Origin: Desulfobotulus mexicanus
Lineage (GTDB): Bacteria; Desulfobacterota; Desulfobacteria; Desulfobacterales; ASO4-4
Length of the DNA: 64,000 nt
Assembly (NCBI RefSeq): GCF_006175995.1
Contig: NZ_VDMB01000013.1
Location: 1-64,000, forward strand
Reading direction: 5' to 3'
Below, piece by piece: positions 1-64,000 of the stretch; the stretch's first letter is position 1; the number at the start of each line of letters is the position of its first letter. Under the pieces are notes generated by a model that was not told where the DNA came from, made no database searches, and was given only the letters and a program-made list of their open reading frames with translations. A program made the position numbers and the translations under genes.

Positions 1-2
1 GG

Positions 3-233
3 GTTGCAGCGGTACTCAAAGTGACAGGATTAAACATCCTGAGGGCAACTGCGTTCAGAAATCGCCTCAAAAGGGTAAAAAGGGGAGGTGAGGGGGCAAA
101 CACCCTTAAATTTGCCCTTCATAAGGTTGTCAAAGAGCGCATTTTACATCTACCAGACTCGATTCATCAATTTGTAAGGATATTTTTGTCCCGGAACAAT
201 CTTTTCAACTTTTCCTCACAAAATATGGCTTGA
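3..233 (+). CDS. possible C-terminal tail of a transposase (partial at window edge)
   Basis: The frame is open from the window edge to a TGA at 231-233, so any gene here begins outside the window. The translation is strongly basic and contains GLNILRATAFRNRLKR, which resembles the C-terminal ends of some DDE transposases; this is a resemblance only. It ends exactly where the DUF4105-type coding sequence in another frame becomes recognisable, as expected if an insertion removed the 5' half of that gene. It could equally be non-coding. Confidence 0.22.
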   Translation, partial: VAAVLKVTGLNILRATAFRNRLKRVKRGGEGANTLKFALHKVVKERILHLPDSIHQFVRIFLSRNNLFNFSSQNMA

Positions 234-234
234 G

Positions 235-1137
235 ACTTTTTGCGAGTGCATCATTCTTGAAGGCAGGGCGGAGCCGGAAACCGTACAGGAATTGGAAGCT
301 CTGAGGGCCATTCGTATACTGGATACGGTAATTGACTGCATAAGATATCGTTTTGTAAAAAGAAAAATGGATCAGGATGATTATCAGAAAACCCTGCTGC
401 AGGCCCTGAGGGTTCGCAGCCGTCTGGGGGTGGCGGATGATGCCCTGCCACCTGTACCGGAGCCTGTCCGGCCTGAAAATCTGCATGGATCTTCCAGGCT
501 GAGTGCAGGAGTACAGGTCTCTGATGGTAAAACAGCAGCAATTCTCACCTACCGGCCTGCCTTTACGGATCTTACGGATCCGGATTACCCTGAAAGTGAT
601 GGTATCCGTATTGTATTTGGTGAAACCTCCCTTCGTATTGGACCTGAGGGTGAAGGCGTTCAGCTGGAAAGCTTTGATGCCATAGATATCATGTCCCTGT
701 CTCCGAGGGATCGTTTTTTTACTCCCCTTTCCTGGGCGGCAGGTATCGGGCTGGAAGGTGTTCCGGGGGAAGCCAGGGGAAGGCTTCTCAGGATTTCCGG
801 GGGAGCGGGATTTGCCTGGGGAGGAGGCCAGTATGGGCTTTCTTATTTTATGGCTCTGCCCCGTTTTTTTGCCGGTTCCGGGCTGGATGACGGATATTCT
901 CTGGGAGGGGTTGTGCGGGCCGGGTGGATTTTCAGGCTCTTTGAGCACAGCAAATGGCAGGCCTTTGCTGAAGGCGGCGGCTTTGGGGCAGGACATCAGA
1001 GTTATGCTGCGGCCGCAGGGCTGGAGGGAAGTGTGCGGCTGGGACGCAACTGGCATCTCGGATTTGAGACCATGCATGAAGAGCGCTGGGGGCAGTCCGG
1101 TTTTAGAACACAGATGGCTTTGCACTGGTTTCACTGA
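235..1137 (+). pseudogene. C-terminal part of a DUF4105 (Lnb-like) envelope protein, 5' end missing
   Basis: The protein matches the C-terminal half of DUF4105/DUF7840-type proteins, which are about 600-residue exported proteins of unknown function. Recognisable blocks are a helical segment (LEALRAIRILD), the stretch SRLSAGVQVSDGKTAAILTY, and the conserved DIMSLSPRDRFFTPLSW block, followed by glycine-rich beta strands typical of an outer-membrane or periplasmic barrel-like end that finishes in FH. The first ATG is at 292, but coding similarity seems to start about 20 codons earlier and the frame is open back to 178. No signal peptide and no N-terminal DUF4105 domain are present in the window. 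I therefore read it as a truncated gene, possibly cut by an insertion whose end lies at the window start. Confidence 0.6.
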
Positions 1138-1477
1138 TTTTTCAATAGCTTTTTAAAAAATATACTCTGCACGGTCATTTTTAAGACACGGCCCCTTATT
1201 GAAACATCTGCAGTGTTGATAAGTACTGTTCCAATTGTCTGATTTTACATGAATGGCGTTTGGAGCATATAGTGAAAAACAAGAGAGGAAAGCCAAATGG
1301 GAAAATAAAAAATCGAAATTTCTGCGGGCCACAGGAACAATTTTACGCAAAGGGCTTAAAAAACGGAAGGCAGAAATGTTTAGATAATGTTATTAAGGTC
1401 GAGGGCTTGGGGGAGGAGAGTTTGCGAACCCTTACATTTTCAAGTAAAATATTTTTTTAAATGCAGGAGTAATTGCC
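1138..1477. other. intergenic stretch, no gene recognised
   Basis: Only short, unconvincing reading frames are present. The segment just before hicB contains an AT-rich region and the hicB ribosome-binding site GCAGGAG; a hicBA promoter probably lies here but I cannot place it. Confidence 0.4.
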
Positions 1478-1699
1478 ATGATCTTGACTGCCGTTATCGA
1501 AAGGGATGAATTTGGCTATTTTGCCCAAATTCCTGAATTAAAAGGATGCGTTACACAAGGTAATACTTACGAAGAAGTGCTTTTGAATATTCAGGAGGCT
1601 GCTGAATTATATATGGAAAGCCTTAAAACGGAAGAATTACATGCACTTCAAAAGCGCAAGGTAATTATATCCCCCATAGAAGTGGCTATCCATGCCTGA
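1478..1699 (+). CDS. hicB: HicB-family antitoxin
   Basis: This 73-residue protein has the HicB/UPF0150 partial RNase-H-like fold: MILTAVIERDEFGYFAQIPE, then ELKGCVTQGNTYEEVLLNIQ and a C-terminal amphipathic helix. In the family the protein binds and neutralises the HicA mRNA interferase. It has no added DNA-binding domain, so operon autoregulation, if any, is not explained by this protein alone. A ribosome-binding site GCAGGAG lies 9 bases before the ATG. The toxin gene overlaps its 3' end by 8 bases, which indicates translational coupling. The order antitoxin-toxin is the reverse of the canonical E. coli hicAB but is common. Confidence 0.88.
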   Translation: MILTAVIERDEFGYFAQIPELKGCVTQGNTYEEVLLNIQEAAELYMESLKTEELHALQKRKVIISPIEVAIHA

Positions 1700-1901
1700 A
1701 TATCCAAGGCTTACCGCAAAAGAAGCAGAGAAGCTACTTCTCCGTAGTGGGTTTATTTTAGATCGTCAAAAAGGCAGCCATCGGATTTACATCAACAAAA
1801 CTTTTCGAATGGTTTTGCCCTGTCACACTGGAGAAATACTACACCCAAAAATCATTAAACAGCTTTTTGATGTCATTCAAGAAGCTGAGAATAAAACCTG
1901 A
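1692..1901 (+). CDS. hicA: HicA-family toxin (mRNA interferase)
   Basis: This 69-residue protein has the small dsRBD-like HicA/YcfA fold. The catalytic histidine is in the GSHRIY motif (His30), preceded by the GFILDRQKGSH signature, and a second conserved patch LPCHTGEILHPKIIKQL follows. HicA proteins cleave mRNA independently of the ribosome and cause growth arrest unless bound by HicB. The length and motifs are those of an intact toxin. It overlaps hicB by 8 bases and forms one operon with it. Nothing in the neighbourhood suggests another target or role. Confidence 0.88.
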   Translation: MPEYPRLTAKEAEKLLLRSGFILDRQKGSHRIYINKTFRMVLPCHTGEILHPKIIKQLFDVIQEAENKT

Positions 1902-1932
1902 TCCGATTACCACTGTCTTTCAGCCATCGTAG

Positions 1933-1954
1933 GGGCAGGCCTTCAAGCCTGCCC
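1933..1954. terminator. hairpin downstream of hicBA
   Basis: GGGCAGGC and GCCTGCCC form a perfect 8-bp stem with a 6-base loop, 31 bases after hicA. There is no clear T run, so it may be a repeat-type palindrome rather than a true terminator. It lies between the convergent hicBA and carbonic anhydrase genes. Confidence 0.45.
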
Positions 1955-2052
1955 GTATTAAAAGTCCGCACCATGGACCTGATAATAAACTGATCGGAAA
2001 GCCGTGGCTGAGTCAGGGTGGTAAACAGAAAACCCATTCCCGGTGATCCAGC

Positions 2053-2574
2053 TTATTCAAACTTTTCCGGATTCCTGTAGGATGCTGCCTTTTCACAATA
2101 GTGTTTTGCAGACTCCCGGATTACTTCAATGATATCTTCTCCAAAGTTTTTGACAACTTTTGCAGGCATACCCGCAATGAGGCTGAAGGGGGGAACAATG
2201 GTGTTTTCAAGCACCACAGCACCTGCGGCTACTATGCTGCCCCTGCCGATGACAGCACCGTTCATTACAACAGCGCCCATACCTATGAGACAGTCATCTT
2301 CCACGGTGCAGCCGTGGAGTATGGCCCTGTGACCGGCAGTGATGTTTTTGCCGAGGGTCAGCGGAAAACCTGGATCGGCATGGAGCATGCAAAGATCCTG
2401 GATGTTGGTGTTCTCATCAATCCGGATGGGGGCGGTATCTCCCCGGATTACGGCAGAAAACCATAGAGAGCTGCCTGCTGCCATGTGAACATCACCTATG
2501 ACAGTCGCGTTTGGTGCAATAAAAACAGTCTCTGCTAAACTAGGGCTTTCAGTTTCAAAACGGTAGATTACCAT
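2053..2574 (-). CDS. gamma-carbonic anhydrase family protein
   Basis: A 173-residue left-handed beta-helix protein of the gamma-class carbonic anhydrase / YrdA-PaaY group, built from hexapeptide repeats (for example IGMGAVVMNGAVIGRGSIVAAG). The three zinc-ligand histidines are visible at His65 (CMLHAD), His82 and His87 (GHRAILHG). The conserved Arg44 and Asp46 in VIRGD are present as well. The length is normal for the family. The expected activity is reversible hydration of CO2, although many members also serve as acyl-transferase-like or thioesterase helpers, so the substrate is not certain. The gene stands alone and is divergent from the GAF operon. Confidence 0.9.
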   Translation of the reverse strand: MVIYRFETESPSLAETVFIAPNATVIGDVHMAAGSSLWFSAVIRGDTAPIRIDENTNIQDLCMLHADPGFPLTLGKNITAGHRAILHGCTVEDDCLIGMGAVVMNGAVIGRGSIVAAGAVVLENTIVPPFSLIAGMPAKVVKNFGEDIIEVIRESAKHYCEKAASYRNPEKFE

Positions 2575-2753
2575 ACTTGACTCCTTTTTTATTCAATTTC
2601 ATTGTGCGGTGCCGTATATTATGGTTTGACCTTACAACAGATCATGGTTTATAAGTTTAAACAAGAAAATATTATTCCTGTCCCGCATATGATCAAGAAC
2701 TTCCCTGTTACACCATTGTATTTTTCTGCAACTTCAGCAAAGCGAGGAAAACC

Positions 2754-3329
2754 ATGGAGCCAAAGCCTGTATCCCGTATCAATCTCCGGGAATTCAAAGC
2801 CATCAGCCATGCCATTTCCACCTATGAAGATCTGACGGTTCTCAACCATCATCTGGTGGAAGGTATATGTAAGGCCTTCAATATTAAAGCCTGCAGTATT
2901 TTTCTTTATGATGACAGGGAAAATCAGCTTTTCCGTGTTACCAGTTATGGACTGAGTGAAGAGTATTTAAGTAAGGGTCCCATTATTGTGGATGATAATA
3001 AAAACAGGGAAGCCCTTTCCGGAGAGGTGGTTTTTTATCAGGATATCAAAAATGATGACCGTGTTCTTTACCCGGAGGAAGCCATTTCAGAAGGTATCAT
3101 GTCCATGCTGTCCGTTCCCATAAAATACCATGAACACACTTTGGGGCTTTTGAAAATGTACCACAGTGATCCATGGATTCTCCATGAAGATGATCAGGAT
3201 TCTTTCTGTGTTCTTGCGGCCCATCTGGGCCTGCGCATAGAACATACAGGGCTAAGAAATTTCTTTGAAATGGTGAAGGCAGCTGCGGGCAGTCTGCCCC
3301 TTCGTATGATGCAGGGTCTGGCTCTATGA
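2754..3329 (+). CDS. GAF domain protein
   Basis: A 191-residue soluble protein consisting of one GAF domain (about residues 20-165) without any output domain. Typical elements are the strand ACSIFLYDDRENQLFRVTSYG, a GEVVFYQDIKNDDRV segment, and the SMLSVPIKYHEHTLGLLKMY strand pair. GAF domains bind small ligands such as cyclic nucleotides or mediate dimerisation. Its stop codon overlaps the start of the kinase-fold gene by 4 bases (ATGA) and a universal stress protein follows 10 bases after that. It is therefore likely to be the sensor part of a three-gene signalling unit. The ligand cannot be deduced. Confidence 0.85.
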   Translation: MEPKPVSRINLREFKAISHAISTYEDLTVLNHHLVEGICKAFNIKACSIFLYDDRENQLFRVTSYGLSEEYLSKGPIIVDDNKNREALSGEVVFYQDIKNDDRVLYPEEAISEGIMSMLSVPIKYHEHTLGLLKMYHSDPWILHEDDQDSFCVLAAHLGLRIEHTGLRNFFEMVKAAAGSLPLRMMQGLAL

Positions 3330-4237
3330 AAAAAGGCGGTCGGATTGTTACTGATACCACAGGTTTTTTTGAGATAACATCCGGAGACATCATTGAGATA
3401 GGTGGCCGTAAATTCCGGGTAACGGGTAACGAAATGGAGCGTCGGTTTGGTGTGGAAGATCCCAAATACTGGGTGAAGCGCGTCATAGAAGATGCCACCG
3501 GCGACCGGAAAATAATCAAGCTTTCTTTTCTTGAAACCTTTAATACAAAAATTGGTGGCGTTCCCATACGCTGTTACCGTGACCCGGATAAGGAAGGTGA
3601 TATTCTGGATCTTGTCCGCGGCAGGGATGATTTTATGCAGGGTGAAGTGTATCGGGATTCCATGGGGAATAATATTCGAATTCTGGATATTGTCCGGGGT
3701 GCGAATTTTTATGTGGCCATGGGTGATTATTTTCAGATCCCCCACAAGGTATATTATGAAAAAATAATGCCCGGCCTTCTGGCGAAACTCCTTGATGCCT
3801 TCCGGTCCATCCGTTTTTTGCATATCAATGGTTTCCGGCATGGTGATATCCGAAATGACCATCTCATGATAGAAAATCGTACAGGCAATTATGTCTGGAT
3901 TGATTTTGATTATGAATACGATGCTCCGGAAAACCCCTTCAGTCTGGATCTTTTTGGTCTGGGGAATCTTCTGATCTACACTGTGGGTAAAGGCTTCCAT
4001 GAGTTGTACATGATCCGCCATGAAAGAGAGCTCTACGGAGATTTCTTTGATCAGATTGTGGAAGAGGATATGTCCCTTCTGGATGCCAGCCGTTTTATAA
4101 ATCTTCGCAAGCTTTATCCCTATCTGCCCCGTATGCTGAATGACATCCTCCTGCATTTTTCCAGGGGGACGGATGTATACTATGAATTCATTGATGAAAT
4201 TATTGAGGACCTTGAGGGGTTTCTCCGTTCCCTGTAG
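3326..4237 (+). CDS. protein kinase-fold protein (serine/threonine kinase-like)
   Basis: This 303-residue protein has kinase C-lobe hallmarks: a catalytic-loop motif RHGDIRNDHL (His172, Asp174, Asn177) and a metal-binding WIDFDYEYD (Asp193 in place of DFG). The N-terminal lobe (residues 10-70) contains a possible lysine-bearing strand (ITSGDIIEIGGRKFRV ... RKIIKLSF), but no canonical glycine-rich loop is clear. A helical C-terminus follows (residues 205-303). It resembles lipopolysaccharide- or aminoglycoside-kinase-like folds as much as Hanks kinases. Its start overlaps the GAF gene stop, and a universal stress protein gene follows after 10 bases with a good ribosome-binding site (AGGAGGTGAA). 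I infer a sensor-kinase-effector module; the phosphorylated target is unknown. Confidence 0.72.
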   Translation: MKKGGRIVTDTTGFFEITSGDIIEIGGRKFRVTGNEMERRFGVEDPKYWVKRVIEDATGDRKIIKLSFLETFNTKIGGVPIRCYRDPDKEGDILDLVRGRDDFMQGEVYRDSMGNNIRILDIVRGANFYVAMGDYFQIPHKVYYEKIMPGLLAKLLDAFRSIRFLHINGFRHGDIRNDHLMIENRTGNYVWIDFDYEYDAPENPFSLDLFGLGNLLIYTVGKGFHELYMIRHERELYGDFFDQIVEEDMSLLDASRFINLRKLYPYLPRMLNDILLHFSRGTDVYYEFIDEIIEDLEGFLRSL

Positions 4238-4247
4238 GAGGTGAAGT

Positions 4248-4694
4248 GTGATCAATTCCATTCTGATTCCTGTAGCGGATGCGGCCAGTTCCCGGGCCGT
4301 GGTGGAATATATAGCAGGGCTTGCCCTTTCTCCGGAAAAAACAAAAATTACCCTCCTTTATGTAAACAGAACGCCATCGGGCAGTGAAGAGCTGATGGGT
4401 TACCGTTTTGTTGCATCGCTTCCTGAAAGGGGGGATAAAGCTGTCCAGTGGTCAAGGGATACCCTTGTGGCAGGTGGTATGGACCCTGACAATATTTATG
4501 CGGATATCATATCCGGTCCCTTTGCCACTGTTGCAGAGGGTATTATGTCTTATTTTAAAAAGGCACCCCATAACATGGTTGTCATTGGCCGGAAAAAGAT
4601 GAGCAAGGCGGAAGAATTTGTGTTGGGTGATGTGAGTATGAAGCTGGTCCGGGCTTTGGAAGAGACGGCTGTTATGGTGGTCAAAATTAACTGA
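4248..4694 (+). CDS. universal stress protein (UspA family)
   Basis: A 148-residue UspA-like protein. It starts SILIPVADAASSRAVVEYIA, where family members show the first beta strand and an Asp/Ser pocket, and ends with the nucleotide-binding-like stretch VVIGRKKMSKAEEFVLGDVSMKLVR and strand AVMVVKI. The G-x2-G-x9-G(S/T) ATP loop is only partly kept (GRKK...GDVS), so ATP binding is uncertain. The start is GTG at 4248, preceded by AGGAGGTGAA at ideal spacing. It is the last gene of the GAF/kinase-fold operon and the likely output or phosphorylation partner. Confidence 0.85.
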   Translation: MINSILIPVADAASSRAVVEYIAGLALSPEKTKITLLYVNRTPSGSEELMGYRFVASLPERGDKAVQWSRDTLVAGGMDPDNIYADIISGPFATVAEGIMSYFKKAPHNMVVIGRKKMSKAEEFVLGDVSMKLVRALEETAVMVVKIN

Positions 4695-4724
4695 TTTTTT
4701 ATGAATTATTCTGTACTGTTTTTT

Positions 4725-4751
4725 CACGGGCATCCCTAAAGGGTGCCCGTG
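4725..4751. terminator. hairpin between convergent usp and ahbD
   Basis: CACGGGCATCCC and GGGTGCCCGTG form a stem of about 11 bp around a short loop. It lies midway between two convergent genes, so it may end transcription from both sides. A T run is present only on its 5' side on the plus strand, so it is not a textbook intrinsic terminator. Confidence 0.5.
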
Positions 4752-4760
4752 CCCTCAGGA

Positions 4761-5855
4761 TCAGCTTTTTCGGGTGTCCCCGGGCTGATACTGGCAGAGG
4801 GGTTCTTCGGCCATGAAATCACCAGTTGCTTCATAGGCCCTGGCCCGACATCCACCGCATACGGCCCTGTACTCACAGGGACCGCATTTTCCCGTGAGCT
4901 GATCATAGTCCCTTAACCGTAAAAGGGTAGGGGATTTCTGCCAGATATCCACAAAAGAGCTTTCCTTCACATTGCCGCAGGGTGTTTCCAGAAAACCGCA
5001 GGGCTGAACTTCGCCCACATGGGAGACAAAGCAGAAGCCGATTCCGCCAAGGCATCCTCTGGTCATGGCATCCAGTCCATGGGTGGCAGGGGAAATGGTC
5101 TTTCCTTCCGCCTTTGCCCTCTGGCGGAGAATCCTGTAGTAGTGGGGAGCACAGGTGGCTTTGAGCTGTAAGGGCACCTTGTCCCGCTGATCATAAAACC
5201 AGTTTAAGGTTTCTTCGTACTGAACCGCATCAATGGCTGTCTCTTCAATCTCCTTGCCACGACCTGTGGGCACCAGAAGAAAAATATGATGGGCCGCAGC
5301 ACCCAGGGAAACCGCAAGATCCAGAATTTTAGGAATCTCTTCCAGATTCTTTTTGGTGATTGTAGTGTTGATCTGAAACTCAATGCCTGCTGCCTTTGCG
5401 TTGGCAACTCCCTGCATGGCACCTTCAAAGGCACCGGGCATGGCACGGAAAGCATCATGCACCTCCTTTGTGGCACCGTCCAGGCTGATGGAAATGCGTT
5501 TGATACCTGCATCTGCCATGCGTTCTGCATTTTCAGGTGTTACAAGGGTTCCATTGGGAGCCATGGTCATGCGCAGCCCGAGATCCGTACCATGCTTTGC
5601 TATATCAAAGATATCCTTACGCAGAAGGGGTTCACCGCCGGTAAGAATGACAATAACCTCTCCCAGTTTGCGGATATCCCCCATAAGCCTGAAGGCTTCC
5701 TCGGTGCTGAGTTCTCCGGGATAGGGTTCGTTTCTGGCTGCAGCACGACAGTGGATGCAGTTCAGATTGCAGCTTCGGGTGGTTTCCCATGCCACAAGGC
5801 GCAGGGTATCCCGTTTGCCGGAAGTGGTTCCGGGGTGGCTGTTATTTGCGTGCAT
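4761..5855 (-). CDS. ahbD: radical SAM heme b synthase AhbD-like
   Basis: A 364-residue radical SAM/SPASM protein. The SAM-cluster motif is CNLNCIHC (Cys29, Cys33, Cys36), followed by the GGEPLLRKD SAM-binding loop. The C-terminus carries the SPASM cysteines (CLGGIGFCFVSHVGEVQPCG ... CGPCEYRAVCGGC). CNLNCIHCRAAA is characteristic of AhbD, which oxidatively decarboxylates the two propionates of Fe-coproporphyrin III to give heme b in sulfate reducers and archaea. The context fits closely: hemB lies 22 bases upstream and ahbC upstream of that, all on the minus strand, making one heme operon. NirJ- or PqqE-type enzymes are the alternative family members, but the paired AhbC makes AhbD the best call. 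Confidence 0.88.
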   Translation of the reverse strand: MHANNSHPGTTSGKRDTLRLVAWETTRSCNLNCIHCRAAARNEPYPGELSTEEAFRLMGDIRKLGEVIVILTGGEPLLRKDIFDIAKHGTDLGLRMTMAPNGTLVTPENAERMADAGIKRISISLDGATKEVHDAFRAMPGAFEGAMQGVANAKAAGIEFQINTTITKKNLEEIPKILDLAVSLGAAAHHIFLLVPTGRGKEIEETAIDAVQYEETLNWFYDQRDKVPLQLKATCAPHYYRILRQRAKAEGKTISPATHGLDAMTRGCLGGIGFCFVSHVGEVQPCGFLETPCGNVKESSFVDIWQKSPTLLRLRDYDQLTGKCGPCEYRAVCGGCRARAYEATGDFMAEEPLCQYQPGDTRKS

Positions 5856-5877
5856 ACTTATCCTTCCTTATAAAAAA

Positions 5878-6852
5878 TCAGCCCCTGAGTTTGCGTGCTG
5901 CTTCCATGGCAAAGTAGGTGAGGATGATATCCGCACCGGCCCTGCGAATGGATAAAAGGGTTTCCATCATGGCAGCATCGCCGTCAATCCAGCCCTTTTC
6001 AGCAGCAGCCTTGATCATGGCATATTCACCGGAGACATTGTAGGCGGCCACGGGAAGATCCAGTTCATCCCTCAGGCGGGTAATAATATCCAGATAGGCA
6101 AGGGCAGGTTTCACCATGATGATGTCTGCACCTTCTTCCACATCCATGGAGGCTTCCCGCATGGCTTCCCTGCTGTTGGCAGGATCCATCTGATAGGTTC
6201 TCCGGTCACCGAATTCCGGAGCATTGCCTGCGGCCTCCCGGAATGGGCCATAAAAGGCGGAGGCATATTTTACGGCATAGCTCATGATGGCAACATCCGT
6301 ATAACCTTCCTGATCAAGACCTTCACGGATTTCAGCCACGCGGCCGTCCATCATGTCCGAAGGGGCTACCATCTGGGCACCGGCACTGGCATGGCTGACG
6401 GCGGTGCGGGCCAAAAGATCCAGGGTGGCATCGTTGTCTATGCGCCCCTTTTCCACAATGCCGCAATGTCCGTGGTCCGTGAACTGACAAAGACATACGT
6501 CCGTAATAACCAGCATTTCCGGTACGGCATCGCGAACGGCCTTAATGGCCTGCTGGACGATGCCGTCTTTTTTATAGGCCTGGGTGGCTAAAGGATCTTT
6601 TTTCTCGGTAACACCGAATAGAATTACTGCGGGAATACCTAAGTCCCAGGCTTCCTTTGCTTTTTTTTTGATATTGTCACAGGAAAGCTGGGCTTGTCCC
6701 GGAAGGGCGTTTATGGGGTTTGCCACGCCTTTGCCGGGTACGGCAAAGAGGGGGAGTACCAGATTGTTCACGCTTAAACTTGTTTCACGTACCATGCTGC
6801 GGATAACTGGGCTCTGGCGAAGGCGTCGTGGCCGGGAATCTGGAAAAAGCAT
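5878..6852 (-). CDS. hemB: porphobilinogen synthase (delta-aminolevulinic acid dehydratase)
   Basis: A 324-residue HemB that condenses two 5-aminolevulinate molecules to porphobilinogen. Both Schiff-base lysines are present: Lys195 in SYAVKYASAFYGPFR and Lys248 in IIMVKPALAYLD. A cysteine-rich metal site (Cys120, Cys122, Cys130 in DVCLCQFTDHGHCG) indicates a zinc-dependent enzyme. The length is normal. It sits between ahbC and ahbD on the same strand, supplying the early tetrapyrrole precursor to the siroheme-dependent heme pathway. The remaining early genes (hemA, hemL, hemC, ahbA/B) are not in the window. Confidence 0.96.
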   Translation of the reverse strand: MLFPDSRPRRLRQSPVIRSMVRETSLSVNNLVLPLFAVPGKGVANPINALPGQAQLSCDNIKKKAKEAWDLGIPAVILFGVTEKKDPLATQAYKKDGIVQQAIKAVRDAVPEMLVITDVCLCQFTDHGHCGIVEKGRIDNDATLDLLARTAVSHASAGAQMVAPSDMMDGRVAEIREGLDQEGYTDVAIMSYAVKYASAFYGPFREAAGNAPEFGDRRTYQMDPANSREAMREASMDVEEGADIIMVKPALAYLDIITRLRDELDLPVAAYNVSGEYAMIKAAAEKGWIDGDAAMMETLLSIRRAGADIILTYFAMEAARKLRG

Positions 6853-6979
6853 GGATATCTCCTTGCTGATGGGTTCGGAAAATTTCTGTTCTGAAGGAAG
6901 AAAAGGGCCGCCTCCATGGAGAACGGCCGGATTTTTTCTCTGAAATTATCAGTGATATTTTTTTATATGTATTTTCAGC

Positions 6980-8167
6980 CTAAATACTCTGGCTGATTTC
7001 CTCATCCGTAAGATAACAGGCCGGATCCGGAGCCCATACATCATCGGTTAAGGCTTCGGCACGTACCCGGAAGTTGCCACCGCAGATATCCAGCCACTTA
7101 CAGGTGGCACAGCGCCCTGTAACAAAATCTTTTTTGTGTTTTAGCTGGGCGAGAAGCTGGTCTTCGGGTTGGGACCAGATCTGCGAAAAGGGGGTTTTTC
7201 TGATATTCCCGAAGCTGTGGTGACGCCAGAACTGATCTGCGTGTACTTCACCGTCCCAGGAAACGCAGCCGATACCCCGGCCGGAAGAGTTGCCTTCGTT
7301 CATTTTCAAAAGTTCCATGACCTCTTCAGCCCTTGCCGGGTCTTCCTGTAAAAGACGCAGGTAAATGTAAGGGCCGTCGGCATGGTTATCTACGGTCAGC
7401 ACTTCCTTGGGCTTGCCCCTTTCGTGCAGATCCCGTGTCCGGTCCAGAATAAGGTCCAGGGCCTTGCGGGTTTCTTCGTGGGAAAGATCATCTTCCACCA
7501 GCTTTGAGCCCCGGCCTGCATAGACCAGATGATAAAAGCAGACCCTTGGGATTTCCATTTTTTCCATGAGATCAAATATGCCGGGTATCTCGGCAACGTT
7601 CTGCTTGTTCATGGTAAAGCGCAGTCCCACCTTGATGCCAGCCTCCTGACAGTTACGGATGCCGTCAAGGGCTGCCTGAAAAGCGCCTTTAACTCCCCTG
7701 AAGTGGTCGTTGACGGCTTCCATGCCATCCAGACTGATGCCCACATAGGAAAGGCCCACTTCCTTTAAGCGTTTTGCTTTTTCTTTTGTGATCAGGGTAC
7801 CGTTGGTGGAAATAACCGCCCGCATACCCTGGGAAACGGCATATTCCGCCAGCTCCGGAAGGTCTTTGCGCATCAGGGGTTCTCCGCCGGAAAAGAGCAT
7901 AACCGGAGAACCAAAGGCTGCAAGATCCCTGATGAGGGCTTTTCCCTCATCAGTGCTCAGCTCATTGGCAAAGGCCTCATCCTTGGCATGGGCATAGCAA
8001 TGTACGCATTTGAGGTTACAGCGCCGGGTCATGTTCCAGACCACAACGGGTTTTTTATCTTCGGAAAACTGCAGAAGGTGGGAGGGAAGGGAGCCGGAGT
8101 GGCGTCCGTAGCGTAAAGCATCCGAAGGTTCGACTGTGCCGCAGTAAAGTTTGGATATACCTATCAT
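6980..8167 (-). CDS. ahbC: radical SAM 12,18-didecarboxysiroheme deacetylase AhbC
   Basis: A radical SAM/SPASM protein of 395 residues from the chosen start. The cluster motif is CNLKCVHC in NMTRRCNLKCVHCYAHAKD, with a FSGGEPLMRKDLPEL SAM loop. The C-terminal cysteines are in RGIGCVSWDGEVHADQF and GRCATCKWLDICGGNFRVRAEA. These features match AhbC, which removes the acetate side chains of 12,18-didecarboxysiroheme to give Fe-coproporphyrin III. I chose the ATG at 8167 (MIGISKLYCG), since family members start there and AGGTG lies just upstream; an in-frame ATG at 8257 would add 30 residues. It is the first gene of ahbC-hemB-ahbD. The NirJ heme d1 enzyme is the close alternative. Confidence 0.88.
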   Translation of the reverse strand: MIGISKLYCGTVEPSDALRYGRHSGSLPSHLLQFSEDKKPVVVWNMTRRCNLKCVHCYAHAKDEAFANELSTDEGKALIRDLAAFGSPVMLFSGGEPLMRKDLPELAEYAVSQGMRAVISTNGTLITKEKAKRLKEVGLSYVGISLDGMEAVNDHFRGVKGAFQAALDGIRNCQEAGIKVGLRFTMNKQNVAEIPGIFDLMEKMEIPRVCFYHLVYAGRGSKLVEDDLSHEETRKALDLILDRTRDLHERGKPKEVLTVDNHADGPYIYLRLLQEDPARAEEVMELLKMNEGNSSGRGIGCVSWDGEVHADQFWRHHSFGNIRKTPFSQIWSQPEDQLLAQLKHKKDFVTGRCATCKWLDICGGNFRVRAEALTDDVWAPDPACYLTDEEISQSI

Positions 8168-8566
8168 AAGATCACCTGTTGGGGGAGATGGCAGGGAATG
8201 GAAGTATTCCTTCATTGAATAAAAGGCTTGTGAGGCCTGTACATGAAAGTGGATCACCGGTTGTTTCGGTCTCCGGAATCCATATTCCGTTTATATAAAC
8301 AACCACTCTGCTTTATACCCTTTCCGGCTTTTTCCGGCAAGTATAAGAAAATCCATATGCTGAATCTGTGTGTAAGGATTGTTTCAGAAAGCTGCACGCT
8401 GTGCCGCATAGTCTGTTCTTGACAGGAATCTCTGAACCTGAGAAATAAACTTATATAAAAAGAATTTCTTATTGTCGGATAAAGGTGGGAAACTGATTTA
8501 TTTAACGGTCAGTTTTTCATTTTTACCTTTGTTTTATTAACCATAAGGACCAGGGAGTGATTGACC
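8168..8566. promoter_or_regulatory. divergent intergenic region between ahbC and the BCCT gene
   Basis: These 400 bases separate divergent ahbC and the BCCT gene and must hold promoters for both. A consensus -35 hexamer TTGACA is at 8419-8424 facing the BCCT gene, but the best -10-like sequences (around 8442-8458) are not at ideal spacing. No riboswitch was recognised. Confidence 0.35.
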
Positions 8567-10219
8567 ATGGAAGAAAAAAACCTTGATAAGATTGAGCCAG
8601 ATGGAGAGGTGAGTCCCATTGATACGGACTACCAGGTGGGGCAGGATAATGTCTTTATAAAAATAGGGCGTTTTGGTTTTGATATTCATAATCCTGTTTT
8701 TGGGACAGCTGCTCTTATAACTATTCTTTTTGTTGCCGTTACTCTGATCTTTCAGGCGCAGGCGGAACCGGTTTTCAGCAGTATCCGTGGCTGGCTGACA
8801 TCCAATCTTTCATGGTTTTTTATTTCTGCGGGCAATGTTTTTGTACTCGTCTGCCTTGGGCTTATAGTATCCCCTCTTGGCCGTGTCCGCCTTGGCGGAA
8901 CAGAGGCTGTGCCGGAATTTTCCTATCCCGGCTGGTTTTCCATGCTTTTTGCTGCAGGGATGGGTATAGGTCTCATGTTTTATTGTGTGTCTGAGCCCCT
9001 TGCCCATTACAGCACTGCCTATGGTGGCATAATTATGGATGGTGGTGTTCGTACGGACTGGGCACCCCTTGGAGGTGCTGTTGGTGATTCCCTTGCTGCG
9101 GAGCGCCTGGGTATGGCGGCGACCATTTTCCACTGGGGGCTGCACCCCTGGGCCATTTATTCTGTACTGGCGCTGGGGCTTGCCCTTTTTGCCTTTAATA
9201 AAGGTTTGCCGCTGACCATCCGGTCCATTTTTTATCCTCTGCTGGGTGAGCGTGTTTGGGGCTGGCCGGGACATGTCATTGATATAGTAGCTATTATAGC
9301 CACGTTGTTTGGTCTTGCGACCTCCCTTGGTATTGGTGCCTCCCAGGCCGCAGCCGGTCTTGACTACCTTTTTAAACTGCCATCGGGAGTGACAACTCAG
9401 GTGCTGCTGGTCATTGCCATTACCATAGTGGCACTGATATCTGTGATTGCCGGTCTTACTGCAGGAGTACAGAGGCTTTCAAAAATTAATATGATACTGG
9501 CGGCTTTTCTGCTTCTTTTTGTGCTTGTGGTGGGGCCCACCATGGCCATTGTCACCGGTTTCTTTGCAAACCTTGGTGCCTACCTTCAGCACCTGCCTGC
9601 TTTGGCCAACCCCATTGGTCGTGCGGACAGCAATTTTGCCGAAGGCTGGACTTCCTTTTACTGGGCATGGTGGATTTCTTGGTCTCCCTTTGTGGGCATG
9701 TTCATTGCCCGTGTTTCAAGGGGCCGCACAGTGCGGGAATTTCTGATTTCCGTACTTCTGATTCCTTCGGCGGCCTGTGTACTCTGGATGACGGTTTTCG
9801 GCAGCACAGCCATCCGTCAGTTTGTTAAAGACGGTTACACGGCAGCAGCTGAAGCTGTTTTACCCCTGCAGCTTTTTGCCATGCTGGATGCATTGCCCCT
9901 GGCACAGCTTACCTCCTTTGTAGCCATTATTCTGGTGATAGTGTTTTTTGTTACTTCATCGGATTCCGGCTCTCTTGTGATTGATACCATTTCCGCAGGA
10001 GGTAAAGTCCAGTCTCCTACGCCTCAGCGGGTTTTCTGGTGCACCTTTGAAGGTCTGGTGGCCATTGCTCTGCTTGTTGGCGGTGGTCTTGTGGCTTTGC
10101 AGGCCATGGCCGTTTCAACGGGTTTTCCTTTCACGATAATTCTGCTGGTGGGCTGCTGGTCTCTGATCAAGGGGCTTTCCACGGAGCCGCGTCCTAAAAA
10201 GCAGGCTGCCGGGGCTTAA
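8567..10219 (+). CDS. BCCT family betaine/carnitine/choline-type transporter
   Basis: A 550-residue inner-membrane protein with about 12 hydrophobic segments. It carries the family signature around residues 365-395 (FYWAWWISWSPFVGMFIARV, then SRGRTVREF) and the glycine-rich GMGIGLMFYCVSEP segment in the TM3 substrate region. BCCT proteins import quaternary-ammonium osmolytes such as glycine betaine by Na+ or H+ symport; the substrate here is not fixed by sequence. I chose the ATG at 8567 because GGGAG lies upstream; a TTG two codons earlier is also in frame. The long hydrophilic C-terminal sensor of BetP is absent. The DUF294 and exonuclease genes follow on the same strand. Confidence 0.93.
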   Translation: MEEKNLDKIEPDGEVSPIDTDYQVGQDNVFIKIGRFGFDIHNPVFGTAALITILFVAVTLIFQAQAEPVFSSIRGWLTSNLSWFFISAGNVFVLVCLGLIVSPLGRVRLGGTEAVPEFSYPGWFSMLFAAGMGIGLMFYCVSEPLAHYSTAYGGIIMDGGVRTDWAPLGGAVGDSLAAERLGMAATIFHWGLHPWAIYSVLALGLALFAFNKGLPLTIRSIFYPLLGERVWGWPGHVIDIVAIIATLFGLATSLGIGASQAAAGLDYLFKLPSGVTTQVLLVIAITIVALISVIAGLTAGVQRLSKINMILAAFLLLFVLVVGPTMAIVTGFFANLGAYLQHLPALANPIGRADSNFAEGWTSFYWAWWISWSPFVGMFIARVSRGRTVREFLISVLLIPSAACVLWMTVFGSTAIRQFVKDGYTAAAEAVLPLQLFAMLDALPLAQLTSFVAIILVIVFFVTSSDSGSLVIDTISAGGKVQSPTPQRVFWCTFEGLVAIALLVGGGLVALQAMAVSTGFPFTIILLVGCWSLIKGLSTEPRPKKQAAGA

Positions 10220-10235
10220 GCAAAAAAATGAGTAA

Positions 10236-10259
10236 ACAGGGGATGAAATATTCCCCTGT
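10236..10259 (+). terminator. weak hairpin after the BCCT gene
   Basis: ACAGGGG and CCCCTGT form a 7-bp stem with a 10-base loop, 16 bases after the transporter stop. There is no T tail, so attenuation rather than full termination before the DUF294 gene is possible. Confidence 0.4.
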
Positions 10260-10315
10260 CCATACATTAAAAATGTCACAGCCTGAATTGCATGCGGGGT
10301 GGAAGGGATTGCTTT

Positions 10316-12169
10316 ATGGAAGTTGAGCTGATGGATATTTCTGAACATCTGCGTCGTTTTGAACCCTTTGCCGAGCTGCCCGAAGAGGTGGTGCATGGAA
10401 TTTCAGCCAGGGTGGATGTCCGTTATTTCAAGGCAGGCAGCACCATCCTTACTTCAGGTGAAAGTATTCATGAAATATACTTCATCCGTAGTGGGGCTGT
10501 TGAAGTTTACCGCAGGAACGGCAGCCTTTATAATCGTCTGGAAGAAGGATCTGTTTTTGGCCACCTGAGTCTTCTTATGCACAATCGTGTACGTTTTCCA
10601 GCAAAGGCTCTGGAAGATACCCTTCTTTATATTATTCCCGAAGATATTTTTAACGAGCTTTGTGATCAGCATGATTCCTTTGCCGATTTTGTGGAAATTG
10701 GGGGTAAAACCCGCCTGAGTCAGGCCGTATCCCGTGCCCAGCAGATGAATGATGTGATGCGTACCCGGATTCAGAAACTTCTTACCCGGGAGATTGTCAG
10801 CATTGATGCCGCAGCCAGTGTGTATGACGCAGCTCGTAAAATGACAGAAGAAGGGGTTTCATGTCTGCTGATTACCCATGGCCCTAATGACAGCATTTCT
10901 GCCATTGCTGGCATTGTCACAGACCGGGATCTGCGTACACGTTTTATTGCCGGGGGACTGCCTATGGAGACGCCGGTTTCTGTTATCATGTCCAGCGATC
11001 TGATTACTCTGGAAGCACAGGAATATGTTTTTGAGGCTATGCTCTGCATGCTGCGCTACAATATTCATCATCTTCCGGTAATGCGGAACAAAAGATGTAT
11101 TGGCATGATATCCATTTCAGATCTGCTGCGCTATGAGTCCCAGAACAGTCTGCTGGTGGTGGCCCGTATTCTGAGGGCTCAGGATATGGACGAGCTGATT
11201 CGTATGAAAAGTGAAATTGATTCCAGTTTTATCCGGATGGTGAATGAGGGGGCCAACTCGCATATGGTGGGCAGTGCCATGAGTGTTTTTGGCCGCAGCA
11301 TCAAGCAGCGTCTCATGGAGCTGGCACAGGAGCAGCTGGGACCATCTCCGGTGCCTTGTTGTCTTATGGCTATGGGTTCCATGGCCAGAGATGAGCTACT
11401 TCCCGGTGGTGATCAGGACAATGCCCTGATTCTTGATGATTCCTATGATGAAGTATTGCATGACACTTACTTTAAACAGCTTGCCAGCTTTGTCTGTGAT
11501 GGTCTGGCGGCCTGCGGTTATAGCTATTGCACCGGTGGGATAATGGCCACGGAAAAAAAATGGCGTCAGCCCCTGTCCATATGGCGTCAGTATTTTCACC
11601 AGTGGATTGAAAAACCGACCAACGAGTCCCTGCTGCACAGTTCTATCTTTTTTGATCTGGACGGTGTCTGGGGGGAGGTACAATGGGTGGAGGAACTCAA
11701 GGAACAGCTTGCTCGCAAGGCAAAAAACAGCCCGAAATTTCTTTCTTATCTGGCAAGAAATTCCCTGAACCGGACACCGCCCCTTGGGTTCTTTAAGGAT
11801 TTTGTCCTTGAAGAAGATGGAAAATATAAAAATTCCATGGATCTGAAACGCCGGGGGTCTGCCCCGCTTGTGGCATTGATACGGGTTTATGCCCTGGCCA
11901 TCGGCTCCACGGCCCAGAATTCCTTTGAACGGCTGGAGCATATCCGTGACTCAGGCCTTCTTCCAGCGGGGCACACCCATACCCTGCATGATGCGCTGGA
12001 GTTCATTTCCATGGTTCGTCTCCGCAATCATGCCCACCTTCTGCAGGAGGGACAGGAGGTTAATAATAAGGTTAACCCGGAAGACTTAAGCCAGTTTGAC
12101 AGGCGGAATCTGAAAGAGGCATTTCAGGTTTTAAGCAATGCCCAGAAGTTTATAAAATTCCGTTACTGA
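10316..12169 (+). CDS. cNMP-binding / CBS / DUF294 nucleotidyltransferase-like signalling protein
   Basis: A 617-residue cytoplasmic protein with a clear domain order. An N-terminal cyclic-nucleotide-binding-like beta roll (about 15-130; GSTILTSGESIHEIYFIRSG) is followed by two CBS motifs (about 150-270), then the DUF294 nucleotidyltransferase-like domain with MAMGSMARDELLPGGDQDNA (GS-x-R...D-x-D pattern of GlnD-type enzymes), and a DUF294 C-terminal helical domain. Such proteins are thought to regulate neighbouring solute transporters in response to nucleotides. Its position between a BCCT transporter and a DnaQ-type exonuclease is a recurrent arrangement of the family. I chose ATG 10316 because GGAAGGGA precedes it; ATG 10292 is also in frame. 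Confidence 0.9.
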   Translation: MEVELMDISEHLRRFEPFAELPEEVVHGISARVDVRYFKAGSTILTSGESIHEIYFIRSGAVEVYRRNGSLYNRLEEGSVFGHLSLLMHNRVRFPAKALEDTLLYIIPEDIFNELCDQHDSFADFVEIGGKTRLSQAVSRAQQMNDVMRTRIQKLLTREIVSIDAAASVYDAARKMTEEGVSCLLITHGPNDSISAIAGIVTDRDLRTRFIAGGLPMETPVSVIMSSDLITLEAQEYVFEAMLCMLRYNIHHLPVMRNKRCIGMISISDLLRYESQNSLLVVARILRAQDMDELIRMKSEIDSSFIRMVNEGANSHMVGSAMSVFGRSIKQRLMELAQEQLGPSPVPCCLMAMGSMARDELLPGGDQDNALILDDSYDEVLHDTYFKQLASFVCDGLAACGYSYCTGGIMATEKKWRQPLSIWRQYFHQWIEKPTNESLLHSSIFFDLDGVWGEVQWVEELKEQLARKAKNSPKFLSYLARNSLNRTPPLGFFKDFVLEEDGKYKNSMDLKRRGSAPLVALIRVYALAIGSTAQNSFERLEHIRDSGLLPAGHTHTLHDALEFISMVRLRNHAHLLQEGQEVNNKVNPEDLSQFDRRNLKEAFQVLSNAQKFIKFRY

Positions 12170-12194
12170 AAGGCCAGTCTGTTCAGGCCTTTTT
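12169..12194 (+). terminator. hairpin with T tail after the DUF294 gene
   Basis: AAAGGCC and GGCCTTT form a 7-bp stem with a 10-base loop, ending in a run of five T. It overlaps the DUF294 stop codon and lies before the exonuclease gene, so it may partly uncouple the two. Confidence 0.55.
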
Positions 12195-12208
12195 AAAGGA
12201 TTAAAGTA

Positions 12209-12940
12209 TTGCATGTTTTCCCGGTAAAAAAAACAGCTTCAGAAAATAGACCGGACTGGCAGAAGCTCTTTGTCAGCAGGGCTGCAGAGGCCCAAAGCCC
12301 TCTTCTCCAGTATTATTATGGTGGGGGGGTAGTGGATGGAGATACGCCCTTGGGCGAGCTTTCTTTACTGGCACTGGACGTAGAAACCACGGGGCTGCAT
12401 CCGGGGAAGGATGCCATCGTCAGTATAGGAGCTGTCCCCTTTACTCTGGAGAGAATTTTCAGCAGCCGTTCACGCTACTGGGTTGTCAATCCCGGTCGGC
12501 CCCTGACAAGGGAGTCCATAGTTATCCATGGGATTACCCATTCTCAGATTTTAAACAGTCCTGATATTATTGACATTGTGCCTGATCTGCTGGCTGTTAT
12601 GGCAGGCTCTGTGATTGTGGTACACTGCAGGCAGGTGGAGCGTCTTTTCCTTGATGCTGCTTTGCGAAAAGCCATTAATGAAGGTATTTCTTTTCCGGTG
12701 ATTGATACAATGGATATTGAGGCCCGATATTTCAGAAGGGGTTTTCGTTACCGGTTTTCTCAGTTTTTTGGTTTGAACAGAGGCTCCATCCGCCTTGCGG
12801 ACAGCCGTACCCGCTATCATCTTCCCCAGTACAGGCCCCATCACGCCCTTACCGACGCCCTCGCAACTGCAGAGCTGTTCCAGGCCCAGGTGGCCTGGCG
12901 TTTTGATCCGCTGATGCCCGTGAAAGAAATCTGGTTATAA
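12209..12940 (+). CDS. DnaQ-like 3'-5' exonuclease (DEDDh family)
   Basis: A 243-residue protein of the DNA polymerase III epsilon-subunit exonuclease superfamily. All three Exo motifs are visible: Exo I LALDVETTGLHPGKDAIVS (Asp and Glu), Exo II VIVVHCRQVERLFLDAAL (Asp), and Exo III HHALTDALATAELF (His and Asp). The DEDDh catalytic set is therefore complete. It is a stand-alone nuclease and not part of PolC. The start is a TTG at 12209 with AAGGA eight bases upstream. DUF294 proteins often have such an exonuclease as a partner; the shared role is unknown but probably concerns nucleotide or RNA signalling rather than replication. Confidence 0.88.
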   Translation: MHVFPVKKTASENRPDWQKLFVSRAAEAQSPLLQYYYGGGVVDGDTPLGELSLLALDVETTGLHPGKDAIVSIGAVPFTLERIFSSRSRYWVVNPGRPLTRESIVIHGITHSQILNSPDIIDIVPDLLAVMAGSVIVVHCRQVERLFLDAALRKAINEGISFPVIDTMDIEARYFRRGFRYRFSQFFGLNRGSIRLADSRTRYHLPQYRPHHALTDALATAELFQAQVAWRFDPLMPVKEIWL

Positions 12941-12973
12941 GTTATATAAAATGGCAAGAATCTGATGCTGTTT

Positions 12974-14680
12974 TTAATGGGACCAGCCTCTGGGGGCTGT
13001 GCGCAGAAGGGCCATGAAGTCGGTAAAGTTTTTGATATGAAGACTTTTTTCAAGCATGGTTTCATTGCGGAATATGCCTGCGATTTCCGATGCAATGGCC
13101 AGTTGGGCACCGGCATCGGAAAGGGGGGTAAGTATCAGAAAAATGACATGGGCCAGCTTGTCGTCCGGTGCATCGAAGTCAATGCCGTTTTTGGATATTC
13201 CCACAACAATTACCGCCTGTTTCAGGCCTTCAATGCGGGCATGGGGCAGGGCAAGCCCCTTGCCGATACCCGTACTCAAGGAGAGCTCCCGTTCCCACAC
13301 TGCGGCTTCTATCAGGTTTTTCTCCAGACCCATGGTCCGGCATGGAGACTCAAGCATTTCGCCGATGGCTTCTCTGGGACTTGTTGCTTCCAGCCGATGG
13401 ATAAAATATCTGGAAGCCAGCATATCTGCCACACTGAGGTTCTGGCGGTAGCGGAGGATGATACGGATCATGGGACCGCTTATCATCGATGTTGTCATGG
13501 CCATAATGACAAGGGCTACGAAAAGTTTTTCCTCAATAATACCTGCATCCATGGCCAGCAGGCCGACGATGATACCCATGGCTCCTACGGACACCATGGA
13601 AAAACCGACAGCCCAGGCTTCCCTAAGGGGCATTTTCCCCCATCTTGCACCAAAGAATGCACTGCTGACTTTGCATATGATTGCAAGGCCTGTGATTGTA
13701 AAAACCAGTTTGAAGTCAAAGTTCAGGATAAAATTGACCTTAAGACCGATGCTGGCAAAAAAAACAGGGGCAAAAATGTAAGAAACAAAATGGTCGATGG
13801 TAAAGCGGGTCCGTTCCCGGAGGTGAGCTGAATCTCCCAGAGCAGCTCCCACAAGGAAGGCACCGAACATGGCATGGATACCGATCCATTCACAAAGTGC
13901 CGCTCCAAGCAGGGCAAGGATAATGGCAAAGCTCAGTTCTCCACCGGGCCATTTGGTATAGGCCTGAACAAAGGGTAAGGCCTTGTGGATGGCTTGACGA
14001 CCCAGTGTCAGCATCATAGCCGTAAAGGTAAGGGTCATGGCTATGGTTATAATGACAGGCATACCGTGGGTGCTGTTACCACCGATAAGGCCCAGTATCA
14101 TGGCAAAGATCATCCAGCCCACAAGGTCGTTGAAAATGGCAGCACTGACCACCACCATTCCAAGATCACTGCGGTATAGATCCATATCCATGAGGGTTTT
14201 GGCGATGATTGGAAGTGCGGAAATAGATATGCCAATGGCCAGAAAAAGGGCGAAAATCAGAGGCGATGCATGGGCCTGTTTTCCCATGAAACCAGGGAAA
14301 AACCATGCAAAGGCAAATCCCATGGCAAAGGGTAGAAAAATACTGGTGAGTCCGACTTTAAAACCTTTGTTTCCCTGTTTCCATATGGTGGAAAGATCCA
14401 CCTCAATGCCTGCGACCATGAGAAAGAGGATTATGGCAAGGGTGGCTATGGTATCCAGTGCAATGGCATTGGGACCTGTCAGGGGAAATAGGAAAAGGTT
14501 GAGTTCCGGGGCAAGGCTTCCCAGTATGGTTGGCCCCAGCAGCACACCGGCAAGCAGTTCCCCCAGTACGGCAGGCTGGCGGAAGCGTTGTGCCAGTTCA
14601 CCGAGAATACGGGCTGCGGCAAGAAGGACACCCAGAGAAAGCAGCATAACCAGAATATTGTGGGGAGAAAGGGTTTCCAT
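12974..14680 (-). CDS. CPA2 cation/proton antiporter with C-terminal PTS EIIA domain
   Basis: A 568-residue fusion. Residues 1-400 form a 12-helix monovalent cation:proton antiporter-2 (KefB/NapA-like) with GELLAGVLLGPTILG, AGIEVDL and SAAIFNDLVGW; the ND pair marks the ion site. Residues about 420-560 are a fructose/nitrogen-type PTS EIIA domain with the phosphorylatable His near residue 479 in GKGLALPHARIEG. Such fusions suggest that antiport is controlled by PTS phosphorylation state. No HPr or EI gene is in the window. It lacks the TrkA-N domain usual in KefB. It is convergent with the exonuclease gene and has its own upstream region. Confidence 0.9.
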   Translation of the reverse strand: METLSPHNILVMLLSLGVLLAAARILGELAQRFRQPAVLGELLAGVLLGPTILGSLAPELNLFLFPLTGPNAIALDTIATLAIILFLMVAGIEVDLSTIWKQGNKGFKVGLTSIFLPFAMGFAFAWFFPGFMGKQAHASPLIFALFLAIGISISALPIIAKTLMDMDLYRSDLGMVVVSAAIFNDLVGWMIFAMILGLIGGNSTHGMPVIITIAMTLTFTAMMLTLGRQAIHKALPFVQAYTKWPGGELSFAIILALLGAALCEWIGIHAMFGAFLVGAALGDSAHLRERTRFTIDHFVSYIFAPVFFASIGLKVNFILNFDFKLVFTITGLAIICKVSSAFFGARWGKMPLREAWAVGFSMVSVGAMGIIVGLLAMDAGIIEEKLFVALVIMAMTTSMISGPMIRIILRYRQNLSVADMLASRYFIHRLEATSPREAIGEMLESPCRTMGLEKNLIEAAVWERELSLSTGIGKGLALPHARIEGLKQAVIVVGISKNGIDFDAPDDKLAHVIFLILTPLSDAGAQLAIASEIAGIFRNETMLEKSLHIKNFTDFMALLRTAPRGWSH

Positions 14681-15036
14681 GGCAGCTCTTTACTTATCCT
14701 GTTGTTTTTGGTTTGTAACTGTTATGCACCATTTCCGCCTGGGGATGAGGGATGATAATATCCGCCAGGCTATGATGGGAGAGTAAATTTTGATACGGGC
14801 AGGTGCAATGCCTGATCCTGCGAAGGGTTTTTAAGGTTCTGTTTTATTGGGGCACCCTTTAAGAGCGTAAAGCAGGCAAGCAAAAAATCTGGTCATGCAA
14901 TTTTCCTGATTTAAGGTTCGCATGGCTGACAGATCGTGGTAATGGAAAAAACATAGTATATTTTTTTCCGGAAGGGAATGGATTGTTTTGGTGTTTTGCA
15001 GCATGGACGTGTGTATCTTGATTCTATTAACAGGTT
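14681..15036. other. intergenic stretch, no gene recognised
   Basis: About 355 bases upstream of the antiporter gene and downstream of the LysE gene, both on the minus strand. Short frames here show no recognisable protein features. The antiporter promoter is probably inside. Confidence 0.4.
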
Positions 15037-15684
15037 TTATCCAAGACTTTTGACAAGTCCGAGGCGTATACCGAATCCCACAAGAATACCGCCGCTTATG
15101 CCTTCCATCCATCGGGTGAAAGCTGGTTTTTTGAGGCAGTGGCGTATCCGGTGAAGGCCGTGGGCCACCATGCAGAGCCAGATAAGGGCCATGATGAAAT
15201 GCAGACCTGCAAGGAAGAACGATTTCAGAAGAACTGAGTCACCAGCCTGAATAAACTGCGGAAGAAAAGCAAGATAGAATACAGCCGTTTTCGGATTCAG
15301 TACATTGGATATAAAGCCTTCCTGAAAGGCTTTATAAACAGATTTTCTTTGGGTTTTTTCGCAGGAAAAATCAAGGCTGCTTAATTCTTCTGCTGGTTTT
15401 GTGGCAGATTTGAGACTTTTAAGACCCAGCCATATGAGGTAAAGGGCACCGAGTATTTTTACAAAGGAAAAAACCGTTGCAGAGTGCATGAGGATAAGGG
15501 ATATGCCGCAGGCGGAAAGGGCAGCATGGACAAACAGCCCGGAACAGACACCAAGGGATGTGATGCTTCCCTGCTGCTGACCGCCCTTCAGGGTATTTCT
15601 GATTACAAGGAAAGTGTCGGCACCCGGAGCAAGGGTGAGTATGAGCATGGCAGAGAGAAAGGCAATGACAGATGCGTCGAACAT
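15037..15684 (-). CDS. LysE/RhtB family amino-acid exporter
   Basis: A 215-residue inner-membrane protein with about six hydrophobic segments. The N-terminal family signature LAPGADTFLVIRNTLKGG and the internal ISNVLNPKTAVFYLAFLPQF motif are both characteristic of the LysE/RhtB translocator family. These proteins export amino acids such as homoserine, threonine or leucine; the substrate here cannot be told. The length is normal. The gene stands alone on the minus strand and is divergent from the PagL-like gene. Confidence 0.92.
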   Translation of the reverse strand: MFDASVIAFLSAMLILTLAPGADTFLVIRNTLKGGQQQGSITSLGVCSGLFVHAALSACGISLILMHSATVFSFVKILGALYLIWLGLKSLKSATKPAEELSSLDFSCEKTQRKSVYKAFQEGFISNVLNPKTAVFYLAFLPQFIQAGDSVLLKSFFLAGLHFIMALIWLCMVAHGLHRIRHCLKKPAFTRWMEGISGGILVGFGIRLGLVKSLG

Positions 15685-15961
15685 GGAAGCTCCATGGGGA
15701 AAGGGTCCGAATGACTGAAAGATCTCCCTTTTCAGCCGTAATGGCTCTGTATTTTCAATACGCCCTGCAATCGGCTTTGTCCAGGCTCTTTTGCTGGGTG
15801 ATCTCAGGTCATTGTTTTAAGATATTCTTTGGTCATGTTTTGGTTCTGTTGTATTTATGGTAAATTCGTGTAGTTCCTTCCCCACATCTTTTGTTATATT
15901 TTAGATTTTTACCCATATCATCCTTCGGAGGTGAGACTTTTTCAGGAGAAAGGTGGCTGAT

Positions 15962-16537
15962 ATGAAAAAAACAGGATATCTCTTTGGTTTCTGGATACTT
16001 CTGATATGCTGGCCGGATATGGTAAAGGCAAAGGATCTTTCCCTTACGGTTTTTGGTGGTCAGAGTACAAGAAATGTCTGGGAAGAATTTTTTATTTCTC
16101 CCTTTGACCTTGATTTTGCAGACTCAAGGATTGCAGCACTTGCGCTGTCCTATACCTTTGCCCGCATACCGGACTGGCATCTTTCCTTTGAAGTGGAAGG
16201 GCAGATTGTCCGTCACTGGGGAATACAGAATCACTGGGAAAGCAACTTGCCGGTGGTAGTTCGCCGCCATCGCATGCCCTGGAGTCATGAGTTCCGTAGT
16301 ACTGCCGCCTTTGGTGTGGGACCTTCATGGTCCAGTGATACGCCTCCTCTGGAAGTGGAAACCCGCGAGGACAGCCAGCCGGTTCTTTTTCACTGGTTTA
16401 TGGAGCTGACAGCAGGTCCGCTGGAGGCACCATGGATGTTCACGGTACGCCTGCATCATCGATCCAAAGGATATGGCATGCTGGCGGATAAGGGAGGGCT
16501 GGATACCCTTGTCGGGGGTATCCGGTGGGATTTTTAG
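15962..16537 (+). CDS. PagL-like lipid A 3-O-deacylase family protein
   Basis: A 191-residue protein with a signal peptide (KKTGYLFGFWILLICWPDMVKA) and alternating beta-strand segments that suggest a small outer-membrane barrel. The C-terminal RLHHRSKGYGMLADKGGLD followed by GIRWDF resembles the PagL active-site region (His-Ser with a nearby acidic residue) and aromatic end. PagL removes the 3-linked acyl chain of lipid A in the outer membrane. Similarity outside this block is weak, so the activity is inferred. The start is ATG 15962, preceded by AGGTGG. The YitT gene follows 37 bases downstream. Confidence 0.7.
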   Translation: MKKTGYLFGFWILLICWPDMVKAKDLSLTVFGGQSTRNVWEEFFISPFDLDFADSRIAALALSYTFARIPDWHLSFEVEGQIVRHWGIQNHWESNLPVVVRRHRMPWSHEFRSTAAFGVGPSWSSDTPPLEVETREDSQPVLFHWFMELTAGPLEAPWMFTVRLHHRSKGYGMLADKGGLDTLVGGIRWDF

Positions 16538-16574
16538 CTGTATTTATGCGGTTTTTTGAAAGGATGTTTTTCTG

Positions 16575-17456
16575 ATGAAGTCCTGTCTTACGGATTATGG
16601 AATGATTTTTTTTGCAGGTATTCTTTATGCTGTTGCACTGAAATATTTTGTTCTTCCTTCCCAGGTTATTCTCACGGGCAGCGAAGGTATTGCTTCTGCC
16701 CTTTCCTATTATTTTGACAGTTACTGGCTTTTCATTATTCTCTACCTTGTTTTTCAGTCATTTTTGCTGATTTTTGCCTTCTTTAAGGTGAGCCGGACCT
16801 TTGCCATGCGCACTTTGATTGTGGTTCTAACGGTGGTTTGTTTCCTTGCACTTATGCCGGAGTTAGAGGTTGCCGATCCTGAGCCCCAGAGCGAGCGTAT
16901 TATTCTGGTAATTTTTGGAGGGCTTCTTGCCGGTGTGGCAAAGGCCATGGCGTTTAAGAGGCGTGGCTCCACAGGGGATGAAGATATTCCTGCCGCTTAT
17001 TTTGCCATGAAATATCTGAAGCCAGTAGGATATATAGCTATTTTTGCGGCCATGACATCTACGGCTTTCGGGCTTTTCATGGATTTTCTTAAATATGGGG
17101 AACTGGCTTCCGTCATCAATACCCTTATGTATACCTGTATTTATATTTTTGTTTCCACAACTACCCTGAACAATCTCTACCGGAAGTTTCAGCTGACCAT
17201 GCTATCGGTTATTACCCATCAGAAGGATGCCGTAGGTGCAGCAATTAAGGCAACATCCAGTCATCGGACTTATACGATGCAGCAGGGTATAGGAGGATAT
17301 ACGGGTGAAACATTCTGGATGGTACGGACCATAATCACCCATGAAGAGTTGCCCCAGTTTCTTGCGGCGGTGGAAGAAGCTGATGCCAGGTGTTTCTACT
17401 ATTTTGAAAACATAGAAGGTATATCAAAGGGTTATTATATTGCGCCCATTGGTTAA
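16575..17456 (+). CDS. YitT family membrane protein (DUF161/DUF2179)
   Basis: A 293-residue protein. The N-terminal part has about five to six membrane segments with the YitT feature LPSQVILTGSEGIASAL near residue 26-43 and a KRRGSTGDEDIPA loop. The C-terminal cytoplasmic domain (about 205-290) is DUF2179, with GIGGYTGETFWMVRTIITHEEL. YitT proteins are widespread membrane proteins of unknown transport function. The gene lies 37 bases after the PagL-like gene on the same strand and may be co-transcribed. Confidence 0.88.
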   Translation: MKSCLTDYGMIFFAGILYAVALKYFVLPSQVILTGSEGIASALSYYFDSYWLFIILYLVFQSFLLIFAFFKVSRTFAMRTLIVVLTVVCFLALMPELEVADPEPQSERIILVIFGGLLAGVAKAMAFKRRGSTGDEDIPAAYFAMKYLKPVGYIAIFAAMTSTAFGLFMDFLKYGELASVINTLMYTCIYIFVSTTTLNNLYRKFQLTMLSVITHQKDAVGAAIKATSSHRTYTMQQGIGGYTGETFWMVRTIITHEELPQFLAAVEEADARCFYYFENIEGISKGYYIAPIG

Positions 17457-17496
17457 GCAGGAGGGTTTGTTGTCGATGGCTTTCAGCTTCATGGGA

Positions 17497-17515
17497 GAAA
17501 GCCGGTCCGGCTTTC
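17497..17515 (+). terminator. palindrome after the YitT gene
   Basis: GAAAGCCGG and CCGGCTTTC form a perfect palindrome around one base, followed by CTTTGG (stem of about 7 bp once a loop is allowed). A second hairpin (CCCCTGGC / GCCATGGGG) lies at 17548-17571. Both sit between convergent genes and probably end transcription. Confidence 0.55.
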
Positions 17516-17572
17516 TTTGGTGGAAATTACCAAAAGTCGCCGTAAAGCCCCTGGCTTTAGCCATGGGGAGGT

Positions 17573-19174
17573 TCAGATGCTATGATTATGCCGTTCCCAG
17601 AATCTCCAGGCACTTTTACCTGAGTTTTTAGCGTCATAGAGGGCAATATCCGCCCTTTTGAATAATTCACCGAAATTTTGGCTGTCATCCACATCTATGG
17701 CAAGACCTACGCTTACAGAAACTTCTGCATGGGGAAAATGAAGCACAATGGTTTCTTCAAAACCTGCCACGAGTTTTTCTGCGTACTGCTTTGCTGTTTC
17801 TGCTTTTTTTGTATCTGGAAGAATGATGGCAAATTCATCTCCGCCTAGACGGAACAGATTGTCTGAGGGAAAAATCTTCTGAAGCAGGGTTGAGAAGGCA
17901 ATCAGTATTCTATCCCCTTCATCGTGCCCAAAGTTATCGTTAACTTCCTTGAAGTTATCCAGATCTGCGAGTAAGAGTGCCGTGCTTCGCTGACAGGGTG
18001 TTTTTCTCATAAAGTCCTGAAGACTGCGCCTGTTGTTCAGTCCGGTAAGATGATCCGTGTTGGCATCTATGAGAAGCCGGTTTTTATGGCTGTGTTCAAG
18101 GGTGATATCAATAAAAAGGTAGATGTAGCCTGCCGGGATACCAAAAATATCCAGAAGCGGTTCATTATGAATTTTGAGGACCGCATCCTGTGAAAGCAGC
18201 AGCGTGTTTTCTTCTTCCTGTTCAATTATCCATTTTTTGCTTCGTGTGAATTTACGGCTTTCATCGATGAATGAATCTATCCTCCTTCCTTCCAGATCAC
18301 TTTGCTCTAATGAAAATAGACCCATAAATTTTTGATTGATAAGGGTAATCTTTCTGTCCCTGTCGGCCACCATGACAGCAAAGGGCAGGCTCTCCATCAG
18401 AATTTTCAATTCAATCTTAAGGTTCTGCAGATCTGTAATGTCACGGGCTAAGCCTACCGTGCCGAGAACCTCTCCATCTTTGTCAAAAATGGGTGATTTG
18501 TAAGTTTTGAACTTACGCAGCTCATCCTGGCATTTTACGGTTTCATCAAAAAGACAGGTTTCTTTTTTATTAAGGACAATTTCTTCGGATTCCAGGCATA
18601 CATATTCACCCTGGGCGTACTCTTCGGGTTCTATGTCCCAGATGTAGTAATGGCCACGGTCCTGAATCTGTTCCTTTGTTTTGTTCACTGCCCTGCAGAA
18701 GCTGTTGTTGACTTTAAGATGGGAACCCTCTGCATCTTTAAACCAGATCATGTCAGGCAGGCTGTCGATAAGAGTATCAAGGTATCTCTGGGTGAGGGCC
18801 GCATCTTCGTTTTCTTTGATGCGTATGAGGATTTTTATGAAGGAAGCACGTATTTTTTCCTCTTCAAAGGGTCTGATCCAGACCTGATCCAGAAGATTGT
18901 GAACTTCTGCCAGTGTGCTGAGGTTTTCCATGGTGAAACAGGCAATCAGCAAGGCATCTTTGTTTTTTACAGCATGTGTCTTTTTTATGAAGTCGCTGTC
19001 ACTGGTGAAGGAATCAAGGATGATAATGGAACAGTCCTTCAATAAAGATACATCGGGATGGGGCTGGCAGATGATCTGATGTGAAAACCGTTCCAACGGA
19101 TTAATATCTTTCAGGAGGTTTTCAAGTTGCGGCTCCTGAGCCACAATGAAAATTTTCAGCATGCGTTGATACAT
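17573..19174 (-). CDS. PAS-PAS-GGDEF diguanylate cyclase
   Basis: A 533-residue soluble signalling protein. The N-terminus (1-115) looks like a degenerate receiver-type domain (IFIVAQEPQLENLLKDI ... LLIACF). Two PAS domains follow (about 125-250 with DSLPDMIWFKDAEGSHLKVN and a PAC segment, then 255-370 with SLPFAVMVADRDRKITLIN). The GGDEF domain (about 370-530) has an intact active site RLGGDEFAIILP near residue 443, so c-di-GMP synthesis from GTP is expected. An RxxD-type inhibitory site was not evident. No transmembrane segment is seen. The gene is transcribed alone. Confidence 0.92.
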   Translation of the reverse strand: MYQRMLKIFIVAQEPQLENLLKDINPLERFSHQIICQPHPDVSLLKDCSIIILDSFTSDSDFIKKTHAVKNKDALLIACFTMENLSTLAEVHNLLDQVWIRPFEEEKIRASFIKILIRIKENEDAALTQRYLDTLIDSLPDMIWFKDAEGSHLKVNNSFCRAVNKTKEQIQDRGHYYIWDIEPEEYAQGEYVCLESEEIVLNKKETCLFDETVKCQDELRKFKTYKSPIFDKDGEVLGTVGLARDITDLQNLKIELKILMESLPFAVMVADRDRKITLINQKFMGLFSLEQSDLEGRRIDSFIDESRKFTRSKKWIIEQEEENTLLLSQDAVLKIHNEPLLDIFGIPAGYIYLFIDITLEHSHKNRLLIDANTDHLTGLNNRRSLQDFMRKTPCQRSTALLLADLDNFKEVNDNFGHDEGDRILIAFSTLLQKIFPSDNLFRLGGDEFAIILPDTKKAETAKQYAEKLVAGFEETIVLHFPHAEVSVSVGLAIDVDDSQNFGELFKRADIALYDAKNSGKSAWRFWERHNHSI

Positions 19175-19590
19175 GTTCAGCTCCTGTGTTTTGGGTATCC
19201 ATCCTGACTCGGTATATCGTTATATAATGCCATGTTTTTTTCTTTTATGAAAGGAATTCCGGAGATTTGGAAGCTGTCCTGGTGAGGATACTGCCCCATG
19301 GCATGGCCATGAGAATCTCAAACAGACGTTGGTTTAATTTGCTGGCATGTGATCCCATTGGATCAAAAAATGTATTACAGAATTCTGACCTTTCCTGTGA
19401 AGTGACAGGTATGATTCGAAGAATTATCTAAGAATATTGAAGGCTGTCATTTTGCCGCTGGCTTGAGAGATTATCCCCATTGCCAAACAAAATAATCTGG
19501 CGTATTTCATACAGGATTTCCTTTTTTTGATATGCCGTGTACCAGGAATCGGCTGGGCGAACAGTAGCTTACTCATTTGAGGAGAAGGTC
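19175..19590. other. intergenic stretch between divergent genes
   Basis: About 415 AT-rich bases between the GGDEF gene and the exported-protein gene. Promoters for both must lie here, but I could not place convincing elements. No small gene or structured RNA was recognised. Confidence 0.4.
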
Positions 19591-20211
19591 ATGAAACAGT
19601 CAGGATGTTTGCGTACGGCGGTATTCTGTCTCACCTTGGTTTTTTCATCCATATGCATTGCAGATGATGTTACCGACAGCATCAGTGAGGCTATGGAGCT
19701 TTACAAGTCAGGCAACTATACGGAAGCCGTTTCCAGTCTGAACTATGCCACCCAGCTGATTTCTCAGAAAAAAGCAGGTGCACTGGAAGCTTTTCTTCCT
19801 CTTGCTCAGACCGGATGGAATCGTGAAGGGGTGGAATCTCAGGCTGTAAGCAGTTCCATGTTTGGAGGCGGCATTGGTGCCAGCGCTGTTTATACCAAAA
19901 AAACCGGTCAGGATGAGGAATACGACTTTCCACGGATTCAGGTGAAAATAGCTGCGGATTCCCCCATGCTTCAGGGAATGATGGTCATGATGTCCAATCC
20001 TATGTTTATGGGCAGTGACGGGGGCAAGTTGGAGCGTATCAAGGGGCAGCAGGCTGTGGTCCGGTATGATACCCAGAATAAATCCGGTGAAATCAACATT
20101 ACCGTTGCCCAGCGCTTTCTTATCACCATAGAAGGCAGTCATGTGGCCAGAGAAGATATGCTGGTTTATGCCAATGCCATTGACTACAGAAAACTCACCA
20201 GTCTTCCATAG
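19591..20211 (+). CDS. exported protein of unknown function
   Basis: A 206-residue protein with a clear signal peptide (KQSGCLRTAVFCLTLVFSSI then CIADD; the cysteine is not in a good lipobox). A short TPR-like helical pair follows (SEAMELYKSGNYTEAVSSLN). The rest is a predicted alpha/beta domain with FPRIQVKIAADSPMLQGMM and a C-terminal INITVAQRFLITIEGSHV strand. I do not recognise the family beyond uncharacterised periplasmic proteins. ATG 19591 is preceded by GGAGAAGG, which decides the start over an in-frame ATG 54 bases upstream. A 11-bp stem hairpin follows the gene. Confidence 0.8.
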   Translation: MKQSGCLRTAVFCLTLVFSSICIADDVTDSISEAMELYKSGNYTEAVSSLNYATQLISQKKAGALEAFLPLAQTGWNREGVESQAVSSSMFGGGIGASAVYTKKTGQDEEYDFPRIQVKIAADSPMLQGMMVMMSNPMFMGSDGGKLERIKGQQAVVRYDTQNKSGEINITVAQRFLITIEGSHVAREDMLVYANAIDYRKLTSLP

Positions 20212-20232
20212 TAAAGACAGACAGTTAAAAAA

Positions 20233-20275
20233 CATACTGATCCGCCGTCCTGTAGCCAGTGGGTGGATCAGTATG
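20233..20275 (+). terminator. long-stem hairpin after the exported-protein gene
   Basis: CATACTGATCC and GGATCAGTATG form a perfect 11-bp stem with a 21-base loop. There is no T tail, so Rho-independent termination is uncertain. Confidence 0.45.
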
Positions 20276-20385
20276 GTAGGCTTCATTGGACCGAGGACTC
20301 TTTTGCAGCCTGTTGTAAGGTCTGTTTGCTTATAAGTAACCCATTGAGATAATGGCAGGATTTTATAGTATGGTAAGGATGGGTA

Positions 20386-20865
20386 ATGATGGATGTTGTG
20401 AGGGTAAGTGATTCAAATTTAAATGTTTATATGAATCTTTGTCAGAGTTATGAGGGAGAATTTTCTTCCATAACGAATAAAAAGCCGGATAAAAATGGCC
20501 TGTTTGAACTGGATACCCGTATAGAGGGGAATGTGGTCGGTTATCTTCTCTATGATGGGGAAGTCCCCCTGGGTTTTGCCGCTGTAAATGTTGCGGCAGA
20601 GGGAAATGCTTATGAGATATGTGAGTTTTATATTGTTCCCGTATGCAGGAAACAGGGTATGGGCAGGGAGTTCGTCAGTCGTCTTTTCCGTATGTACAGG
20701 GGCAGATGGGAAGTAAAGCAGATCAGCGGTGCTGAGCATGCAACCGCATTCTGGCGCAAGGCCATTGGCGGCTTTACCAAAGGAAAATTTCAGGAAGATT
20801 TCTATAATGATGCCTATTGGGGCCGTGTTATAAGACAACGGTTTGATTCTGCAAACCTTATGTAA
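20386..20865 (+). CDS. GNAT family N-acetyltransferase
   Basis: A 159-residue protein with the GNAT fold. The acetyl-CoA-binding region is FYIVPVCRKQGMGREFVSRLFRM (the R/Q-x-x-G-x-G/A pattern is RKQGMG), preceded by strand DGEVPLGFAAVNVAAEGNAYEICEF. The C-terminal AEHATAFWRKAIGGF is the usual beta-bulge/FW segment. The acetylated substrate is unknown. There are two in-frame ATG codons at 20386 and 20389. It stands alone and is convergent with the MBL-fold gene. Confidence 0.85.
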   Translation: MMDVVRVSDSNLNVYMNLCQSYEGEFSSITNKKPDKNGLFELDTRIEGNVVGYLLYDGEVPLGFAAVNVAAEGNAYEICEFYIVPVCRKQGMGREFVSRLFRMYRGRWEVKQISGAEHATAFWRKAIGGFTKGKFQEDFYNDAYWGRVIRQRFDSANLM

Positions 20866-20923
20866 GATGGTGTGGGAGTCAGCTCAGCATTGGGTGTCCC
20901 TATCCCTATATGGAAATTTAGTT

Positions 20924-21673
20924 TTATAGCCATATAGACCAGTCGCCGTAGTCATATGTCCCGCTGCCATGATGTAATTTACCATCAGCCTTTAATTTTC
21001 GAAAGGCATCACGCATTCTGCCTAGAATTTCAGGCTGAATATCCAGAGTGTGATGTGCAGGAAATACATTTTTCACCGGAAGCCTCGATAATCTTTCAAG
21101 GGAATTGAGGTAGGACTCTGGATCAGTGGATGGAAAGTAGGCAAATAGCGTGTCTTTATAAACCAAATCACCGGTAAAAAGATAACCACGCTCCTTTTCC
21201 CAAAAACACATATGTCCCGGCGTGTGTACTATTTGAATAATACGGTCTCCAAGATTAATTGTATCTTCATCCTTCAGTATTCTTGTCGGGTTGCCTTGAA
21301 AGAACACATATTTATTTACATCAAATCCTTCCGGCAGGTCACAACGGTCAACGACCATATCTTTGATCTGTTCCATTGACAGAGGGAATTCTCCGTTAAG
21401 CCAGTTAAGTTCAGCGCCATGAGCATAGAAATCTGGAAAAAATTCATGACCGCCAATATGATCCCAGTGGATGTGGGTAGCGACAGCTATGACCGGATTG
21501 TCAGTCAGCTTTATGACTTCATCATAGATGTTGCTGATTCCAAGCCCGGTATCAATCAGCAGGCTACGTTCAGAACCATTCAGGAGATAACAATGCGTTT
21601 CTTCCCAGTGGCGGTATTCGCTTATGATATGAGTTTCTTTGTCAATTTGATCAATTGTAAACCAATTATTCAT
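20924..21673 (-). CDS. MBL-fold metallo-hydrolase
   Basis: A 249-residue metallo-beta-lactamase-fold protein. The metal-binding motif is THIHWDH (His67, His69, Asp71, His72), with further ligands in TPGHMCFW (His), LFTGDLVYKD (Asp) and FPAHHTLD (His). This is a full dinuclear set, so it should be an active hydrolase; substrates in the family range from thioesters to lactones. The ribosome-binding site AAAGGG is 6 bases before the ATG. The IS1-like element begins 18 bases upstream of the start codon, so the native promoter has been displaced. Confidence 0.92.
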   Translation of the reverse strand: MNNWFTIDQIDKETHIISEYRHWEETHCYLLNGSERSLLIDTGLGISNIYDEVIKLTDNPVIAVATHIHWDHIGGHEFFPDFYAHGAELNWLNGEFPLSMEQIKDMVVDRCDLPEGFDVNKYVFFQGNPTRILKDEDTINLGDRIIQIVHTPGHMCFWEKERGYLFTGDLVYKDTLFAYFPSTDPESYLNSLERLSRLPVKNVFPAHHTLDIQPEILGRMRDAFRKLKADGKLHHGSGTYDYGDWSIWL

Positions 21674-21690
21674 TTGATTCCCTTTGCAAT

Positions 21691-22841
21691 GGCACTGGTT
21701 CAGTTGAATGGGATAGTCGGATTAAGCAGCCATGGGAATTGCCAAAAGTTCTTCCCATGAAAGATCTTTGTCGATAATTCCAAAAGCAACGGCTGGAACC
21801 TGTTTCGTAGTGAAATGAGCACGTAGAAAATTATGCACCACCCAATAGACATCAAGCGTTCTTTGAAGACTCGTTTCATTTTTTGCGTATGTATTAGATC
21901 TTCTTCGAAATGTAGAATTTCTCCGGCGAAGCGAGCTATTGAAAGCTTCGCAGTGGTTGGCATGGATGTCTCCGTCTTTAATATCCTGTTCAGTGGTTGG
22001 ATGCTCAGGATGAGGTGTTTGATATTTGGATCGTTTGGGTCCTCTTTTATGTGATTGCGAGCCTTTGTTCTTTACCCTGACCTTTACTCCTTTCTTGAGA
22101 GTTTTACGGGGACGTCCCTTTTTGCCGTTCCGGATCAGCCCATGGCAAATTTCGAACAAGACATTACCATATCTTCGCTCACCATCCGTAATCAAGGACA
22201 GGTCCTGCGTTTGATTAATGAGTTGTTCCAATGTCCCTAAGGCTTTCTTGAAGAGCTTGCTGTCTTTCCTACCGCATCTGAGTTCCCAAAGAAAACGACT
22301 GGACCTGTCCATTAGTACAACAGTCCAGCCCAGTGATTCACCCGGGGGAGCATTCTTTTTGACTTTTGTATAGACCTCATCGCCTTCGATGATGAGTTTG
22401 AGGTAGACATGAAGCAGGGCATAAAGAAGCAACGTCTGTTTGATTCCAGTGAAGCGAGCCTCCCAATTGAGAAGGGTGTTCTTTGCCACATCAAAGGTTC
22501 TGCATGTGGCATTGAATCCAAGTCCTTCGGTCCTGGCCTTAATCACTTGAACTATAACGCTCAGAGGTTTTTTGATGCCAGCAAGGAAAGTGTTACAAGT
22601 CTGGGAAAAGTACCGACCACAGCTGGTGCAGCAATAAATAGTTCGCCCGTCGCCGTAGGTGGTTTTATAAGCGGTATGCTTTTTATTTCACAGCACTGAC
22701 AAGAAGGACAAGCGATCATGAAAAGTTCCATGATGAGATAGTCTCCATAATTGAATGGGTTGATAAAAAAGTATGTTCAATGAACCACTCCGTCCTTTTT
22801 GTCAATTGTTTCAAAGAATCCCATTCAACTGAACCAGTGCC
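21691..22841 (-). mobile_element. IS1-like insertion sequence, complete ends
   Basis: A 1151-bp element bounded by perfect 24-bp terminal inverted repeats that begin GGCACTGGTTCAGTTGAATG on the left; its reverse complement closes the right end at 22841. It is flanked by an 8-bp direct repeat TTTGCAAT (21683-21690 and 22842-22849), the target duplication. Target length, GG-starting ends and a one-gene zinc-ribbon/HTH/DDE transposase fit the IS1 family, although it is longer than the 768-bp IS1. The single gene inside reads on the minus strand and has one frame break. The sharp ends and perfect duplication show a recent insertion. Confidence 0.92.
21722..22731 (-). pseudogene. IS1-like transposase, one frame break in the zinc ribbon
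   Basis: The coding sequence starts at ATG 22731 (GGAGA upstream) with a CPSCQCC half zinc ribbon, but shifts frame at an A5 run near 22681-22685. The other half (YCCTSCGRYFSQ) and all later domains lie in the -1 frame. Then come an HTH-like helix (GLGFNATCRTFDVAKNTLLN), the IS1-type catalytic residues in IIEGDEVYTKV and SLITDGERRYG, and a C-terminal NHCEAFNSSLRRRNSTFRRR block with the expected Glu. An uninterrupted frame from GTG 22546 would lack the zinc ribbon. The site A_AAA has no perfect double-slip heptamer, so a mutation is more likely than programmed frameshifting, but the latter is known in IS1. Confidence 0.8.
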
Positions 22842-22849
22842 TTTGCAAT

Positions 22850-23121
22850 ATTTCTTATAAAAAATACCAGTTTGGAATATTTCCAGCGCTTTTGCTCGCC
22901 GGTAAATTGCTAGTGGGGCGAGTATTTTATCCGTGGTCAGAACTTGCGAGTGTTAACTGGCGGTCTTTATGGAAGAAAGTTTTTTTGTTAATGCAATTTT
23001 ATTTGCTACCAAGAAAGCATTTTCTAAAGGTCTTAAAAATATTCATTCTTGACCATAGTCATTCCTTGAAATTGATTTAAAGTAATGAAAGCATTACGGA
23101 TTGGATTTACACTTTGTCAGA
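22850..23121. other. non-coding stretch between the IS and the cassette array
   Basis: AT-rich DNA without a convincing gene. A 93-codon frame crosses the IS end and shows no protein features. No integrase gene is present on this side of the cassette array. Confidence 0.45.
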
Positions 23122-23181
23122 AAGCTAATTGCTTTTCAGCGGTGCGGCTTTTTGCGCTCCGCTGTAAAAGCCTTGTTAAGG
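23122..23181 (-). other. attC site of cassette 4 (degenerate R')
   Basis: R'' is CCTTAAC (23175-23181 on the plus strand as GTTAAGG), followed by a hairpin with arms GCTTTT-CAGCGG and CCGCTG-AAAAGC. The expected R' GTTRRRY is replaced by an ATTAGCT-like sequence at about 23123-23130. The cassette 4 stop codon TAA lies inside R''. This may be the worn end of the array. Confidence 0.65.
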
Positions 23182-23601
23182 GGCTATTTTGTCAATTTTG
23201 AAAAATACACCATCCCATAGTGTATAAGCAAAATTTTCGTTTGTTTTTATTATTGTGGAACCAGTTGCAACCCAATTAGATGGGCAACTTACCTGTAGTA
23301 TTTCCACAACCTCGCCTTCAATACTCAATTCATCAAATGTAGCTTTATATGATGAGAAAAATTTGTCTTCAGTTTTAGATTCGATTTTAAAAACAGGATT
23401 TTCACATAATTCATTACGGAATATTACTTTTTCTTTTGTGTATGTAGCGGCGGAACCAAACCAAACTTTTGCTTCTTCCATACTCATCGCACATATGCCA
23501 GGAAATTTAGCGTCGATCACCTTCCATTCCCCTATGTACCAGTCGCTTGCTTGCGCTGAACTCGAAATTAATAAAAATATAAGGATTGTAATATATTTCA
23601 T
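23176..23601 (-). CDS. cassette 4: small exported protein of unknown function
   Basis: A 141-residue protein with a strong signal peptide (KYITILIFLLISSSAQAS) and a mature part that is mostly predicted beta strand (DWYIGEWKVIDAKFPGICAM, then VVEILQVSCPSNWVATGSTI and YTLWDGVFFKIDKI). Three cysteines could form a disulfide. The WYIGEWKV opening recalls lipocalin-like proteins, but I do not assign a family. The AGGGG of the attC R' core lies 5 bases before the ATG and must serve as its ribosome-binding site. The stop codon TAA lies in the R'' of the next attC. The gene thus fills its cassette exactly and is AT-rich compared with the chromosome. Confidence 0.8.
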   Translation of the reverse strand: MKYITILIFLLISSSAQASDWYIGEWKVIDAKFPGICAMSMEEAKVWFGSAATYTKEKVIFRNELCENPVFKIESKTEDKFFSSYKATFDELSIEGEVVEILQVSCPSNWVATGSTIIKTNENFAYTLWDGVFFKIDKIAP

Positions 23602-23607
23602 TTAACC

Positions 23608-23740
23608 CCTTAACGGGGCAGCATGCGGATGGTATACGCCGCCCCGATGGCGCGGCGCGAAGCGTCCGCGTCATCGCTTTGCTCACCGGAAAATTGGGAG
23701 CGCAGCGAGTAATTTTTCCGAGTGCAGCAATTTGTTATGC
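23608..23740 (-). other. attC site of cassette 3 (133 bp)
   Basis: On the minus strand it runs from R'' GCATAAC (23734-23740) to R' GTTAAGG (23608-23614). The 133-bp length is within the known attC range, and the interior is rich in imperfect inverted repeats such as GGACGCTTCGCGCCGCGCC. R'' is the exact complement of the GTTATGC core that starts cassette 3. Confidence 0.85.
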
Positions 23741-24598
23741 ATTATCAATAAGTGTCACCGCAACATTGTAATCTGGAAAAATCGCCAAATATTTACTGTC
23801 AGTTATTTCGAGAGTTGCTTTTATACATCCCTCTCCCGAATAACCGTGCTGACATAAAGTATCTTTCAGGTTTATTAATTGTGATTGAAGATGCTCCTCT
23901 AGACTTTTTAGCATTGATCGTTGTCGGTCTGTACTTATAATTGCTTGGACGTTGTATCCGGAACCTACAACGCCACCACCAATAGGTGCGTATACCGTTC
24001 CATCCGATACCGTAAAAAAGCTATTCGCATTCTTTGCTCTTAAAGTTAGTCTTTCATTCTCTGATATTTCAGTAGCGGATATAACATTCTTGATTTGATG
24101 CTGACTGACAACATCAGGCCAGTTCCTATGTATTATCTCAACTATATTTTGATCAGCCCAAGCATCGTGATTAAATACATTGGTTGCATAAAATTTATCT
24201 TTAGTAACAAGAGCAAAGAGTAGAGGCCCGGTTCTTTCAATGAAATTTCCGTTAAGCGCCTCGCCCAAATGAAAATGGTGAACACTCCAGTCATTTAACA
24301 ACGAATCTTTATTATTTAGCCTGCCGACTAACTTGCTCAAATTTGGAGTGACATCTCCACCAGATTCAACTACGGCCATCAAGCGTTCCCAGCCAGCCTG
24401 AAGGTCTGCCGGGCACGTAAAAACATCAGAAACTTCAACGCTTCTTATTCTTTGATCGGGCCTACGTTTTTCAGCGTTAAAGTACACATAAGGCAACTCA
24501 TCTTCCGAGACGCCAGAAATATCGTATCCCCAGTGATTCTGAAGAATATCTTTGAGGATATTTAACCAGTCACCAAAAAAATCTGAACTTAGCTGCAT
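23735..24598 (-). CDS. cassette 3: protein of unknown function with HHFHLG motif
   Basis: A 287-residue soluble protein that I cannot assign to a family. The central part has a histidine-rich motif SVHHFHLG (His107, His108, His110), followed by RTGPLLFALVTKDKFYATNV and a conserved-looking FNHDAWAD (His144) and RNWPD. This arrangement suggests a metal site or a nuclease-like centre, but that is inference. I chose ATG 24598 because AAGGAG lies just upstream; an ATG at 24649 would place the start before the attC core, in the previous cassette. The stop codon TAA is inside the R'' of the next attC. It lies next to an Mrr-type gene in the cassette array, so a defence or toxin role is possible. Confidence 0.8.
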   Translation of the reverse strand: MQLSSDFFGDWLNILKDILQNHWGYDISGVSEDELPYVYFNAEKRRPDQRIRSVEVSDVFTCPADLQAGWERLMAVVESGGDVTPNLSKLVGRLNNKDSLLNDWSVHHFHLGEALNGNFIERTGPLLFALVTKDKFYATNVFNHDAWADQNIVEIIHRNWPDVVSQHQIKNVISATEISENERLTLRAKNANSFFTVSDGTVYAPIGGGVVGSGYNVQAIISTDRQRSMLKSLEEHLQSQLINLKDTLCQHGYSGEGCIKATLEITDSKYLAIFPDYNVAVTLIDNA

Positions 24599-24613
24599 TG
24601 GTACTCCTTGTAC

Positions 24614-24645
24614 GCATAACGGGGCGGGGTATCCGGCTGTTCTGC
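24614..24645 (-). other. very short attC-like junction between cassettes 2 and 3 (32 bp)
   Basis: On the minus strand R'' GCAGAAC (24639-24645) and R' GTTATGC (24614-24620) are separated by only 18 bases. Both cores match their own cassettes. Standard attC sites are about 57-141 bp with a stem-loop; the central arms are missing here, so this junction looks like an internal deletion and is probably inactive. Confidence 0.75.
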
Positions 24646-25566
24646 TCATTCATTATCAAAATAATCAGAATCAAGCTTTTTTACTTCATATTGACCAACA
24701 GTTGAAACACCTACATTATGTTCAACCATAAGTTTTGATAGGCGCTCACCATCAATAAGTATTATTTTTGATTCTATCAATGAAACATATTCAAGAGCTT
24801 CCTTGGAAAAAGATGAGGTTGTAATAAATACACCCTTTCTTGCACGTTGGCCTTGTAAAGCACCAGCAAATTTTTGTATTTCTGGCCTGCCAACTGTTCC
24901 TTCCCAACGCTTGGCTTGAATATATATAACATCTAAACCGAGACGATCTTCATTGATTATTCCATCAATTCCACCATCACCACTCTTACCAAGAGCTTTT
25001 CCTGCGTCTTGCCTGTTACCACCGTACCCCATAGTAACCAAGAGATCGACAACTACACGTTCAAAAAATGAAGGTGAGGCTTCTTTAACGGAACTTAACA
25101 CCTCAGACTCAATTGCAGATCTAAGTTTTTTATAAGCGGATGCCAAAGCATCTTCTGGTGTTTGCATGGAAGACTCTTCGACAGTTGTATCTGATGATGT
25201 GTCGCCTTCTGTTTTATCTTTTTTCCTGTTTTTGAACTCAATAAATTCAGGATATTGTTCAAGAACAGATGTATCAATTTTCTTTGGATTCGTTTTAAGT
25301 AATTCAATGCCTTTTGGGGATATTGTGAAGAAGCCCCTTTTGCGGGATTCAAGTAATCCGGCCTGTTTTAGGTATGATCTTGCCCATCCAACACGATTGT
25401 TAAAAACGGCTTGACTACCACTTGGGAGAAGTTCATTTCTTTCTTCTTGAGAAAGATCGAATTGGTCAGCAAGTTCTTCGACTGCCTGAGTAAACTTATG
25501 CTCCAATTTATCTCCAGCTAATTTTAGAACCGGAAGCATCAATGTTTGATAGTCTGGAATTGGCAT
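24646..25566 (-). CDS. cassette 2: Mrr-type restriction endonuclease
   Basis: A 306-residue protein with the Mrr layout. An N-terminal winged-helix (Mrr_N) domain (about 1-90; PIPDYQTLMLPVLKLAGD) is followed by a charged linker and a C-terminal PD-(D/E)xK nuclease domain (about 150-300). The catalytic core is visible as FFERVVVDLLVTMGYGG, then DGGIDGII (Asp near 200) and YIQAKRWEG (Q-x-K near 218), with GRPEIQKFAGALQGQRARKGVFITTS typical of Mrr. Mrr cleaves foreign or modified DNA (type IV restriction). Its stop codon abuts the short attC junction. AT-rich base use and the position in the array show it was acquired as a cassette. Confidence 0.9.
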   Translation of the reverse strand: MPIPDYQTLMLPVLKLAGDKLEHKFTQAVEELADQFDLSQEERNELLPSGSQAVFNNRVGWARSYLKQAGLLESRKRGFFTISPKGIELLKTNPKKIDTSVLEQYPEFIEFKNRKKDKTEGDTSSDTTVEESSMQTPEDALASAYKKLRSAIESEVLSSVKEASPSFFERVVVDLLVTMGYGGNRQDAGKALGKSGDGGIDGIINEDRLGLDVIYIQAKRWEGTVGRPEIQKFAGALQGQRARKGVFITTSSFSKEALEYVSLIESKIILIDGERLSKLMVEHNVGVSTVGQYEVKKLDSDYFDNE

Positions 25567-25600
25567 ATTTTTCCTATTTTTGCAAATTGGTACGATTAAA

Positions 25601-25678
25601 GCAGAACGCCCGGCTCACGCGCCGGTTTGGAGCCGTGACGCGGCGAAAAATCGGTCGCTGTGCAGCCGATTGTTAGGC
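25601..25678 (-). other. attC site of cassette 1 (78 bp)
   Basis: On the minus strand it runs from R'' GCCTAAC (25672-25678) to R' GTTCTGC (25601-25607). R'' is the exact complement of the GTTAGGC core that begins cassette 1, and R' belongs to cassette 2. Inverted segments such as CGGCTC / GAGCCG lie inside. Its 78-bp length is typical. Confidence 0.85.
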
Positions 25679-25769
25679 CGGCACTGTAAGCTGACTCGTT
25701 CAGCATGCCCTCCCCAAGAATCGCCATGCTGGTGTAACGACGCGGACGAAATTGCCATCATAGTCCAAC

Positions 25770-28745
25770 CTATCGATCAAGACGAACGCGAAGCCGCCTC
25801 GCTCGCTCCCTGAAAGCAGCTTCGCCACCTTCAAGGATGTCACAAACCACCTTGCGGATCGTAGCGTCCTCTAGCCCACCCGCTACATAGCTGATCGGCG
25901 GCAGACCACCTGAGAGATGCGGACCAGCTTCGGCGACGATGATCTGATCCGCGTCGGTATTGATCACGAGATTGGCGTTGTGCGTCACCATGATCACCTG
26001 GCGTTTCTCCTTCGCCGCGATGAACAGCGCCACCAGCTCGTCGAAGACCGACTTTGGATCGAGATTTTCCTCGGGCTGGTCGATAATCAACGGTCGGTCG
26101 TCAGAGTCGTCGAGCGCGAGGTAGAGCAGCAACAGGACGATCCCACGCGTGCCTGGTGACAACTTGCGGATGTCGACACCGTCGTAGGAAATCTCGTAGC
26201 GGACGGCGATATGTTCGGTTCCGAAAAGCCAGTGTGCGAACCGCTTCGACCACGCGCGGAATTCAGTTTGCTGCGTTGGGGAAAATGGCGCGTGCGATAA
26301 GAGGTCTTTCAGGTATTTTCCCATAAAGGCCGTCATGGCAGCCTGAACCTCGGCGGCAGAGCCGGTTTCCCATGCAGGTTTAAGAGCGTCCGTCGCGGCT
26401 GCGATCAACGAGCCGCGCCCGTAAAAAGGGCCCGCCTTTCGCCGGTCGAGGAGTTCCTCTTCGGCAAACGCGCCCCAAGTCTGGACGTCGGCAATCCTGC
26501 GGACTGAAAAGCTGAGTTTCTTGAGCGTGCCCGATGACGCGGAAAGGCGCGCCATCAGCGGTGCGTACAGGTCAGCCAGCGCGTTTTGCTCGTTTATGAT
26601 GGCCTCGAACACGCGGCCATAGGTGTCGTCGCGTTCGGCCTGCAGGTCCTTCCGCCGTGCTGCCGCGCCCTTGGCGTCAGTAAGCCGTGCTTCCAAGGTC
26701 TGAAGCGCCGAATTTTCTTGAGCAATCCGCTTTGTAAGCGCAGCGTATTGCTCACGAACTAGTTTGTCCGCGCCGAATAGCGCCTCGAGTCGTGCCATCT
26801 CTGCTTCGATCAGCGCAAGCTGAAGCATCGCGAGATCTGCGTCATCGGCAATCAGGGCAACATTTGGATCGCCGGGCGGTGGCGGAACACCGTTGAGCTT
26901 GCGAACCTCTCCGTCGGCCCATGCAGTGTAGGCAGTGAGGCTCTTGTCGACATCTCCCTTGTAGATCAGCAGGAACTCGTCCCATTGATCGGTATTGAGG
27001 CCACTGTTGTTGTGCCGCGCCTGGATCTGACGGAGCATTTCAGGCGCGCCGGTGGCGCGCATACTGCGAACCTCGTCCTGCAGTGCGACGAAGGTTCGAC
27101 GCTGATTGTTGTAGGCTTGTATCTTGGTCCTTAGCGTCTGTGCCGCCTCGCTGAGCTGGGTGTGCCTTGCGACCTGCGCTTCAGTACCCTTGACCACCAG
27201 CTTAGCCTGATCAGCGGTATAGCCAGCGATCAGCTTCTTCTTTTGCTCAACCTGATTGCTCAGGCTGGCCACGAGGCTCTCTTTCTCGAGCTCGGTAGCA
27301 ATACCCTCGGAGATGTCGGCGATCGCCTCCACCTCACGCTCGCGCGCTTGCTGGAAGCGGGCGGTCCGTTGCTCGCGGAGCTCAGTGAAGTCAATCGCCC
27401 ACTCGCGGTCGTCCTGTGAGTGGGAATCGAAGATAACGCGCTCAATCTCATCGACGAGACCATCTGAGACACCTTTGGCCGAACACAGCTCCTCGACGAA
27501 TTGCTGAGAGAGATATCTCGCACGAGGGAACGACATATGGCCGTTTGCGTCACGACCATCAAGTGCACGTGTCTCCGTCGCGCCGCCGCCCCAAGTCAGT
27601 GTCGTGGAGGAGTCCCCGATGAGTTTGCGTGCGCGAGCAAGGAACGATGGGCTGACGTTCTCGTCAGCCTCCCAACCAGCTGGAGTTATTGCATCGCAAC
27701 CGGCGGCAATCACATCGGCCAGTGCCGTCTTGCCCGATCCCCGCGCGCCTATGATGGCGACTAGGCCGGGATTGAGAGGAATATCGGGCGTGGCCGCCCA
27801 ATCTGCGTCTTCAATGTGTACATGCGAGATGATTTGCGACGGCATGGCCGAACGTGGCGGTTTCTCACCAACATAGGCCCGGCCTTCCGGATCGATGCAG
27901 GCCTGTCGTAGGGCATCAAATGTCAGTGCACCCTTGATCCACGAGAAGCGATTGTCGACTGGCTGCCCAACGGACGCTTGGTCGTGGGAGTCACTTCCAT
28001 GGAGACACGGTTTACACCCGTCATAGCGCGAGCGCAGCTCTTCGACGCTGACGCTCCGTTGGCCGATCCAGAATTCACGCTGTGCGACACTGCTGGAGAA
28101 GATGATGTGGGCGAATTTCTCTATCTCCTGGCGCACGGTCGCGTCTGCGGCCTGACGGACGCCGGAAGTGCCGTCACCGGAACCGCCAGCAACAGCGATC
28201 AAAATATTCCTCTTCGCCCATTCGCTTTCGGCGACAACCTTTCGTAATTGATCGAAGTTGACTTTGAACTGTGTGGCGCCGTGTCGAAGCGCGGCGCCGT
28301 CATCAGTGATGGTCGCGTCTGAATGTTTGCCCAGCTTTATCAGTTCCTCGCGCGTGCAGTCGAAACGGTCGCCAAAAGCATGGAACTGAAGACGCTTGAG
28401 AATGCGTTTCACTTCTGAGAGGTGCTCAGGGTCTTCAGGGCTGACCAGCAAATGGATGTTTACGAAGCCCGTTTTAGCCGCCACATCGAGGCGCAGTTCG
28501 ATGTTAGGGAAGATTAAAGACACATCGGGCAATCGGCCTGCGCTCTTATGCTGAAGGAATTCCTCATATGTGTCGGTAACGTAGTAGTCAGTGACCGCGA
28601 CCGCCTCGACCCTCGGCGTCAAGGCTTCGAGCGTCGAGAGGTATGAGCTCCAGGGGTCGGATACACCGAACTGATTGTTGAGGATAGTGCCGGGCGCATG
28701 GATATGCGGCTCCCATCTATGCCATTCAGAACCGCGATTGATCAC
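25770..28745 (-). CDS. cassette 1: PHP-domain / SMC-like AAA ATPase (TrlF-like)
   Basis: A 991-residue protein. Residues 1-300 form a PHP-type metal phosphoesterase-like domain opening with HIHAPG (His14, His16) and containing LHGSDSHDQ. Residues about 325-991 form an SMC/RecF-like ATPase: Walker A IGARGSGKTALAD near residue 337, a long coiled coil (about 450-760), then LSPGTRGIVLLLLYLAL signature, Walker B LIIDQPEENLDPK near 892 and the H-loop VMVTHNANLV-like segment near 919. This layout matches TrlF-family proteins, some of which lie in defence islands. It is unusually long for an integron cassette, and its GC-rich codon use differs from the host and from the other cassettes. A role in phage or plasmid defence is inference. 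Confidence 0.87.
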   Translation of the reverse strand: MINRGSEWHRWEPHIHAPGTILNNQFGVSDPWSSYLSTLEALTPRVEAVAVTDYYVTDTYEEFLQHKSAGRLPDVSLIFPNIELRLDVAAKTGFVNIHLLVSPEDPEHLSEVKRILKRLQFHAFGDRFDCTREELIKLGKHSDATITDDGAALRHGATQFKVNFDQLRKVVAESEWAKRNILIAVAGGSGDGTSGVRQAADATVRQEIEKFAHIIFSSSVAQREFWIGQRSVSVEELRSRYDGCKPCLHGSDSHDQASVGQPVDNRFSWIKGALTFDALRQACIDPEGRAYVGEKPPRSAMPSQIISHVHIEDADWAATPDIPLNPGLVAIIGARGSGKTALADVIAAGCDAITPAGWEADENVSPSFLARARKLIGDSSTTLTWGGGATETRALDGRDANGHMSFPRARYLSQQFVEELCSAKGVSDGLVDEIERVIFDSHSQDDREWAIDFTELREQRTARFQQAREREVEAIADISEGIATELEKESLVASLSNQVEQKKKLIAGYTADQAKLVVKGTEAQVARHTQLSEAAQTLRTKIQAYNNQRRTFVALQDEVRSMRATGAPEMLRQIQARHNNSGLNTDQWDEFLLIYKGDVDKSLTAYTAWADGEVRKLNGVPPPPGDPNVALIADDADLAMLQLALIEAEMARLEALFGADKLVREQYAALTKRIAQENSALQTLEARLTDAKGAAARRKDLQAERDDTYGRVFEAIINEQNALADLYAPLMARLSASSGTLKKLSFSVRRIADVQTWGAFAEEELLDRRKAGPFYGRGSLIAAATDALKPAWETGSAAEVQAAMTAFMGKYLKDLLSHAPFSPTQQTEFRAWSKRFAHWLFGTEHIAVRYEISYDGVDIRKLSPGTRGIVLLLLYLALDDSDDRPLIIDQPEENLDPKSVFDELVALFIAAKEKRQVIMVTHNANLVINTDADQIIVAEAGPHLSGGLPPISYVAGGLEDATIRKVVCDILEGGEAAFRERARRLRVRLDR

Positions 28746-28803
28746 TTACATCTCCAAATTATCATTCTTGTTTAGGTCGCCACGACCCGATTCAATAGGA
28801 AAG

Positions 28804-28810
28804 GCCTAAC
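28804..28810 (-). other. core site GTTAGGC at the upstream border of cassette 1
   Basis: On the minus strand this 7-mer starts cassette 1 and is complementary to the R'' of its attC. It belongs either to an attI site or to the right half of a lost upstream attC; the DNA beyond it has no recognisable left half. Confidence 0.7.
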
Positions 28811-29086
28811 AAGTTATTGTGCTGATCCGTATAACCTTCAGATCTCTTTGAAATCACCTAGGTCAATAGGCACAAGACCATAAATTTCTATCTGGATAAC
28901 ACGTCTTTTTGCCTGTTAATCAGAAATCCATACAGTTACAAACTTAAGGTTTCAAAAGTATCTTTCCCATAAAAACAGAAACCTCATTTTTTATCCATAA
29001 AACACTCTTCCTCTGACTACAAGTTTTCTTTTTCCGGGTATCATCCTGCCGCAAGCCTGCTTTTCCCATGCTATTCAGCTTCGGTT
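28811..29086. other. non-coding stretch upstream of the cassette array
   Basis: AT-rich DNA between the first cassette and the alpha/beta hydrolase gene. It could be a leader with a promoter reading into the array, or an attI remnant. No integrase gene and no convincing promoter were identified. Confidence 0.4.
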
Positions 29087-29896
29087 TTATTCCAAATCCA
29101 GATCCTGAGCCGATACAAAATCCATGACTTCCTTCCACCATGGGAGATTCGGGGATACGGGCATGGCATTGTGGCGTGCACCGTCAAAAATCCAGAGCTT
29201 TTTTTCCATATTAAGGGACTGGTAGAGTCGTTTTCCATGTTTGATGGGAATAATCTCGTCTTCTCCCGCAAGAAGAACCGCAACCCTGCCTTCAAAGTTT
29301 TTCAGGTTTTCCATGCTGTTGTACCTGTCCTTTGCCAGCAGGCGGGCGGGAAGAAACCAGTAATGACTCTGGGCAAGATCCGGAAGACTGTCCCAGGGGA
29401 GAAAAAGAACTGCACCTTTGACGGGAATGTCCGTTTTTTTCAGGGCCGCTGCCACCACGCCGCAGCCTAAGGATTCTCCCCAGAGATAAAGGGGACCGCC
29501 ATAGGATTCATGGGCAAGGCGGATGCTCTGCAGGGCATCTTCCACTAAGGTTGTCTCGGAAATCTTGCCCCTGCGGCCGCCATAGCCCGGATATTCGGCC
29601 AGAATTACCCGGAAGTTTTGTCTGGAAAGGGCTGTGGTGTAAAATGTCCTGTGCCAGGCAGACCCTGCATTGCCGTGGAATAGTATTACTGTTCCGGCCG
29701 GTTCCGCAGGCTCCGGGCTGGCGATGAAACCACGGTATCCCTTTTCTTCTGGCCAGTGGCGAAGACCCTGAGCGATTGCCTGTTCCGGTGAAAGGGTCTG
29801 TCTGTCCGGCATATAAAGAAGGCTTCTCTGCATGACAAAAAGCAGAAGGCAGAAAAGTACATAACCCGCAAGGATATACAACACTATTTTTTCCAT
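29087..29896 (-). CDS. membrane-anchored alpha/beta hydrolase (BEM46-like)
   Basis: A 269-residue protein with one N-terminal membrane segment (IVLYILAGYVLFCLLLFVMQ) and a periplasm- or cytoplasm-facing alpha/beta hydrolase domain. The oxyanion loop is LFHGNAGSA, the nucleophile elbow GESLGCG (Ser142), the acid in LLAGEDEIIP and the catalytic His in ARHNAMP. This is a full Ser-Asp-His triad. BEM46/YfhR-like relatives are carboxylesterases of unknown substrate. ATG 29896 follows GGAG at 5-base spacing. It starts 42 bases after the end of the pfaA-like gene on the same strand, so it is probably the last gene of that operon and could hydrolyse or release a lipid product; that is inference. Confidence 0.88.
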   Translation of the reverse strand: MEKIVLYILAGYVLFCLLLFVMQRSLLYMPDRQTLSPEQAIAQGLRHWPEEKGYRGFIASPEPAEPAGTVILFHGNAGSAWHRTFYTTALSRQNFRVILAEYPGYGGRRGKISETTLVEDALQSIRLAHESYGGPLYLWGESLGCGVVAAALKKTDIPVKGAVLFLPWDSLPDLAQSHYWFLPARLLAKDRYNSMENLKNFEGRVAVLLAGEDEIIPIKHGKRLYQSLNMEKKLWIFDGARHNAMPVSPNLPWWKEVMDFVSAQDLDLE

Positions 29897-29937
29897 CACG
29901 ACTCCAGAGAATTTTTAAAGTCAGGGGCAATGGATTT

Positions 29938-32900
29938 TCATCCCGCAGATCGCTGCCTGTCCGGAAGGGAAAAGGAGCCATCCGCTGAGGATGCATGGTC
30001 ACCTTCCATGCAGGGGCGAAGGGTGATGCCCCCTGTTTTGAAGTTTTCCGCCATGGCCTCACTGCCTGTCATGGTCAGGCCCCTTATTTCCATGCAGGGC
30101 ATATCATCTTTGTCCAGAAAGGAGATGTTGCCTAAAAGCATATGACTGCTGCCGTTTTCGGCTGTATAAATCAGTCCCTTTACCTTGTCCGGAGTAAAGG
30201 ATGAAGTCGTAAAAGAATGGGGCAGATGAAGGGACTTCACATGGGTGGGCAGGCAGACGCTGCCCCTGCTTTCAAAGCCGAAGAGGCAGGCCAGTTGCAT
30301 GGCACTGTCCAGAATCAGGGATAATGGATCGGGATGGGCCTTGAGAACTTCCGGAGCAAGGCTGGCTTTCATGCCATTATCTCCCATGATCTCAATTTTC
30401 TGCAGTACCTGATAGGCTTTGCCGTGGAAAAGGATCTCATCATATACGGTCCGGCAGTCTCTGGGATAGGGCCGGGGATGGATGAGGGCAGGGGATAGCT
30501 GGGGGCGGATACTGCCGGAACGGATGGTGCAGCGCATCCGGGGGGTAGCCGGTTTTCTTTCCAGAGATACCAGCGTCCGCTCACGGCCTTTTTTTTGCAC
30601 TTCCAGAGGAAGGAGGCTGTCTTCATTCAGAATACAGCCCTTTAACAGGCGAAGATCCTCAAGAATCCGGAAGTCAGTATCCGGATTTGGGCGAAAATCC
30701 GGCCTTTCTTCCTGACGCAGGATTTCACAGGCAAGGGAGGCAAAGGGAACCACTGCTTTGCCTGCAATGCTGTGGTCCGTAAATTCAGGCCGGGTTCTGA
30801 CGGAAAAGATGCGCAGGGTTTCAGGCGCACTGTCTGGGGTTTTCTCTGTTTTCAGAGTTTTTTTTTCCGCCTCCCTGCCTGCTGCCAGCAGTACTTCAGG
30901 GTCATTGCCGGAAAGAATTTCGTGGGAGAAAGCTTCGCTGCCCTTATCCAGAGGAATCAGACCCACACCCTGTCGCTGAAAGTGCCGTGCCAGAGCAGGG
31001 GTGACCATGCCCCCTTCCCAGGGGCCCCAGCAGATGGATAGAGCCCGGCAATTTTTGCGTGTGAGGTTTTCTCTCCGGGCGAGGGCGTTGAGAACGCCAT
31101 TGGCCATGGCATAGTCCGCCTGTCCGGGATTGCCCTCCAGACTGGCAACGGAGGAAAAGAAAATCATGGCCTTCATGGGCATATCTTTCAGTGCCTCGGC
31201 CATATGCTTTGCAAAAATGGCTTTCACGGAAAAGACTTTGCTGAAATCCTCTGCACTTTTATCCACCATGGCCTTATCCGACAGTACACCGGCTCCGTGA
31301 ACCCAGAGGGAGGGCAGGGTATTTTCTTCCTTTAGTTTTTTGAAAAGCCCTTCAATGGCATCCGGCTTTTCAAGGTCCATGGAAAGGTAGCGGGCATCGC
31401 AGCCAAGGCTTTTCATTTTTTTGAGGGTGTCGCGGATGGCACGACCGTTTTTTATCCGGTTGAACTCCGTATCCAGCTCTCTGGGCGTGGGAGTTTTTTC
31501 TGCAAAATGGTGGCGTAGCAGGGCTTTCCGGATGTCTTCTTTTTTCTGGATGCCGGACAGCCAGAGGGGTTCGGGGCCGGGTTCCGGAGATCGGCCCGTA
31601 AAGAGCATGCGGCAGGGCCAGGAACGGGCCAGAGCTTCCACACAGGCTGCTGTTACGCCGTAGGCTCCGCCGGTGATGAGCATGAGATCGTCCTTGGCAG
31701 GGGTCGCAAGGGCTGGATTCTTTTCTCCGGCGGAACATTCCTTGAGAAGGGGGGTGCGGATGTGGCCTGAGGCATCGCATCCAAGGATCAGGGGGCCACG
31801 GCTGAAGAGGAGCTTTTTCATCAGAGGCTCCGCTGCGCCTGCTTCTCTGGAAAGGTCCGCAAGGCGAAGGGCCATATCCGGCCATTCCTTCTGCAGGGTT
31901 CTCATGAGTCCTGCAAGGCTCTGGGTTTCAGGGGAAGCACTGAAAGGATCACTGGCCCCAAGGCTTCCGTCACTCCGGGTGATGATGCAGAGGGAGCAGG
32001 CCTTAGAAGATGCAAGGGCTTTTTTGCCCCATGCCCCAAGAAAGACGAACAGCTTTTGCAGGGCTTTTTCATCGTTATGGGCTGCCCATGGCACAATCAG
32101 GCTGGGCTGAAAGGAGGCGAGGGCTTCTTCGGCACGGCAGAGTTGCAGAGTTTTTCCGATGAGGGATTGCTTTATGGGAAAAAGGCCTGTTTCATCGCAA
32201 AAGTCCTGCAGCAGAGCCAGAGAAGCGGGAAGGTTTTCATCCTCAGGATTAAAGGCTTCCCAGTGGATGGTGCTGCGGATAAGGGAGATTTCCTCCGCAG
32301 ACGGCTCTGTGTCAGCGGAGGACTGTCTGCTTTCTGAAGCTGGGGAAGCTGTTTCCTTTATCGCAGTGATGGGAGAAGGCAGGTCCTTTTCCGGTGCAGG
32401 ATCTGAAAGCAGGGATGCGATGGCCTGCACGCTGCGGCACTCCTGCAGGGTTTCTGCGGGAATCGTGGCCAGAGAGGGATAGATGCCTTCCAGCTCCGAG
32501 AGAATTTCTACTCTTTTGATGGAGTCTATGCCCAGATCCGCTTCCAGATCCATGTCTGCCTGAATCATCTCTTCGGGGTAACCCGTATGGCGGGCGATGA
32601 TGGAACGGATCGCTGCGGCGGCATCTGCAGGAGGAATATTTTCCTGTACTTTATGGATGTTATGGGATTTTTCATGGGCTGGCTGTGCATCCGGAACCAC
32701 AAGGGCCGCTATGGCGGATATGCTGCGGGCTGTGGCAAGAATTTCCTGGGCCAGGGTGGCGAGGTCGGGATAAAGGCCTTCCAGTTCGGAGAGAATTTCC
32801 ACCCTTTTGATGGAGTCTATGCCCAGATCCGCTTCCAGATCCATGTCTGCCTGAATCATGTCTTCGGGGTAACCCGTATGGCGGGATACCAGCTCCGTGA

Positions 32901-35900
32901 TGACAGGGATCGGGGATGCGCTGGCTGGAGATGTCGTGCTACTGGTTTTTTCCGGTACGGAAACAGAGGCCGGAGAATGGTCTGTCAGAAGATCGGCAAA
33001 GGCCTGTAGGCTGCGGGCTTCGGCCAGTACTTCCGGTGCAAAACCGGCCATGGCCGGGAAGTGTCCTTCCAGCTCCGAGAGAATTTCCACCCTTTTGATG
33101 GAGTCTATGCCCAGATCCGCTTCCAGATCCATGTCCGCCTGAATCATGTCTTCGGGATAACCCGTATGACGGGATACGGTGCTCACCAGAAGGGACAGAA
33201 TGTTTTTTTCCTGCTGGCTGGAATTTTCCATGGTCTCAGGGGCTCTGGCTGCGGCTGCCTCAGGGACAGGTCGCGCCGGAACCGGGGGAGCCGGGGCGGG
33301 ATCAGGTGAAAGATTTCTGGCCGGAGTTGAAAGATTCTCTGCAACAGGGGCAAGGCTTCCGGCTTCGGAAAAGGGTTTTTCAGGGTATTCCTGAAGGGAA
33401 AATCCTTCGCCCCTTCCCATGGAATGGACCAGTCTTTCCAGTGTGCGGCCCGCTTCGGACTGCAGGGATAAAAACTGTTCGTGGGCACGGGTGGTCTGTT
33501 CCTGAAGGGCTTTCAAGGTTTGGAAACCTTCCATCAGAACCCTTGAATCCATGGGGGTACCTCGTTTCTGTAAAGTCTCAGTGGGTCTATGGGTGAGGGA
33601 ATGCATGGCCACATCAGCAGAATCTTGACGGGTGCCGGCCGGAGTTGTCGCAGCAGCAAGTTGTCGGGTGGATGCAGGTGCCACATCTGCAGAATTTGTA
33701 TGGGCCTCTGCCGGGGTCTTTGCTGCTGGTTCAGGCCGGTGGATTGTTTCCCTGCTCCGGGCAGGGGCCAGATTCTCAGCGGAAAGGAGTCTGCTGTCAG
33801 CTGCCCGTAAAAGGGGCTTTTTTTCTGCGGCCTTTTTCCCCTGTTCCGGTTTGATATTGGCTCCGGAAAGCCAGATGGTCATCCGCCGCTCCGGGTTGGG
33901 CGGTGGTTCCGGGATGCCGGACCAGTCCACTCCATAGCCAAGGGCAGCCAGCTGGCAGAGAAGAATGAGAAGATCCATATCTCCTGAATTTTTTCCGGCG
34001 GAAGCATCCATGGCAAAACAATGCACGGATTCCTGTTCCAGAATGGCGGAAGCAAGGCCAGTGAGAACATTTTTAGGGCCTGTTTCCACAAAGGTGCGCA
34101 CACCTTCATCATAAAGATATTTTATATTGCTGATGAAACGAACAGGAGAAAGGAGCTGGGAAGAAAGGGTCTGGCGGATGGCATCCCCATCCCTTTCATA
34201 GGCAAGGCCTGTGCCGTTGGCCATGACTTCCATGGAGGGAGCTTTGGGGGTGATGCCCTGCAGGGCCTCTGCAAAGGGTTTGGCCGCATCTTCCACAAGG
34301 GGGCTGTGGAAGGCGGCGGCAACGGGCAGCCTTATTCCCCTGATTTTGTGGCTCTTCAGCACCTTGGCCGCATGATCCAGAGCCTCTTTTCCGCCGGAGA
34401 GCACGCACTGGGAAGGGCTGTTTTCATTGGCCAGTACCACATTAAGGTTTTCTTTTTCAATGAGGCTTTTCAGGGTTTCCACATCAGCCCGTACGGCCAT
34501 CATTGCGCCCCGGTCCCTTGGGTCATCGGGGTCTCCTGCCATGTAGCGTCCCCGGAGGACGGAAAGCTGCATGCATTCTGTTTCCTGAAACACACCGGCG
34601 CAGCAGAGGGCCGGGAGTTCCCCGTAGCTGTGTCCGCATGTGGCATGGGGACGGATGCCGAAACGTTTCAGTATGCGGGCCATGCCAAGGCTGACACAGC
34701 CGATGGCAGGCTGGGCCAGATCCGTGGACCGCAGGGTTTCTTCCTCTTCTTTGCCCTCACCTGTAAAGGGATGGATAAAACGGGAAAGGAGATGTTCTTT
34801 GCGGTGAGGGGCAGCGTATTCGGCCAGAGTGGCATCCCCTAGCTCAAGGCTTTCCAGCATTTCCGGGAAAATACAGGCAAGGCTTTTCCCCATGCCGGGA
34901 TACTGGCTGCCCTGTCCGGGAAAGAGAAAGGCGAGTTTTCCGGGCGACTCCCCTTTGCCGAAAAAAATCTGGCCATGCTGGCCTTTCTTTTCTTCCCCGA
35001 TAATGGCTCTGGCTTCTTTGATGATACCTGCCATATCCCCATCTTTTTCCAGAAGGAGCAGCAGACGAAAGCTGTGGGCGGAGGAGAAATCTGATCGGGA
35101 ACGGCGGCAGACTTCCTGCAGCATCCGGGGTTCCTTGGCCTCTGTATTTTCCAGCTCCGAGAGTTTCTGAAGAAGGGTCTCCGTGTCTGGGCCGGAAACA
35201 GAGAAGATATCCGTATGAAAATCCCAGACCCTTTCGTTTCGTTTTTTGCCATATTCTTCCAGCACGGCATGGTAATCCGCTCCGCCAAAGCCAAAGGCAC
35301 TGACCGCAGCCCGACGTGGGCGGTCTTTTTCTGTCGTCCATGGCATGGCTTGGGAAAGCATGCAAAAGCCGGAGGAGGGAATGTCCAGATCCGGATCCGG
35401 GGGGAGGTGTTTCAGTGCCGGGGGCAGCACCTTATTATAAAGGCAGAGTACTATTTTGATGAAACCAGCCATGCCCGCTGCGGCTTTGGTATGGCCGATG
35501 TTGGCCTTGACGGAGGAAAGAATGCAGGGCCTTGTGTCCCTTTCTTTGCCGTACACCGACTGCAGGGCCTTGAATTCCACGGCATCGCCCACACGGGTGC
35601 CGGTGCCGTGGGCCTCCACCAGATCCACGCTGGAGGGATGAAAGCCAGCCTCTTCACAGGCCTTTTCCAGGGCACGAATCTGACCTTCCGCTCCCGGTGC
35701 GTAGATGCTCTGGTTTCTGCCATCGCTGGCCGTACCCATGCCCTTGATGACCGCATAGATACGGTCGCCGTCTTTTTCGGCATCTTCAAGGCGTTTGAGA
35801 ACGGCCATGCCCACGCCTTCTCCCAGTACGGTGCCGTCGGCTTTTTCGGAAAAGGGTCTGGCATCGCCGGAGTGGGAAAGAACGCCGGTCTGGGCAAAGC

Positions 35901-36645
35901 ACATGTGCATGAAAATATCGTTTAAGGTATCCACGCCGCCAGTGATCACCATGTCGGCCTTGCCTGTCTGCAGTTCCAGAGCGGCCATGTGTACGGCGGC
36001 AAGGGAGCTGCCGCAGGCTGCATCCACAACGCAGTTGCTGCCCCCAAGGTTGAGGCGGTTGGCAATGCGTCCGGCAATGACATTGCCCAGAAGACCGGGA
36101 AAGGCATTTTCCTGCCATGCCGTATGTCCGGCCGCCATGCGTTCCATAATGGCGGTCTGGATATCTTCCGGGATTCCTTCGGCTTCCAGTGCTTCTTTCC
36201 ACAGGGGATGGCTGAGTCGGGACGCCAGCGGCACCACCAGCTCCTGAGTACCTGTGGCACCGAGAATCACACTGGTGCGGGAACTGTCATATTCCCTCTG
36301 CTGGGGGTAGCCTGCGTCATCTAAGGCGCAGCGGGCCGTGACCAGACCCAGAAGCTGGGATGTATCCGTTACGGCAAGGAGATTGGGCGGAATGCCAAAG
36401 GCGGATGGATCAAAGGGATAGGGAGAAAGATAGCCTCCCCGGGTGCAGTAGGTTTTGTCCGGCGCACCGGGGGAGGGAGCAAAGTAGGCTTCCCTGGACC
36501 AGTGACTTTCAGGTACTTCACCGATGGCATCAAGGTTGCGGAAAATCAGCCGCCAGAAAGCCAGTCTGTCCGGTGACTGGGGAAAAAGGCAGGCCATGCC
36601 GATCACGGCCAGATCACAGGGTTTGGATATGGAAGAAGGGGTCAT
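29938..36645 (-). CDS. pfaA: PfaA-like polyketide/fatty acid synthase (KS-AT-ACP3-KR-DH)
   Basis: A 2235-residue iterative type I synthase. The ketosynthase (about 1-470) has its active Cys near 210 (VVDAACGSSLAAVH) and the histidines in EAHGTGT and NIGHTKAAAG. The acyltransferase (about 575-870) has GHSYGELPA (Ser near 673). A Pro/Ala-rich linker (about 970-1150) leads to three acyl-carrier domains whose phosphopantetheine serines lie in LGIDSIKR near 1182, 1278 and 1377. The ketoreductase (about 1640-1900) has the LITGGAYGVTAA NADP loop and FFSSVASLEGNPGQADYAMA. A C-terminal hot-dog dehydratase-like part starts at FTDHSIAGKAVVPF near 1955. This is the PfaA order. pfaD is upstream by 18 bases; pfaB, pfaC and pfaE are absent, so it is probably a 'secondary lipid' synthase rather than an EPA/DHA one. 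Confidence 0.9.
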   Translation of the reverse strand: MTPSSISKPCDLAVIGMACLFPQSPDRLAFWRLIFRNLDAIGEVPESHWSREAYFAPSPGAPDKTYCTRGGYLSPYPFDPSAFGIPPNLLAVTDTSQLLGLVTARCALDDAGYPQQREYDSSRTSVILGATGTQELVVPLASRLSHPLWKEALEAEGIPEDIQTAIMERMAAGHTAWQENAFPGLLGNVIAGRIANRLNLGGSNCVVDAACGSSLAAVHMAALELQTGKADMVITGGVDTLNDIFMHMCFAQTGVLSHSGDARPFSEKADGTVLGEGVGMAVLKRLEDAEKDGDRIYAVIKGMGTASDGRNQSIYAPGAEGQIRALEKACEEAGFHPSSVDLVEAHGTGTRVGDAVEFKALQSVYGKERDTRPCILSSVKANIGHTKAAAGMAGFIKIVLCLYNKVLPPALKHLPPDPDLDIPSSGFCMLSQAMPWTTEKDRPRRAAVSAFGFGGADYHAVLEEYGKKRNERVWDFHTDIFSVSGPDTETLLQKLSELENTEAKEPRMLQEVCRRSRSDFSSAHSFRLLLLLEKDGDMAGIIKEARAIIGEEKKGQHGQIFFGKGESPGKLAFLFPGQGSQYPGMGKSLACIFPEMLESLELGDATLAEYAAPHRKEHLLSRFIHPFTGEGKEEEETLRSTDLAQPAIGCVSLGMARILKRFGIRPHATCGHSYGELPALCCAGVFQETECMQLSVLRGRYMAGDPDDPRDRGAMMAVRADVETLKSLIEKENLNVVLANENSPSQCVLSGGKEALDHAAKVLKSHKIRGIRLPVAAAFHSPLVEDAAKPFAEALQGITPKAPSMEVMANGTGLAYERDGDAIRQTLSSQLLSPVRFISNIKYLYDEGVRTFVETGPKNVLTGLASAILEQESVHCFAMDASAGKNSGDMDLLILLCQLAALGYGVDWSGIPEPPPNPERRMTIWLSGANIKPEQGKKAAEKKPLLRAADSRLLSAENLAPARSRETIHRPEPAAKTPAEAHTNSADVAPASTRQLAAATTPAGTRQDSADVAMHSLTHRPTETLQKRGTPMDSRVLMEGFQTLKALQEQTTRAHEQFLSLQSEAGRTLERLVHSMGRGEGFSLQEYPEKPFSEAGSLAPVAENLSTPARNLSPDPAPAPPVPARPVPEAAAARAPETMENSSQQEKNILSLLVSTVSRHTGYPEDMIQADMDLEADLGIDSIKRVEILSELEGHFPAMAGFAPEVLAEARSLQAFADLLTDHSPASVSVPEKTSSTTSPASASPIPVITELVSRHTGYPEDMIQADMDLEADLGIDSIKRVEILSELEGLYPDLATLAQEILATARSISAIAALVVPDAQPAHEKSHNIHKVQENIPPADAAAAIRSIIARHTGYPEEMIQADMDLEADLGIDSIKRVEILSELEGIYPSLATIPAETLQECRSVQAIASLLSDPAPEKDLPSPITAIKETASPASESRQSSADTEPSAEEISLIRSTIHWEAFNPEDENLPASLALLQDFCDETGLFPIKQSLIGKTLQLCRAEEALASFQPSLIVPWAAHNDEKALQKLFVFLGAWGKKALASSKACSLCIITRSDGSLGASDPFSASPETQSLAGLMRTLQKEWPDMALRLADLSREAGAAEPLMKKLLFSRGPLILGCDASGHIRTPLLKECSAGEKNPALATPAKDDLMLITGGAYGVTAACVEALARSWPCRMLFTGRSPEPGPEPLWLSGIQKKEDIRKALLRHHFAEKTPTPRELDTEFNRIKNGRAIRDTLKKMKSLGCDARYLSMDLEKPDAIEGLFKKLKEENTLPSLWVHGAGVLSDKAMVDKSAEDFSKVFSVKAIFAKHMAEALKDMPMKAMIFFSSVASLEGNPGQADYAMANGVLNALARRENLTRKNCRALSICWGPWEGGMVTPALARHFQRQGVGLIPLDKGSEAFSHEILSGNDPEVLLAAGREAEKKTLKTEKTPDSAPETLRIFSVRTRPEFTDHSIAGKAVVPFASLACEILRQEERPDFRPNPDTDFRILEDLRLLKGCILNEDSLLPLEVQKKGRERTLVSLERKPATPRMRCTIRSGSIRPQLSPALIHPRPYPRDCRTVYDEILFHGKAYQVLQKIEIMGDNGMKASLAPEVLKAHPDPLSLILDSAMQLACLFGFESRGSVCLPTHVKSLHLPHSFTTSSFTPDKVKGLIYTAENGSSHMLLGNISFLDKDDMPCMEIRGLTMTGSEAMAENFKTGGITLRPCMEGDHASSADGSFSLPDRQRSAG
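32500..33140 (-). repeat. three DNA-level copies of the ACP core inside the pfaA-like gene
   Basis: Near-identical segments of roughly 70-90 bases, each encoding DMDLEADLGIDSIKRVEILS, start near 32500, 32790 and 33080. The spacing of 285-295 bases equals one ACP plus linker. The third-codon positions are also conserved, which indicates recent duplication or gene conversion. Confidence 0.85.
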
Positions 36646-36663
36646 GGAATATCCTGATCCTCT

Positions 36664-38316
36664 TTAAGACATCATGGGTTCAAGGGTGTTAAGGCCCAGT
36701 GGTGAGAAATTGCCGAGATGTGCCGGAATCTCCGGATACTGGACTTTTAGCATGGAGAAACGGGTAAGGGTGGCGGCTCCGGCCAGAAGATTGAAGGCCA
36801 CGGTGCGGATGCGGCGTTCGGATACCTCCTCCAGAAAACTGTTTTTGGTCCAGGCATTGAAAGCACCCATGGCCGGGCCGCACCAGACCTGATAATCCAC
36901 CTTGCGGTCCGGATTTCCCTGTATGGCCCAGAGGGAGGCCTGACCGAGATAGGAGCGGAAGAGCAGGGCCATGTGGTGGCGGGGATCTTCTTCGGCCCGT
37001 TTCAGCTGGGATGGATCCCGTTCCATGAAAAAGCGGCGGGTGGATTCCCATTCCTCTGCTATGCTTTTCTGAAAGATCTTGTCTTCAAGGAAGCGGATTG
37101 CATCCTCCGGCAGGGCTTCCATGGAAGGATACTCCCTGTAAAGGGTGTAGAGTTTCTGCGCCCGTAAGGCAAACATGGTTTCCCTTTTCAGCACCTGCAC
37201 CCTGCCACCCATCTCAAACATGTCCGCCGCAGCGGTCATGGTGACATCGGCCTGTCCGCAGCGGGCCAGCATCTCCCGCACCGTATCTGAGGTGCCGGAT
37301 TCCACGCAGGCCTGATGGACGGAGCCCACCAGTATATAATCCGCTCCCAGGGCAAAGGCCGCCGCCGCAGAAGCCGGAGTGGCAATGCCGCCCCCAAGGC
37401 CAACGCAGGGGATGTGGGTATATTCCCTTGCAGCCATGGCCGCATCCCTTGCCGCTTTGATGGCGGGAAGAAGGGCCATGGCCGGACGATTATCCGTATG
37501 TCCGCCGGAATCCGCTTCTGCCGTGATGTCATTGGCCATGGGAAGTAAGGCCCCGAGTCGGGCTTCTTCTTTACTTAGCAGCCCTTGGCTGAGCAGTTGC
37601 TTAAGAATTTTTTCAGGAGGGGGGGCAAGGAATTTTTCAGCAATTTCCACCCTGGAAACCTTGGCTATGATGCGGTTTTTCGGTAGGGGACGGCCCTTTT
37701 CATCCGCCGTGACGCCCCTTACCCTGTACAGAACAATGGCCGGGGTCATGCGCATGAAGGCGGCGGCACAGACGCTGGTGATGCCGGAATTGAGATAAAG
37801 TTGCGCAAGGGCCATTTCCCCTTCCGGGGAGCCGGGCTGGTGCAGAAAATTAAAGCCAAAGGGAAAGGGGCTTGATTCTGCCGCTTTTTTCAGGGTGGCA
37901 ATGGCCTTTTCAATGCGGGCAAGGGTGCAGCCGCCAGCCCCGAAAAAGCCCATGCCTCCGGCCCGGCCCGCTTCCATAACCATGGCTTCTGATGTGATGC
38001 CGTTGGCCATGGCTCCTGCAATGTAGGGGTATTTCAATCCGTGTCGCCGGAGAAAATCCCGGCTGCCGAGGTTTTCAGGCGGAAGAGGGGGAACAAAGGC
38101 AAGAAGAGGCAGTGAGTTTTCACCGGAAAGGACACTTCCCAGAATCGCCTGCCCGTATGTGCGGAGCTGGGGTTTGCCGTCTTCTCCCAGTACAAGAAAA
38201 AGGGGACTGCGCAAGGAGAGCAGTGCCGCTTTTGGATCGTCTGTCTCAGGAAAGGCTTTATCAGAAGGGCCGGGTTGCCACCAGCCCATGGAAGAATCTG
38301 TTATGTCTGTTGTCAT
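36664..38316 (-). CDS. pfaD: PfaD-like enoyl reductase (nitronate monooxygenase fold)
   Basis: A 550-residue FMN-binding TIM-barrel protein of the PfaD family, the trans-acting enoyl reductase of polyunsaturated fatty acid and related synthases. Visible features are YIAGAMANGITSEAMVMEAG, the glycine-rich GGMGFFGAGGCT, EADSGGHTDNRP, and the flavin phosphate loop GLGGGIATPASAAAAFALGA with DYILVGSVHQA. The N-terminal extension (about 1-80) is also typical of PfaD. It is the first gene of the pfaD-pfaA-hydrolase unit, 18 bases before the megasynthase gene, which it should serve by reducing double bonds of the growing chain. The start is the ATG at 38316, with only a weak upstream ribosome-binding site. 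Confidence 0.93.
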   Translation of the reverse strand: MTTDITDSSMGWWQPGPSDKAFPETDDPKAALLSLRSPLFLVLGEDGKPQLRTYGQAILGSVLSGENSLPLLAFVPPLPPENLGSRDFLRRHGLKYPYIAGAMANGITSEAMVMEAGRAGGMGFFGAGGCTLARIEKAIATLKKAAESSPFPFGFNFLHQPGSPEGEMALAQLYLNSGITSVCAAAFMRMTPAIVLYRVRGVTADEKGRPLPKNRIIAKVSRVEIAEKFLAPPPEKILKQLLSQGLLSKEEARLGALLPMANDITAEADSGGHTDNRPAMALLPAIKAARDAAMAAREYTHIPCVGLGGGIATPASAAAAFALGADYILVGSVHQACVESGTSDTVREMLARCGQADVTMTAAADMFEMGGRVQVLKRETMFALRAQKLYTLYREYPSMEALPEDAIRFLEDKIFQKSIAEEWESTRRFFMERDPSQLKRAEEDPRHHMALLFRSYLGQASLWAIQGNPDRKVDYQVWCGPAMGAFNAWTKNSFLEEVSERRIRTVAFNLLAGAATLTRFSMLKVQYPEIPAHLGNFSPLGLNTLEPMMS

Positions 38317-38508
38317 TTACTATCCATAAAGAGCCTGTTTTTGGCCTGATTGCAGGTTGTTATCTGTTGGTTCTGAGAAGAGTCGGATTGTCCTTATAAG
38401 AGACAGGAGATAAATACTGTCCCTGCCCCGGCATGATAAACTTTTAAGATATATCCAAAACAGGTTAAGCTGTCAAGGCGACCGTGAACAGCGTTCTTTG
38501 TGCGAATT

Positions 38509-39408
38509 CTATGTACTTCTGGGGTGAAAACGTCTGTGAACTTCCTTAAGACCTTTGCGGTTCACATGGGTGTAGATCTGGGTGGTGGCAATATCCGCAT
38601 GGCCCAGCAGGGCCTGCACCACCCGAAGATCCGCCCCACCTTCCAGAAGGTGGGTGGCAAAGGCATGCCGCAGGCTGTGGGGTGTTATCAGTCTGGCAAT
38701 GCCTGCCTTCAGGCTGTAGCGTTTCACGTTTTTCCAGAAGGCCTGACGGGTGAGGGGCTTTCCCGTTCCGCCCACAAAGAGATAATCACTGAAGCGGGTT
38801 TTCAAAATGCGTGGTCGTCCTTCATCCATATACAGTGAAAGGCTCTGCCTTGCTTTTTGATGGAAGGGCACCACCCTTTCCCGGCTTCCCTTGCCCTGCA
38901 CCCTTAAAAATCCGGCATCCATACGAAGATCTGTAACTTTTAGCCCCATGAGTTCTGAAACCCTCAGACCCGTTGCGTAGAGCAGCTCCAGCATGGCCCT
39001 GTCCCGGAGTCCCAGAGCTGTATCCATGGCCGGAGCGGAGAGAAGTGCTTCCATTTCCGTAAATGAAGGCACATCCGGGAGTTTCCGGCCTGTGCGGGGC
39101 AGGCGGACAATTCGGGAAGGATCTTTTTCCAGTGTTTCCAATGAGGCAAGGAAGGTGAAAAAGCCCCGGATGCTTACCAGATGCCGCCCCCGGCTGCGGG
39201 CTGCAAGTCCTTCCTTTTCAAGGTGAACAAGGTAGGCCAGAAGATCCATGGGTGCAAGCTCTTCCACCTCAAGATCATTTTCTTTTACATAATGAAGAAA
39301 ACGACCAAGGTCTTCCGCATAGGCGCTCAGGGTCAGCTCCGCCAGACCCTTTTCGATGAGAAGATGTCGCAGATAGGCATCCAGCAGGGGGTGCGGGTCT
39401 GTATTCAT
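38509..39408 (-). CDS. xerD: tyrosine recombinase XerD
   Basis: A 299-residue site-specific recombinase of normal XerD length. The N-terminal SAM-like core-binding domain spans about 5-95, and the catalytic domain 110-299. The active-site set is complete: Arg149 (TGLRVSELMGL), Lys173 (QGKGSRER), His244 and Arg247 (PHSLRHAFATHLLEGG), His270 (LLGHADIATTQIYTH) and nucleophile Tyr279. It should resolve chromosome dimers at dif together with XerC. Its start overlaps the stop of the Xaa-Pro peptidase gene by 4 bases. It is not an integron integrase: the extra helix patch of IntI is absent and it lies 10 kb from the cassettes. Confidence 0.93.
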   Translation of the reverse strand: MNTDPHPLLDAYLRHLLIEKGLAELTLSAYAEDLGRFLHYVKENDLEVEELAPMDLLAYLVHLEKEGLAARSRGRHLVSIRGFFTFLASLETLEKDPSRIVRLPRTGRKLPDVPSFTEMEALLSAPAMDTALGLRDRAMLELLYATGLRVSELMGLKVTDLRMDAGFLRVQGKGSRERVVPFHQKARQSLSLYMDEGRPRILKTRFSDYLFVGGTGKPLTRQAFWKNVKRYSLKAGIARLITPHSLRHAFATHLLEGGADLRVVQALLGHADIATTQIYTHVNRKGLKEVHRRFHPRST

Positions 39409-40520
39409 CGTGGCAGAAATTCTTCAACCGTGGTGGTGTTGAGAACTTCCGGTCCATCTTTCCGGACCACCACCATGTTCTCAAGGCGGATGCCGCCCCA
39501 TTCAGGAAGATAAATCCCCGGCTCCACGGTGACCACCATGCCGCTTTTCAGGGGGATATCCTGCATGGGGCTGAGCCTTGGAGCTTCGTGGATGGCAAGG
39601 CCCACACCATGGCCTAGACCGTGGCCGAAGAAATCTCCATATCCCTTTTCCTTGATGTAATCCCTTGCCAGTGAGTCAATTTCCTTTGTACTCACACCCT
39701 CGCGGATGGCGGCCGTGGCCCTTTCCTGAGCGGTTTTCACCACTTCAAAAATTTCCATGAAGCGGTCATCGGGTTTTTCCAGAAAAAAAGTGCGGGTGAT
39801 GTCGGAGCAGTATCCTTTGAGCTTTATGCCCCAGTCAAAGAGGACGGGGGCATGGGTGGTGAAAAGATAATCCGAAGGATGGGCATGGGGTTTGGCCGCA
39901 TTGACACCGCAGGCAACAATGCTGGGAAAGGAAAGGCCTTCAGCACCCGTTTCCCGGAGTTTTTTCTCAAGCAGCCATGCTGCTTCTTTCTCGCTCATGC
40001 CCGGCACAAGGGAGGGGATCAGATTTTTTAAGGCCTGTTCCGTAATGGCAAGGGCTTTTCGAATGGTGTTAATTTCATCTTCGTCTTTGATGATGCGTAA
40101 GGACTCCACCAGATCCGTGACTGGCAGCAGTCTTGCGGAAGACCCTGCTTTCTCAAGGGATTCAAGCATACGTCCATGGTCTTTTACGGATAGCTTTGCC
40201 GGTTCAAAACCTAAGCTTTCAGACCCTATTTGAGAAAGAATATCGGGAAGTTCTGCAGCAAGACCTTTTTTATAACAGTATATTTCATAGCCATGGGCTT
40301 CGCTTTCTCCCTGAAAAACAAAGCGGGAGTCCGTGGCGAGAAGCAGCTTGTTTTTTGTGATGAAGAGGGCTCCTGCGGACTCATCATAGCCGTTGTCTTC
40401 ACCGGTAAAACCGCTTAAGTATCTGCGGTTTTCTTCCACAAGAACCATCATGGCGTCTATGTCACAGGCGGCCATGCGGATGCGGAGATTCTCTATGCGT
40501 AAGGAAGTGGAAGGGTTCAA
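39405..40520 (-). CDS. M24B family Xaa-Pro peptidase
   Basis: A 371-residue pita-bread-fold metallopeptidase that releases the residue before a proline. The creatinase-like N-terminal domain (1-135) contains YLSGFTGEDNGYDESAGALF. The metal ligands of the catalytic domain are in FDWGIKLKGYCSDITRTFF (two Asp), GHGLGHGVGLAIHEAP (His), VVTVEPGIYLPEWGGIRLEN (two Glu). The start is a TTG at 40520 with AGGAG nine bases upstream; the first ATG would remove 15 residues. The xerD start overlaps its stop codon, so the two genes are co-transcribed. Confidence 0.92.
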   Translation of the reverse strand: MNPSTSLRIENLRIRMAACDIDAMMVLVEENRRYLSGFTGEDNGYDESAGALFITKNKLLLATDSRFVFQGESEAHGYEIYCYKKGLAAELPDILSQIGSESLGFEPAKLSVKDHGRMLESLEKAGSSARLLPVTDLVESLRIIKDEDEINTIRKALAITEQALKNLIPSLVPGMSEKEAAWLLEKKLRETGAEGLSFPSIVACGVNAAKPHAHPSDYLFTTHAPVLFDWGIKLKGYCSDITRTFFLEKPDDRFMEIFEVVKTAQERATAAIREGVSTKEIDSLARDYIKEKGYGDFFGHGLGHGVGLAIHEAPRLSPMQDIPLKSGMVVTVEPGIYLPEWGGIRLENMVVVRKDGPEVLNTTTVEEFLPR

Positions 40521-40727
40521 GGCGAAAGTCTCCTGGCTTATTTAAAAGTTAAGAAATCACAAGGGCCTGGATTTGTAAGGCCGACTTCTGAATTTTCAGG
40601 CTCTCCATAGCACAGATCTGAAACAGTGGGCAATTCTATCTGCGGGGTTTTTGGGCTATGCTGAGGTAAAGGAAAAATGGTAATATAATGTCTGGAGTAT
40701 TCGTAATTATAAAAAGCAGGAGAGAAC

Positions 40728-41486
40728 ATGTATTGGAGCAAAAGAATTAAAATATTGTGTGGGTTTTTCTGCCTGCTTTTTTGTATACCCTTGGGGACCT
40801 TTGCGGAAAAACCTGTTATCAGGTTGGGAGTGGATGAGTTTCCTCCATATATTTCTAAGGAACTCCCAGGATACGGGATTCTGAGCCAGATTGTTTCTGA
40901 AAGCTTCGAAAAGGCTGGTTTTGAAGCTGTTTTTGTTTTTGTCCCCTGGAAAAGAGCATTGAAAAGTGTGGAGGAAGGGGAATTTCTGGATGGAACTCCT
41001 GCCTGGTTTCGTACGCCGGAGAGGGAGGTTCTTTTTTATGTATCCGATTCTTTGGTGGATGACAGCCAGTCTTTTTTTCATCTGAAAGATTTTGCCTTTG
41101 ACTGGGAAAAAATCGAAGACTTAAAGGGGATACATATTGGAGCTACCCTTGGTTATGATTATGGAGAAGATTTCAGCAGGGCATACGCCAGAGAAGAAAT
41201 ACTTGTTGAATGGGTTTCTAAGGATGTTCAGAATTTCAGGAAAATGCTTGCGGAACGGATACAGGTTTTTCCCATGAATACCCTTGCAGGTTATGGCATT
41301 CTGCAGACGGATTTCAGTGAAAAAGAGTTTGCCAGCATTACCCATCACCCTAAGCCCCTGCGTGCGGAAGCTCTGCACCTTCTTCTTTCTAAACAAAATC
41401 CTGCGAACGCTGAAGTGATGGAGCGCTTTAATCGGGGTTTGAAAGAACTGAAAAAAAGTGGTCGGTATGATGAGATCCTGAAATAG
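40728..41486 (+). CDS. periplasmic solute-binding protein (SBP family 3)
   Basis: A 252-residue protein with a signal peptide (RIKILCGFFCLLFCIPLGTF ending in AEK). The mature part matches the bacterial extracellular solute-binding protein family 3: IRLGVDEFPPYISKELPGYG, ending with MERFNRGLKELKKSGRYDEIL. Such proteins feed amino-acid ABC transporters, but no permease or ATPase gene is adjacent. It is a single-gene orphan and could be a sensor-like or stand-alone binding protein instead. Short repeats follow the gene. Confidence 0.85.
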   Translation: MYWSKRIKILCGFFCLLFCIPLGTFAEKPVIRLGVDEFPPYISKELPGYGILSQIVSESFEKAGFEAVFVFVPWKRALKSVEEGEFLDGTPAWFRTPEREVLFYVSDSLVDDSQSFFHLKDFAFDWEKIEDLKGIHIGATLGYDYGEDFSRAYAREEILVEWVSKDVQNFRKMLAERIQVFPMNTLAGYGILQTDFSEKEFASITHHPKPLRAEALHLLLSKQNPANAEVMERFNRGLKELKKSGRYDEILK

Positions 41487-41524
41487 AGTAGGTTTTCAGG
41501 GTCTTTGGGTTTTCATTAAAGTCC

Positions 41525-41614
41525 TTAAGGTCTTTAATGTCATTAGGGTCTTTAGGGAGGGCAGGCTGTAGTGTTTCTGCTCTGTGATTGATGGGTTTTA
41601 AGGTCTTTAATGTC
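41525..41614 (+). repeat. direct repeat pair TTAAGGTCTTTAATGTC
   Basis: Two identical 17-base copies lie at 41525-41541 and 41598-41614, each within a longer stretch of GTCCTTAAGG/TCTTTAGGG-like degenerate repeats (41510-41630). They lie between the binding-protein gene and the methyltransferase gene and encode no protein. Confidence 0.75.
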
Positions 41615-41701
41615 CTCAAGGTCCTTAGAGACGGCAGACTTCTTCGCTTTACTCTGAGTTCATAGCGATATTACGTTTTTTTAAAATCTCTGAGGAAAAT
41701 A

Positions 41702-42379
41702 ATGCAGGCTTGTCCTTTATGTTGTTGTGATTTTGTTTCGGAATTTTACCGGGGGCGGCGCAGACTGTACTGGCAGTGTTCGGCTTGTAATCTGGTTTTT
41801 GTGGATGCCGCCTTTCTTCTTGCCCCGGATGCGGAAAAGGCCGAGTATGATCTCCATGAGAACAGCCCCGAAGATGAAGGATACCGTCGTTTTCTGAGTC
41901 GCCTTACCATACCTCTTCTGGAACGTCTTGGAGGGGAAAAGCTGGAGGGGCTGGATTTTGGCTGCGGTCCCGGCCCGGCGCTGGCCTCCATGATGGAGGA
42001 AAATGGCTACCCAATGGCCCTTTATGATCCCTATTATGCACCGGATAAGAAGCCTCTTGAAAAAGAGTATGATTTCATAACCTGCACGGAAGCCATGGAA
42101 CATTTTTACAGGCCGCAGAAAGAATGGAAGCTTCTGTTTGAATTACTGAAACCCGGCGGATGGCTGGGTATCATGACCAAACTTGTTAAAGATGCAAAGG
42201 CCTTTGCAGGCTGGCATTATAAAAATGATCCAACACATGTAAGTTTTTTCAGTCGAAAAACCTTTGAGTATATGGCACAATATGAAAATCTCATGGTGGA
42301 TTTTGTGGGCGAAGATGTTATTTTTTTTCAGAAATCGCCTTTGTTTTTCTCTGAGATTTCTGAAAGGATAGATTTATGA
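41702..42379 (+). CDS. class I SAM-dependent methyltransferase with N-terminal zinc knuckle
   Basis: A 225-residue protein. The N-terminus has a four-cysteine zinc site (CPLCCCDF ... WQCSACNLVFVDA), typical of C-methyltransferase-like enzymes. The Rossmann core follows: LDFGCGPGPALASMMEENG (motif I), ALYDPYYAPDK (acidic loop), FITCTEAMEHF and LKPGGWLGIMTKL. It resembles small-molecule or sugar methyltransferases, but the substrate is unknown. The next gene overlaps its stop by 4 bases. Confidence 0.87.
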   Translation: MQACPLCCCDFVSEFYRGRRRLYWQCSACNLVFVDAAFLLAPDAEKAEYDLHENSPEDEGYRRFLSRLTIPLLERLGGEKLEGLDFGCGPGPALASMMEENGYPMALYDPYYAPDKKPLEKEYDFITCTEAMEHFYRPQKEWKLLFELLKPGGWLGIMTKLVKDAKAFAGWHYKNDPTHVSFFSRKTFEYMAQYENLMVDFVGEDVIFFQKSPLFFSEISERIDL

Positions 42380-43155
42380 TTGAGGCTATTGTCATCGGCT
42401 CTACTGGAAATGAACTGGAAAAGATGCTGGCAGATCTTGGCCGCAGCTATGGTATCGCCGTTTTGACTGAAGAAACTGGTGAGGGGCAGGGTGATCAGAA
42501 TACACTGTTTCCTGTGGAGATGCAGGCTGACGGCTGGGTTTTTTTTACGGAAGATCCGGATTCGGAGTCTGCCGCAGCTGTAAGGGCCAGGGTTCGGTCC
42601 GGATCCGGCCCTTGGCTTAGCCTGCCACCTGATGAAGATGCCGTTCATGCTCTTGCAGCCCGCTGCCGGGAATGGGTCTATGAAAGTGGTATTGTCTGTC
42701 TCGGATTTGCAGCAGATGTGGCACCTTCCCAGTTTTCAGTCTGTAGTGAGATAGCAAAGGCGCTTTTTGCCATGTGCCTGCTGAGGACCCGGCCGGAACG
42801 GCTCCATGAAGCCCTGAAAACAAGAATGCCGGAGTCTGGGGAGACTTTCTTTCCGGATATTGACTCTGTACTCAAAGATCTTATTGAACGGATGACCTTA
42901 AGGGATAAAGTTGCGCTGGCCCATTTTAATGAGGGGCTTCCTGCCCTTGCGGATTCTACTTTGGCTGTCTACATTCTGGGGCATTATCTGTGGCCGCCCA
43001 ATCCTGATCTTTTGGAAGACTGTGCTCGCAGGGAAGGACTGAGGGAAAAAGAAATGGATGAAACCCTTGCCGTTTCAATTATTATTGCCTGTTTGATGGA
43101 AAAACTGAAAGAGTCCCACAGGCTGCGCCTTGTTCCCGGAGGCGCTTCCGGATAA
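42376..43155 (+). CDS. protein of unknown function with DUF6794-like C-terminal domain
   Basis: A 259-residue protein. The N-terminal half (1-135) is alpha/beta and not recognised (IEAIVIGSTGNELEKMLADL ... GWVFFTEDPDSE). The C-terminal half is helical; LRDKVALAHFNEGLPALADS and AVYILGHYLWPPNPDLLEDC resemble the DUF6794 pattern (helices with an N-x-(D/E)LL..C block). No catalytic motif is evident. The start overlaps the methyltransferase stop by 4 bases, and the MinD-like gene follows 71 bases later, so the three genes probably act together. Confidence 0.75.
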   Translation: MIEAIVIGSTGNELEKMLADLGRSYGIAVLTEETGEGQGDQNTLFPVEMQADGWVFFTEDPDSESAAAVRARVRSGSGPWLSLPPDEDAVHALAARCREWVYESGIVCLGFAADVAPSQFSVCSEIAKALFAMCLLRTRPERLHEALKTRMPESGETFFPDIDSVLKDLIERMTLRDKVALAHFNEGLPALADSTLAVYILGHYLWPPNPDLLEDCARREGLREKEMDETLAVSIIIACLMEKLKESHRLRLVPGGASG

Positions 43156-43226
43156 AGGGGCTTGGTCTGACAGGTGAATGGGGTTAAGCTTTTGCCTCTC
43201 TGGATCATGATAAGGAAGGAAATGAG

Positions 43227-44117
43227 ATGGGAGAAATCATAGCCTTTGGCGGCGGCAAGGGAGGCAGCGGGAAGAGCTTTCTCATTTCCCTCACGGGAAG
43301 CCTTCTGGCTGCTGCCGGAAAAAAGGTGGTGCTGGTGGATCTGGATCTGGGTGCTGCCAATCTCCATTCTTTTTTTGGTATTAGCGTTTCAAAACCGGGG
43401 CTACAGGATTTTATGGAAGGCCGTGCTGCCAGCCTTTCGGACTGCTGCCTTGAAACTTCCATCCCCCGTCTTTCTCTCATATCGTCCAAGGGATGCACAG
43501 CCCATGTGGCGGATCTGCCCGCAGGCTGGGTGCAGCGCCTGATTCAGGGGTTCAGAACTCTTCCCCACGAGTGCATACTGCTGGATCTTGGGGCCGGAAC
43601 CTATAAGAACAATCTGGATTTTTTTCTGGCCGCATCCCGTGGTGTGCTGGTGACGACACCGGAACCCACGGCTGTTGAAAATCTTTTCCGTTTCATCCAT
43701 GCCCTTTTCATGCGTAAAATCAGAGGCCATGTGGGCGATGGCGGTTTGAGGGAGCTTACCCGCATCTGTCTTGCCTTAAAACCGGCCACTTCCATTCGTC
43801 CTCTGGATATGGCCAAAGCCCTTGAAACCAAAGATTCCGAAGCTGCCCGCAAACTGATAGCAGACATTGAAGGTATGCGCCTTTATCTGCTCCTCAATCA
43901 GGTGAGAAAAACCATGGATGCGGAAGTGGCCGCCCAGCTCATGGGTTTTTACCCGAAGCTTTTTGGTTCTGTTTTTTCCCTTGGTGCCGTTGTCAGCCAT
44001 GGAGATGAGGTGAATGATGCCATCATGAGCCGGGAACCCTTTTTGAAAAATTACCGAAGCCATACCATCACCCGTCAGGTGATGGGGCTTGCCCGCCAGC
44101 TTCTCTCAAACAGGTAG
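43227..44117 (+). CDS. MinD/ParA-family ATPase
   Basis: A 296-residue deviant Walker P-loop ATPase. The deviant Walker A is FGGGKGGSGKSF, followed by VLVDLDLGAANLHSFFGI (switch region) and ILLDLGAGTYKNNLDFFLAA (Walker B). Its length and GGGKGGSGKS opening resemble FlhG/MinD2-type proteins that position polar organelles. The N-terminal glutamine-rich segment of FlhG is absent. No flagellar genes are adjacent; its neighbours are a methyltransferase and an unknown helical protein. Its target is therefore unknown. Confidence 0.88.
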   Translation: MGEIIAFGGGKGGSGKSFLISLTGSLLAAAGKKVVLVDLDLGAANLHSFFGISVSKPGLQDFMEGRAASLSDCCLETSIPRLSLISSKGCTAHVADLPAGWVQRLIQGFRTLPHECILLDLGAGTYKNNLDFFLAASRGVLVTTPEPTAVENLFRFIHALFMRKIRGHVGDGGLRELTRICLALKPATSIRPLDMAKALETKDSEAARKLIADIEGMRLYLLLNQVRKTMDAEVAAQLMGFYPKLFGSVFSLGAVVSHGDEVNDAIMSREPFLKNYRSHTITRQVMGLARQLLSNR

Positions 44118-44228
44118 GGGCGACCCTTGCTGTCGCCGGAATCTTTTTCCTGTCAGGCAGACTGTCCCTGTGACGAAAAACCCGTGAAGGGTGTTGCTTC
44201 TCCCCTGAAAACTCCCTCTTCCTAAAAT

Positions 44229-44248
44229 TAAAGTTGACTTTAACTTTA
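44229..44248 (+). promoter_or_regulatory. dyad operator and -35 element before the merR gene
   Basis: TAAAGTT and AACTTTA form a perfect 7-bp inverted repeat with a 6-base centre. A -35-like TTGACT lies within it (44234-44239). The dyad lies 20 bases before the MerR start codon, which suggests an autoregulated MerR-type operator. Confidence 0.55.
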
Positions 44249-44267
44249 TCTGTGTTATCCATTCACC

Positions 44268-44654
44268 ATGAATTCAATAAAGATGTACGCCATATCAGAG
44301 CTGGCCGCAGAGCTGGAAATCAGTCCTTCCACCATCCGTTTTTATGAGGATAAGGGATTGATATCCCCTGAACGCAGTGCCGGTAACCAGCGGCTCTATT
44401 CCAGAAAACATAAAGCAAGACTCAAGCTGATTCTTCGGGGCAAGCGTTTTGGATTTTCTCTGGCAGAAATTGCGGAAATGATCGGATATGCGGATGTTCC
44501 CCTCCATGAGGCCGAGCAGATTCGTAAAAGCCTTGCCTTTGGCAGGGAAAAGCTTGAGGAAATACGAAGAAAAAAAGAGGATCTGGCCCTTCTGGAGGCT
44601 GATATTCTTTCCATGCAGGAGTTTCTGGAAAAACGTTTGCAATCCATAAAATAA
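44268..44654 (+). CDS. MerR family transcriptional regulator
   Basis: A 128-residue regulator. The N-terminal winged HTH (ISELAAELEISPSTIRFYED then KGLISPERSAGNQRLY) is followed by GKRFGFSLAEIAEMIGYADV and a coiled-coil dimerisation helix ending the protein. There are no conserved C-terminal cysteines, so it is not a metal sensor of the MerR/ZntR type; relatives such as LiuR control acyl-CoA metabolism. An acyl-CoA dehydrogenase gene lies 490 bases downstream, which fits that idea but is not proof. An inverted-repeat operator lies just upstream. Confidence 0.9.
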   Translation: MNSIKMYAISELAAELEISPSTIRFYEDKGLISPERSAGNQRLYSRKHKARLKLILRGKRFGFSLAEIAEMIGYADVPLHEAEQIRKSLAFGREKLEEIRRKKEDLALLEADILSMQEFLEKRLQSIK

Positions 44655-44660
44655 TGTAAT

Positions 44661-44998
44661 TGTTCAGCACATTTTTTTAACTTTCATACCTGCCAGATAA
44701 ATGCAGAGGCATCCAAGCTATTTGCCCGTGACGCAATCTTATTCGGGAGCTTCTTGCCCTGTGCGGAAGCGGCAAAAACTCCCCGCCACAGGCAGGATGA
44801 ACTTTTCGATTACCATAGCAGGCTTAAGCACGCTGCCTTTGTGGCGGCTCAGACAGTTTGCCGCTTCTTTCGCACAGGGCTTCAAAGCTCTGATCCGAAA
44901 CGATTGCAACGTCACTTGCAAATTGCCAGGATGCCTTGCAGCCGTACGAAGCTGTTGAAATTAGAACGGTGACAATTTTGAATAAAATGTGCTGAACA
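44661..44998. mobile_element. MITE-like palindromic element (338 bp)
   Basis: The ends are perfect 15-bp inverted repeats: TGTTCAGCACATTTT at 44661-44675 and its reverse complement at 44984-44998. Inside is a second, large imperfect inverted repeat whose arms span 44747-44795 (GAGCTTCTTGCCCTGTGCGG...) and 44833-44890 (...CGCACAGGGCTTCAAAGCTC). No open frame shows protein features. The structure suits a non-autonomous miniature element; no target duplication is clear. It may also act as a transcription barrier after merR. Confidence 0.65.
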
Positions 44999-45140
44999 GC
45001 AACTCATGCCGTGTTATGGCGTTTTGTCATAAAGTAACTTTTGAAGTTGCTCAGAAGTTACAAAATAATAAATGATGCCCAGAAAAAGCCTTCCGGAACA
45101 GGTTGCCATTCCCAATTGATTCCCCTTAAAGGAGACCGCC

Positions 45141-46385
45141 ATGTATGATTTTCTGTTGTCCGATGAAGCCAGAGCCTTGCGCAGTGAAGTCCGGGATTTT
45201 GTAAAAACCATTCCAAGGCAGCTTCTGCTGGACATGGATGCGGATAAGGTGCAGTTTCCCAAAGAATTTCTTGCAGAAGCCGGGAAACGGAACCTTATGG
45301 GCTGCCGGTATCCCAAGGAGTGGGGCGGTCGAGGGCTGGACTGGGTGAGTACCGTCATGGTCATGGAAGAAATCGGAACCCTTGGCTATATTATGGCCTG
45401 TACCTTCGGTGTGGGGGCGGAGCTGGTATGTGATGCTATTATCCGCCATGGAAGTGATGCGCAGAAGGAAAAATATGTCAAACCCCTTCTGAAGGGAGAA
45501 ATATTTGCAGCGGAATGTCTAACGGAACCCAGGGGCGGCTCCGATTTCTTCGCAACAAACACCACGGCCGAAGACAAGGGAGATCATTATGTCATCAATG
45601 GCCAGAAGCGTTTTATCGTGGGTGGTGAAGGTGCGGATTATTTTCTGGTATACGCAAAGACCGATCCCGAAGCCAAGGCCCACAAGTCCCTGACCTGCTT
45701 TATTGTGGATCGTAGCGAAGGTGTGATTGTGGATTATATTTACGGACTCATGGGCTGCCGGGGTGGTGGTGCCGCGCGGATTGTCTTTAAAGACGCAAAG
45801 GTTCCTAAAGAAAATATTGTGGGCAGCCTCCATGGAGGATATGCGGTTTTCAATACCATGATGATACCGGAGCGGCTGGGTACGGCAGCCATGACCATAG
45901 GTGCTGCCCGTCCGGCTCTGGAAGTGGCCACGGGCTACACCACAAGGAGGAAAGCCTTTGGCCGGGAAATTGCCCGGTATCAGGGTGTCAGCTTTCAGGT
46001 GGCAGAAGCTGCCATGCTTCTGGATGCCTGCCGTAGCATGGCCTACACCACCAGCCGGGCTGTAGATGCGGGAGTACCTGAAAACGAGATCCGCAGGCTT
46101 GTTTCCGAATCCAAAAAATTCATCACGGAATCCTGCCAGAAGGTGGTGCATAACAGCATGCAGGTGATGGGAGGTATTGGCTATACCAATGTTTTCCCCG
46201 TGGAGCGGATTTTCAGGGATGTGCGTCTGGCTTCCATCTGGACCGGGACCAATGAGGTAATGAGTCTTATCATTGCCAGTGAATGGTACAGAAAATATAT
46301 GGAAGACAGGGTTTCCGGCATCACCCGTGACTGTGAAAACGATGCTGCTGAAGCCTTTGCCGAAGGAGAAAAGATTTACGAATAG
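45141..46385 (+). CDS. acyl-CoA dehydrogenase
   Basis: A 414-residue flavoenzyme of normal ACAD length. The N-terminal helical domain holds YPKEWGGRGLDWV, and the middle beta domain LTEPRGGSDFFATNTTA and RFIVGGEGADYFLVYAKTD. The C-terminal domain has ARYQGVSFQVAEAAMLLDAC, QVMGGIGYTNVFPVERIFRD and the FAD/base region LASIWTGTNEV. It oxidises the alpha-beta bond of an acyl-CoA; chain length cannot be deduced. An ideal AAAGGAG ribosome-binding site precedes the ATG. It has no adjacent electron-transfer flavoprotein genes. Confidence 0.94.
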   Translation: MYDFLLSDEARALRSEVRDFVKTIPRQLLLDMDADKVQFPKEFLAEAGKRNLMGCRYPKEWGGRGLDWVSTVMVMEEIGTLGYIMACTFGVGAELVCDAIIRHGSDAQKEKYVKPLLKGEIFAAECLTEPRGGSDFFATNTTAEDKGDHYVINGQKRFIVGGEGADYFLVYAKTDPEAKAHKSLTCFIVDRSEGVIVDYIYGLMGCRGGGAARIVFKDAKVPKENIVGSLHGGYAVFNTMMIPERLGTAAMTIGAARPALEVATGYTTRRKAFGREIARYQGVSFQVAEAAMLLDACRSMAYTTSRAVDAGVPENEIRRLVSESKKFITESCQKVVHNSMQVMGGIGYTNVFPVERIFRDVRLASIWTGTNEVMSLIIASEWYRKYMEDRVSGITRDCENDAAEAFAEGEKIYE

Positions 46386-46496
46386 GGGCAGGATATCGGG
46401 TGCTTGAGGTTTGTGCCCGCGTACCTGTCTGCTTGTGTAGTCACCAGAAGATCATGCTGATGCAAGGTAAAAAGTTTTGCATCTGAAGAACCAAAG

Positions 46497-47687
46497 TCAG
46501 GTTCTTGGGATGCGGCGCATGGCAAGGCCTGAAACAAAGGCAAGTATACAGAAAGCCGCTGCTCCGGGCAGTATCCATGAAAAACTGAAATTAGAGGCAA
46601 TCATCCAACCAAAAAGAGCCGGACTGAGTGCTGTGCTGAAAACCACCACCATGGCACTCAGGCTTTTGACCTGTCCTAAAACATTCACTCCATATATTTC
46701 CGCCCACACTGTTGTGGCAATGATACCGGAAACCCCCTGGGAAGCTCCCGCCAGAATAAAAAAGAGATAGATGCACCAGATGCCGGACTGTGTCCAGAGC
46801 ACAATAAGCCCCATAAAAAGCGGTATGACAGAGAAGGGAAACAAGCGAATTCCGCCCAGACGGTCTATCCATGGACCCACGGCAATGGAGCTGAGCATGC
46901 GCATCAGTGCATAGGCGGTAAATCCGGAAGCCATCAGGCCGGGCGTGTAGCCTTTGAAATCGGCAAGGCTTGTCTGGTAAAGGAAAATGCCGGTAAGCAG
47001 AAAAGGTATCGCCATAATTCCCGGCAGGATCAGATAAAAACGAACATCTCCGAGAAGATGTTTTGGTGACCATTCTTCTTCTGTTTTGGTGGTTTCTTCA
47101 GCTGGTGTTCCGGTATCTCTAATAAGAAAAATCGAAAGGGGCAGAAAAATCAAAGCTATAAAAAAACCTGCAATGAGCCAGGTTATACGTAAGCCGTAGC
47201 TATGCAGTATCAGTACTGTGACAAGGGGCAGAATTCCTTCTCCAAGGGGATAGCCCGTTGCAGAAATACTTAAAGCCCGTCCCCGGAACTTTGTAAAAAG
47301 CCTTGCCATTGCCGTTGAAGCCGTAAGTCCCATAAGCCCCTGACCGGAAATTCTTAAGCCCAGCAGTGCGGCAAACAGAAAGGCAACTCCCGGAGACAGG
47401 GCCATGAGCCAACATGATAATAACAGGGTCAGACCAATACAAAAGGTAAAAGTACTGATTCTGCTTTTGTCCAGAAGTCTGCCGAAAAAGGGAAGCAAGG
47501 CAGCACTGCACAGGGTTGCAAGGGAGTAGATGGTTCCGAACTGGCCGCTGTTGAGTGAAAATTCCTTAAGAATATGGGGGACAAATACTGAAATCAGAAA
47601 AGTCTGTCCAAAGCTTGAAAAAAAGGTCAGCAGGACACCAAAAAATAGAACCTTATGATATTGGCAGAAAAAATTTAAATATGACAT
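46497..47687 (-). CDS. MFS transporter
   Basis: A 396-residue inner-membrane protein with about 12 hydrophobic segments. The MFS loop motif appears between TM2 and TM3 (LPFFGRLLDKSRI), with a second copy near residue 255-265 (VGPWIDRLGGIRLF). A hydrophilic central loop (about 190-205, AEETTKTEEEW) separates the two halves. The overall form is like OFA or monocarboxylate carriers, but the substrate is unknown. The gene is transcribed alone, convergent with the acyl-CoA dehydrogenase gene. Confidence 0.9.
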   Translation of the reverse strand: MSYLNFFCQYHKVLFFGVLLTFFSSFGQTFLISVFVPHILKEFSLNSGQFGTIYSLATLCSAALLPFFGRLLDKSRISTFTFCIGLTLLLSCWLMALSPGVAFLFAALLGLRISGQGLMGLTASTAMARLFTKFRGRALSISATGYPLGEGILPLVTVLILHSYGLRITWLIAGFFIALIFLPLSIFLIRDTGTPAEETTKTEEEWSPKHLLGDVRFYLILPGIMAIPFLLTGIFLYQTSLADFKGYTPGLMASGFTAYALMRMLSSIAVGPWIDRLGGIRLFPFSVIPLFMGLIVLWTQSGIWCIYLFFILAGASQGVSGIIATTVWAEIYGVNVLGQVKSLSAMVVVFSTALSPALFGWMIASNFSFSWILPGAAAFCILAFVSGLAMRRIPRT

Positions 47688-48173
47688 GGCTTGCCTGAAT
47701 GGAAAAATAAGAATATCGAGAAAAAAAGAGAAAGTCTAACGGTCTTGGTGTTATATTTTGCAGGGTCATTTTTGAGAGAGTGGTCATTATTCAAATATCA
47801 CGAGAAAACTATTGATAAGTGGGTTTCAAGTATTTAAATGTTATACGGATGACAGTTCCGAGTATAAAGGCTTTGATAACGGCATTGTAGAATTTCAGGG
47901 ACCTGAAGGATGTCTGGATCGAAGCTCTGCAACTGGTTCTGCACAGATGGAGGAGCCCTCGTTGGCCTTCAGTCTCGGCCCTTCTGGCTCAGGGCAATAA
48001 GATTTTCTGCCCTATGGTGTCAATGCTCAGATGTTTTCGGTAGTTTCCATGCAAGGCAATTTCTATTAAATGATTTGCATTGGAGCTTACCTTGGTTTTG
48101 AATAGCTATGAAATCAGGGCAGATGTCAAGTGGGTTTTTCTGTAGAAACTTGCGGCTGCATGGAGGTGTGAAT
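47688..48173. other. intergenic stretch, no gene recognised
   Basis: About 485 bases upstream of the MFS gene. Several frames of about 60 codons occur on either strand but show no protein-like composition. No repeat or structured RNA was identified. Confidence 0.4.
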
Positions 48174-48212
48174 AAAAAAAAAGCTGGCACAGAAAAAATA
48201 CTCTGCACCAGC
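48174..48212 (-). terminator. intrinsic terminator of the FadL gene
   Basis: On the minus strand a stem GCTGGTGCAGAG / CTGTGCCAGC (one mismatch or bulge) is followed by a run of nine T. It lies 22 bases after the porin stop codon and is the clearest intrinsic terminator in the window. Confidence 0.85.
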
Positions 48213-48234
48213 CTTTTCAGGGTAGGGATAAAAA

Positions 48235-49677
48235 TCAGAAACGGTAGCTCAGGGTTACACCTGCACCCAGCAGATGACCGCCTGCTTTGGCGCTGACCAT
48301 GGGATCATTTTTTTCAATATAATCTATATAACTTTTATTAAAGTTGTTGGATTCACCGCCCACAATACGGTCCTGTTCTACAACCGTGAGCTGAAGTACA
48401 GTATCCAGGGTAAAGTTACCGAAGTTGAATCCTGCACCGATGGAGTAGGTTTTTTTATCGCCATCCGGCCACATGAGATCAAGGGTGTCATCGGGGATGG
48501 GGCTTGGGTCATAGAAGTAACCGCCGCGCAGGGAGATCATATCACTGAGAACATATTCTGCACCAAAACGGATCTGCCTTGTATTGTCCCAGTTTCTTTC
48601 ATACTCAAGGGGAAATGATGGGGAGCCGTTAATTGGGAAAATATCTTCCCGTTGGGTCTTGTTGATGCTCCATTCTGTCCACACAAGGTCAAACTCAATG
48701 GAAAAACGGTCATGGGGAGCATAACGGATTCCCGCCTGAACCTGCTGGGGATGGTTGTATTTCATGGTTGCTTTCGCAATTTTTACACCGTTTCTTTTAA
48801 GATCCCCTTCAAAATCAGTGCTGGTTTCACTGCGGTAGGTCAGGCCAAGGGTAATGGTTTCAGTGGCTCTGTACATTGCGCCAAGGTTGAAAGAATAATT
48901 GAGGTCATCGCTGATCTCAAGTTCCATTTCATGACCATGCATTTCAAGGGCTCTTCCAAGGGCATGGGCATTTGCAATTACAGCCTGATCGGTTTCAGGG
49001 TTAAGGGCTTGTCCTGTAGTTGGGTTTATACCATTTTGAACAGCATTGACATAGGCACTGGCTTTGGGCTGGTTTTCATCAGAGAAGTAATATGGAATTT
49101 TTTTACCGCCAGCCTTGGACTGACCAATGGATATGCCAAAACCCAGTGAAAGCTGATCATTGAGTTTATAGGCAATGGTGGGTGTAACGGCAAGGCGTTT
49201 GTAGTAGGAGTGATAGGAAGAGTGAACGCCGGGGTTTTTATCCCGATCACCGGGCCATTCAACTTCAAGACCCCATGGAGCATAAGCAGCCACGCCCATG
49301 GATATTCTGTCTGTAATCGGCATGGCAAAACCAAGGTGTGGAACAACCAGTGTGGGAAATTCATCTTTAACCGTGAAATTTTTTGGATTGCCCTGTTCAT
49401 CCAGGAATCTTGGGTCCTTAGTTCCTTTAATGTGAAAGCCTTTTGCTTCCAGATCCGGCTCAATGATGTGGGCACCAAAGGCAAGGGTTGGCCTTTTGAT
49501 CTGTGTCAGGCCGGCCGGGTTGTAATAAACCGCAAATGGATCATCTGCATAGGCGGAAAAGGCTCCACCCATGGCTGTGGCCTTGGCTCCGATGCCAAAG
49601 GTGTCCACACAGCCTGCATAGGCTGTTGGTGCAGCTAAGGCGAGACAGGTGGCAAAAAGGATAAAATACTTTTTCAC
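48235..49677 (-). CDS. FadL/OmpP1/TodX family outer-membrane porin
   Basis: A 480-residue outer-membrane beta barrel of the long-chain fatty acid / hydrocarbon transporter family. It has a signal peptide (KKYFILFATCLALAAPTAYA), the FadL N-terminal hatch signature GIGAKATAMGGAFSAYADDP followed by YYNPAGLTQIKRP, many barrel strands, and a terminal Phe (GVTLSYRF) for BAM recognition. The start is a GTG at 49677 preceded by AAGGAGG; an upstream in-frame ATG lacks such a site. FadL proteins take up hydrophobic compounds, which suits an organism with acyl-CoA dehydrogenase and lipid synthase genes. An intrinsic terminator follows. Confidence 0.94.
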   Translation of the reverse strand: MKKYFILFATCLALAAPTAYAGCVDTFGIGAKATAMGGAFSAYADDPFAVYYNPAGLTQIKRPTLAFGAHIIEPDLEAKGFHIKGTKDPRFLDEQGNPKNFTVKDEFPTLVVPHLGFAMPITDRISMGVAAYAPWGLEVEWPGDRDKNPGVHSSYHSYYKRLAVTPTIAYKLNDQLSLGFGISIGQSKAGGKKIPYYFSDENQPKASAYVNAVQNGINPTTGQALNPETDQAVIANAHALGRALEMHGHEMELEISDDLNYSFNLGAMYRATETITLGLTYRSETSTDFEGDLKRNGVKIAKATMKYNHPQQVQAGIRYAPHDRFSIEFDLVWTEWSINKTQREDIFPINGSPSFPLEYERNWDNTRQIRFGAEYVLSDMISLRGGYFYDPSPIPDDTLDLMWPDGDKKTYSIGAGFNFGNFTLDTVLQLTVVEQDRIVGGESNNFNKSYIDYIEKNDPMVSAKAGGHLLGAGVTLSYRF

Positions 49678-49902
49678 AAAAAACCTCCTTAAACATTTGG
49701 GTAATAAAAAGGGGGCATGAATGGGCATGTTTTAGTTTGAACGCATTGTCTGAAATGCAAACCGTGTAGATTTTTAATAACAGTGTTTACTTAATGTCTT
49801 TGGTGTCAAGAAAAATAAGAATGTGGTATCTGAAGCCCTGCAGCGGTTGTTATGCTGCGCCGTTAATAACAGGATTTGATTTTTTGGGATTGAGTGTTGG
49901 CT

Positions 49903-50856
49903 ATGGAAACAGAAAAAACAGGAAGTGGCGAAGAGCTTTTTCATCTCTGCGATCATGGAAACGGGTGCAGAGGAAAAAAGAGTTCTCCTTTTTTGAAAAA
50001 ACCATCCTGGCTTCGCCGGAGTCTTCCAAAGGGGCCTGTGTATGGACGGGTTCAGCATCTTTTAAAGGAAAAGGGACTGCATACGGTTTGTGAACAGGCC
50101 CACTGCCCCAATCAGTTTGAGTGCTTTGGAAAGGGGACGGCCACCTTTCTTCTGCTGGGAGAAACCTGTACCCGTCACTGCCGTTTCTGTAATATTGAGT
50201 CGGGGACAGTCTTCCCGCCGGACATGGAAGAGCCCGAGAGGGTTGCAGAGGCTGTCTCAGGTTTAGGACTTTCCTATGTGGTGCTGACCTCTGTGACCCG
50301 TGATGATCTGGAAGATGGTGGGGCAGAAATTTTTGCAGAAACCATCAGGGCCGTGCGCAGACAGCTTCCCTCGGCAGGTATTGAGGTGCTGATTCCGGAT
50401 TTTATGGGTTCTGCAGAAGCTCTGAAAAAGGTGATTCATGCAAAACCGGATGTGATCAATCACAATATCGAAACTGTGGAAAGGCTTTATCCTGAGGTGA
50501 GACCGGAAGCACTTTATCAAAGGTCGCTGGAACTGATATCAAGGGTTGCTGCCCATGAATCTGGTATCCCTGCCAAATCCGGTATCATGCTGGGCCTTGG
50601 GGAAAAAGATGATGAGATCATGGAAACCCTGAAGGATCTGAGGCAGGCCGGATGCCGTATTCTTACCATGGGGCAGTATCTTCAGCCCTCGGAAAGACAT
50701 CTTGCCGTAAAACGCTTTGTCCTGCCGGAGACCTTTGATTTCTGGAGAAAAGAGGCCCTCGCCATGGGTTTTTCAGCCGTGGCCAGTGGGCCCTTTGTCC
50801 GCAGCTCCTACAGGGCCGAAGAGCATAGGGCTGTTCTTGAAACCCTCAACCCGTGA
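49903..50856 (+). CDS. lipA: lipoyl synthase
   Basis: A radical SAM enzyme of about 317 residues that inserts two sulfurs into octanoyl-protein to make lipoyl groups. Both iron-sulfur motifs are present: the auxiliary-cluster motif C-x4-C-x5-C (CEQAHCPNQFEC) and the radical SAM motif CTRHCRFC, with the C-terminal RSSY (VASGPFVRSSYRAEE) whose serine ligates the auxiliary cluster. An upstream in-frame GTG at 49894 would add three residues. The MATE gene follows with a start 53 bases downstream. lipB is not in the window. Confidence 0.95.
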   Translation: METEKTGSGEELFHLCDHGNGCRGKKSSPFLKKPSWLRRSLPKGPVYGRVQHLLKEKGLHTVCEQAHCPNQFECFGKGTATFLLLGETCTRHCRFCNIESGTVFPPDMEEPERVAEAVSGLGLSYVVLTSVTRDDLEDGGAEIFAETIRAVRRQLPSAGIEVLIPDFMGSAEALKKVIHAKPDVINHNIETVERLYPEVRPEALYQRSLELISRVAAHESGIPAKSGIMLGLGEKDDEIMETLKDLRQAGCRILTMGQYLQPSERHLAVKRFVLPETFDFWRKEALAMGFSAVASGPFVRSSYRAEEHRAVLETLNP

Positions 50857-50908
50857 AAATTTTTTCTGTATTTATCGTATAAGTATTTGTAAATATAAAA
50901 GGTTTGTT

Positions 50909-52276
50909 GTGGAAATAAAACATGCATCCGGCAGAAGCCGGATTTTTTTTGTGGAGTCTTCAGCCCTGCTGCGCCTTGCTATTCCAGTATGGATCGGGCA
51001 GCTAGCCTTCAGTGCCGCAGGTTTTGTGGATACGCTGATGTCCGGTCGTGTGGGTGCTGTGGATCTTGCCGGTGTTGCCATGGGAGCCAGTACCTGGGTG
51101 CCTGTGCTTTTCGGACTCAATGGTCTGCTTCTGGCTGTCAGCCCTATGGTGGCCCAACTGGTAGGAGCAGGTAGAAAATCTGAAATTGTGGACGTAGTAC
51201 ACCATGGTCTGCTGCTGGCCTTTATAATGGGGATCATCATTGGACTTTTGCTTCAGTGTATGCAGCCGGTTCTGCGTTTCATGGGGGCTCCTGCGGATGT
51301 TATAGCGGTAACGCTTCTTTATCTGAAGGGGCTTGGCCTTGGTGTTCCTGCCATGGCAGGCTATCTGGTGTTTAAAAGTTTTTCCGAGGCCATGGGGGAT
51401 ACAAGACCTCAGATGCTGATTTCCATTGTGGGGTTGTTTTGTAATGTGGCTTTGAATTTTCTTTTTATTTATGGTGGGTTTGGCATTCCTGCCATGGGTG
51501 GGGCCGGATGCGGATGGGCCAGTGGCCTGACCTTCTGGATCATGTTTCTGGCCATGGGGATTTATCTGGGCAGGGCCAGATTTTATCGCAGCCTAGGCTG
51601 GCTGCGCCGCCCCCGTTTCAGGGGAAGACTGCTAAAGGACATTCTGCGGCTGGGTGGGCCTATAGGCCTGACCCTTTTCATGGAAGCCAGTATTTTCGGC
51701 TGTATTACCCTTTTTATTGGAGGTCTGGGGGCCATTGCCGTGGCAGGGCATCAGGTAGCCATGAACATTTCAGGGCTGATTTATACCATTCCCCTGAGCC
51801 TTGCCACGGCAGTCACGGTCCGGGTAGGCCAGGCTGTGGGGAGAAAAAGTATAAGGGATGCCATGGCAACGGCGTGGTCTGGCATGGGTCTGGCGTTTTT
51901 GATCGCAGGAATAACCCTGACATGCACCCTTGTTTTCCGTTACTGGCTTGTGGCCCTTTATACACCGGACGGGGCGGTGCAGGCCATGGCTGCGGGGCTT
52001 CTCGTTCTCGGGGCTTTGTATCAGCTTTCAGATGCGGTGATGACGGCTTCCCTCGGGGCCTTGCGGGGATTTAAGGATACGGCTGTTCCCATGCGCCTTA
52101 CCTTTGTGGCCTACTGGGGAGTTGCCATGCCCCTTGGCTATATGCTGGGCATGACGGATATTTTTTTGCCACGCATGGGAGCTGCAGGTTTCTGGATAAG
52201 CCTCATTACAGGACTGACCCTTGCCGCATGCTTTCTTCTTTTGAGGCTCTTGAGGGTACAGAAAAAGCCTTTGTAG
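50909..52276 (+). CDS. MATE family efflux transporter
   Basis: A 455-residue protein with about 12 membrane segments in two halves. The family features include LAIPVWIGQLAFSAAGFVD, GAVDLAGVAMGASTW and, in the second half, GGPIGLTLFMEASIF and VAGHQVAMNISGL. MATE proteins export organic cations and drugs by Na+ or H+ antiport. I chose the GTG at 50909 since AAAAGG precedes it and the length is then normal; an ATG at 50717 would start inside lipA. It is likely co-transcribed with lipA. Confidence 0.93.
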   Translation: MEIKHASGRSRIFFVESSALLRLAIPVWIGQLAFSAAGFVDTLMSGRVGAVDLAGVAMGASTWVPVLFGLNGLLLAVSPMVAQLVGAGRKSEIVDVVHHGLLLAFIMGIIIGLLLQCMQPVLRFMGAPADVIAVTLLYLKGLGLGVPAMAGYLVFKSFSEAMGDTRPQMLISIVGLFCNVALNFLFIYGGFGIPAMGGAGCGWASGLTFWIMFLAMGIYLGRARFYRSLGWLRRPRFRGRLLKDILRLGGPIGLTLFMEASIFGCITLFIGGLGAIAVAGHQVAMNISGLIYTIPLSLATAVTVRVGQAVGRKSIRDAMATAWSGMGLAFLIAGITLTCTLVFRYWLVALYTPDGAVQAMAAGLLVLGALYQLSDAVMTASLGALRGFKDTAVPMRLTFVAYWGVAMPLGYMLGMTDIFLPRMGAAGFWISLITGLTLAACFLLLRLLRVQKKPL

Positions 52277-52284
52277 GTTCTTTT

Positions 52285-53040
52285 CTAAACCTGAGGCTGT
52301 TCAAAATAGAGACTCAGCTGCTCAAAAACGCCCGGCCAGTTTTTTTCTATGATGTGGGGGCATTCAAAGAAATATTCACAGCATACGGCAAAAAATTCTG
52401 CCGGAGATTCCGTTGCATAGGAGCCGATGGGAAGGTGCCCATTCTGATTGATACGTTTTCTGGCGTCTTTCCATGCCGTGCGGAAAGCTTCGCTCCAGGC
52501 TCTTGAATCCATATACCGGGGCAGGGGAGGGAAGCCATTGGCTTCTCCGTTTCTCATATCCAGAATATGGGCGATTTCGTGGATAACAACATTGTACCCG
52601 CTGCCCTGACCCGACGCATGGACGTCTTCCCATGAGAGAACCACAGGTCCATTCTGCCAGGCTTCTCCGGAAAGCGCTTCATTTCTTCGATGTACGATGC
52701 CTGCCTCATCAACCTCTTCTGTATCAGGAACAAATTCAGAAGGGTAAAGGATAATGGATGTGATGGCATCCAGTGCGGAAAGCCCGAAATTCAGAACCGG
52801 AATACAGGCCAGAGTTGCCACATAGCCCCGCATGAACTCATCCACCTCAAGGCCGTGGATGCCTTCAAAATCCTTTTCATGGCAGAAGAGGGATGCCAGA
52901 TCCCTCAGCTGGAAAGCTTTATCCGGAGCCATGGAATCGAGAATAGGGATATCCGTACGCACGCTTTCCCAGAGATCCCGGTCCATGCGTACCCTGTCCA
53001 GATTTTTTTTTCTGCGCCATTCCCGGATTTTCCACCACAT
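52285..53040 (-). CDS. mtfA: MtfA-like zinc peptidase (M90 family)
   Basis: A 251-residue protein of the MtfA (Mlc titration factor A)/DUF980 family. The gluzincin-like zinc motif is VIHEIAHILDMRNGEANG with the family-specific sequence, preceded by LSWEDVHASGQGSGYNV and followed by TESPAEFFAVCCEYFFECP, which holds the third ligand. E. coli MtfA has peptidase activity and binds the Mlc repressor; no Mlc gene is nearby, so the role here is uncertain. ATG 53040 is preceded by GGAGAG; an in-frame ATG 48 bases upstream is less likely. It is convergent with the MATE gene. Confidence 0.9.
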   Translation of the reverse strand: MWWKIREWRRKKNLDRVRMDRDLWESVRTDIPILDSMAPDKAFQLRDLASLFCHEKDFEGIHGLEVDEFMRGYVATLACIPVLNFGLSALDAITSIILYPSEFVPDTEEVDEAGIVHRRNEALSGEAWQNGPVVLSWEDVHASGQGSGYNVVIHEIAHILDMRNGEANGFPPLPRYMDSRAWSEAFRTAWKDARKRINQNGHLPIGSYATESPAEFFAVCCEYFFECPHIIEKNWPGVFEQLSLYFEQPQV

Positions 53041-53154
53041 GTTTTTCTCTCCAGAAAAAAGTTGCCGTGCAAATGCTGAGGGAATCATCCCGCATATGAT
53101 CTTAGGTGTTACTACGCTTCCAAACAGCCATGGCGTCTTGCATCCGAACCAAGT

Positions 53155-54084
53155 CTATTGATGATTATTCTGTGATTGTGGGATCTCCTGCGTTTCTGTT
53201 ACCGCAGGTTTGCGGGTCTTCCAGCGGTCATGCACCCACAGCCATTGCTCCGGGTATCTGCGGACCATAACCTCAATGGCATTGTTGTACCTCTGGGTAT
53301 TGATGCGGATATCTTTTTCGGGATTTCCCGTACGGACAAGGGGAATTTCCGGATAGAAAATCATTTTATATTTTTCCCCTTCTCTGGCAATGAGGGCAGG
53401 AACAACGGCTGCTTCCGTTGCAAGGGAAAGCAGAGCCGGACCCTTGGATGCATAGGCTTCGCATCCCATAAAATCAATCAGTGTACCGTTTTTTGTATTG
53501 GCGTTCTGATCAATGAAGATGGCTATACTTTCACCCATGTTCAGTCTGTCATGGATTTTTTGTACAGAATTACGCAGGGGAATCATGTTTGCGCCAAGGC
53601 GGGTTCTGGCCCGGAGAAAAAAAGCATCTAAAGGTTTGAAATCCATGGTTCTGTAAATGGTATTATTGGGTAGTTTGATTCTCTCAAGGCAGGCAGGCAG
53701 GATTTCCCAGGTACCGATATGACCTGTGATGAGAATGACTCCCTTTTTTTTCCGGTAAGCTCTGCTGAGATTCTCCAGACCTTCTGGCTCAAGGTAGTCA
53801 TAGATATTACGAGCATCAAGGTGCAGGCCCCATCCGATTTCAAAAAACATTTCCCCCCAGTGTTTGAAAACATTAAAGGTAAGGGAACGGATCTCTTTTT
53901 CTGATTTTTCCGGAAAGACCATGGCCAGGTTTTTTTCTGCCAAAAGCCTGTGCCTGCGGTCCAGTCTGTACCAGATCCGTGCAATGGCATGGGCTATTCC
54001 AACACGCCATGATTTTGGCAGCCCGCCAAGGGTCCACATGAAACCATAGATGATTGTGTAAATGATTTTATCCTGAAAACGCAT
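53155..54084 (-). CDS. lysophospholipid/lipid A acyltransferase (LpxL/HtrB family)
   Basis: A 309-residue protein with an N-terminal membrane anchor (IIYTIIYGFMWTLGGLP) and a cytoplasmic LPLAT domain. The catalytic H-x4-E/D-type motif is in GHIGTWEILPACLERI, followed by YRTMDFKPLDAFFLRARTR and GESIAIFIDQNANTKNG, and a C-terminal YPEQWLWVHDRWKTR block, all diagnostic of the LpxL/LpxM family. It should add a secondary acyl chain to Kdo-lipid A or a related glycolipid at the inner membrane. The PagL-like protein at 16 kb would act on the same molecule in the outer membrane. Confidence 0.92.
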   Translation of the reverse strand: MRFQDKIIYTIIYGFMWTLGGLPKSWRVGIAHAIARIWYRLDRRHRLLAEKNLAMVFPEKSEKEIRSLTFNVFKHWGEMFFEIGWGLHLDARNIYDYLEPEGLENLSRAYRKKKGVILITGHIGTWEILPACLERIKLPNNTIYRTMDFKPLDAFFLRARTRLGANMIPLRNSVQKIHDRLNMGESIAIFIDQNANTKNGTLIDFMGCEAYASKGPALLSLATEAAVVPALIAREGEKYKMIFYPEIPLVRTGNPEKDIRINTQRYNNAIEVMVRRYPEQWLWVHDRWKTRKPAVTETQEIPQSQNNHQ

Positions 54085-54215
54085 GGGGAATCCTTTTTCT
54101 TATGCTTGCGGGTGCTTGAAAGTATATTTTTCCGGTAACAGGGGGGGTGCCCCGTTTAAGATGGCTTTACCATAAGCCTGCGAAGCTTTCATGGAAAAAA
54201 TGCAGTTTATGATTT

Positions 54216-55772
54216 TTACATTGATCCACCGGCAAGTTTTACCACAATCACCTTCGGACCATCCATGAAATTTCTGTGTGAAAGGGCCTGTTGAAGCTGA
54301 GAAGCCGTGTGCACTTCTTCCGCAGGAACGCCCATGCTTTCCGCAAGACCGACCCAGCCGATGGAAGGGTTTTTAAATTTGGTAAGACTGGCAGCCATGG
54401 GGCCGGGGCTGCTGATTCCAGCTCTGCTCATTTCAATATCAAGGATGTTGTAACCGCCGTTTTCGCAGAGAATGGTGGTGATGGGCAGTTTTTCCCTTGC
54501 CTGTGTCCAGAGGGCCTGAAAGGTGTACATGGCACTGCCATCGGCCTGAAGCCCTATTACAGGCCGTTCAGGGCAGGCCATGGAGGCACCTATGGCACAG
54601 GGCATACCAAAACCGATGGCACCGCCTGTAATGGAAAGGGAAGTGTGCGCGGAGGCACCTGTGGCGTAATAATTATAAAAAATCCCGGAACTGATACCCT
54701 CATCCACCACAATGGCATTTTCCGGCTGCATGCTGGCAAGGATGATACCAAGGGAAACCATATCCAGCTGTTCTCCTGGATCTGCATCAAAGAGAGGAGA
54801 GCCTTGTGTGATAATATCCCCGGCATTGGCAGCGAGGATTTTGGCAAGGGTTTTTAGACTGTTTGCGGCATCGTCTTCAGATTTTGCGATTTGCAGGGTA
54901 TGGTGTCCGGGCCTCAGTATCTGCCCTGGGATACCAGGATAGCCGAAAAAGGCCACGGGTGCATCCATGCCCGCAAGTATGATGGTGTCAAAATCTTTGA
55001 GTCTTTCGATGGCAGCTTCCGGGAAGTAGGGGATTCTCTCTGGAGCAGGGATGTCTTTTCCCCGTTCCATCCGGGCTGCAAAGGTTTCCATGAAAAGGGA
55101 TGCCCCGGTTTTACCGCATATGGCTGCCGCTGCTTTAAGACCTTCAACACCTAAGGCTGAGCCGCCCAGAAGAAGTGCTGCATTTTTTGCATTTTTAAGC
55201 ATATCAGCAGCACTCTCCAGTGTCTGCTGATTTTCTTTATAATATGCATGATAAGAAAGTTCTTCAGGCAGGTTATTCATTTCCATGGCCTGCAGATCAT
55301 GGGGCAGGACAAGGCTTGCAATGCCACCGGACATGGCGGCCTCGTAGCAGGACAGTAGATCCGCCCCCAGCGTCCGGGTCCGGCCTGCATACCGTACCCA
55401 GCCCGGCAGGGAGGCGGCCAGTTTTTCCACTGGCATGGTTAGGGGAGCATTGGCTCCCCTGTGCCAGGTGGCGTGGTCTCCGATGAGGTTAATGATGGGG
55501 CTTTTTGCACGGCGGGCATTGTGCAGGTTGGCAATGCCGTTGGCAAAGCCGGGACCAAGGTGCAGAAGGGTGAGGCCGGGCTTGCCAGTCATGCGGGCCT
55601 GTCCATCCGCAGCTCCGGTGGCGACACCTTCGAAGAGACAGAGAACGGGCCTGATACCCTTTACCCTGTCAAAGGCTTCCACAAGGGGCATTTCCGTTGT
55701 TCCGGGGTTGGCATAGCAGGTGGTTATGCCTGCATGGGCAAAACTTTTAAATAAAAATTCAGATGCGTTCAT
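54216..55772 (-). CDS. TPP-dependent enzyme of the acetolactate synthase-like family
   Basis: A 518-residue ThDP enzyme with the three-domain layout. The Pyr domain (1-170) has the catalytic Glu in CLFEGVATGAADGQARMTG. A middle Rossmann-like domain follows, then the PP domain (about 340-518) with GGAIGFGMPCAIGASMACP and the ThDP/Mg motif ADGSAMYTFQALWTQARE...ENGGYNIL (ADGS in place of the usual GDGS). The length is short compared with IlvB (about 570). The group is annotated as 'acetolactate synthase large subunit' without proof; substrates may be 2-oxo acids such as benzoylformate or phenylpyruvate. No small subunit gene is adjacent. Confidence 0.87.
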   Translation of the reverse strand: MNASEFLFKSFAHAGITTCYANPGTTEMPLVEAFDRVKGIRPVLCLFEGVATGAADGQARMTGKPGLTLLHLGPGFANGIANLHNARRAKSPIINLIGDHATWHRGANAPLTMPVEKLAASLPGWVRYAGRTRTLGADLLSCYEAAMSGGIASLVLPHDLQAMEMNNLPEELSYHAYYKENQQTLESAADMLKNAKNAALLLGGSALGVEGLKAAAAICGKTGASLFMETFAARMERGKDIPAPERIPYFPEAAIERLKDFDTIILAGMDAPVAFFGYPGIPGQILRPGHHTLQIAKSEDDAANSLKTLAKILAANAGDIITQGSPLFDADPGEQLDMVSLGIILASMQPENAIVVDEGISSGIFYNYYATGASAHTSLSITGGAIGFGMPCAIGASMACPERPVIGLQADGSAMYTFQALWTQAREKLPITTILCENGGYNILDIEMSRAGISSPGPMAASLTKFKNPSIGWVGLAESMGVPAEEVHTASQLQQALSHRNFMDGPKVIVVKLAGGSM

Positions 55773-55807
55773 GACTATGATTTTTCTCCTTTTTTAAGAC
55801 CTTGTCT

Positions 55808-57883
55808 CTATACCCTGAATTTTCCCACAAGTTCAGAAAGGGTGGCCCCCAGATCTGCAAGTTCGCCAGCACTGGCCGTAATTTGCCCACCTTCATGCTT
55901 CAGGTTTTCGGTTTTAGCGTTCACACCGTTGATATCCGTAGAAATTTCCGATGCCGCAAGGGAAAGCTGACTCACATTACTATTGACTTCCTGAGTACCT
56001 GAGGATGCCTGGGAGATGTTGCCTGCTATTTCCCTTGTGGCCACGGTCTGTTCTTCCACCGCCGTTGCAATGGTGGCATTGATTTCTGAGATATCACCGA
56101 TCACCCGGACCACATTGCCAATGGCCTTAATGGTTTCTGCGGAAAGGGCCTGAACACCTTCGATGCGCTGGCGGATTTCCTGGGTTGCGCTGGCTGTCTG
56201 TCTGGAAAGTTCTTTAATTTCTCCGGCCACAACGGCAAAGCCCTTACCTGCTTCCCCGGCCCTTGCGGCTTCTATGGTCGCGTTGAGGGCAAGGAGGTTG
56301 GTCTGCTCGGATATTTCAGTAATGCTTTCGGTAACCTTGCTGATATCCATGGCTGCCTGTTCCAGAGCCATCATGCGTTCCGATGCCTGTTTGCCTGTGG
56401 CTACGGCCTCTTCGGAGATACTGCGTGCTTTTTCCGCATTCAGGGCAATTTCTGTGATGGTACTGGTCATTTCTTCCGTGGCAGTGGCTACCATATTGAT
56501 ATTTGTGCTGGCTTCTTCCATGGCTGCGGCGACATTATGAACACTGGAGCTCATTTCTCTGGAGGCGGCTGCCACCCTTCCTGCATTTTCCGCCGTGCCA
56601 CGGGTTTCTTCCGACATACGTGAAGCAATGGTATTGAGACCGGAAGAAGCCAGCCCCAGGGTTCTGGCATTGCCCTGTATCTGCTGAATCATGTTCTGAA
56701 GTTTTGCAATGAAGGTATTGAAGTTTTCACTGAGACTTGCAATCTCATCTTTTCCCTTTACGGGCAGGCGTCGGGTGAGATCCCCTTCACCCTCGGATAT
56801 TTCTTTAAGATTAATGGCCACATGCTGAATGGGACGGACAATGATGCGGTCTGCAATAAAAAAGACCACAAGGAAGAGCATGCCAATGGAAATAATTCCG
56901 ATGACCAGGCTGATATTGCGCAACTGACGGGAGCCTTCCAGCACCCTGTCCATGGAAACAGCCACGGCAAGGCTCCATGGGGCTTCGCTGGATCCGATGC
57001 GGACAGGTGCATAAAAGGTAAAGCTTTGTCCGCCGAGAAGGGCGGAACGACCATATTCCCTTGCAACCTTACCTTCCTGAACCGCCCGAATAATGCTTTC
57101 GTCAATATTGAAATCCCGCATATGTGCGCCAATGGCCTTTTCCATGGGGTGGGCTACACCTATGCCTTCATTGGAAACAAGAAAACCGTAGCTGTGTTCT
57201 TTTCCAAAGGGCTGTACTGCAGCAATGATGTCGGCCATGCGTTCCATGGAATAATCCACACCGGCAACGCCCACGACTCTGCCGCCGGTACGGATGGGAA
57301 CGCAGGCTGAAACCAGCGTGGTTTTTTTACCCGCAATCTCGTATTCCGTGGGAGGGGTGATGAATATTTTGCCTGTCCTGTAGGGCTGCCAGTACCATCT
57401 GCCATCGGGGCTGTCTTCGGCATAGGCACCTGTGATATCCAGTTCCGGCTGACCGCTGCTGCGGTGCCAGTAGGGCATGAACTGGCCCTTGTCGTCACTG
57501 CCCGGAGTATTTATGAAATCTGTATCTTTGCCGTCAAAGGCATCCGGATGCCAGACGGCCCAGGCTCCCCAGAATTCAGGATTGTCCGCCAGCACACTGC
57601 GCATAAGAGCTGCTGTCATGGCCCGTGAAGGCTTATATTCCGTATTCTGGATGCCACCCAGTATCTGGGCCATGGTTTCTGCGGCATTCAGGGGTTCTTC
57701 CAGCTGGGCGCGGACTTCTCCCCCATGGCGGTGGGCAGCTTCCATGGCAAGGTTTTCCGCATTTTCCTGCAGCTGACCCGAGGCCATATGACTGATTATC
57801 CATATGGTGATGGCAAAGGCAAGGACAGCTACAGAACATACGGCAAGGAGCAGTTTCGTTTTCAGGCGCATCCGGGAAAACAT
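55808..57883 (-). CDS. methyl-accepting chemotaxis protein with dCache domain
   Basis: A 691-residue transmembrane chemoreceptor. An N-terminal membrane segment ([20 protein letters not shown]) is followed by a periplasmic double-Cache domain (about 45-315; [21 protein letters not shown] is a typical Cache block). A second membrane segment ([20 protein letters not shown]) leads to a HAMP domain and the signalling coiled coil with the tip [21 protein letters not shown]. Cache domains usually bind amino acids or organic acids. I chose ATG 57883 with AGAGGT upstream; an earlier ATG would give a hydrophobic leader of unlikely length. It lies 35 bases downstream of nothing on its strand and is monocistronic. 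Confidence 0.94.
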
Positions 57884-58049
57884 GATGATACCTCTTTGGT
57901 GAAGGTTTTTGTTAAAAAATTCATTTCCGGGATTCCATGAGAAAAAATCTGTGGGCAGGGATCTTTGAAAGAATACTGTTATGATCACAATGTATTTGAA
58001 ATATAGATCATAAAGCCCTTCCATGAAACCTTTTTTTAAAAGAATAAGG

Positions 58050-58076
58050 CTATCCGGACAAAGGGAGTCCGGATAG
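58050..58076 (-). terminator. hairpin CTATCCGGAC / GTCCGGATAG upstream of the chemoreceptor
   Basis: A perfect 10-bp stem with a 7-base loop; on the minus strand it is followed by a T-rich stretch. It lies between the transposon and the MCP gene, in a 620-base region (57884-58505) that holds no recognisable gene. Confidence 0.5.
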
Positions 58077-58404
58077 TCTTATGGAGGGATGGAAAAAGGG
58101 CATGGGGAGAGAATCCGGAGATTATCTGTTATTATCCCCGGACGGGGGGACTGAGTGCGGGGGAGAGCGACTCAGCTACAAAGGCATTCAACCATAATTT
58201 TATTTGAAAAAGATTGGGAATCTGTCAGAAATACATTTTTTTGTCAGTTACTCTGGTTCGGTAACAGTTTATCTCTGTTATGTTCATGGATTTTCTACAG
58301 ACTGCCTTTGTTTTTATTATTATGATAGAGTTAATGAGAGGTGGTGTTGATTCTCATACACAAATCCACAAAAATTCTCACAAACAAATACCCGACAAAA
58401 ATGT

Positions 58405-58432
58405 GACCGGAAGGGGCTATCCCCTTCCGGTC
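58405..58432 (-). terminator. terminator downstream of the transposon ATPase gene
   Basis: GACCGGAAGGGG and CCCCTTCCGGTC form a perfect 12-bp stem with a 4-base loop. On the minus strand it is followed by CACATTTTTG. It lies 74 bases after the ATPase stop and probably ends transposon transcription. Confidence 0.65.
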
Positions 58433-58505
58433 TTTCATTGTAGACAGCAGTCTACCGCACCGAGTTATCCCTTAACGCTGGAGTCCCCTCGCAGTCGCCT
58501 CCGTT

Positions 58506-59342
58506 TCACTCGGATCTGTTGAACCAGTCGGCGCCGTAAAACAACTCCGCCGAGATGGTTTTTTCTTCCCTGATATATGCCTCTTCCAGAGCCATGGTAG
58601 CCATATTCATAACAGCCCTGCGATTGCCCCTTGTACTGGCGGCAATAAGATCCATAGCCTCTGAACCAAAAAGATCCGGCGGTGCGCCTGCGCTCTCAAG
58701 GCGTTTTTGGATAAAATGACGGGTGTCTATTTCATCCATAGGCCGCATACTCATAATGCCGGTTAGCCTTGAACGGATAGGCAGCATGGAAGAAAGCTCC
58801 AGACGTTTTGCAAGATTTTCATCCCCCACCAGAATAAGGGATGCCGCTGCAGCCTGCCTTGAGGTCTGGAACAAAAAAGCACTGAGATCCCAGAAGGAGT
58901 CCATTTCCATGCGCTGGGCATCATCCATGATGATAACCGGGTGAAGGGGCCTTGCGGCAGTAACCATAGCTTCAATATGCTGCTGTATCCTTGCCACCAT
59001 GGGCAGCCCCCTTGCACGGATATCCACACCCAGGGCCTCGGCGATGATCCTTGCAAGGCCGTTTCTGGGGTATCCCGCATAGGGGATGAAGATGGTTCTG
59101 TAGCTGTTTTTATCCAGCGAGTTCAAAAGGGCATGGGCAAGGGTTGTCTTCCCCGATCCTGAAGGCCCGCAAAGGGCAAGGCTTTTGCCTGTATTCAGAA
59201 GCCGATGGATGGTTTCCATCTGCTGCTGATCTTTTTTCGGCATGAAAGATTTTTTATGGGCATCGGTGTCGGCAAAGGGGTGTCTTTTCCATTGGAAAAA
59301 ATCCTGAATGGGGAGTTTTGCCGGTGGATTTGTGTATGTCAT
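58506..59342 (-). CDS. AAA ATPase, transposition helper (ExeA/TniB-like)
   Basis: A 278-residue P-loop ATPase. Walker A is ALCGPSGSGKTTLAHALLN, Walker B VIIMDDAQRM, with a sensor-1 motif LILVGDENL and a C-terminal lid with ASTRGNRRAVMNMATMALEEA. The N-terminal PIQDFFQWKRHPFADTD is typical of ExeA/GspA- and MuB-type ATPases found with transposases. It should select target DNA or activate the transposase. It starts 1 base after the transposase stop, so the two are translationally coupled, and a strong terminator follows. Confidence 0.9.
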   Translation of the reverse strand: MTYTNPPAKLPIQDFFQWKRHPFADTDAHKKSFMPKKDQQQMETIHRLLNTGKSLALCGPSGSGKTTLAHALLNSLDKNSYRTIFIPYAGYPRNGLARIIAEALGVDIRARGLPMVARIQQHIEAMVTAARPLHPVIIMDDAQRMEMDSFWDLSAFLFQTSRQAAAASLILVGDENLAKRLELSSMLPIRSRLTGIMSMRPMDEIDTRHFIQKRLESAGAPPDLFGSEAMDLIAASTRGNRRAVMNMATMALEEAYIREEKTISAELFYGADWFNRSE

Positions 59343-59343
59343 C

Positions 59344-60549
59344 TTATCTCCTTGTACTCAGGGCGTTGAGGGCGGCATCCACTTTCTTTGCGGGTGTCAT
59401 GTCCGGGCCATACCATACAGTTTCAAGATCCCATGGCATGAACCAGACTTCCACACGGGTTCCGGGCAAAGCCTTTGGAACATCGTAGCTTCGCTTTTTG
59501 AGGCGGATGGTGTTATTCAGATAGACCCTGCACTGGCGGCTCATGCGGAACAGGGATTCAATTTCTATCGTTTCGGGAATGAGGGTACAGGCACTGGCTG
59601 AGCTTAGTTTTTTGTTCAATGGAGAGGTTTTCAGTGATCCGTGAGGCTGCCTGTTATAGTTGCCCAACCAGGCACTGAAGGCCTGGTTCAGGCCCTCCAG
59701 GGTATTGGCTGGCGGCGTATCTCCATCAAGAAAGCCATCCCGGACGGTTCGGAAGAAGCGCTCCACCTTCCCCCTCCCCCTTGGTTTGCCGGGAGGCGTG
59801 TGGATGAGATGTATCCCCAATCTGGCACAGACGGTTTTTAAGTGGGTACTCGCATAGCAGGCCCCGTTGTCCGTATAAAAACGGATGGGTTTTCCATGTC
59901 TTCGAATGGCCTCCATCAGAGACATCATCATGATTTCAGTATCTTCTGATGTATAGAAACCGGCATGGACCACAAATCGGCTGGCATCGTCAATAATGGC
60001 GTGCAGATAGGTTTTTCGTTTTTTACCCTGGATAATGACCTTGGGACCATGCAGGAAGTCCGCCATCCAGAGCTGGCCAAAGACTTCATATTCAAAGGCT
60101 TTGGCAGGAAGGGGCGTGATATGGGGATCCCGCTGAAGATTGGCTGTTTGGGCAAAACGATAAAGACTTGCCCTGGAAGGAGTTTTTGTATCCCAGAGCT
60201 TTTCCTGAATGAGCTGCTCCAGCATACGGGAGAGGACCCATCTGGGATGCTTTTCCCGAAGCTCAAAAAGCCTGTCTTCAATTTTTTTGGGGATAGACGT
60301 GTGGGTGCCCTTGTTTTTGCGTTCACTGTTATCAAGGGCTGGCAAACCGCCTTTACGGTAGCGGTAAAGCCATTTTTTAAGGGTTTCAGGAGAAAAGGAA
60401 ACAGTCTTCCCGTCCGGCTGGCGGAAGCTCTGATCCGCAAGCCGCAAAAGGGCGTTTTCAAGGGGTTCATCCAGCTCATTTCTGTGCAGAATTGGGCTGA
60501 TGATGCCAAATCGCCAGACCCCGATATCCATTTTATCCCAGTTTTTCAT
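59344..60549 (-). CDS. DDE (rve) transposase
   Basis: A 401-residue transposase. The N-terminal part (1-120) has two HTH-like segments (SPETLKKWLYRYRKGGLPAL, PSRASLYRFAQTANL). The rve/RNase H core has the DDE triad in LWMADFLHG (Asp), RFYTDNGACY (Asp) and RGRGKVERFFRTVRDGF (Glu), and the C-terminal beta domain resembles Mu/IS481 transposases. I chose ATG 60549 because GGAGG lies 5 bases upstream; an in-frame ATG at 60561 adds four residues. It is coupled to the downstream ATPase gene. Confidence 0.9.
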   Translation of the reverse strand: MKNWDKMDIGVWRFGIISPILHRNELDEPLENALLRLADQSFRQPDGKTVSFSPETLKKWLYRYRKGGLPALDNSERKNKGTHTSIPKKIEDRLFELREKHPRWVLSRMLEQLIQEKLWDTKTPSRASLYRFAQTANLQRDPHITPLPAKAFEYEVFGQLWMADFLHGPKVIIQGKKRKTYLHAIIDDASRFVVHAGFYTSEDTEIMMMSLMEAIRRHGKPIRFYTDNGACYASTHLKTVCARLGIHLIHTPPGKPRGRGKVERFFRTVRDGFLDGDTPPANTLEGLNQAFSAWLGNYNRQPHGSLKTSPLNKKLSSASACTLIPETIEIESLFRMSRQCRVYLNNTIRLKKRSYDVPKALPGTRVEVWFMPWDLETVWYGPDMTPAKKVDAALNALSTRR

Positions 60550-60614
60550 TGAGACCTCCATGTGAAAGGTTAAACATGGAGGCTACGTACAAAACTGGCT
60601 TAAAAAACGAAATG

Positions 60615-61123
60615 TTAGAATTGTGTTGGTGGCTGTTCCGGCCAGCGTTTCGGGTAAAAGCAGTGCGAAAAATCCCGGGTAAAAAACCGCCAGAGGTGGA
60701 TCGGAGCCTTGTCAGGGGATAGCCCCCAATCAGCGATCCGGCCTTCCTGATTCAGCCAGCTCAGGAAGGAATCTGAAAAAAATAAAGACTGCGGGCCGTT
60801 GGCCAGGTAAATTTCAATTCTTTGGCAATGGCAGCAAGCGTACTTCCCGTTTTGAAGAGCTCATTGCAACGCATGATCGTGTCCCAGGAGTGACGGATGA
60901 TGGGGATCAGCGGGAAGGACGGAAAAGAAAAGGTTTTCTGCAAACAAAAATGATTGTTGCAGTAATAACGCTGGATTTTAATGGTTGCATTTGAATCGAA
61001 CGGGGAGTTTCTTTCGTAGGTGCCGTAGCGGATGACAAGAGTGCTGTGACATCGGCGGCAGTGGACGGTATTTTCAAGGATAAATTCTATGTTGGCGCTG
61101 GGGCCTGTTTCTGATAATGTCAT
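60615..61123 (-). CDS. zinc-ribbon transposon protein with frame break at a T7 run
   Basis: The first frame, from ATG 61123 to a stop at 60761, gives 120 residues with a zinc knuckle HCRRCHS ... YYCNNHFCLQK and an HTH-like segment LAAIAKELKFTWPTARSLY. At the T7 run (60779-60785) coding clearly continues in the -1 frame to 60615: SFLSWLNQEGRIADWG, then APIHLWRFFTRDFSHCFYP. The site T_TTT_TTT is a canonical slippery heptamer in the right register, so programmed -1 frameshifting would join both parts into about 170 residues; a simple deletion is the alternative. The protein is probably a DNA-binding accessory factor of the transposon. Confidence 0.7.
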
Positions 61124-61130
61124 TTTTTAA

Positions 61131-61211
61131 ATAAGAGGGGTTGGGGGTTATGGTTTTTTTGTCGAAATACTCATAACACAACCCCCCCTCTTATCCCCCC
61201 CAAAGGGGGGG
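61131..61211. repeat. two adjacent inverted repeats with G and C tracts
   Basis: The first repeat has arms 61131-61152 and 61172-61194 (outer ATAAGAGGGG / CCCCTCTTAT) around an AT-rich loop. The second is seven C, three A and seven G at 61195-61211. They lie between the transposon and hypA and may be a terminator or part of the transposon end. Confidence 0.7.
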
Positions 61212-61413
61212 AGGAGGATAAAAAAAGGCATAGGGCGGTTCCTGCTGTCCGGATGTCTTTTTTATTTTGAGCCTCCGATTTTCTCAAAAAGGCTTAAATT
61301 GTGATTCTCACGGAATGTAAGCAAGCTTGAGAATTCTGGGGCAAAAAGGTGGATATTTAAGAGAGAATCTACAGGTGGAGAAAAGTCCGGATACAGAAAA
61401 AAAGGTGAAAAAT

Positions 61414-61767
61414 ATGCATGAATTGCCGGTGATGATTAAAATTTTGTCTGTGGTATGCAGACATGCACAGAAAAATGGAGTTCGGGAAATAAGGAGTATC
61501 ACCTTAGGTGTTGGGATTTTATCGGATCTTGAGCCGGAGTGGATGCAGAAGTATTTTGACAGGATATCCCAGGAAACCGTGGCGGCCGGTGCAAAGCTCC
61601 ATGTGCGGCGTATTCCTGCCCTCTTTCAATGTGCCATATGTCAGGATACTTACGTCTGGGAGGACAGAAAACAGCCCATTCCAGCCTGTCCCGGATGCGG
61701 CAGATTGGGAGAAGGTCGCCTTATTGCCGGTTCAGGTTATCAGGTGCTGGAAATGGAAGCCATTTAG
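61414..61767 (+). CDS. hypA: hydrogenase/urease nickel maturation protein HypA
   Basis: A 117-residue HypA. It has the diagnostic N-terminus MHELPV, whose His2 and Glu3 bind nickel, a central helix with ILSDLEPEWMQKYF, and a zinc site CAIC ... CPGC (four Cys). HypA inserts nickel into [NiFe] hydrogenase with HypB. The ATG at 61414 (after AAAGGTG) is chosen because the nickel site must be N-terminal. No other hyp or hydrogenase gene is nearby. A lipoprotein gene follows 13 bases downstream. Confidence 0.93.
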   Translation: MHELPVMIKILSVVCRHAQKNGVREIRSITLGVGILSDLEPEWMQKYFDRISQETVAAGAKLHVRRIPALFQCAICQDTYVWEDRKQPIPACPGCGRLGEGRLIAGSGYQVLEMEAI

Positions 61768-61780
61768 ATAAAAAGGGAAA

Positions 61781-62209
61781 ATGATGGTCATGCAGTGTTT
61801 TAAAAATAAAGGTGCGGATAAAATTATTTTATGTCTGCTTTTACTGTTTGTCGCCGTTGCCTGTGGACTTAAGGCTCCGCCCATGCCGCCCGGCGAGAAT
61901 ATGCCTGAGGCTCCTCTATCCTTTAAAGTAAGGCCGGAGACGGGGAGCTTTGTCTTATCCTGGGAAATTGAGGGACAAAGACCAGCAGGTTTCAGGATTT
62001 ACAGGGCAGCCATGCGGGAAGACGGATGCAGAGACTGCCCCCTTTCCTATACCCTGCTGGCTGTGCTGGGACCTGAAGCCCGGCGTTATGCCGACAAAGC
62101 AGATACGGCCCGCGTTTTTGTTTATGAGATCCGTCCCTTCATGAGGGGTGGGGCCGAAGGCCCTCCTGCCCGTTTGCAGACCCATGCAGGGGAGGAAGAT
62201 CATCCGTGA
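61781..62209 (+). CDS. small lipoprotein with FN3-like domain
   Basis: A 142-residue protein with a lipoprotein signal peptide (KIILCLLLLFVAVACG) whose lipobox VAVAC precedes CGLKAPPMPP, the start typical of LptM/YifL-like lipoproteins. The rest (about 45-130) looks like a single fibronectin type III-type beta sandwich (SFVLSWEIEGQRPAGFRIYR ... FVYEIRPF). Function is unknown; it may sit in the outer membrane. Its stop overlaps the folK start by 4 bases, indicating one operon. Confidence 0.85.
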   Translation: MMVMQCFKNKGADKIILCLLLLFVAVACGLKAPPMPPGENMPEAPLSFKVRPETGSFVLSWEIEGQRPAGFRIYRAAMREDGCRDCPLSYTLLAVLGPEARRYADKADTARVFVYEIRPFMRGGAEGPPARLQTHAGEEDHP

Positions 62210-62718
62210 ATGCAGCATGGATTTCTCTGGGAGCCAATCTAGGAGACCCTGTGATCAGTCTCCGGCAGGCTCTTGAAAAAATGCGGATTTTTGACGGAAT
62301 GCAGCTGGATGCGGTTTCTGATTTTTATAAAAGTGCGCCCGTGGATTATGAAGACCAGCCGGTTTTTGTCAATGCGGTGGCACGTATTCGGACCTGTCTT
62401 GAACCTGAACAACTTTTGGAAAATCTTTTTCATCTGCAAAAGCAGGGGGGACAGGGGGAAAAGGCATTTCGCTATGGTCCCCGTTTTCTGGATCTGGACC
62501 TTCTTTTATACGAAAACCGGGTCTGCAGGGATGAAAACCTTGAACTCCCCCATCCCCGAATGCACCTGCGTCGTTTTGTTCTTAAGCCCCTTTGTGATAT
62601 AAATCCTGATATGCGGCATCCTCTGTTGCATGAAACCATGGCGGATCTGTTGAAAAAGCTACCGGAAAACTCCCAGTGGGTGGAAAGGATACCATGCCCG
62701 GAATTATTGTTACCCTGA
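62206..62718 (+). CDS. folK: 2-amino-4-hydroxy-6-hydroxymethyldihydropteridine pyrophosphokinase
   Basis: A 170-residue HPPK of the folate pathway, which transfers pyrophosphate from ATP to 6-hydroxymethyl-dihydropterin. It has the SLGANLGDP opening, the family signature YGPRFLDLDLLLYENR (the two Asp bind Mg-ATP), and LPHPRMHLRRFVLKPLCDI. The start is a GTG overlapping the upstream lipoprotein stop. The next gene overlaps its 3' end by 25 bases. Other fol genes are not in the window. Confidence 0.96.
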   Translation: MNAAWISLGANLGDPVISLRQALEKMRIFDGMQLDAVSDFYKSAPVDYEDQPVFVNAVARIRTCLEPEQLLENLFHLQKQGGQGEKAFRYGPRFLDLDLLLYENRVCRDENLELPHPRMHLRRFVLKPLCDINPDMRHPLLHETMADLLKKLPENSQWVERIPCPELLLP

Positions 62719-62936
62719 TTCTGATTTATATTTTATGGAGACTTATAGTTGGTTTTTCACCCAAGGTCTCCGATGAGGTTCATGAGGAGCTTGTTCAGGA
62801 TCCTGTATGTGGTTTGTATCTCCCGAAAAGTGAAGCTCTGCTGGTGAAAAAGGGGGGGCATGAAGTGCATTTCTGCAGTGATAAATGCAAGGATCTGTTT
62901 CTCATAGAAGAGAAAAAAAATGATGAAAATCTTTGA
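62694..62936 (+). CDS. small membrane protein with YHS/TRASH-like metal domain
   Basis: An 80-residue protein with one N-terminal membrane segment (GIIVTLILIYILWRLIVGF) and a cysteine domain VQDPVCGLYLPKSEA ... HFCSDKCKDLF that matches the YHS/TRASH pattern (C-x19-22-C-x3-C) of metal sensors and metallochaperones. It may bind a transition metal. ATG 62694 with GGAAAGG upstream is chosen; a GTG 18 bases earlier is also in frame. It overlaps folK and probably ends that operon, before a hairpin terminator. Confidence 0.82.
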   Translation: MPGIIVTLILIYILWRLIVGFSPKVSDEVHEELVQDPVCGLYLPKSEALLVKKGGHEVHFCSDKCKDLFLIEEKKNDENL

Positions 62937-62997
62937 CTTGAAAAAATAACGAGCATGGAATTAATGAGTCTGATTACCATTATATTTCAGCCATAAC

Positions 62998-63029
62998 AAC
63001 CTGCCCCAGGAAAATTTTAGGGGCAGGTT
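62998..63029. terminator. hairpin terminator between the YHS gene and the helicase gene
   Basis: AACCTGCCCC and GGGGCAGGTT form a perfect 10-bp stem with a 12-base loop, followed on the plus strand by TTCAGGTTT. It lies between convergent genes and may terminate both. Confidence 0.7.
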
Positions 63030-63103
63030 TCAGGTTTACCAGCCTGTATTAGTGAAGGGTGCCCCTGCAACACAGGATCATCAAATACTTGTGGTCAGGC
63101 CCG

Positions 63104-64000
63104 TCATCTGTTTTTTGATTTTTTGTTTTTTATTCTTTTTTTTGCATCAAAGGCTTCCTGGGTCGCAATGAGTTCCTCAAGGGACTGTTCCTGGGAAAAC
63201 AAAAGGGTTTCGGTGTAGGTTGCCTTGTCCATGAAAAGCTGGGGAACGGGTTTTCCTATGAGCCTTTCAATGGATTCCAGCATCTCTTTTTCCTCCTGAC
63301 TGCAAAAGGAAATGGCCAGCCCCTTGTTCACTCCTCTGCCTGTACGGCCCACCCTGTGTACGTAGTTTTCCGCCACATCCGGAAGATCGTAATTTATGAC
63401 AACTTGCACATCGGGAATGTCTATGCCCCTTGCGGACACATCCGTTGCTATGAGCATTCGGCAGCGACCTGTTCTGAAGGATTGCATGGCATCCATACGC
63501 TCCTTCTGATCTTTATCTCCATGGATGAAAAGGGCAGGTATATCAACCCTGTCCATGGCCTTTGCCACCCTTTCTGCCCTGACCTTTGTACGGACAAAGA
63601 CCATTATTTTTTCTTCGGGATGCTCTTTTACGTAGCGCTCCAGAAAAAAGCGCTTGTCGTCCATTTCAACAAACATCACATGGTGGGAGACATTTTTGGA
63701 AACGGGATCTTCCGGGGAAATCTGTATGCGGATGGCCGAACTTTTGACCTGCGAAAAGGCCAGTTTCTTAATTTCCGGACCGATGGTGGCGGAAAAGAAA
63801 AGGGTCTGGTGTTTATGGGTTAGTTTTTTCTTGATTGCTTCAATGTCGCCTATGAAACCCAGATCCAGCATCCGATCCGCCTCGTCCAGTACCAGGGTGC
63901 GGATACGTTCCAGATCCAGAAAGCCCTGCTTGATCAGATCAAACATCCGGCCCGGAGTGGCCACCAGAATGTCGATGCCGTCCTGAAGTTTTTTAACCTG
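63104..64000 (-). CDS. DEAD-box RNA helicase, N-terminus outside the window
   Basis: The gene runs off the right edge; 298 residues of the C-terminal part are present. Motif Ib-like ATPGRMFDL, the DEAD box VLDEADRMLDLGF and SAT motif (FFSATIG) of the first RecA lobe are seen. The second lobe has IMVFVRTKVRAERVA, LIATDVSARGIDIP and VHRVGRTGR (motifs IV-VI). A basic tail KKRIKNKKSKNR ends it. These features fit RhlE-type helicases that act in ribosome assembly or RNA decay. The start codon is not in the window. Confidence 0.95.
   Translation of the reverse strand, partial: QVKKLQDGIDILVATPGRMFDLIKQGFLDLERIRTLVLDEADRMLDLGFIGDIEAIKKKLTHKHQTLFFSATIGPEIKKLAFSQVKSSAIRIQISPEDPVSKNVSHHVMFVEMDDKRFFLERYVKEHPEEKIMVFVRTKVRAERVAKAMDRVDIPALFIHGDKDQKERMDAMQSFRTGRCRMLIATDVSARGIDIPDVQVVINYDLPDVAENYVHRVGRTGRGVNKGLAISFCSQEEKEMLESIERLIGKPVPQLFMDKATYTETLLFSQEQSLEELIATQEAFDAKKRIKNKKSKNR

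What the first reader, a model, noticed from the sequence alone, without database searches (positions are those of the whole stretch)
25770..28745. A 991-residue PHP/SMC-like ATPase carried as a single integron cassette
Most integron cassettes carry genes below 1 kb, while this cassette is about 3.2 kb. The protein joins a PHP metal-phosphoesterase-like domain with a complete SMC/RecF-type ATPase and coiled coil, a layout seen in TrlF-like proteins linked to defence islands. GC-rich codon use sets it apart from its AT-rich array neighbours and suggests a distant donor.
Basis: partly seen in the sequence, partly recalled or inferred. Interest (0 to 1): 0.65.

Follow-up and report, generated by a model that had tools for sequence, protein, structure and literature searches.

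The report
Giant integron cassette carrying TrlF defence protein
A 3.2-kb mobile integron cassette carries one large, intact gene for a predicted nuclease-ATPase related to a known anti-phage protein; its recombination site points to Halomonas-type bacteria as the source, and the next two cassettes also look like phage-defence genes.

Summary
It is cassette 1 of a four-cassette integron array; the TrlF cassette is 28809–25607 (3203 bp). All four cassettes have exactly self-complementary 7-bp cores, and DNA homology to a Halomonas halodenitrificans copy ends at both cut sites. The protein is an intact TrlF-family member (NF045780, 719 bits; cut-off 350): a PHP domain (EndoQ/RNase AM-like fold) plus an SMC/Rad50-type ATPase, distantly co-linear with the anti-phage exonuclease Ppl. 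Its array neighbours are a Mrr-type REase and a PD-T4-7 homologue. TrlF neighbours elsewhere are enriched in defence genes (at least 12–13 of 100, against 1 of 100 near recA). Its attC is the type found in many Halomonadaceae after unrelated genes, pointing to the donor. The array follows an attI-like site without an adjacent integrase; similar sites recur in the genome and beside its intI, and a sister genome, 98% identical in the flank, carries other cassettes there. Known protein family in a known kind of vehicle; unusual for size, traceable donor and dispersed attI-like sites. Anti-phage activity and mechanism are inferred, not tested.

The parts
25607..28809 (-). TrlF integron cassette, 3203 bp, first in the array
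   Evidence: G^TT cut sites with cores GTTAGGC/GCCTAAC; DNA homology ends there in other genomes
25770..28745 (-). TrlF-family PHP/SMC-like ATPase, 991 aa, GTG start
   Evidence: NF045780 719.5 bits, cut-off 350, whole length; dN/dS about 0.1 against Halomonas and Marinobacterium copies
27846..28745 (-). PHP domain, residues 1-300 (H14, H16, D53/Y54, E83, H98, D252, H254)
   Evidence: AlphaFold model pLDDT 89.7, pTM 0.90; EndoQ 7k30 Z 13.5, RNase AM Z 12.3; invariance
27486..27836 (-). ATPase head, N-terminal lobe (residues 304-420: Walker A G333-T340, Q-loop Q414)
26538..27389 (-). coiled-coil region (residues 453-736)
   Evidence: model secondary structure
25794..26516 (-). ATPase head, C-terminal lobe (residues 744-984: signature LSPGTRG, Walker B LIIDQPEENLD, H922)
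25601..25678 (-). attC of the TrlF cassette, Halomonadaceae type
   Evidence: hairpin fold of the bottom strand; same site at 76-96% identity in many Halomonadaceae
28811..28940 (-). attI-like leader without adjacent intI
   Evidence: aligned with intI-upstream region and with leaders of other arrays of the genus
24620..25606 (-). second cassette, 987 bp
   Evidence: cores GTTCTGC/GCAGAAC
24646..25566 (-). Mrr-type (type IV) restriction endonuclease, 306 aa
   Evidence: PF04471/PF14338; PADLOC mREase_IV 350.6 bits
24614..24645 (-). shortened attC (32 bp) of the Mrr cassette
23614..24619 (-). third cassette, 1006 bp
   Evidence: cores GTTATGC/GCATAAC
23735..24598 (-). PD-T4-7 homologue; the ATG at 24598 behind GGAG is the likelier start, the ORF runs from 24649
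   Evidence: PADLOC PD-T4-7 E 5.5e-31; start read from sequence
23608..23740 (-). attC of the PD-T4-7 cassette
23126..23613 (-). fourth cassette (141-aa ORF at 23176-23601, unknown) and its attC with a degenerate R' core
   Evidence: cores GTTAAGG/CCTTAAC; fold z -3.8

Best explanation
A single-gene anti-phage system of the Ppl/TrlF kind, moved as an unusually large integron cassette. Shown by sequence: an intact full-length TrlF under purifying selection; a cassette with exact boundaries; an attC of Halomonadaceae type; and position one behind an attI-like site, with two further defence-like cassettes behind it. Inferred mechanism: the SMC/Rad50-like ATPase head with its coiled coil senses DNA ends or an abnormal DNA state (and possibly nucleotide level, as reported for Ppl) and licenses the N-terminal PHP domain to cut or degrade invading DNA. 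Also inferred: the cassette was inserted by the genome's own IntI (contig C3) acting in trans on an attI copy that has no intI beside it.
For: TrlF family, whole length. Invariant PHP and ABC motifs in 60 relatives. PHP domain model matches nucleases EndoQ and RNase AM; ATPase part matches SMC/Rad50 heads. Co-linear with Ppl-like proteins, hhalign 99.9%, E 1e-34; Ppl reported as a PHP ssDNA exonuclease defence (PMC12904381). Array neighbours Mrr-type REase and PD-T4-7. Defence enrichment around homologues, 12-13 or more of 100 against 1 of 100. Cassette boundaries and donor. attI-like leader and cassette turnover. dN/dS about 0.1.
Against: No activity has been tested. The PHP site lacks the motif II and motif V histidines of Ppl-like proteins, so catalysis could differ or be lost. 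It scores only 119 bits on the Ppl model (cut-off 1000). In Photorhabdus the trl operon was studied for temperature restriction, not phage (PMC7554251). The defence control (recA neighbours) is a housekeeping region, so part of the enrichment may only reflect that TrlF sits on accessory DNA. No promoter was recognised in the leader.
Confidence: 0.65

Rival explanations
1. An anti-plasmid or general foreign-DNA system (Wadjet-like logic): the SMC-type part senses DNA topology and the PHP domain cuts plasmids; phage protection is incidental.
For: The ATPase part matches SMC heads, including Wadjet JetC, by structure.
Against: Single gene with no recurrent partner in the close clade, unlike Wadjet; relatives are themselves carried on plasmids, 321 plasmid records with a match and 37 full-length.
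Confidence: 0.15
2. A stress or DNA-repair ATPase (as in the temperature-restriction locus of Photorhabdus) that travels with mobile DNA and is not primarily a defence gene.
For: trlF lies in the TRL operon, where trlG mutations give temperature tolerance (PMC7554251); PHP proteins also act in repair.
Against: No trlF mutations were found among the tolerant clones; the window clade has no TrlG; sporadic in the phylum, 34 of 395 genomes; neighbours rich in defence genes.
Confidence: 0.12
3. The boundaries are a chance or IS-made arrangement, not an integron cassette.
For: No intI next to the array; an IS1-like transposase lies just beyond it (21722-22546); the Mrr attC is only 32 bp.
Against: Four of four cassettes with exact core complementarity; the same ends in other genomes; attC shared with Halomonadaceae loci after unrelated genes; attI-like leader.
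Confidence: 0.02

Closest known systems
TrlF family AAA-like ATPase (NCBIfam NF045780; Photorhabdus TRL operon)
   Same: Whole-length match, 719.5 bits; PHP plus ABC ATPase layout
   Different: Only 16-23% identical to 19 TrlFs of the window's phylum, most of which sit next to TrlG; the window clade has no TrlG, has Tyr in motif II and lacks the motif V His; carried in an integron cassette
Ppl (NCBIfam NF042955), single-gene anti-phage PHP exonuclease
   Same: Co-linear over residues 1-986, same PHP plus ATPase order, single gene
   Different: 118.9 bits against a cut-off of 1000; 23% identity to Ppl-like proteins; two PHP histidines replaced
Phage-defence cassettes of integrons (Vibrio SCIs, mobile integrons; reviewed in PMC12409362)
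   Same: Defence-like genes as single cassettes with attC sites; several in one array
   Different: CDS of 2976 bp against medians of 362-575 bp in integrons (PMC5371416); the review reports streamlined small systems; array at an attI-like site without intI
Wadjet and Lamassu SMC-like complexes
   Same: SMC-type ATPase head with coiled coil
   Different: One polypeptide carries both ATPase and nuclease-like domain; PHP domain instead of other nuclease types; no kleisin or partner genes

Membership tests
TrlF family (NF045780) | Whole-protein HMM score above the curated cut-off | tested here: met
   719.5 bits, cut-off 350, profile 1-943/944
TrlF family (NF045780) | N-terminal PHP domain plus C-terminal ABC ATPase in one chain | tested here: met
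TRL operon (trlR-trlF-trlG) | TrlG (AlbA_2 + HATPase) next to TrlF | tested here: not met
   None beside the window gene; none within 4 kb of close-clade loci, though 11 of 19 loci of the window's phylum have it
Ppl (NF042955) | Whole-protein HMM score above the curated cut-off | tested here: not met
   118.9 bits, cut-off 1000
Ppl (NF042955) | Full-length co-linear homology | tested here: met
   hhalign with four Ppl-like proteins, themselves below the Ppl cut-off: 99.9%, E 1.2e-34, residues 1-986
Ppl (NF042955) | NTP-inhibited 3'-5' ssDNA exonuclease activity and phage protection | not testable with these tools
   -
PHP phosphoesterases | PHP fold with HxH, E, H and DxH ligands | tested here: met
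   H14, H16, E83, H98, D252, H254 invariant; EndoQ Z 13.5, RNase AM Z 12.3
PHP phosphoesterases | Canonical motif II and motif V histidines | tested here: not met
   Y54 instead of His; no motif V His in this clade
SMC/Rad50 ABC ATPases | Walker A, Q-loop, signature, Walker B with catalytic Glu, H-loop; head fold with coiled coil | tested here: met
Integron gene cassette | G^TT boundaries with R'/R'' cores that complement each other, attC hairpin | tested here: met
Integron gene cassette | Moves as a unit: same ends in different genomes | tested here: met
   Left end in five other genomes, both ends in H. halodenitrificans
Integron gene cassette | Excision/insertion by IntI | not testable with these tools
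   -
Complete integron at this locus | intI next to attI and the array | tested here: not met
   The only full-length IntI match is on C3; an attI-like leader is present here
Wadjet/Lamassu SMC complexes | Multi-gene SMC complex with separate nuclease subunit | tested here: not met
   Single gene with no recurrent partner

The most novel reading that the evidence does not exclude
A dispersed integron: one integrase serves several intI-less attI copies around the chromosome, each loaded with different and often defence-like cassettes, and by this route a 3.2-kb single-gene PHP-SMC protein, far larger than the usual integron gene, was imported from Halomonadaceae-type integrons and put in the first position.
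Probability: 0.4. Interest if true: 0.65.

Novelty: new member of a known kind. Interest (0 to 1): 0.5.

Why it matters
Integrons are now seen as stores of small phage-defence genes, and cassette size is thought to limit what they hold. An intact, selected 991-residue predicted nuclease-ATPase that moves as one cassette between distant bacteria indicates that a whole SMC-type defence protein fits. The likely donor can be read from the attC. The dispersed attI-like sites, with different cassettes in sister genomes, make cassette import in trans directly testable.

Tried and rejected
A strict attC scan missed all four sites because the cores are degenerate; manual reading plus the core-complementarity test replaced it. 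No sigma-70-like promoter was recognised in the leader on the gene's strand, so position-one expression is not shown. PDB sequence search found no solved Ppl/TrlF relative beyond generic ABC heads. The IMG/VR hit L091 has the same flanks as Halomonas ALS9, so it is not independent evidence of phage carriage; annotated phages hold no full-length relative. The pAgo matches among TrlF neighbours are TrlG's AlbA_2 part and were left out of the enrichment count. An IS-made or chance origin of the boundaries was rejected. Codon use alone as donor evidence was set aside in favour of the attC.

Full report
What is there. The 991-codon ORF at 25770–28745 is on the minus strand, with a GTG start behind a GGAG. 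It is a member of the NCBIfam TrlF family, 719.5 bits against a cut-off of 350 over its whole length.

The cassette. Read on the minus strand, the array is: leader, G^TT at 28810/28809, TrlF cassette (28809–25607, 3203 bp), Mrr cassette (25606–24620), PD-T4-7 cassette (24619–23614), and a fourth cassette with a 141-aa ORF. In each cassette the 7-bp core at its start is the exact reverse complement of the core that opens its own attC (GTTAGGC/GCCTAAC, GTTCTGC/GCAGAAC, GTTATGC/GCATAAC, GTTAAGG/CCTTAAC). One such match within ±100 nt of the expected place has a chance of 3.4% in this window. The TrlF attC bottom strand folds into the expected hairpin with extra-helical bases, although its energy is only moderately better than shuffles (z -1.9). 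The Mrr attC is shortened to 32 bp.

The same cassette elsewhere. DNA similarity to the window copy starts at 28810–28808 in Marinobacterium stanieri (89%), Vreelandella titanicae (92%, frameshifted), Halomonas sp. ALS9 (92%), Halomonas halodenitrificans (93%) and a Holophagaceae MAG (85%). In H. halodenitrificans it ends at the other cut site too, with a classical attC upstream and the same attC downstream; that copy lies on two contigs, with an IS3-like ORF beside the break. In the other copies the right end is lost before the attC. Most other homologues match only over the gene. In the tree, the window, Halomonas and Marinobacterium copies fall with one other row in a set of 100% SH-aLRT support, with the Holophagaceae copy next to it. 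Against the Halomonas ALS9 and Marinobacterium copies dN is 0.03–0.04 and dS 0.28–0.42, so the protein is kept under selection.

The donor. A search with the whole cassette in 250 Halomonadaceae genomes hit 90, and in nearly all of these only at query bases about 3131–3203, the attC, at 76–96% identity. In 17 such loci checked (Halomonadaceae and other genomes of that class), the DNA upstream of the site is unrelated from locus to locus and the outer cores differ. The TrlF cassette therefore carries the attC type of Halomonadaceae integrons. This fits its GC content (GC3 0.66, against 0.24–0.34 in the other cassettes).

The landing site. The sequence before the cassette (28940–28811) recurs in the same genome before an array on C19, in part on C12 before a caspase-like cassette, and in two congeners before their arrays. 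It aligns end to end with the region upstream of the genome's only full-length IntI gene (C3, 369.5 bits), ending at the same ACAATAA..TG^TT; local score 48, shuffle mean 21, 1 of 500 as high. That intI-proximal region is conserved in both congeners up to the same point. I read these as attI copies without intI. In sister genome G1015 the flank is 97.9% identical over 8.2 kb and the sequence beyond the boundary is different; G1014 has another PD-T4-7 cassette at its copy. Arrays at this site turn over quickly, and TrlF, being in position one, is probably the latest arrival.

What it does. Residues 1–300 model well (pLDDT 89.7, pTM 0.90). The nearest solved folds are EndoQ (7k30, Z 13.5, rmsd 3.6 over 217 residues), RNase AM (9etk, Z 12.3, rmsd 3.8 over 213) and the PHP domains of Pol III and PolC. 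H14, H16, E83, H98, D252 and H254 are invariant in 60 relatives. The motif II histidine is Tyr54 and the motif V histidine is missing in this clade, so the metal site is not the full canonical set. The rest of the full model (pLDDT 78, pTM 0.56) matches SMC and Rad50 heads (5h68 Z 15.9, rmsd 3.9 over 265), with Walker A, Q-loop, signature, Walker B and H-loop intact. A profile comparison with four Ppl-like proteins aligns residues 1–986 co-linearly (probability 99.9, E 1e-34), although the Ppl model itself scores only 119 against a cut-off of 1000. Ppl is reported as a single-gene anti-phage 3'-5' ssDNA exonuclease held back by NTPs and released by nucleotide depletion plus 3' ends (PMC12904381).

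Context of homologues. Among 100 genes nearest to TrlF in genomes of the window's own phylum, at least 13 match PADLOC families at E 1e-10 (counting only type I methylase, type I specificity, GajB and AriA, and leaving out TrlG), against 1 of 100 near recA in the same genomes (Fisher p 0.0006). For the close clade about 12 of 100 match (PDC-S01, PDC-M01A, PtuA, QatA, HamA, PD-T4-6 and others; p 0.0013 against the same control). The tool counts per family, so these sums assume that the families hit different proteins; several PDC families are candidates only. In the window's phylum TrlF often sits next to TrlG (AlbA_2 plus HATPase): 11 of 19 loci. None of the close-clade loci has TrlG within 4 kb, and no other partner recurs in more than 6 of them. 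The window's clade thus looks like a one-gene form, which suits a cassette.

Size. Median CDS lengths in mobile and chromosomal integrons are 575 and 362 bp (PMC5371416); this CDS is 2976 bp. Synthetic cassettes with 3-kb inserts are still excised in that paper (5e-5 in one set), so the size is unusual but not prohibitive. [quoted passage not shown] I found no paper on TrlF in integrons in the held library, but the primary integron-defence papers are not held.

Verdict. The protein family and the idea of defence cassettes are known; the size of the cassette, the traceable donor and the dispersed attI-like sites are the interesting parts. Anti-phage function, nuclease activity, IntI action in trans and expression are inferred.

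Noticed in passing
window 28811-28940; G000:C19:46431-46554; G000:C12:90822-90851; G000:C3 upstream of intI: Copies of an attI-like site at several places in one genome, most without an integrase gene; each is followed by cassettes.
   Followed up: partly
G000:C12:89235-90800 (L197): Caspase-like 521-aa ORF behind an attI-like leader, with an attC after its stop; a radical-SAM-like ORF follows.
   Followed up: partly
G000:C19:44796-45779 (L158): RhuM-family protein matching PADLOC candidate defence family PDC-S05, near the second attI-like site.
   Followed up: no
L157 (G1014:C38:1579-5333): In a congener the end of the hydrolase gene plus the attI-like leader is duplicated, each copy followed by a cassette.
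   Followed up: no
window 24614-24645: The attC of the Mrr cassette is only 32 bp, much shorter than usual, though its outer cores are exact.
   Followed up: no
L133 (G531:C9:632-704): An OXA-type beta-lactamase-like ORF precedes a Halomonadaceae-type attC.
   Followed up: no
window 38539-39372 (-): A 304-aa tyrosine recombinase that partly matches the IntI model, well below the cut-off.
   Followed up: no
window 21722-22546 (-): IS1-like transposase (weak NF033558 match) just beyond the end of the array.
   Followed up: no
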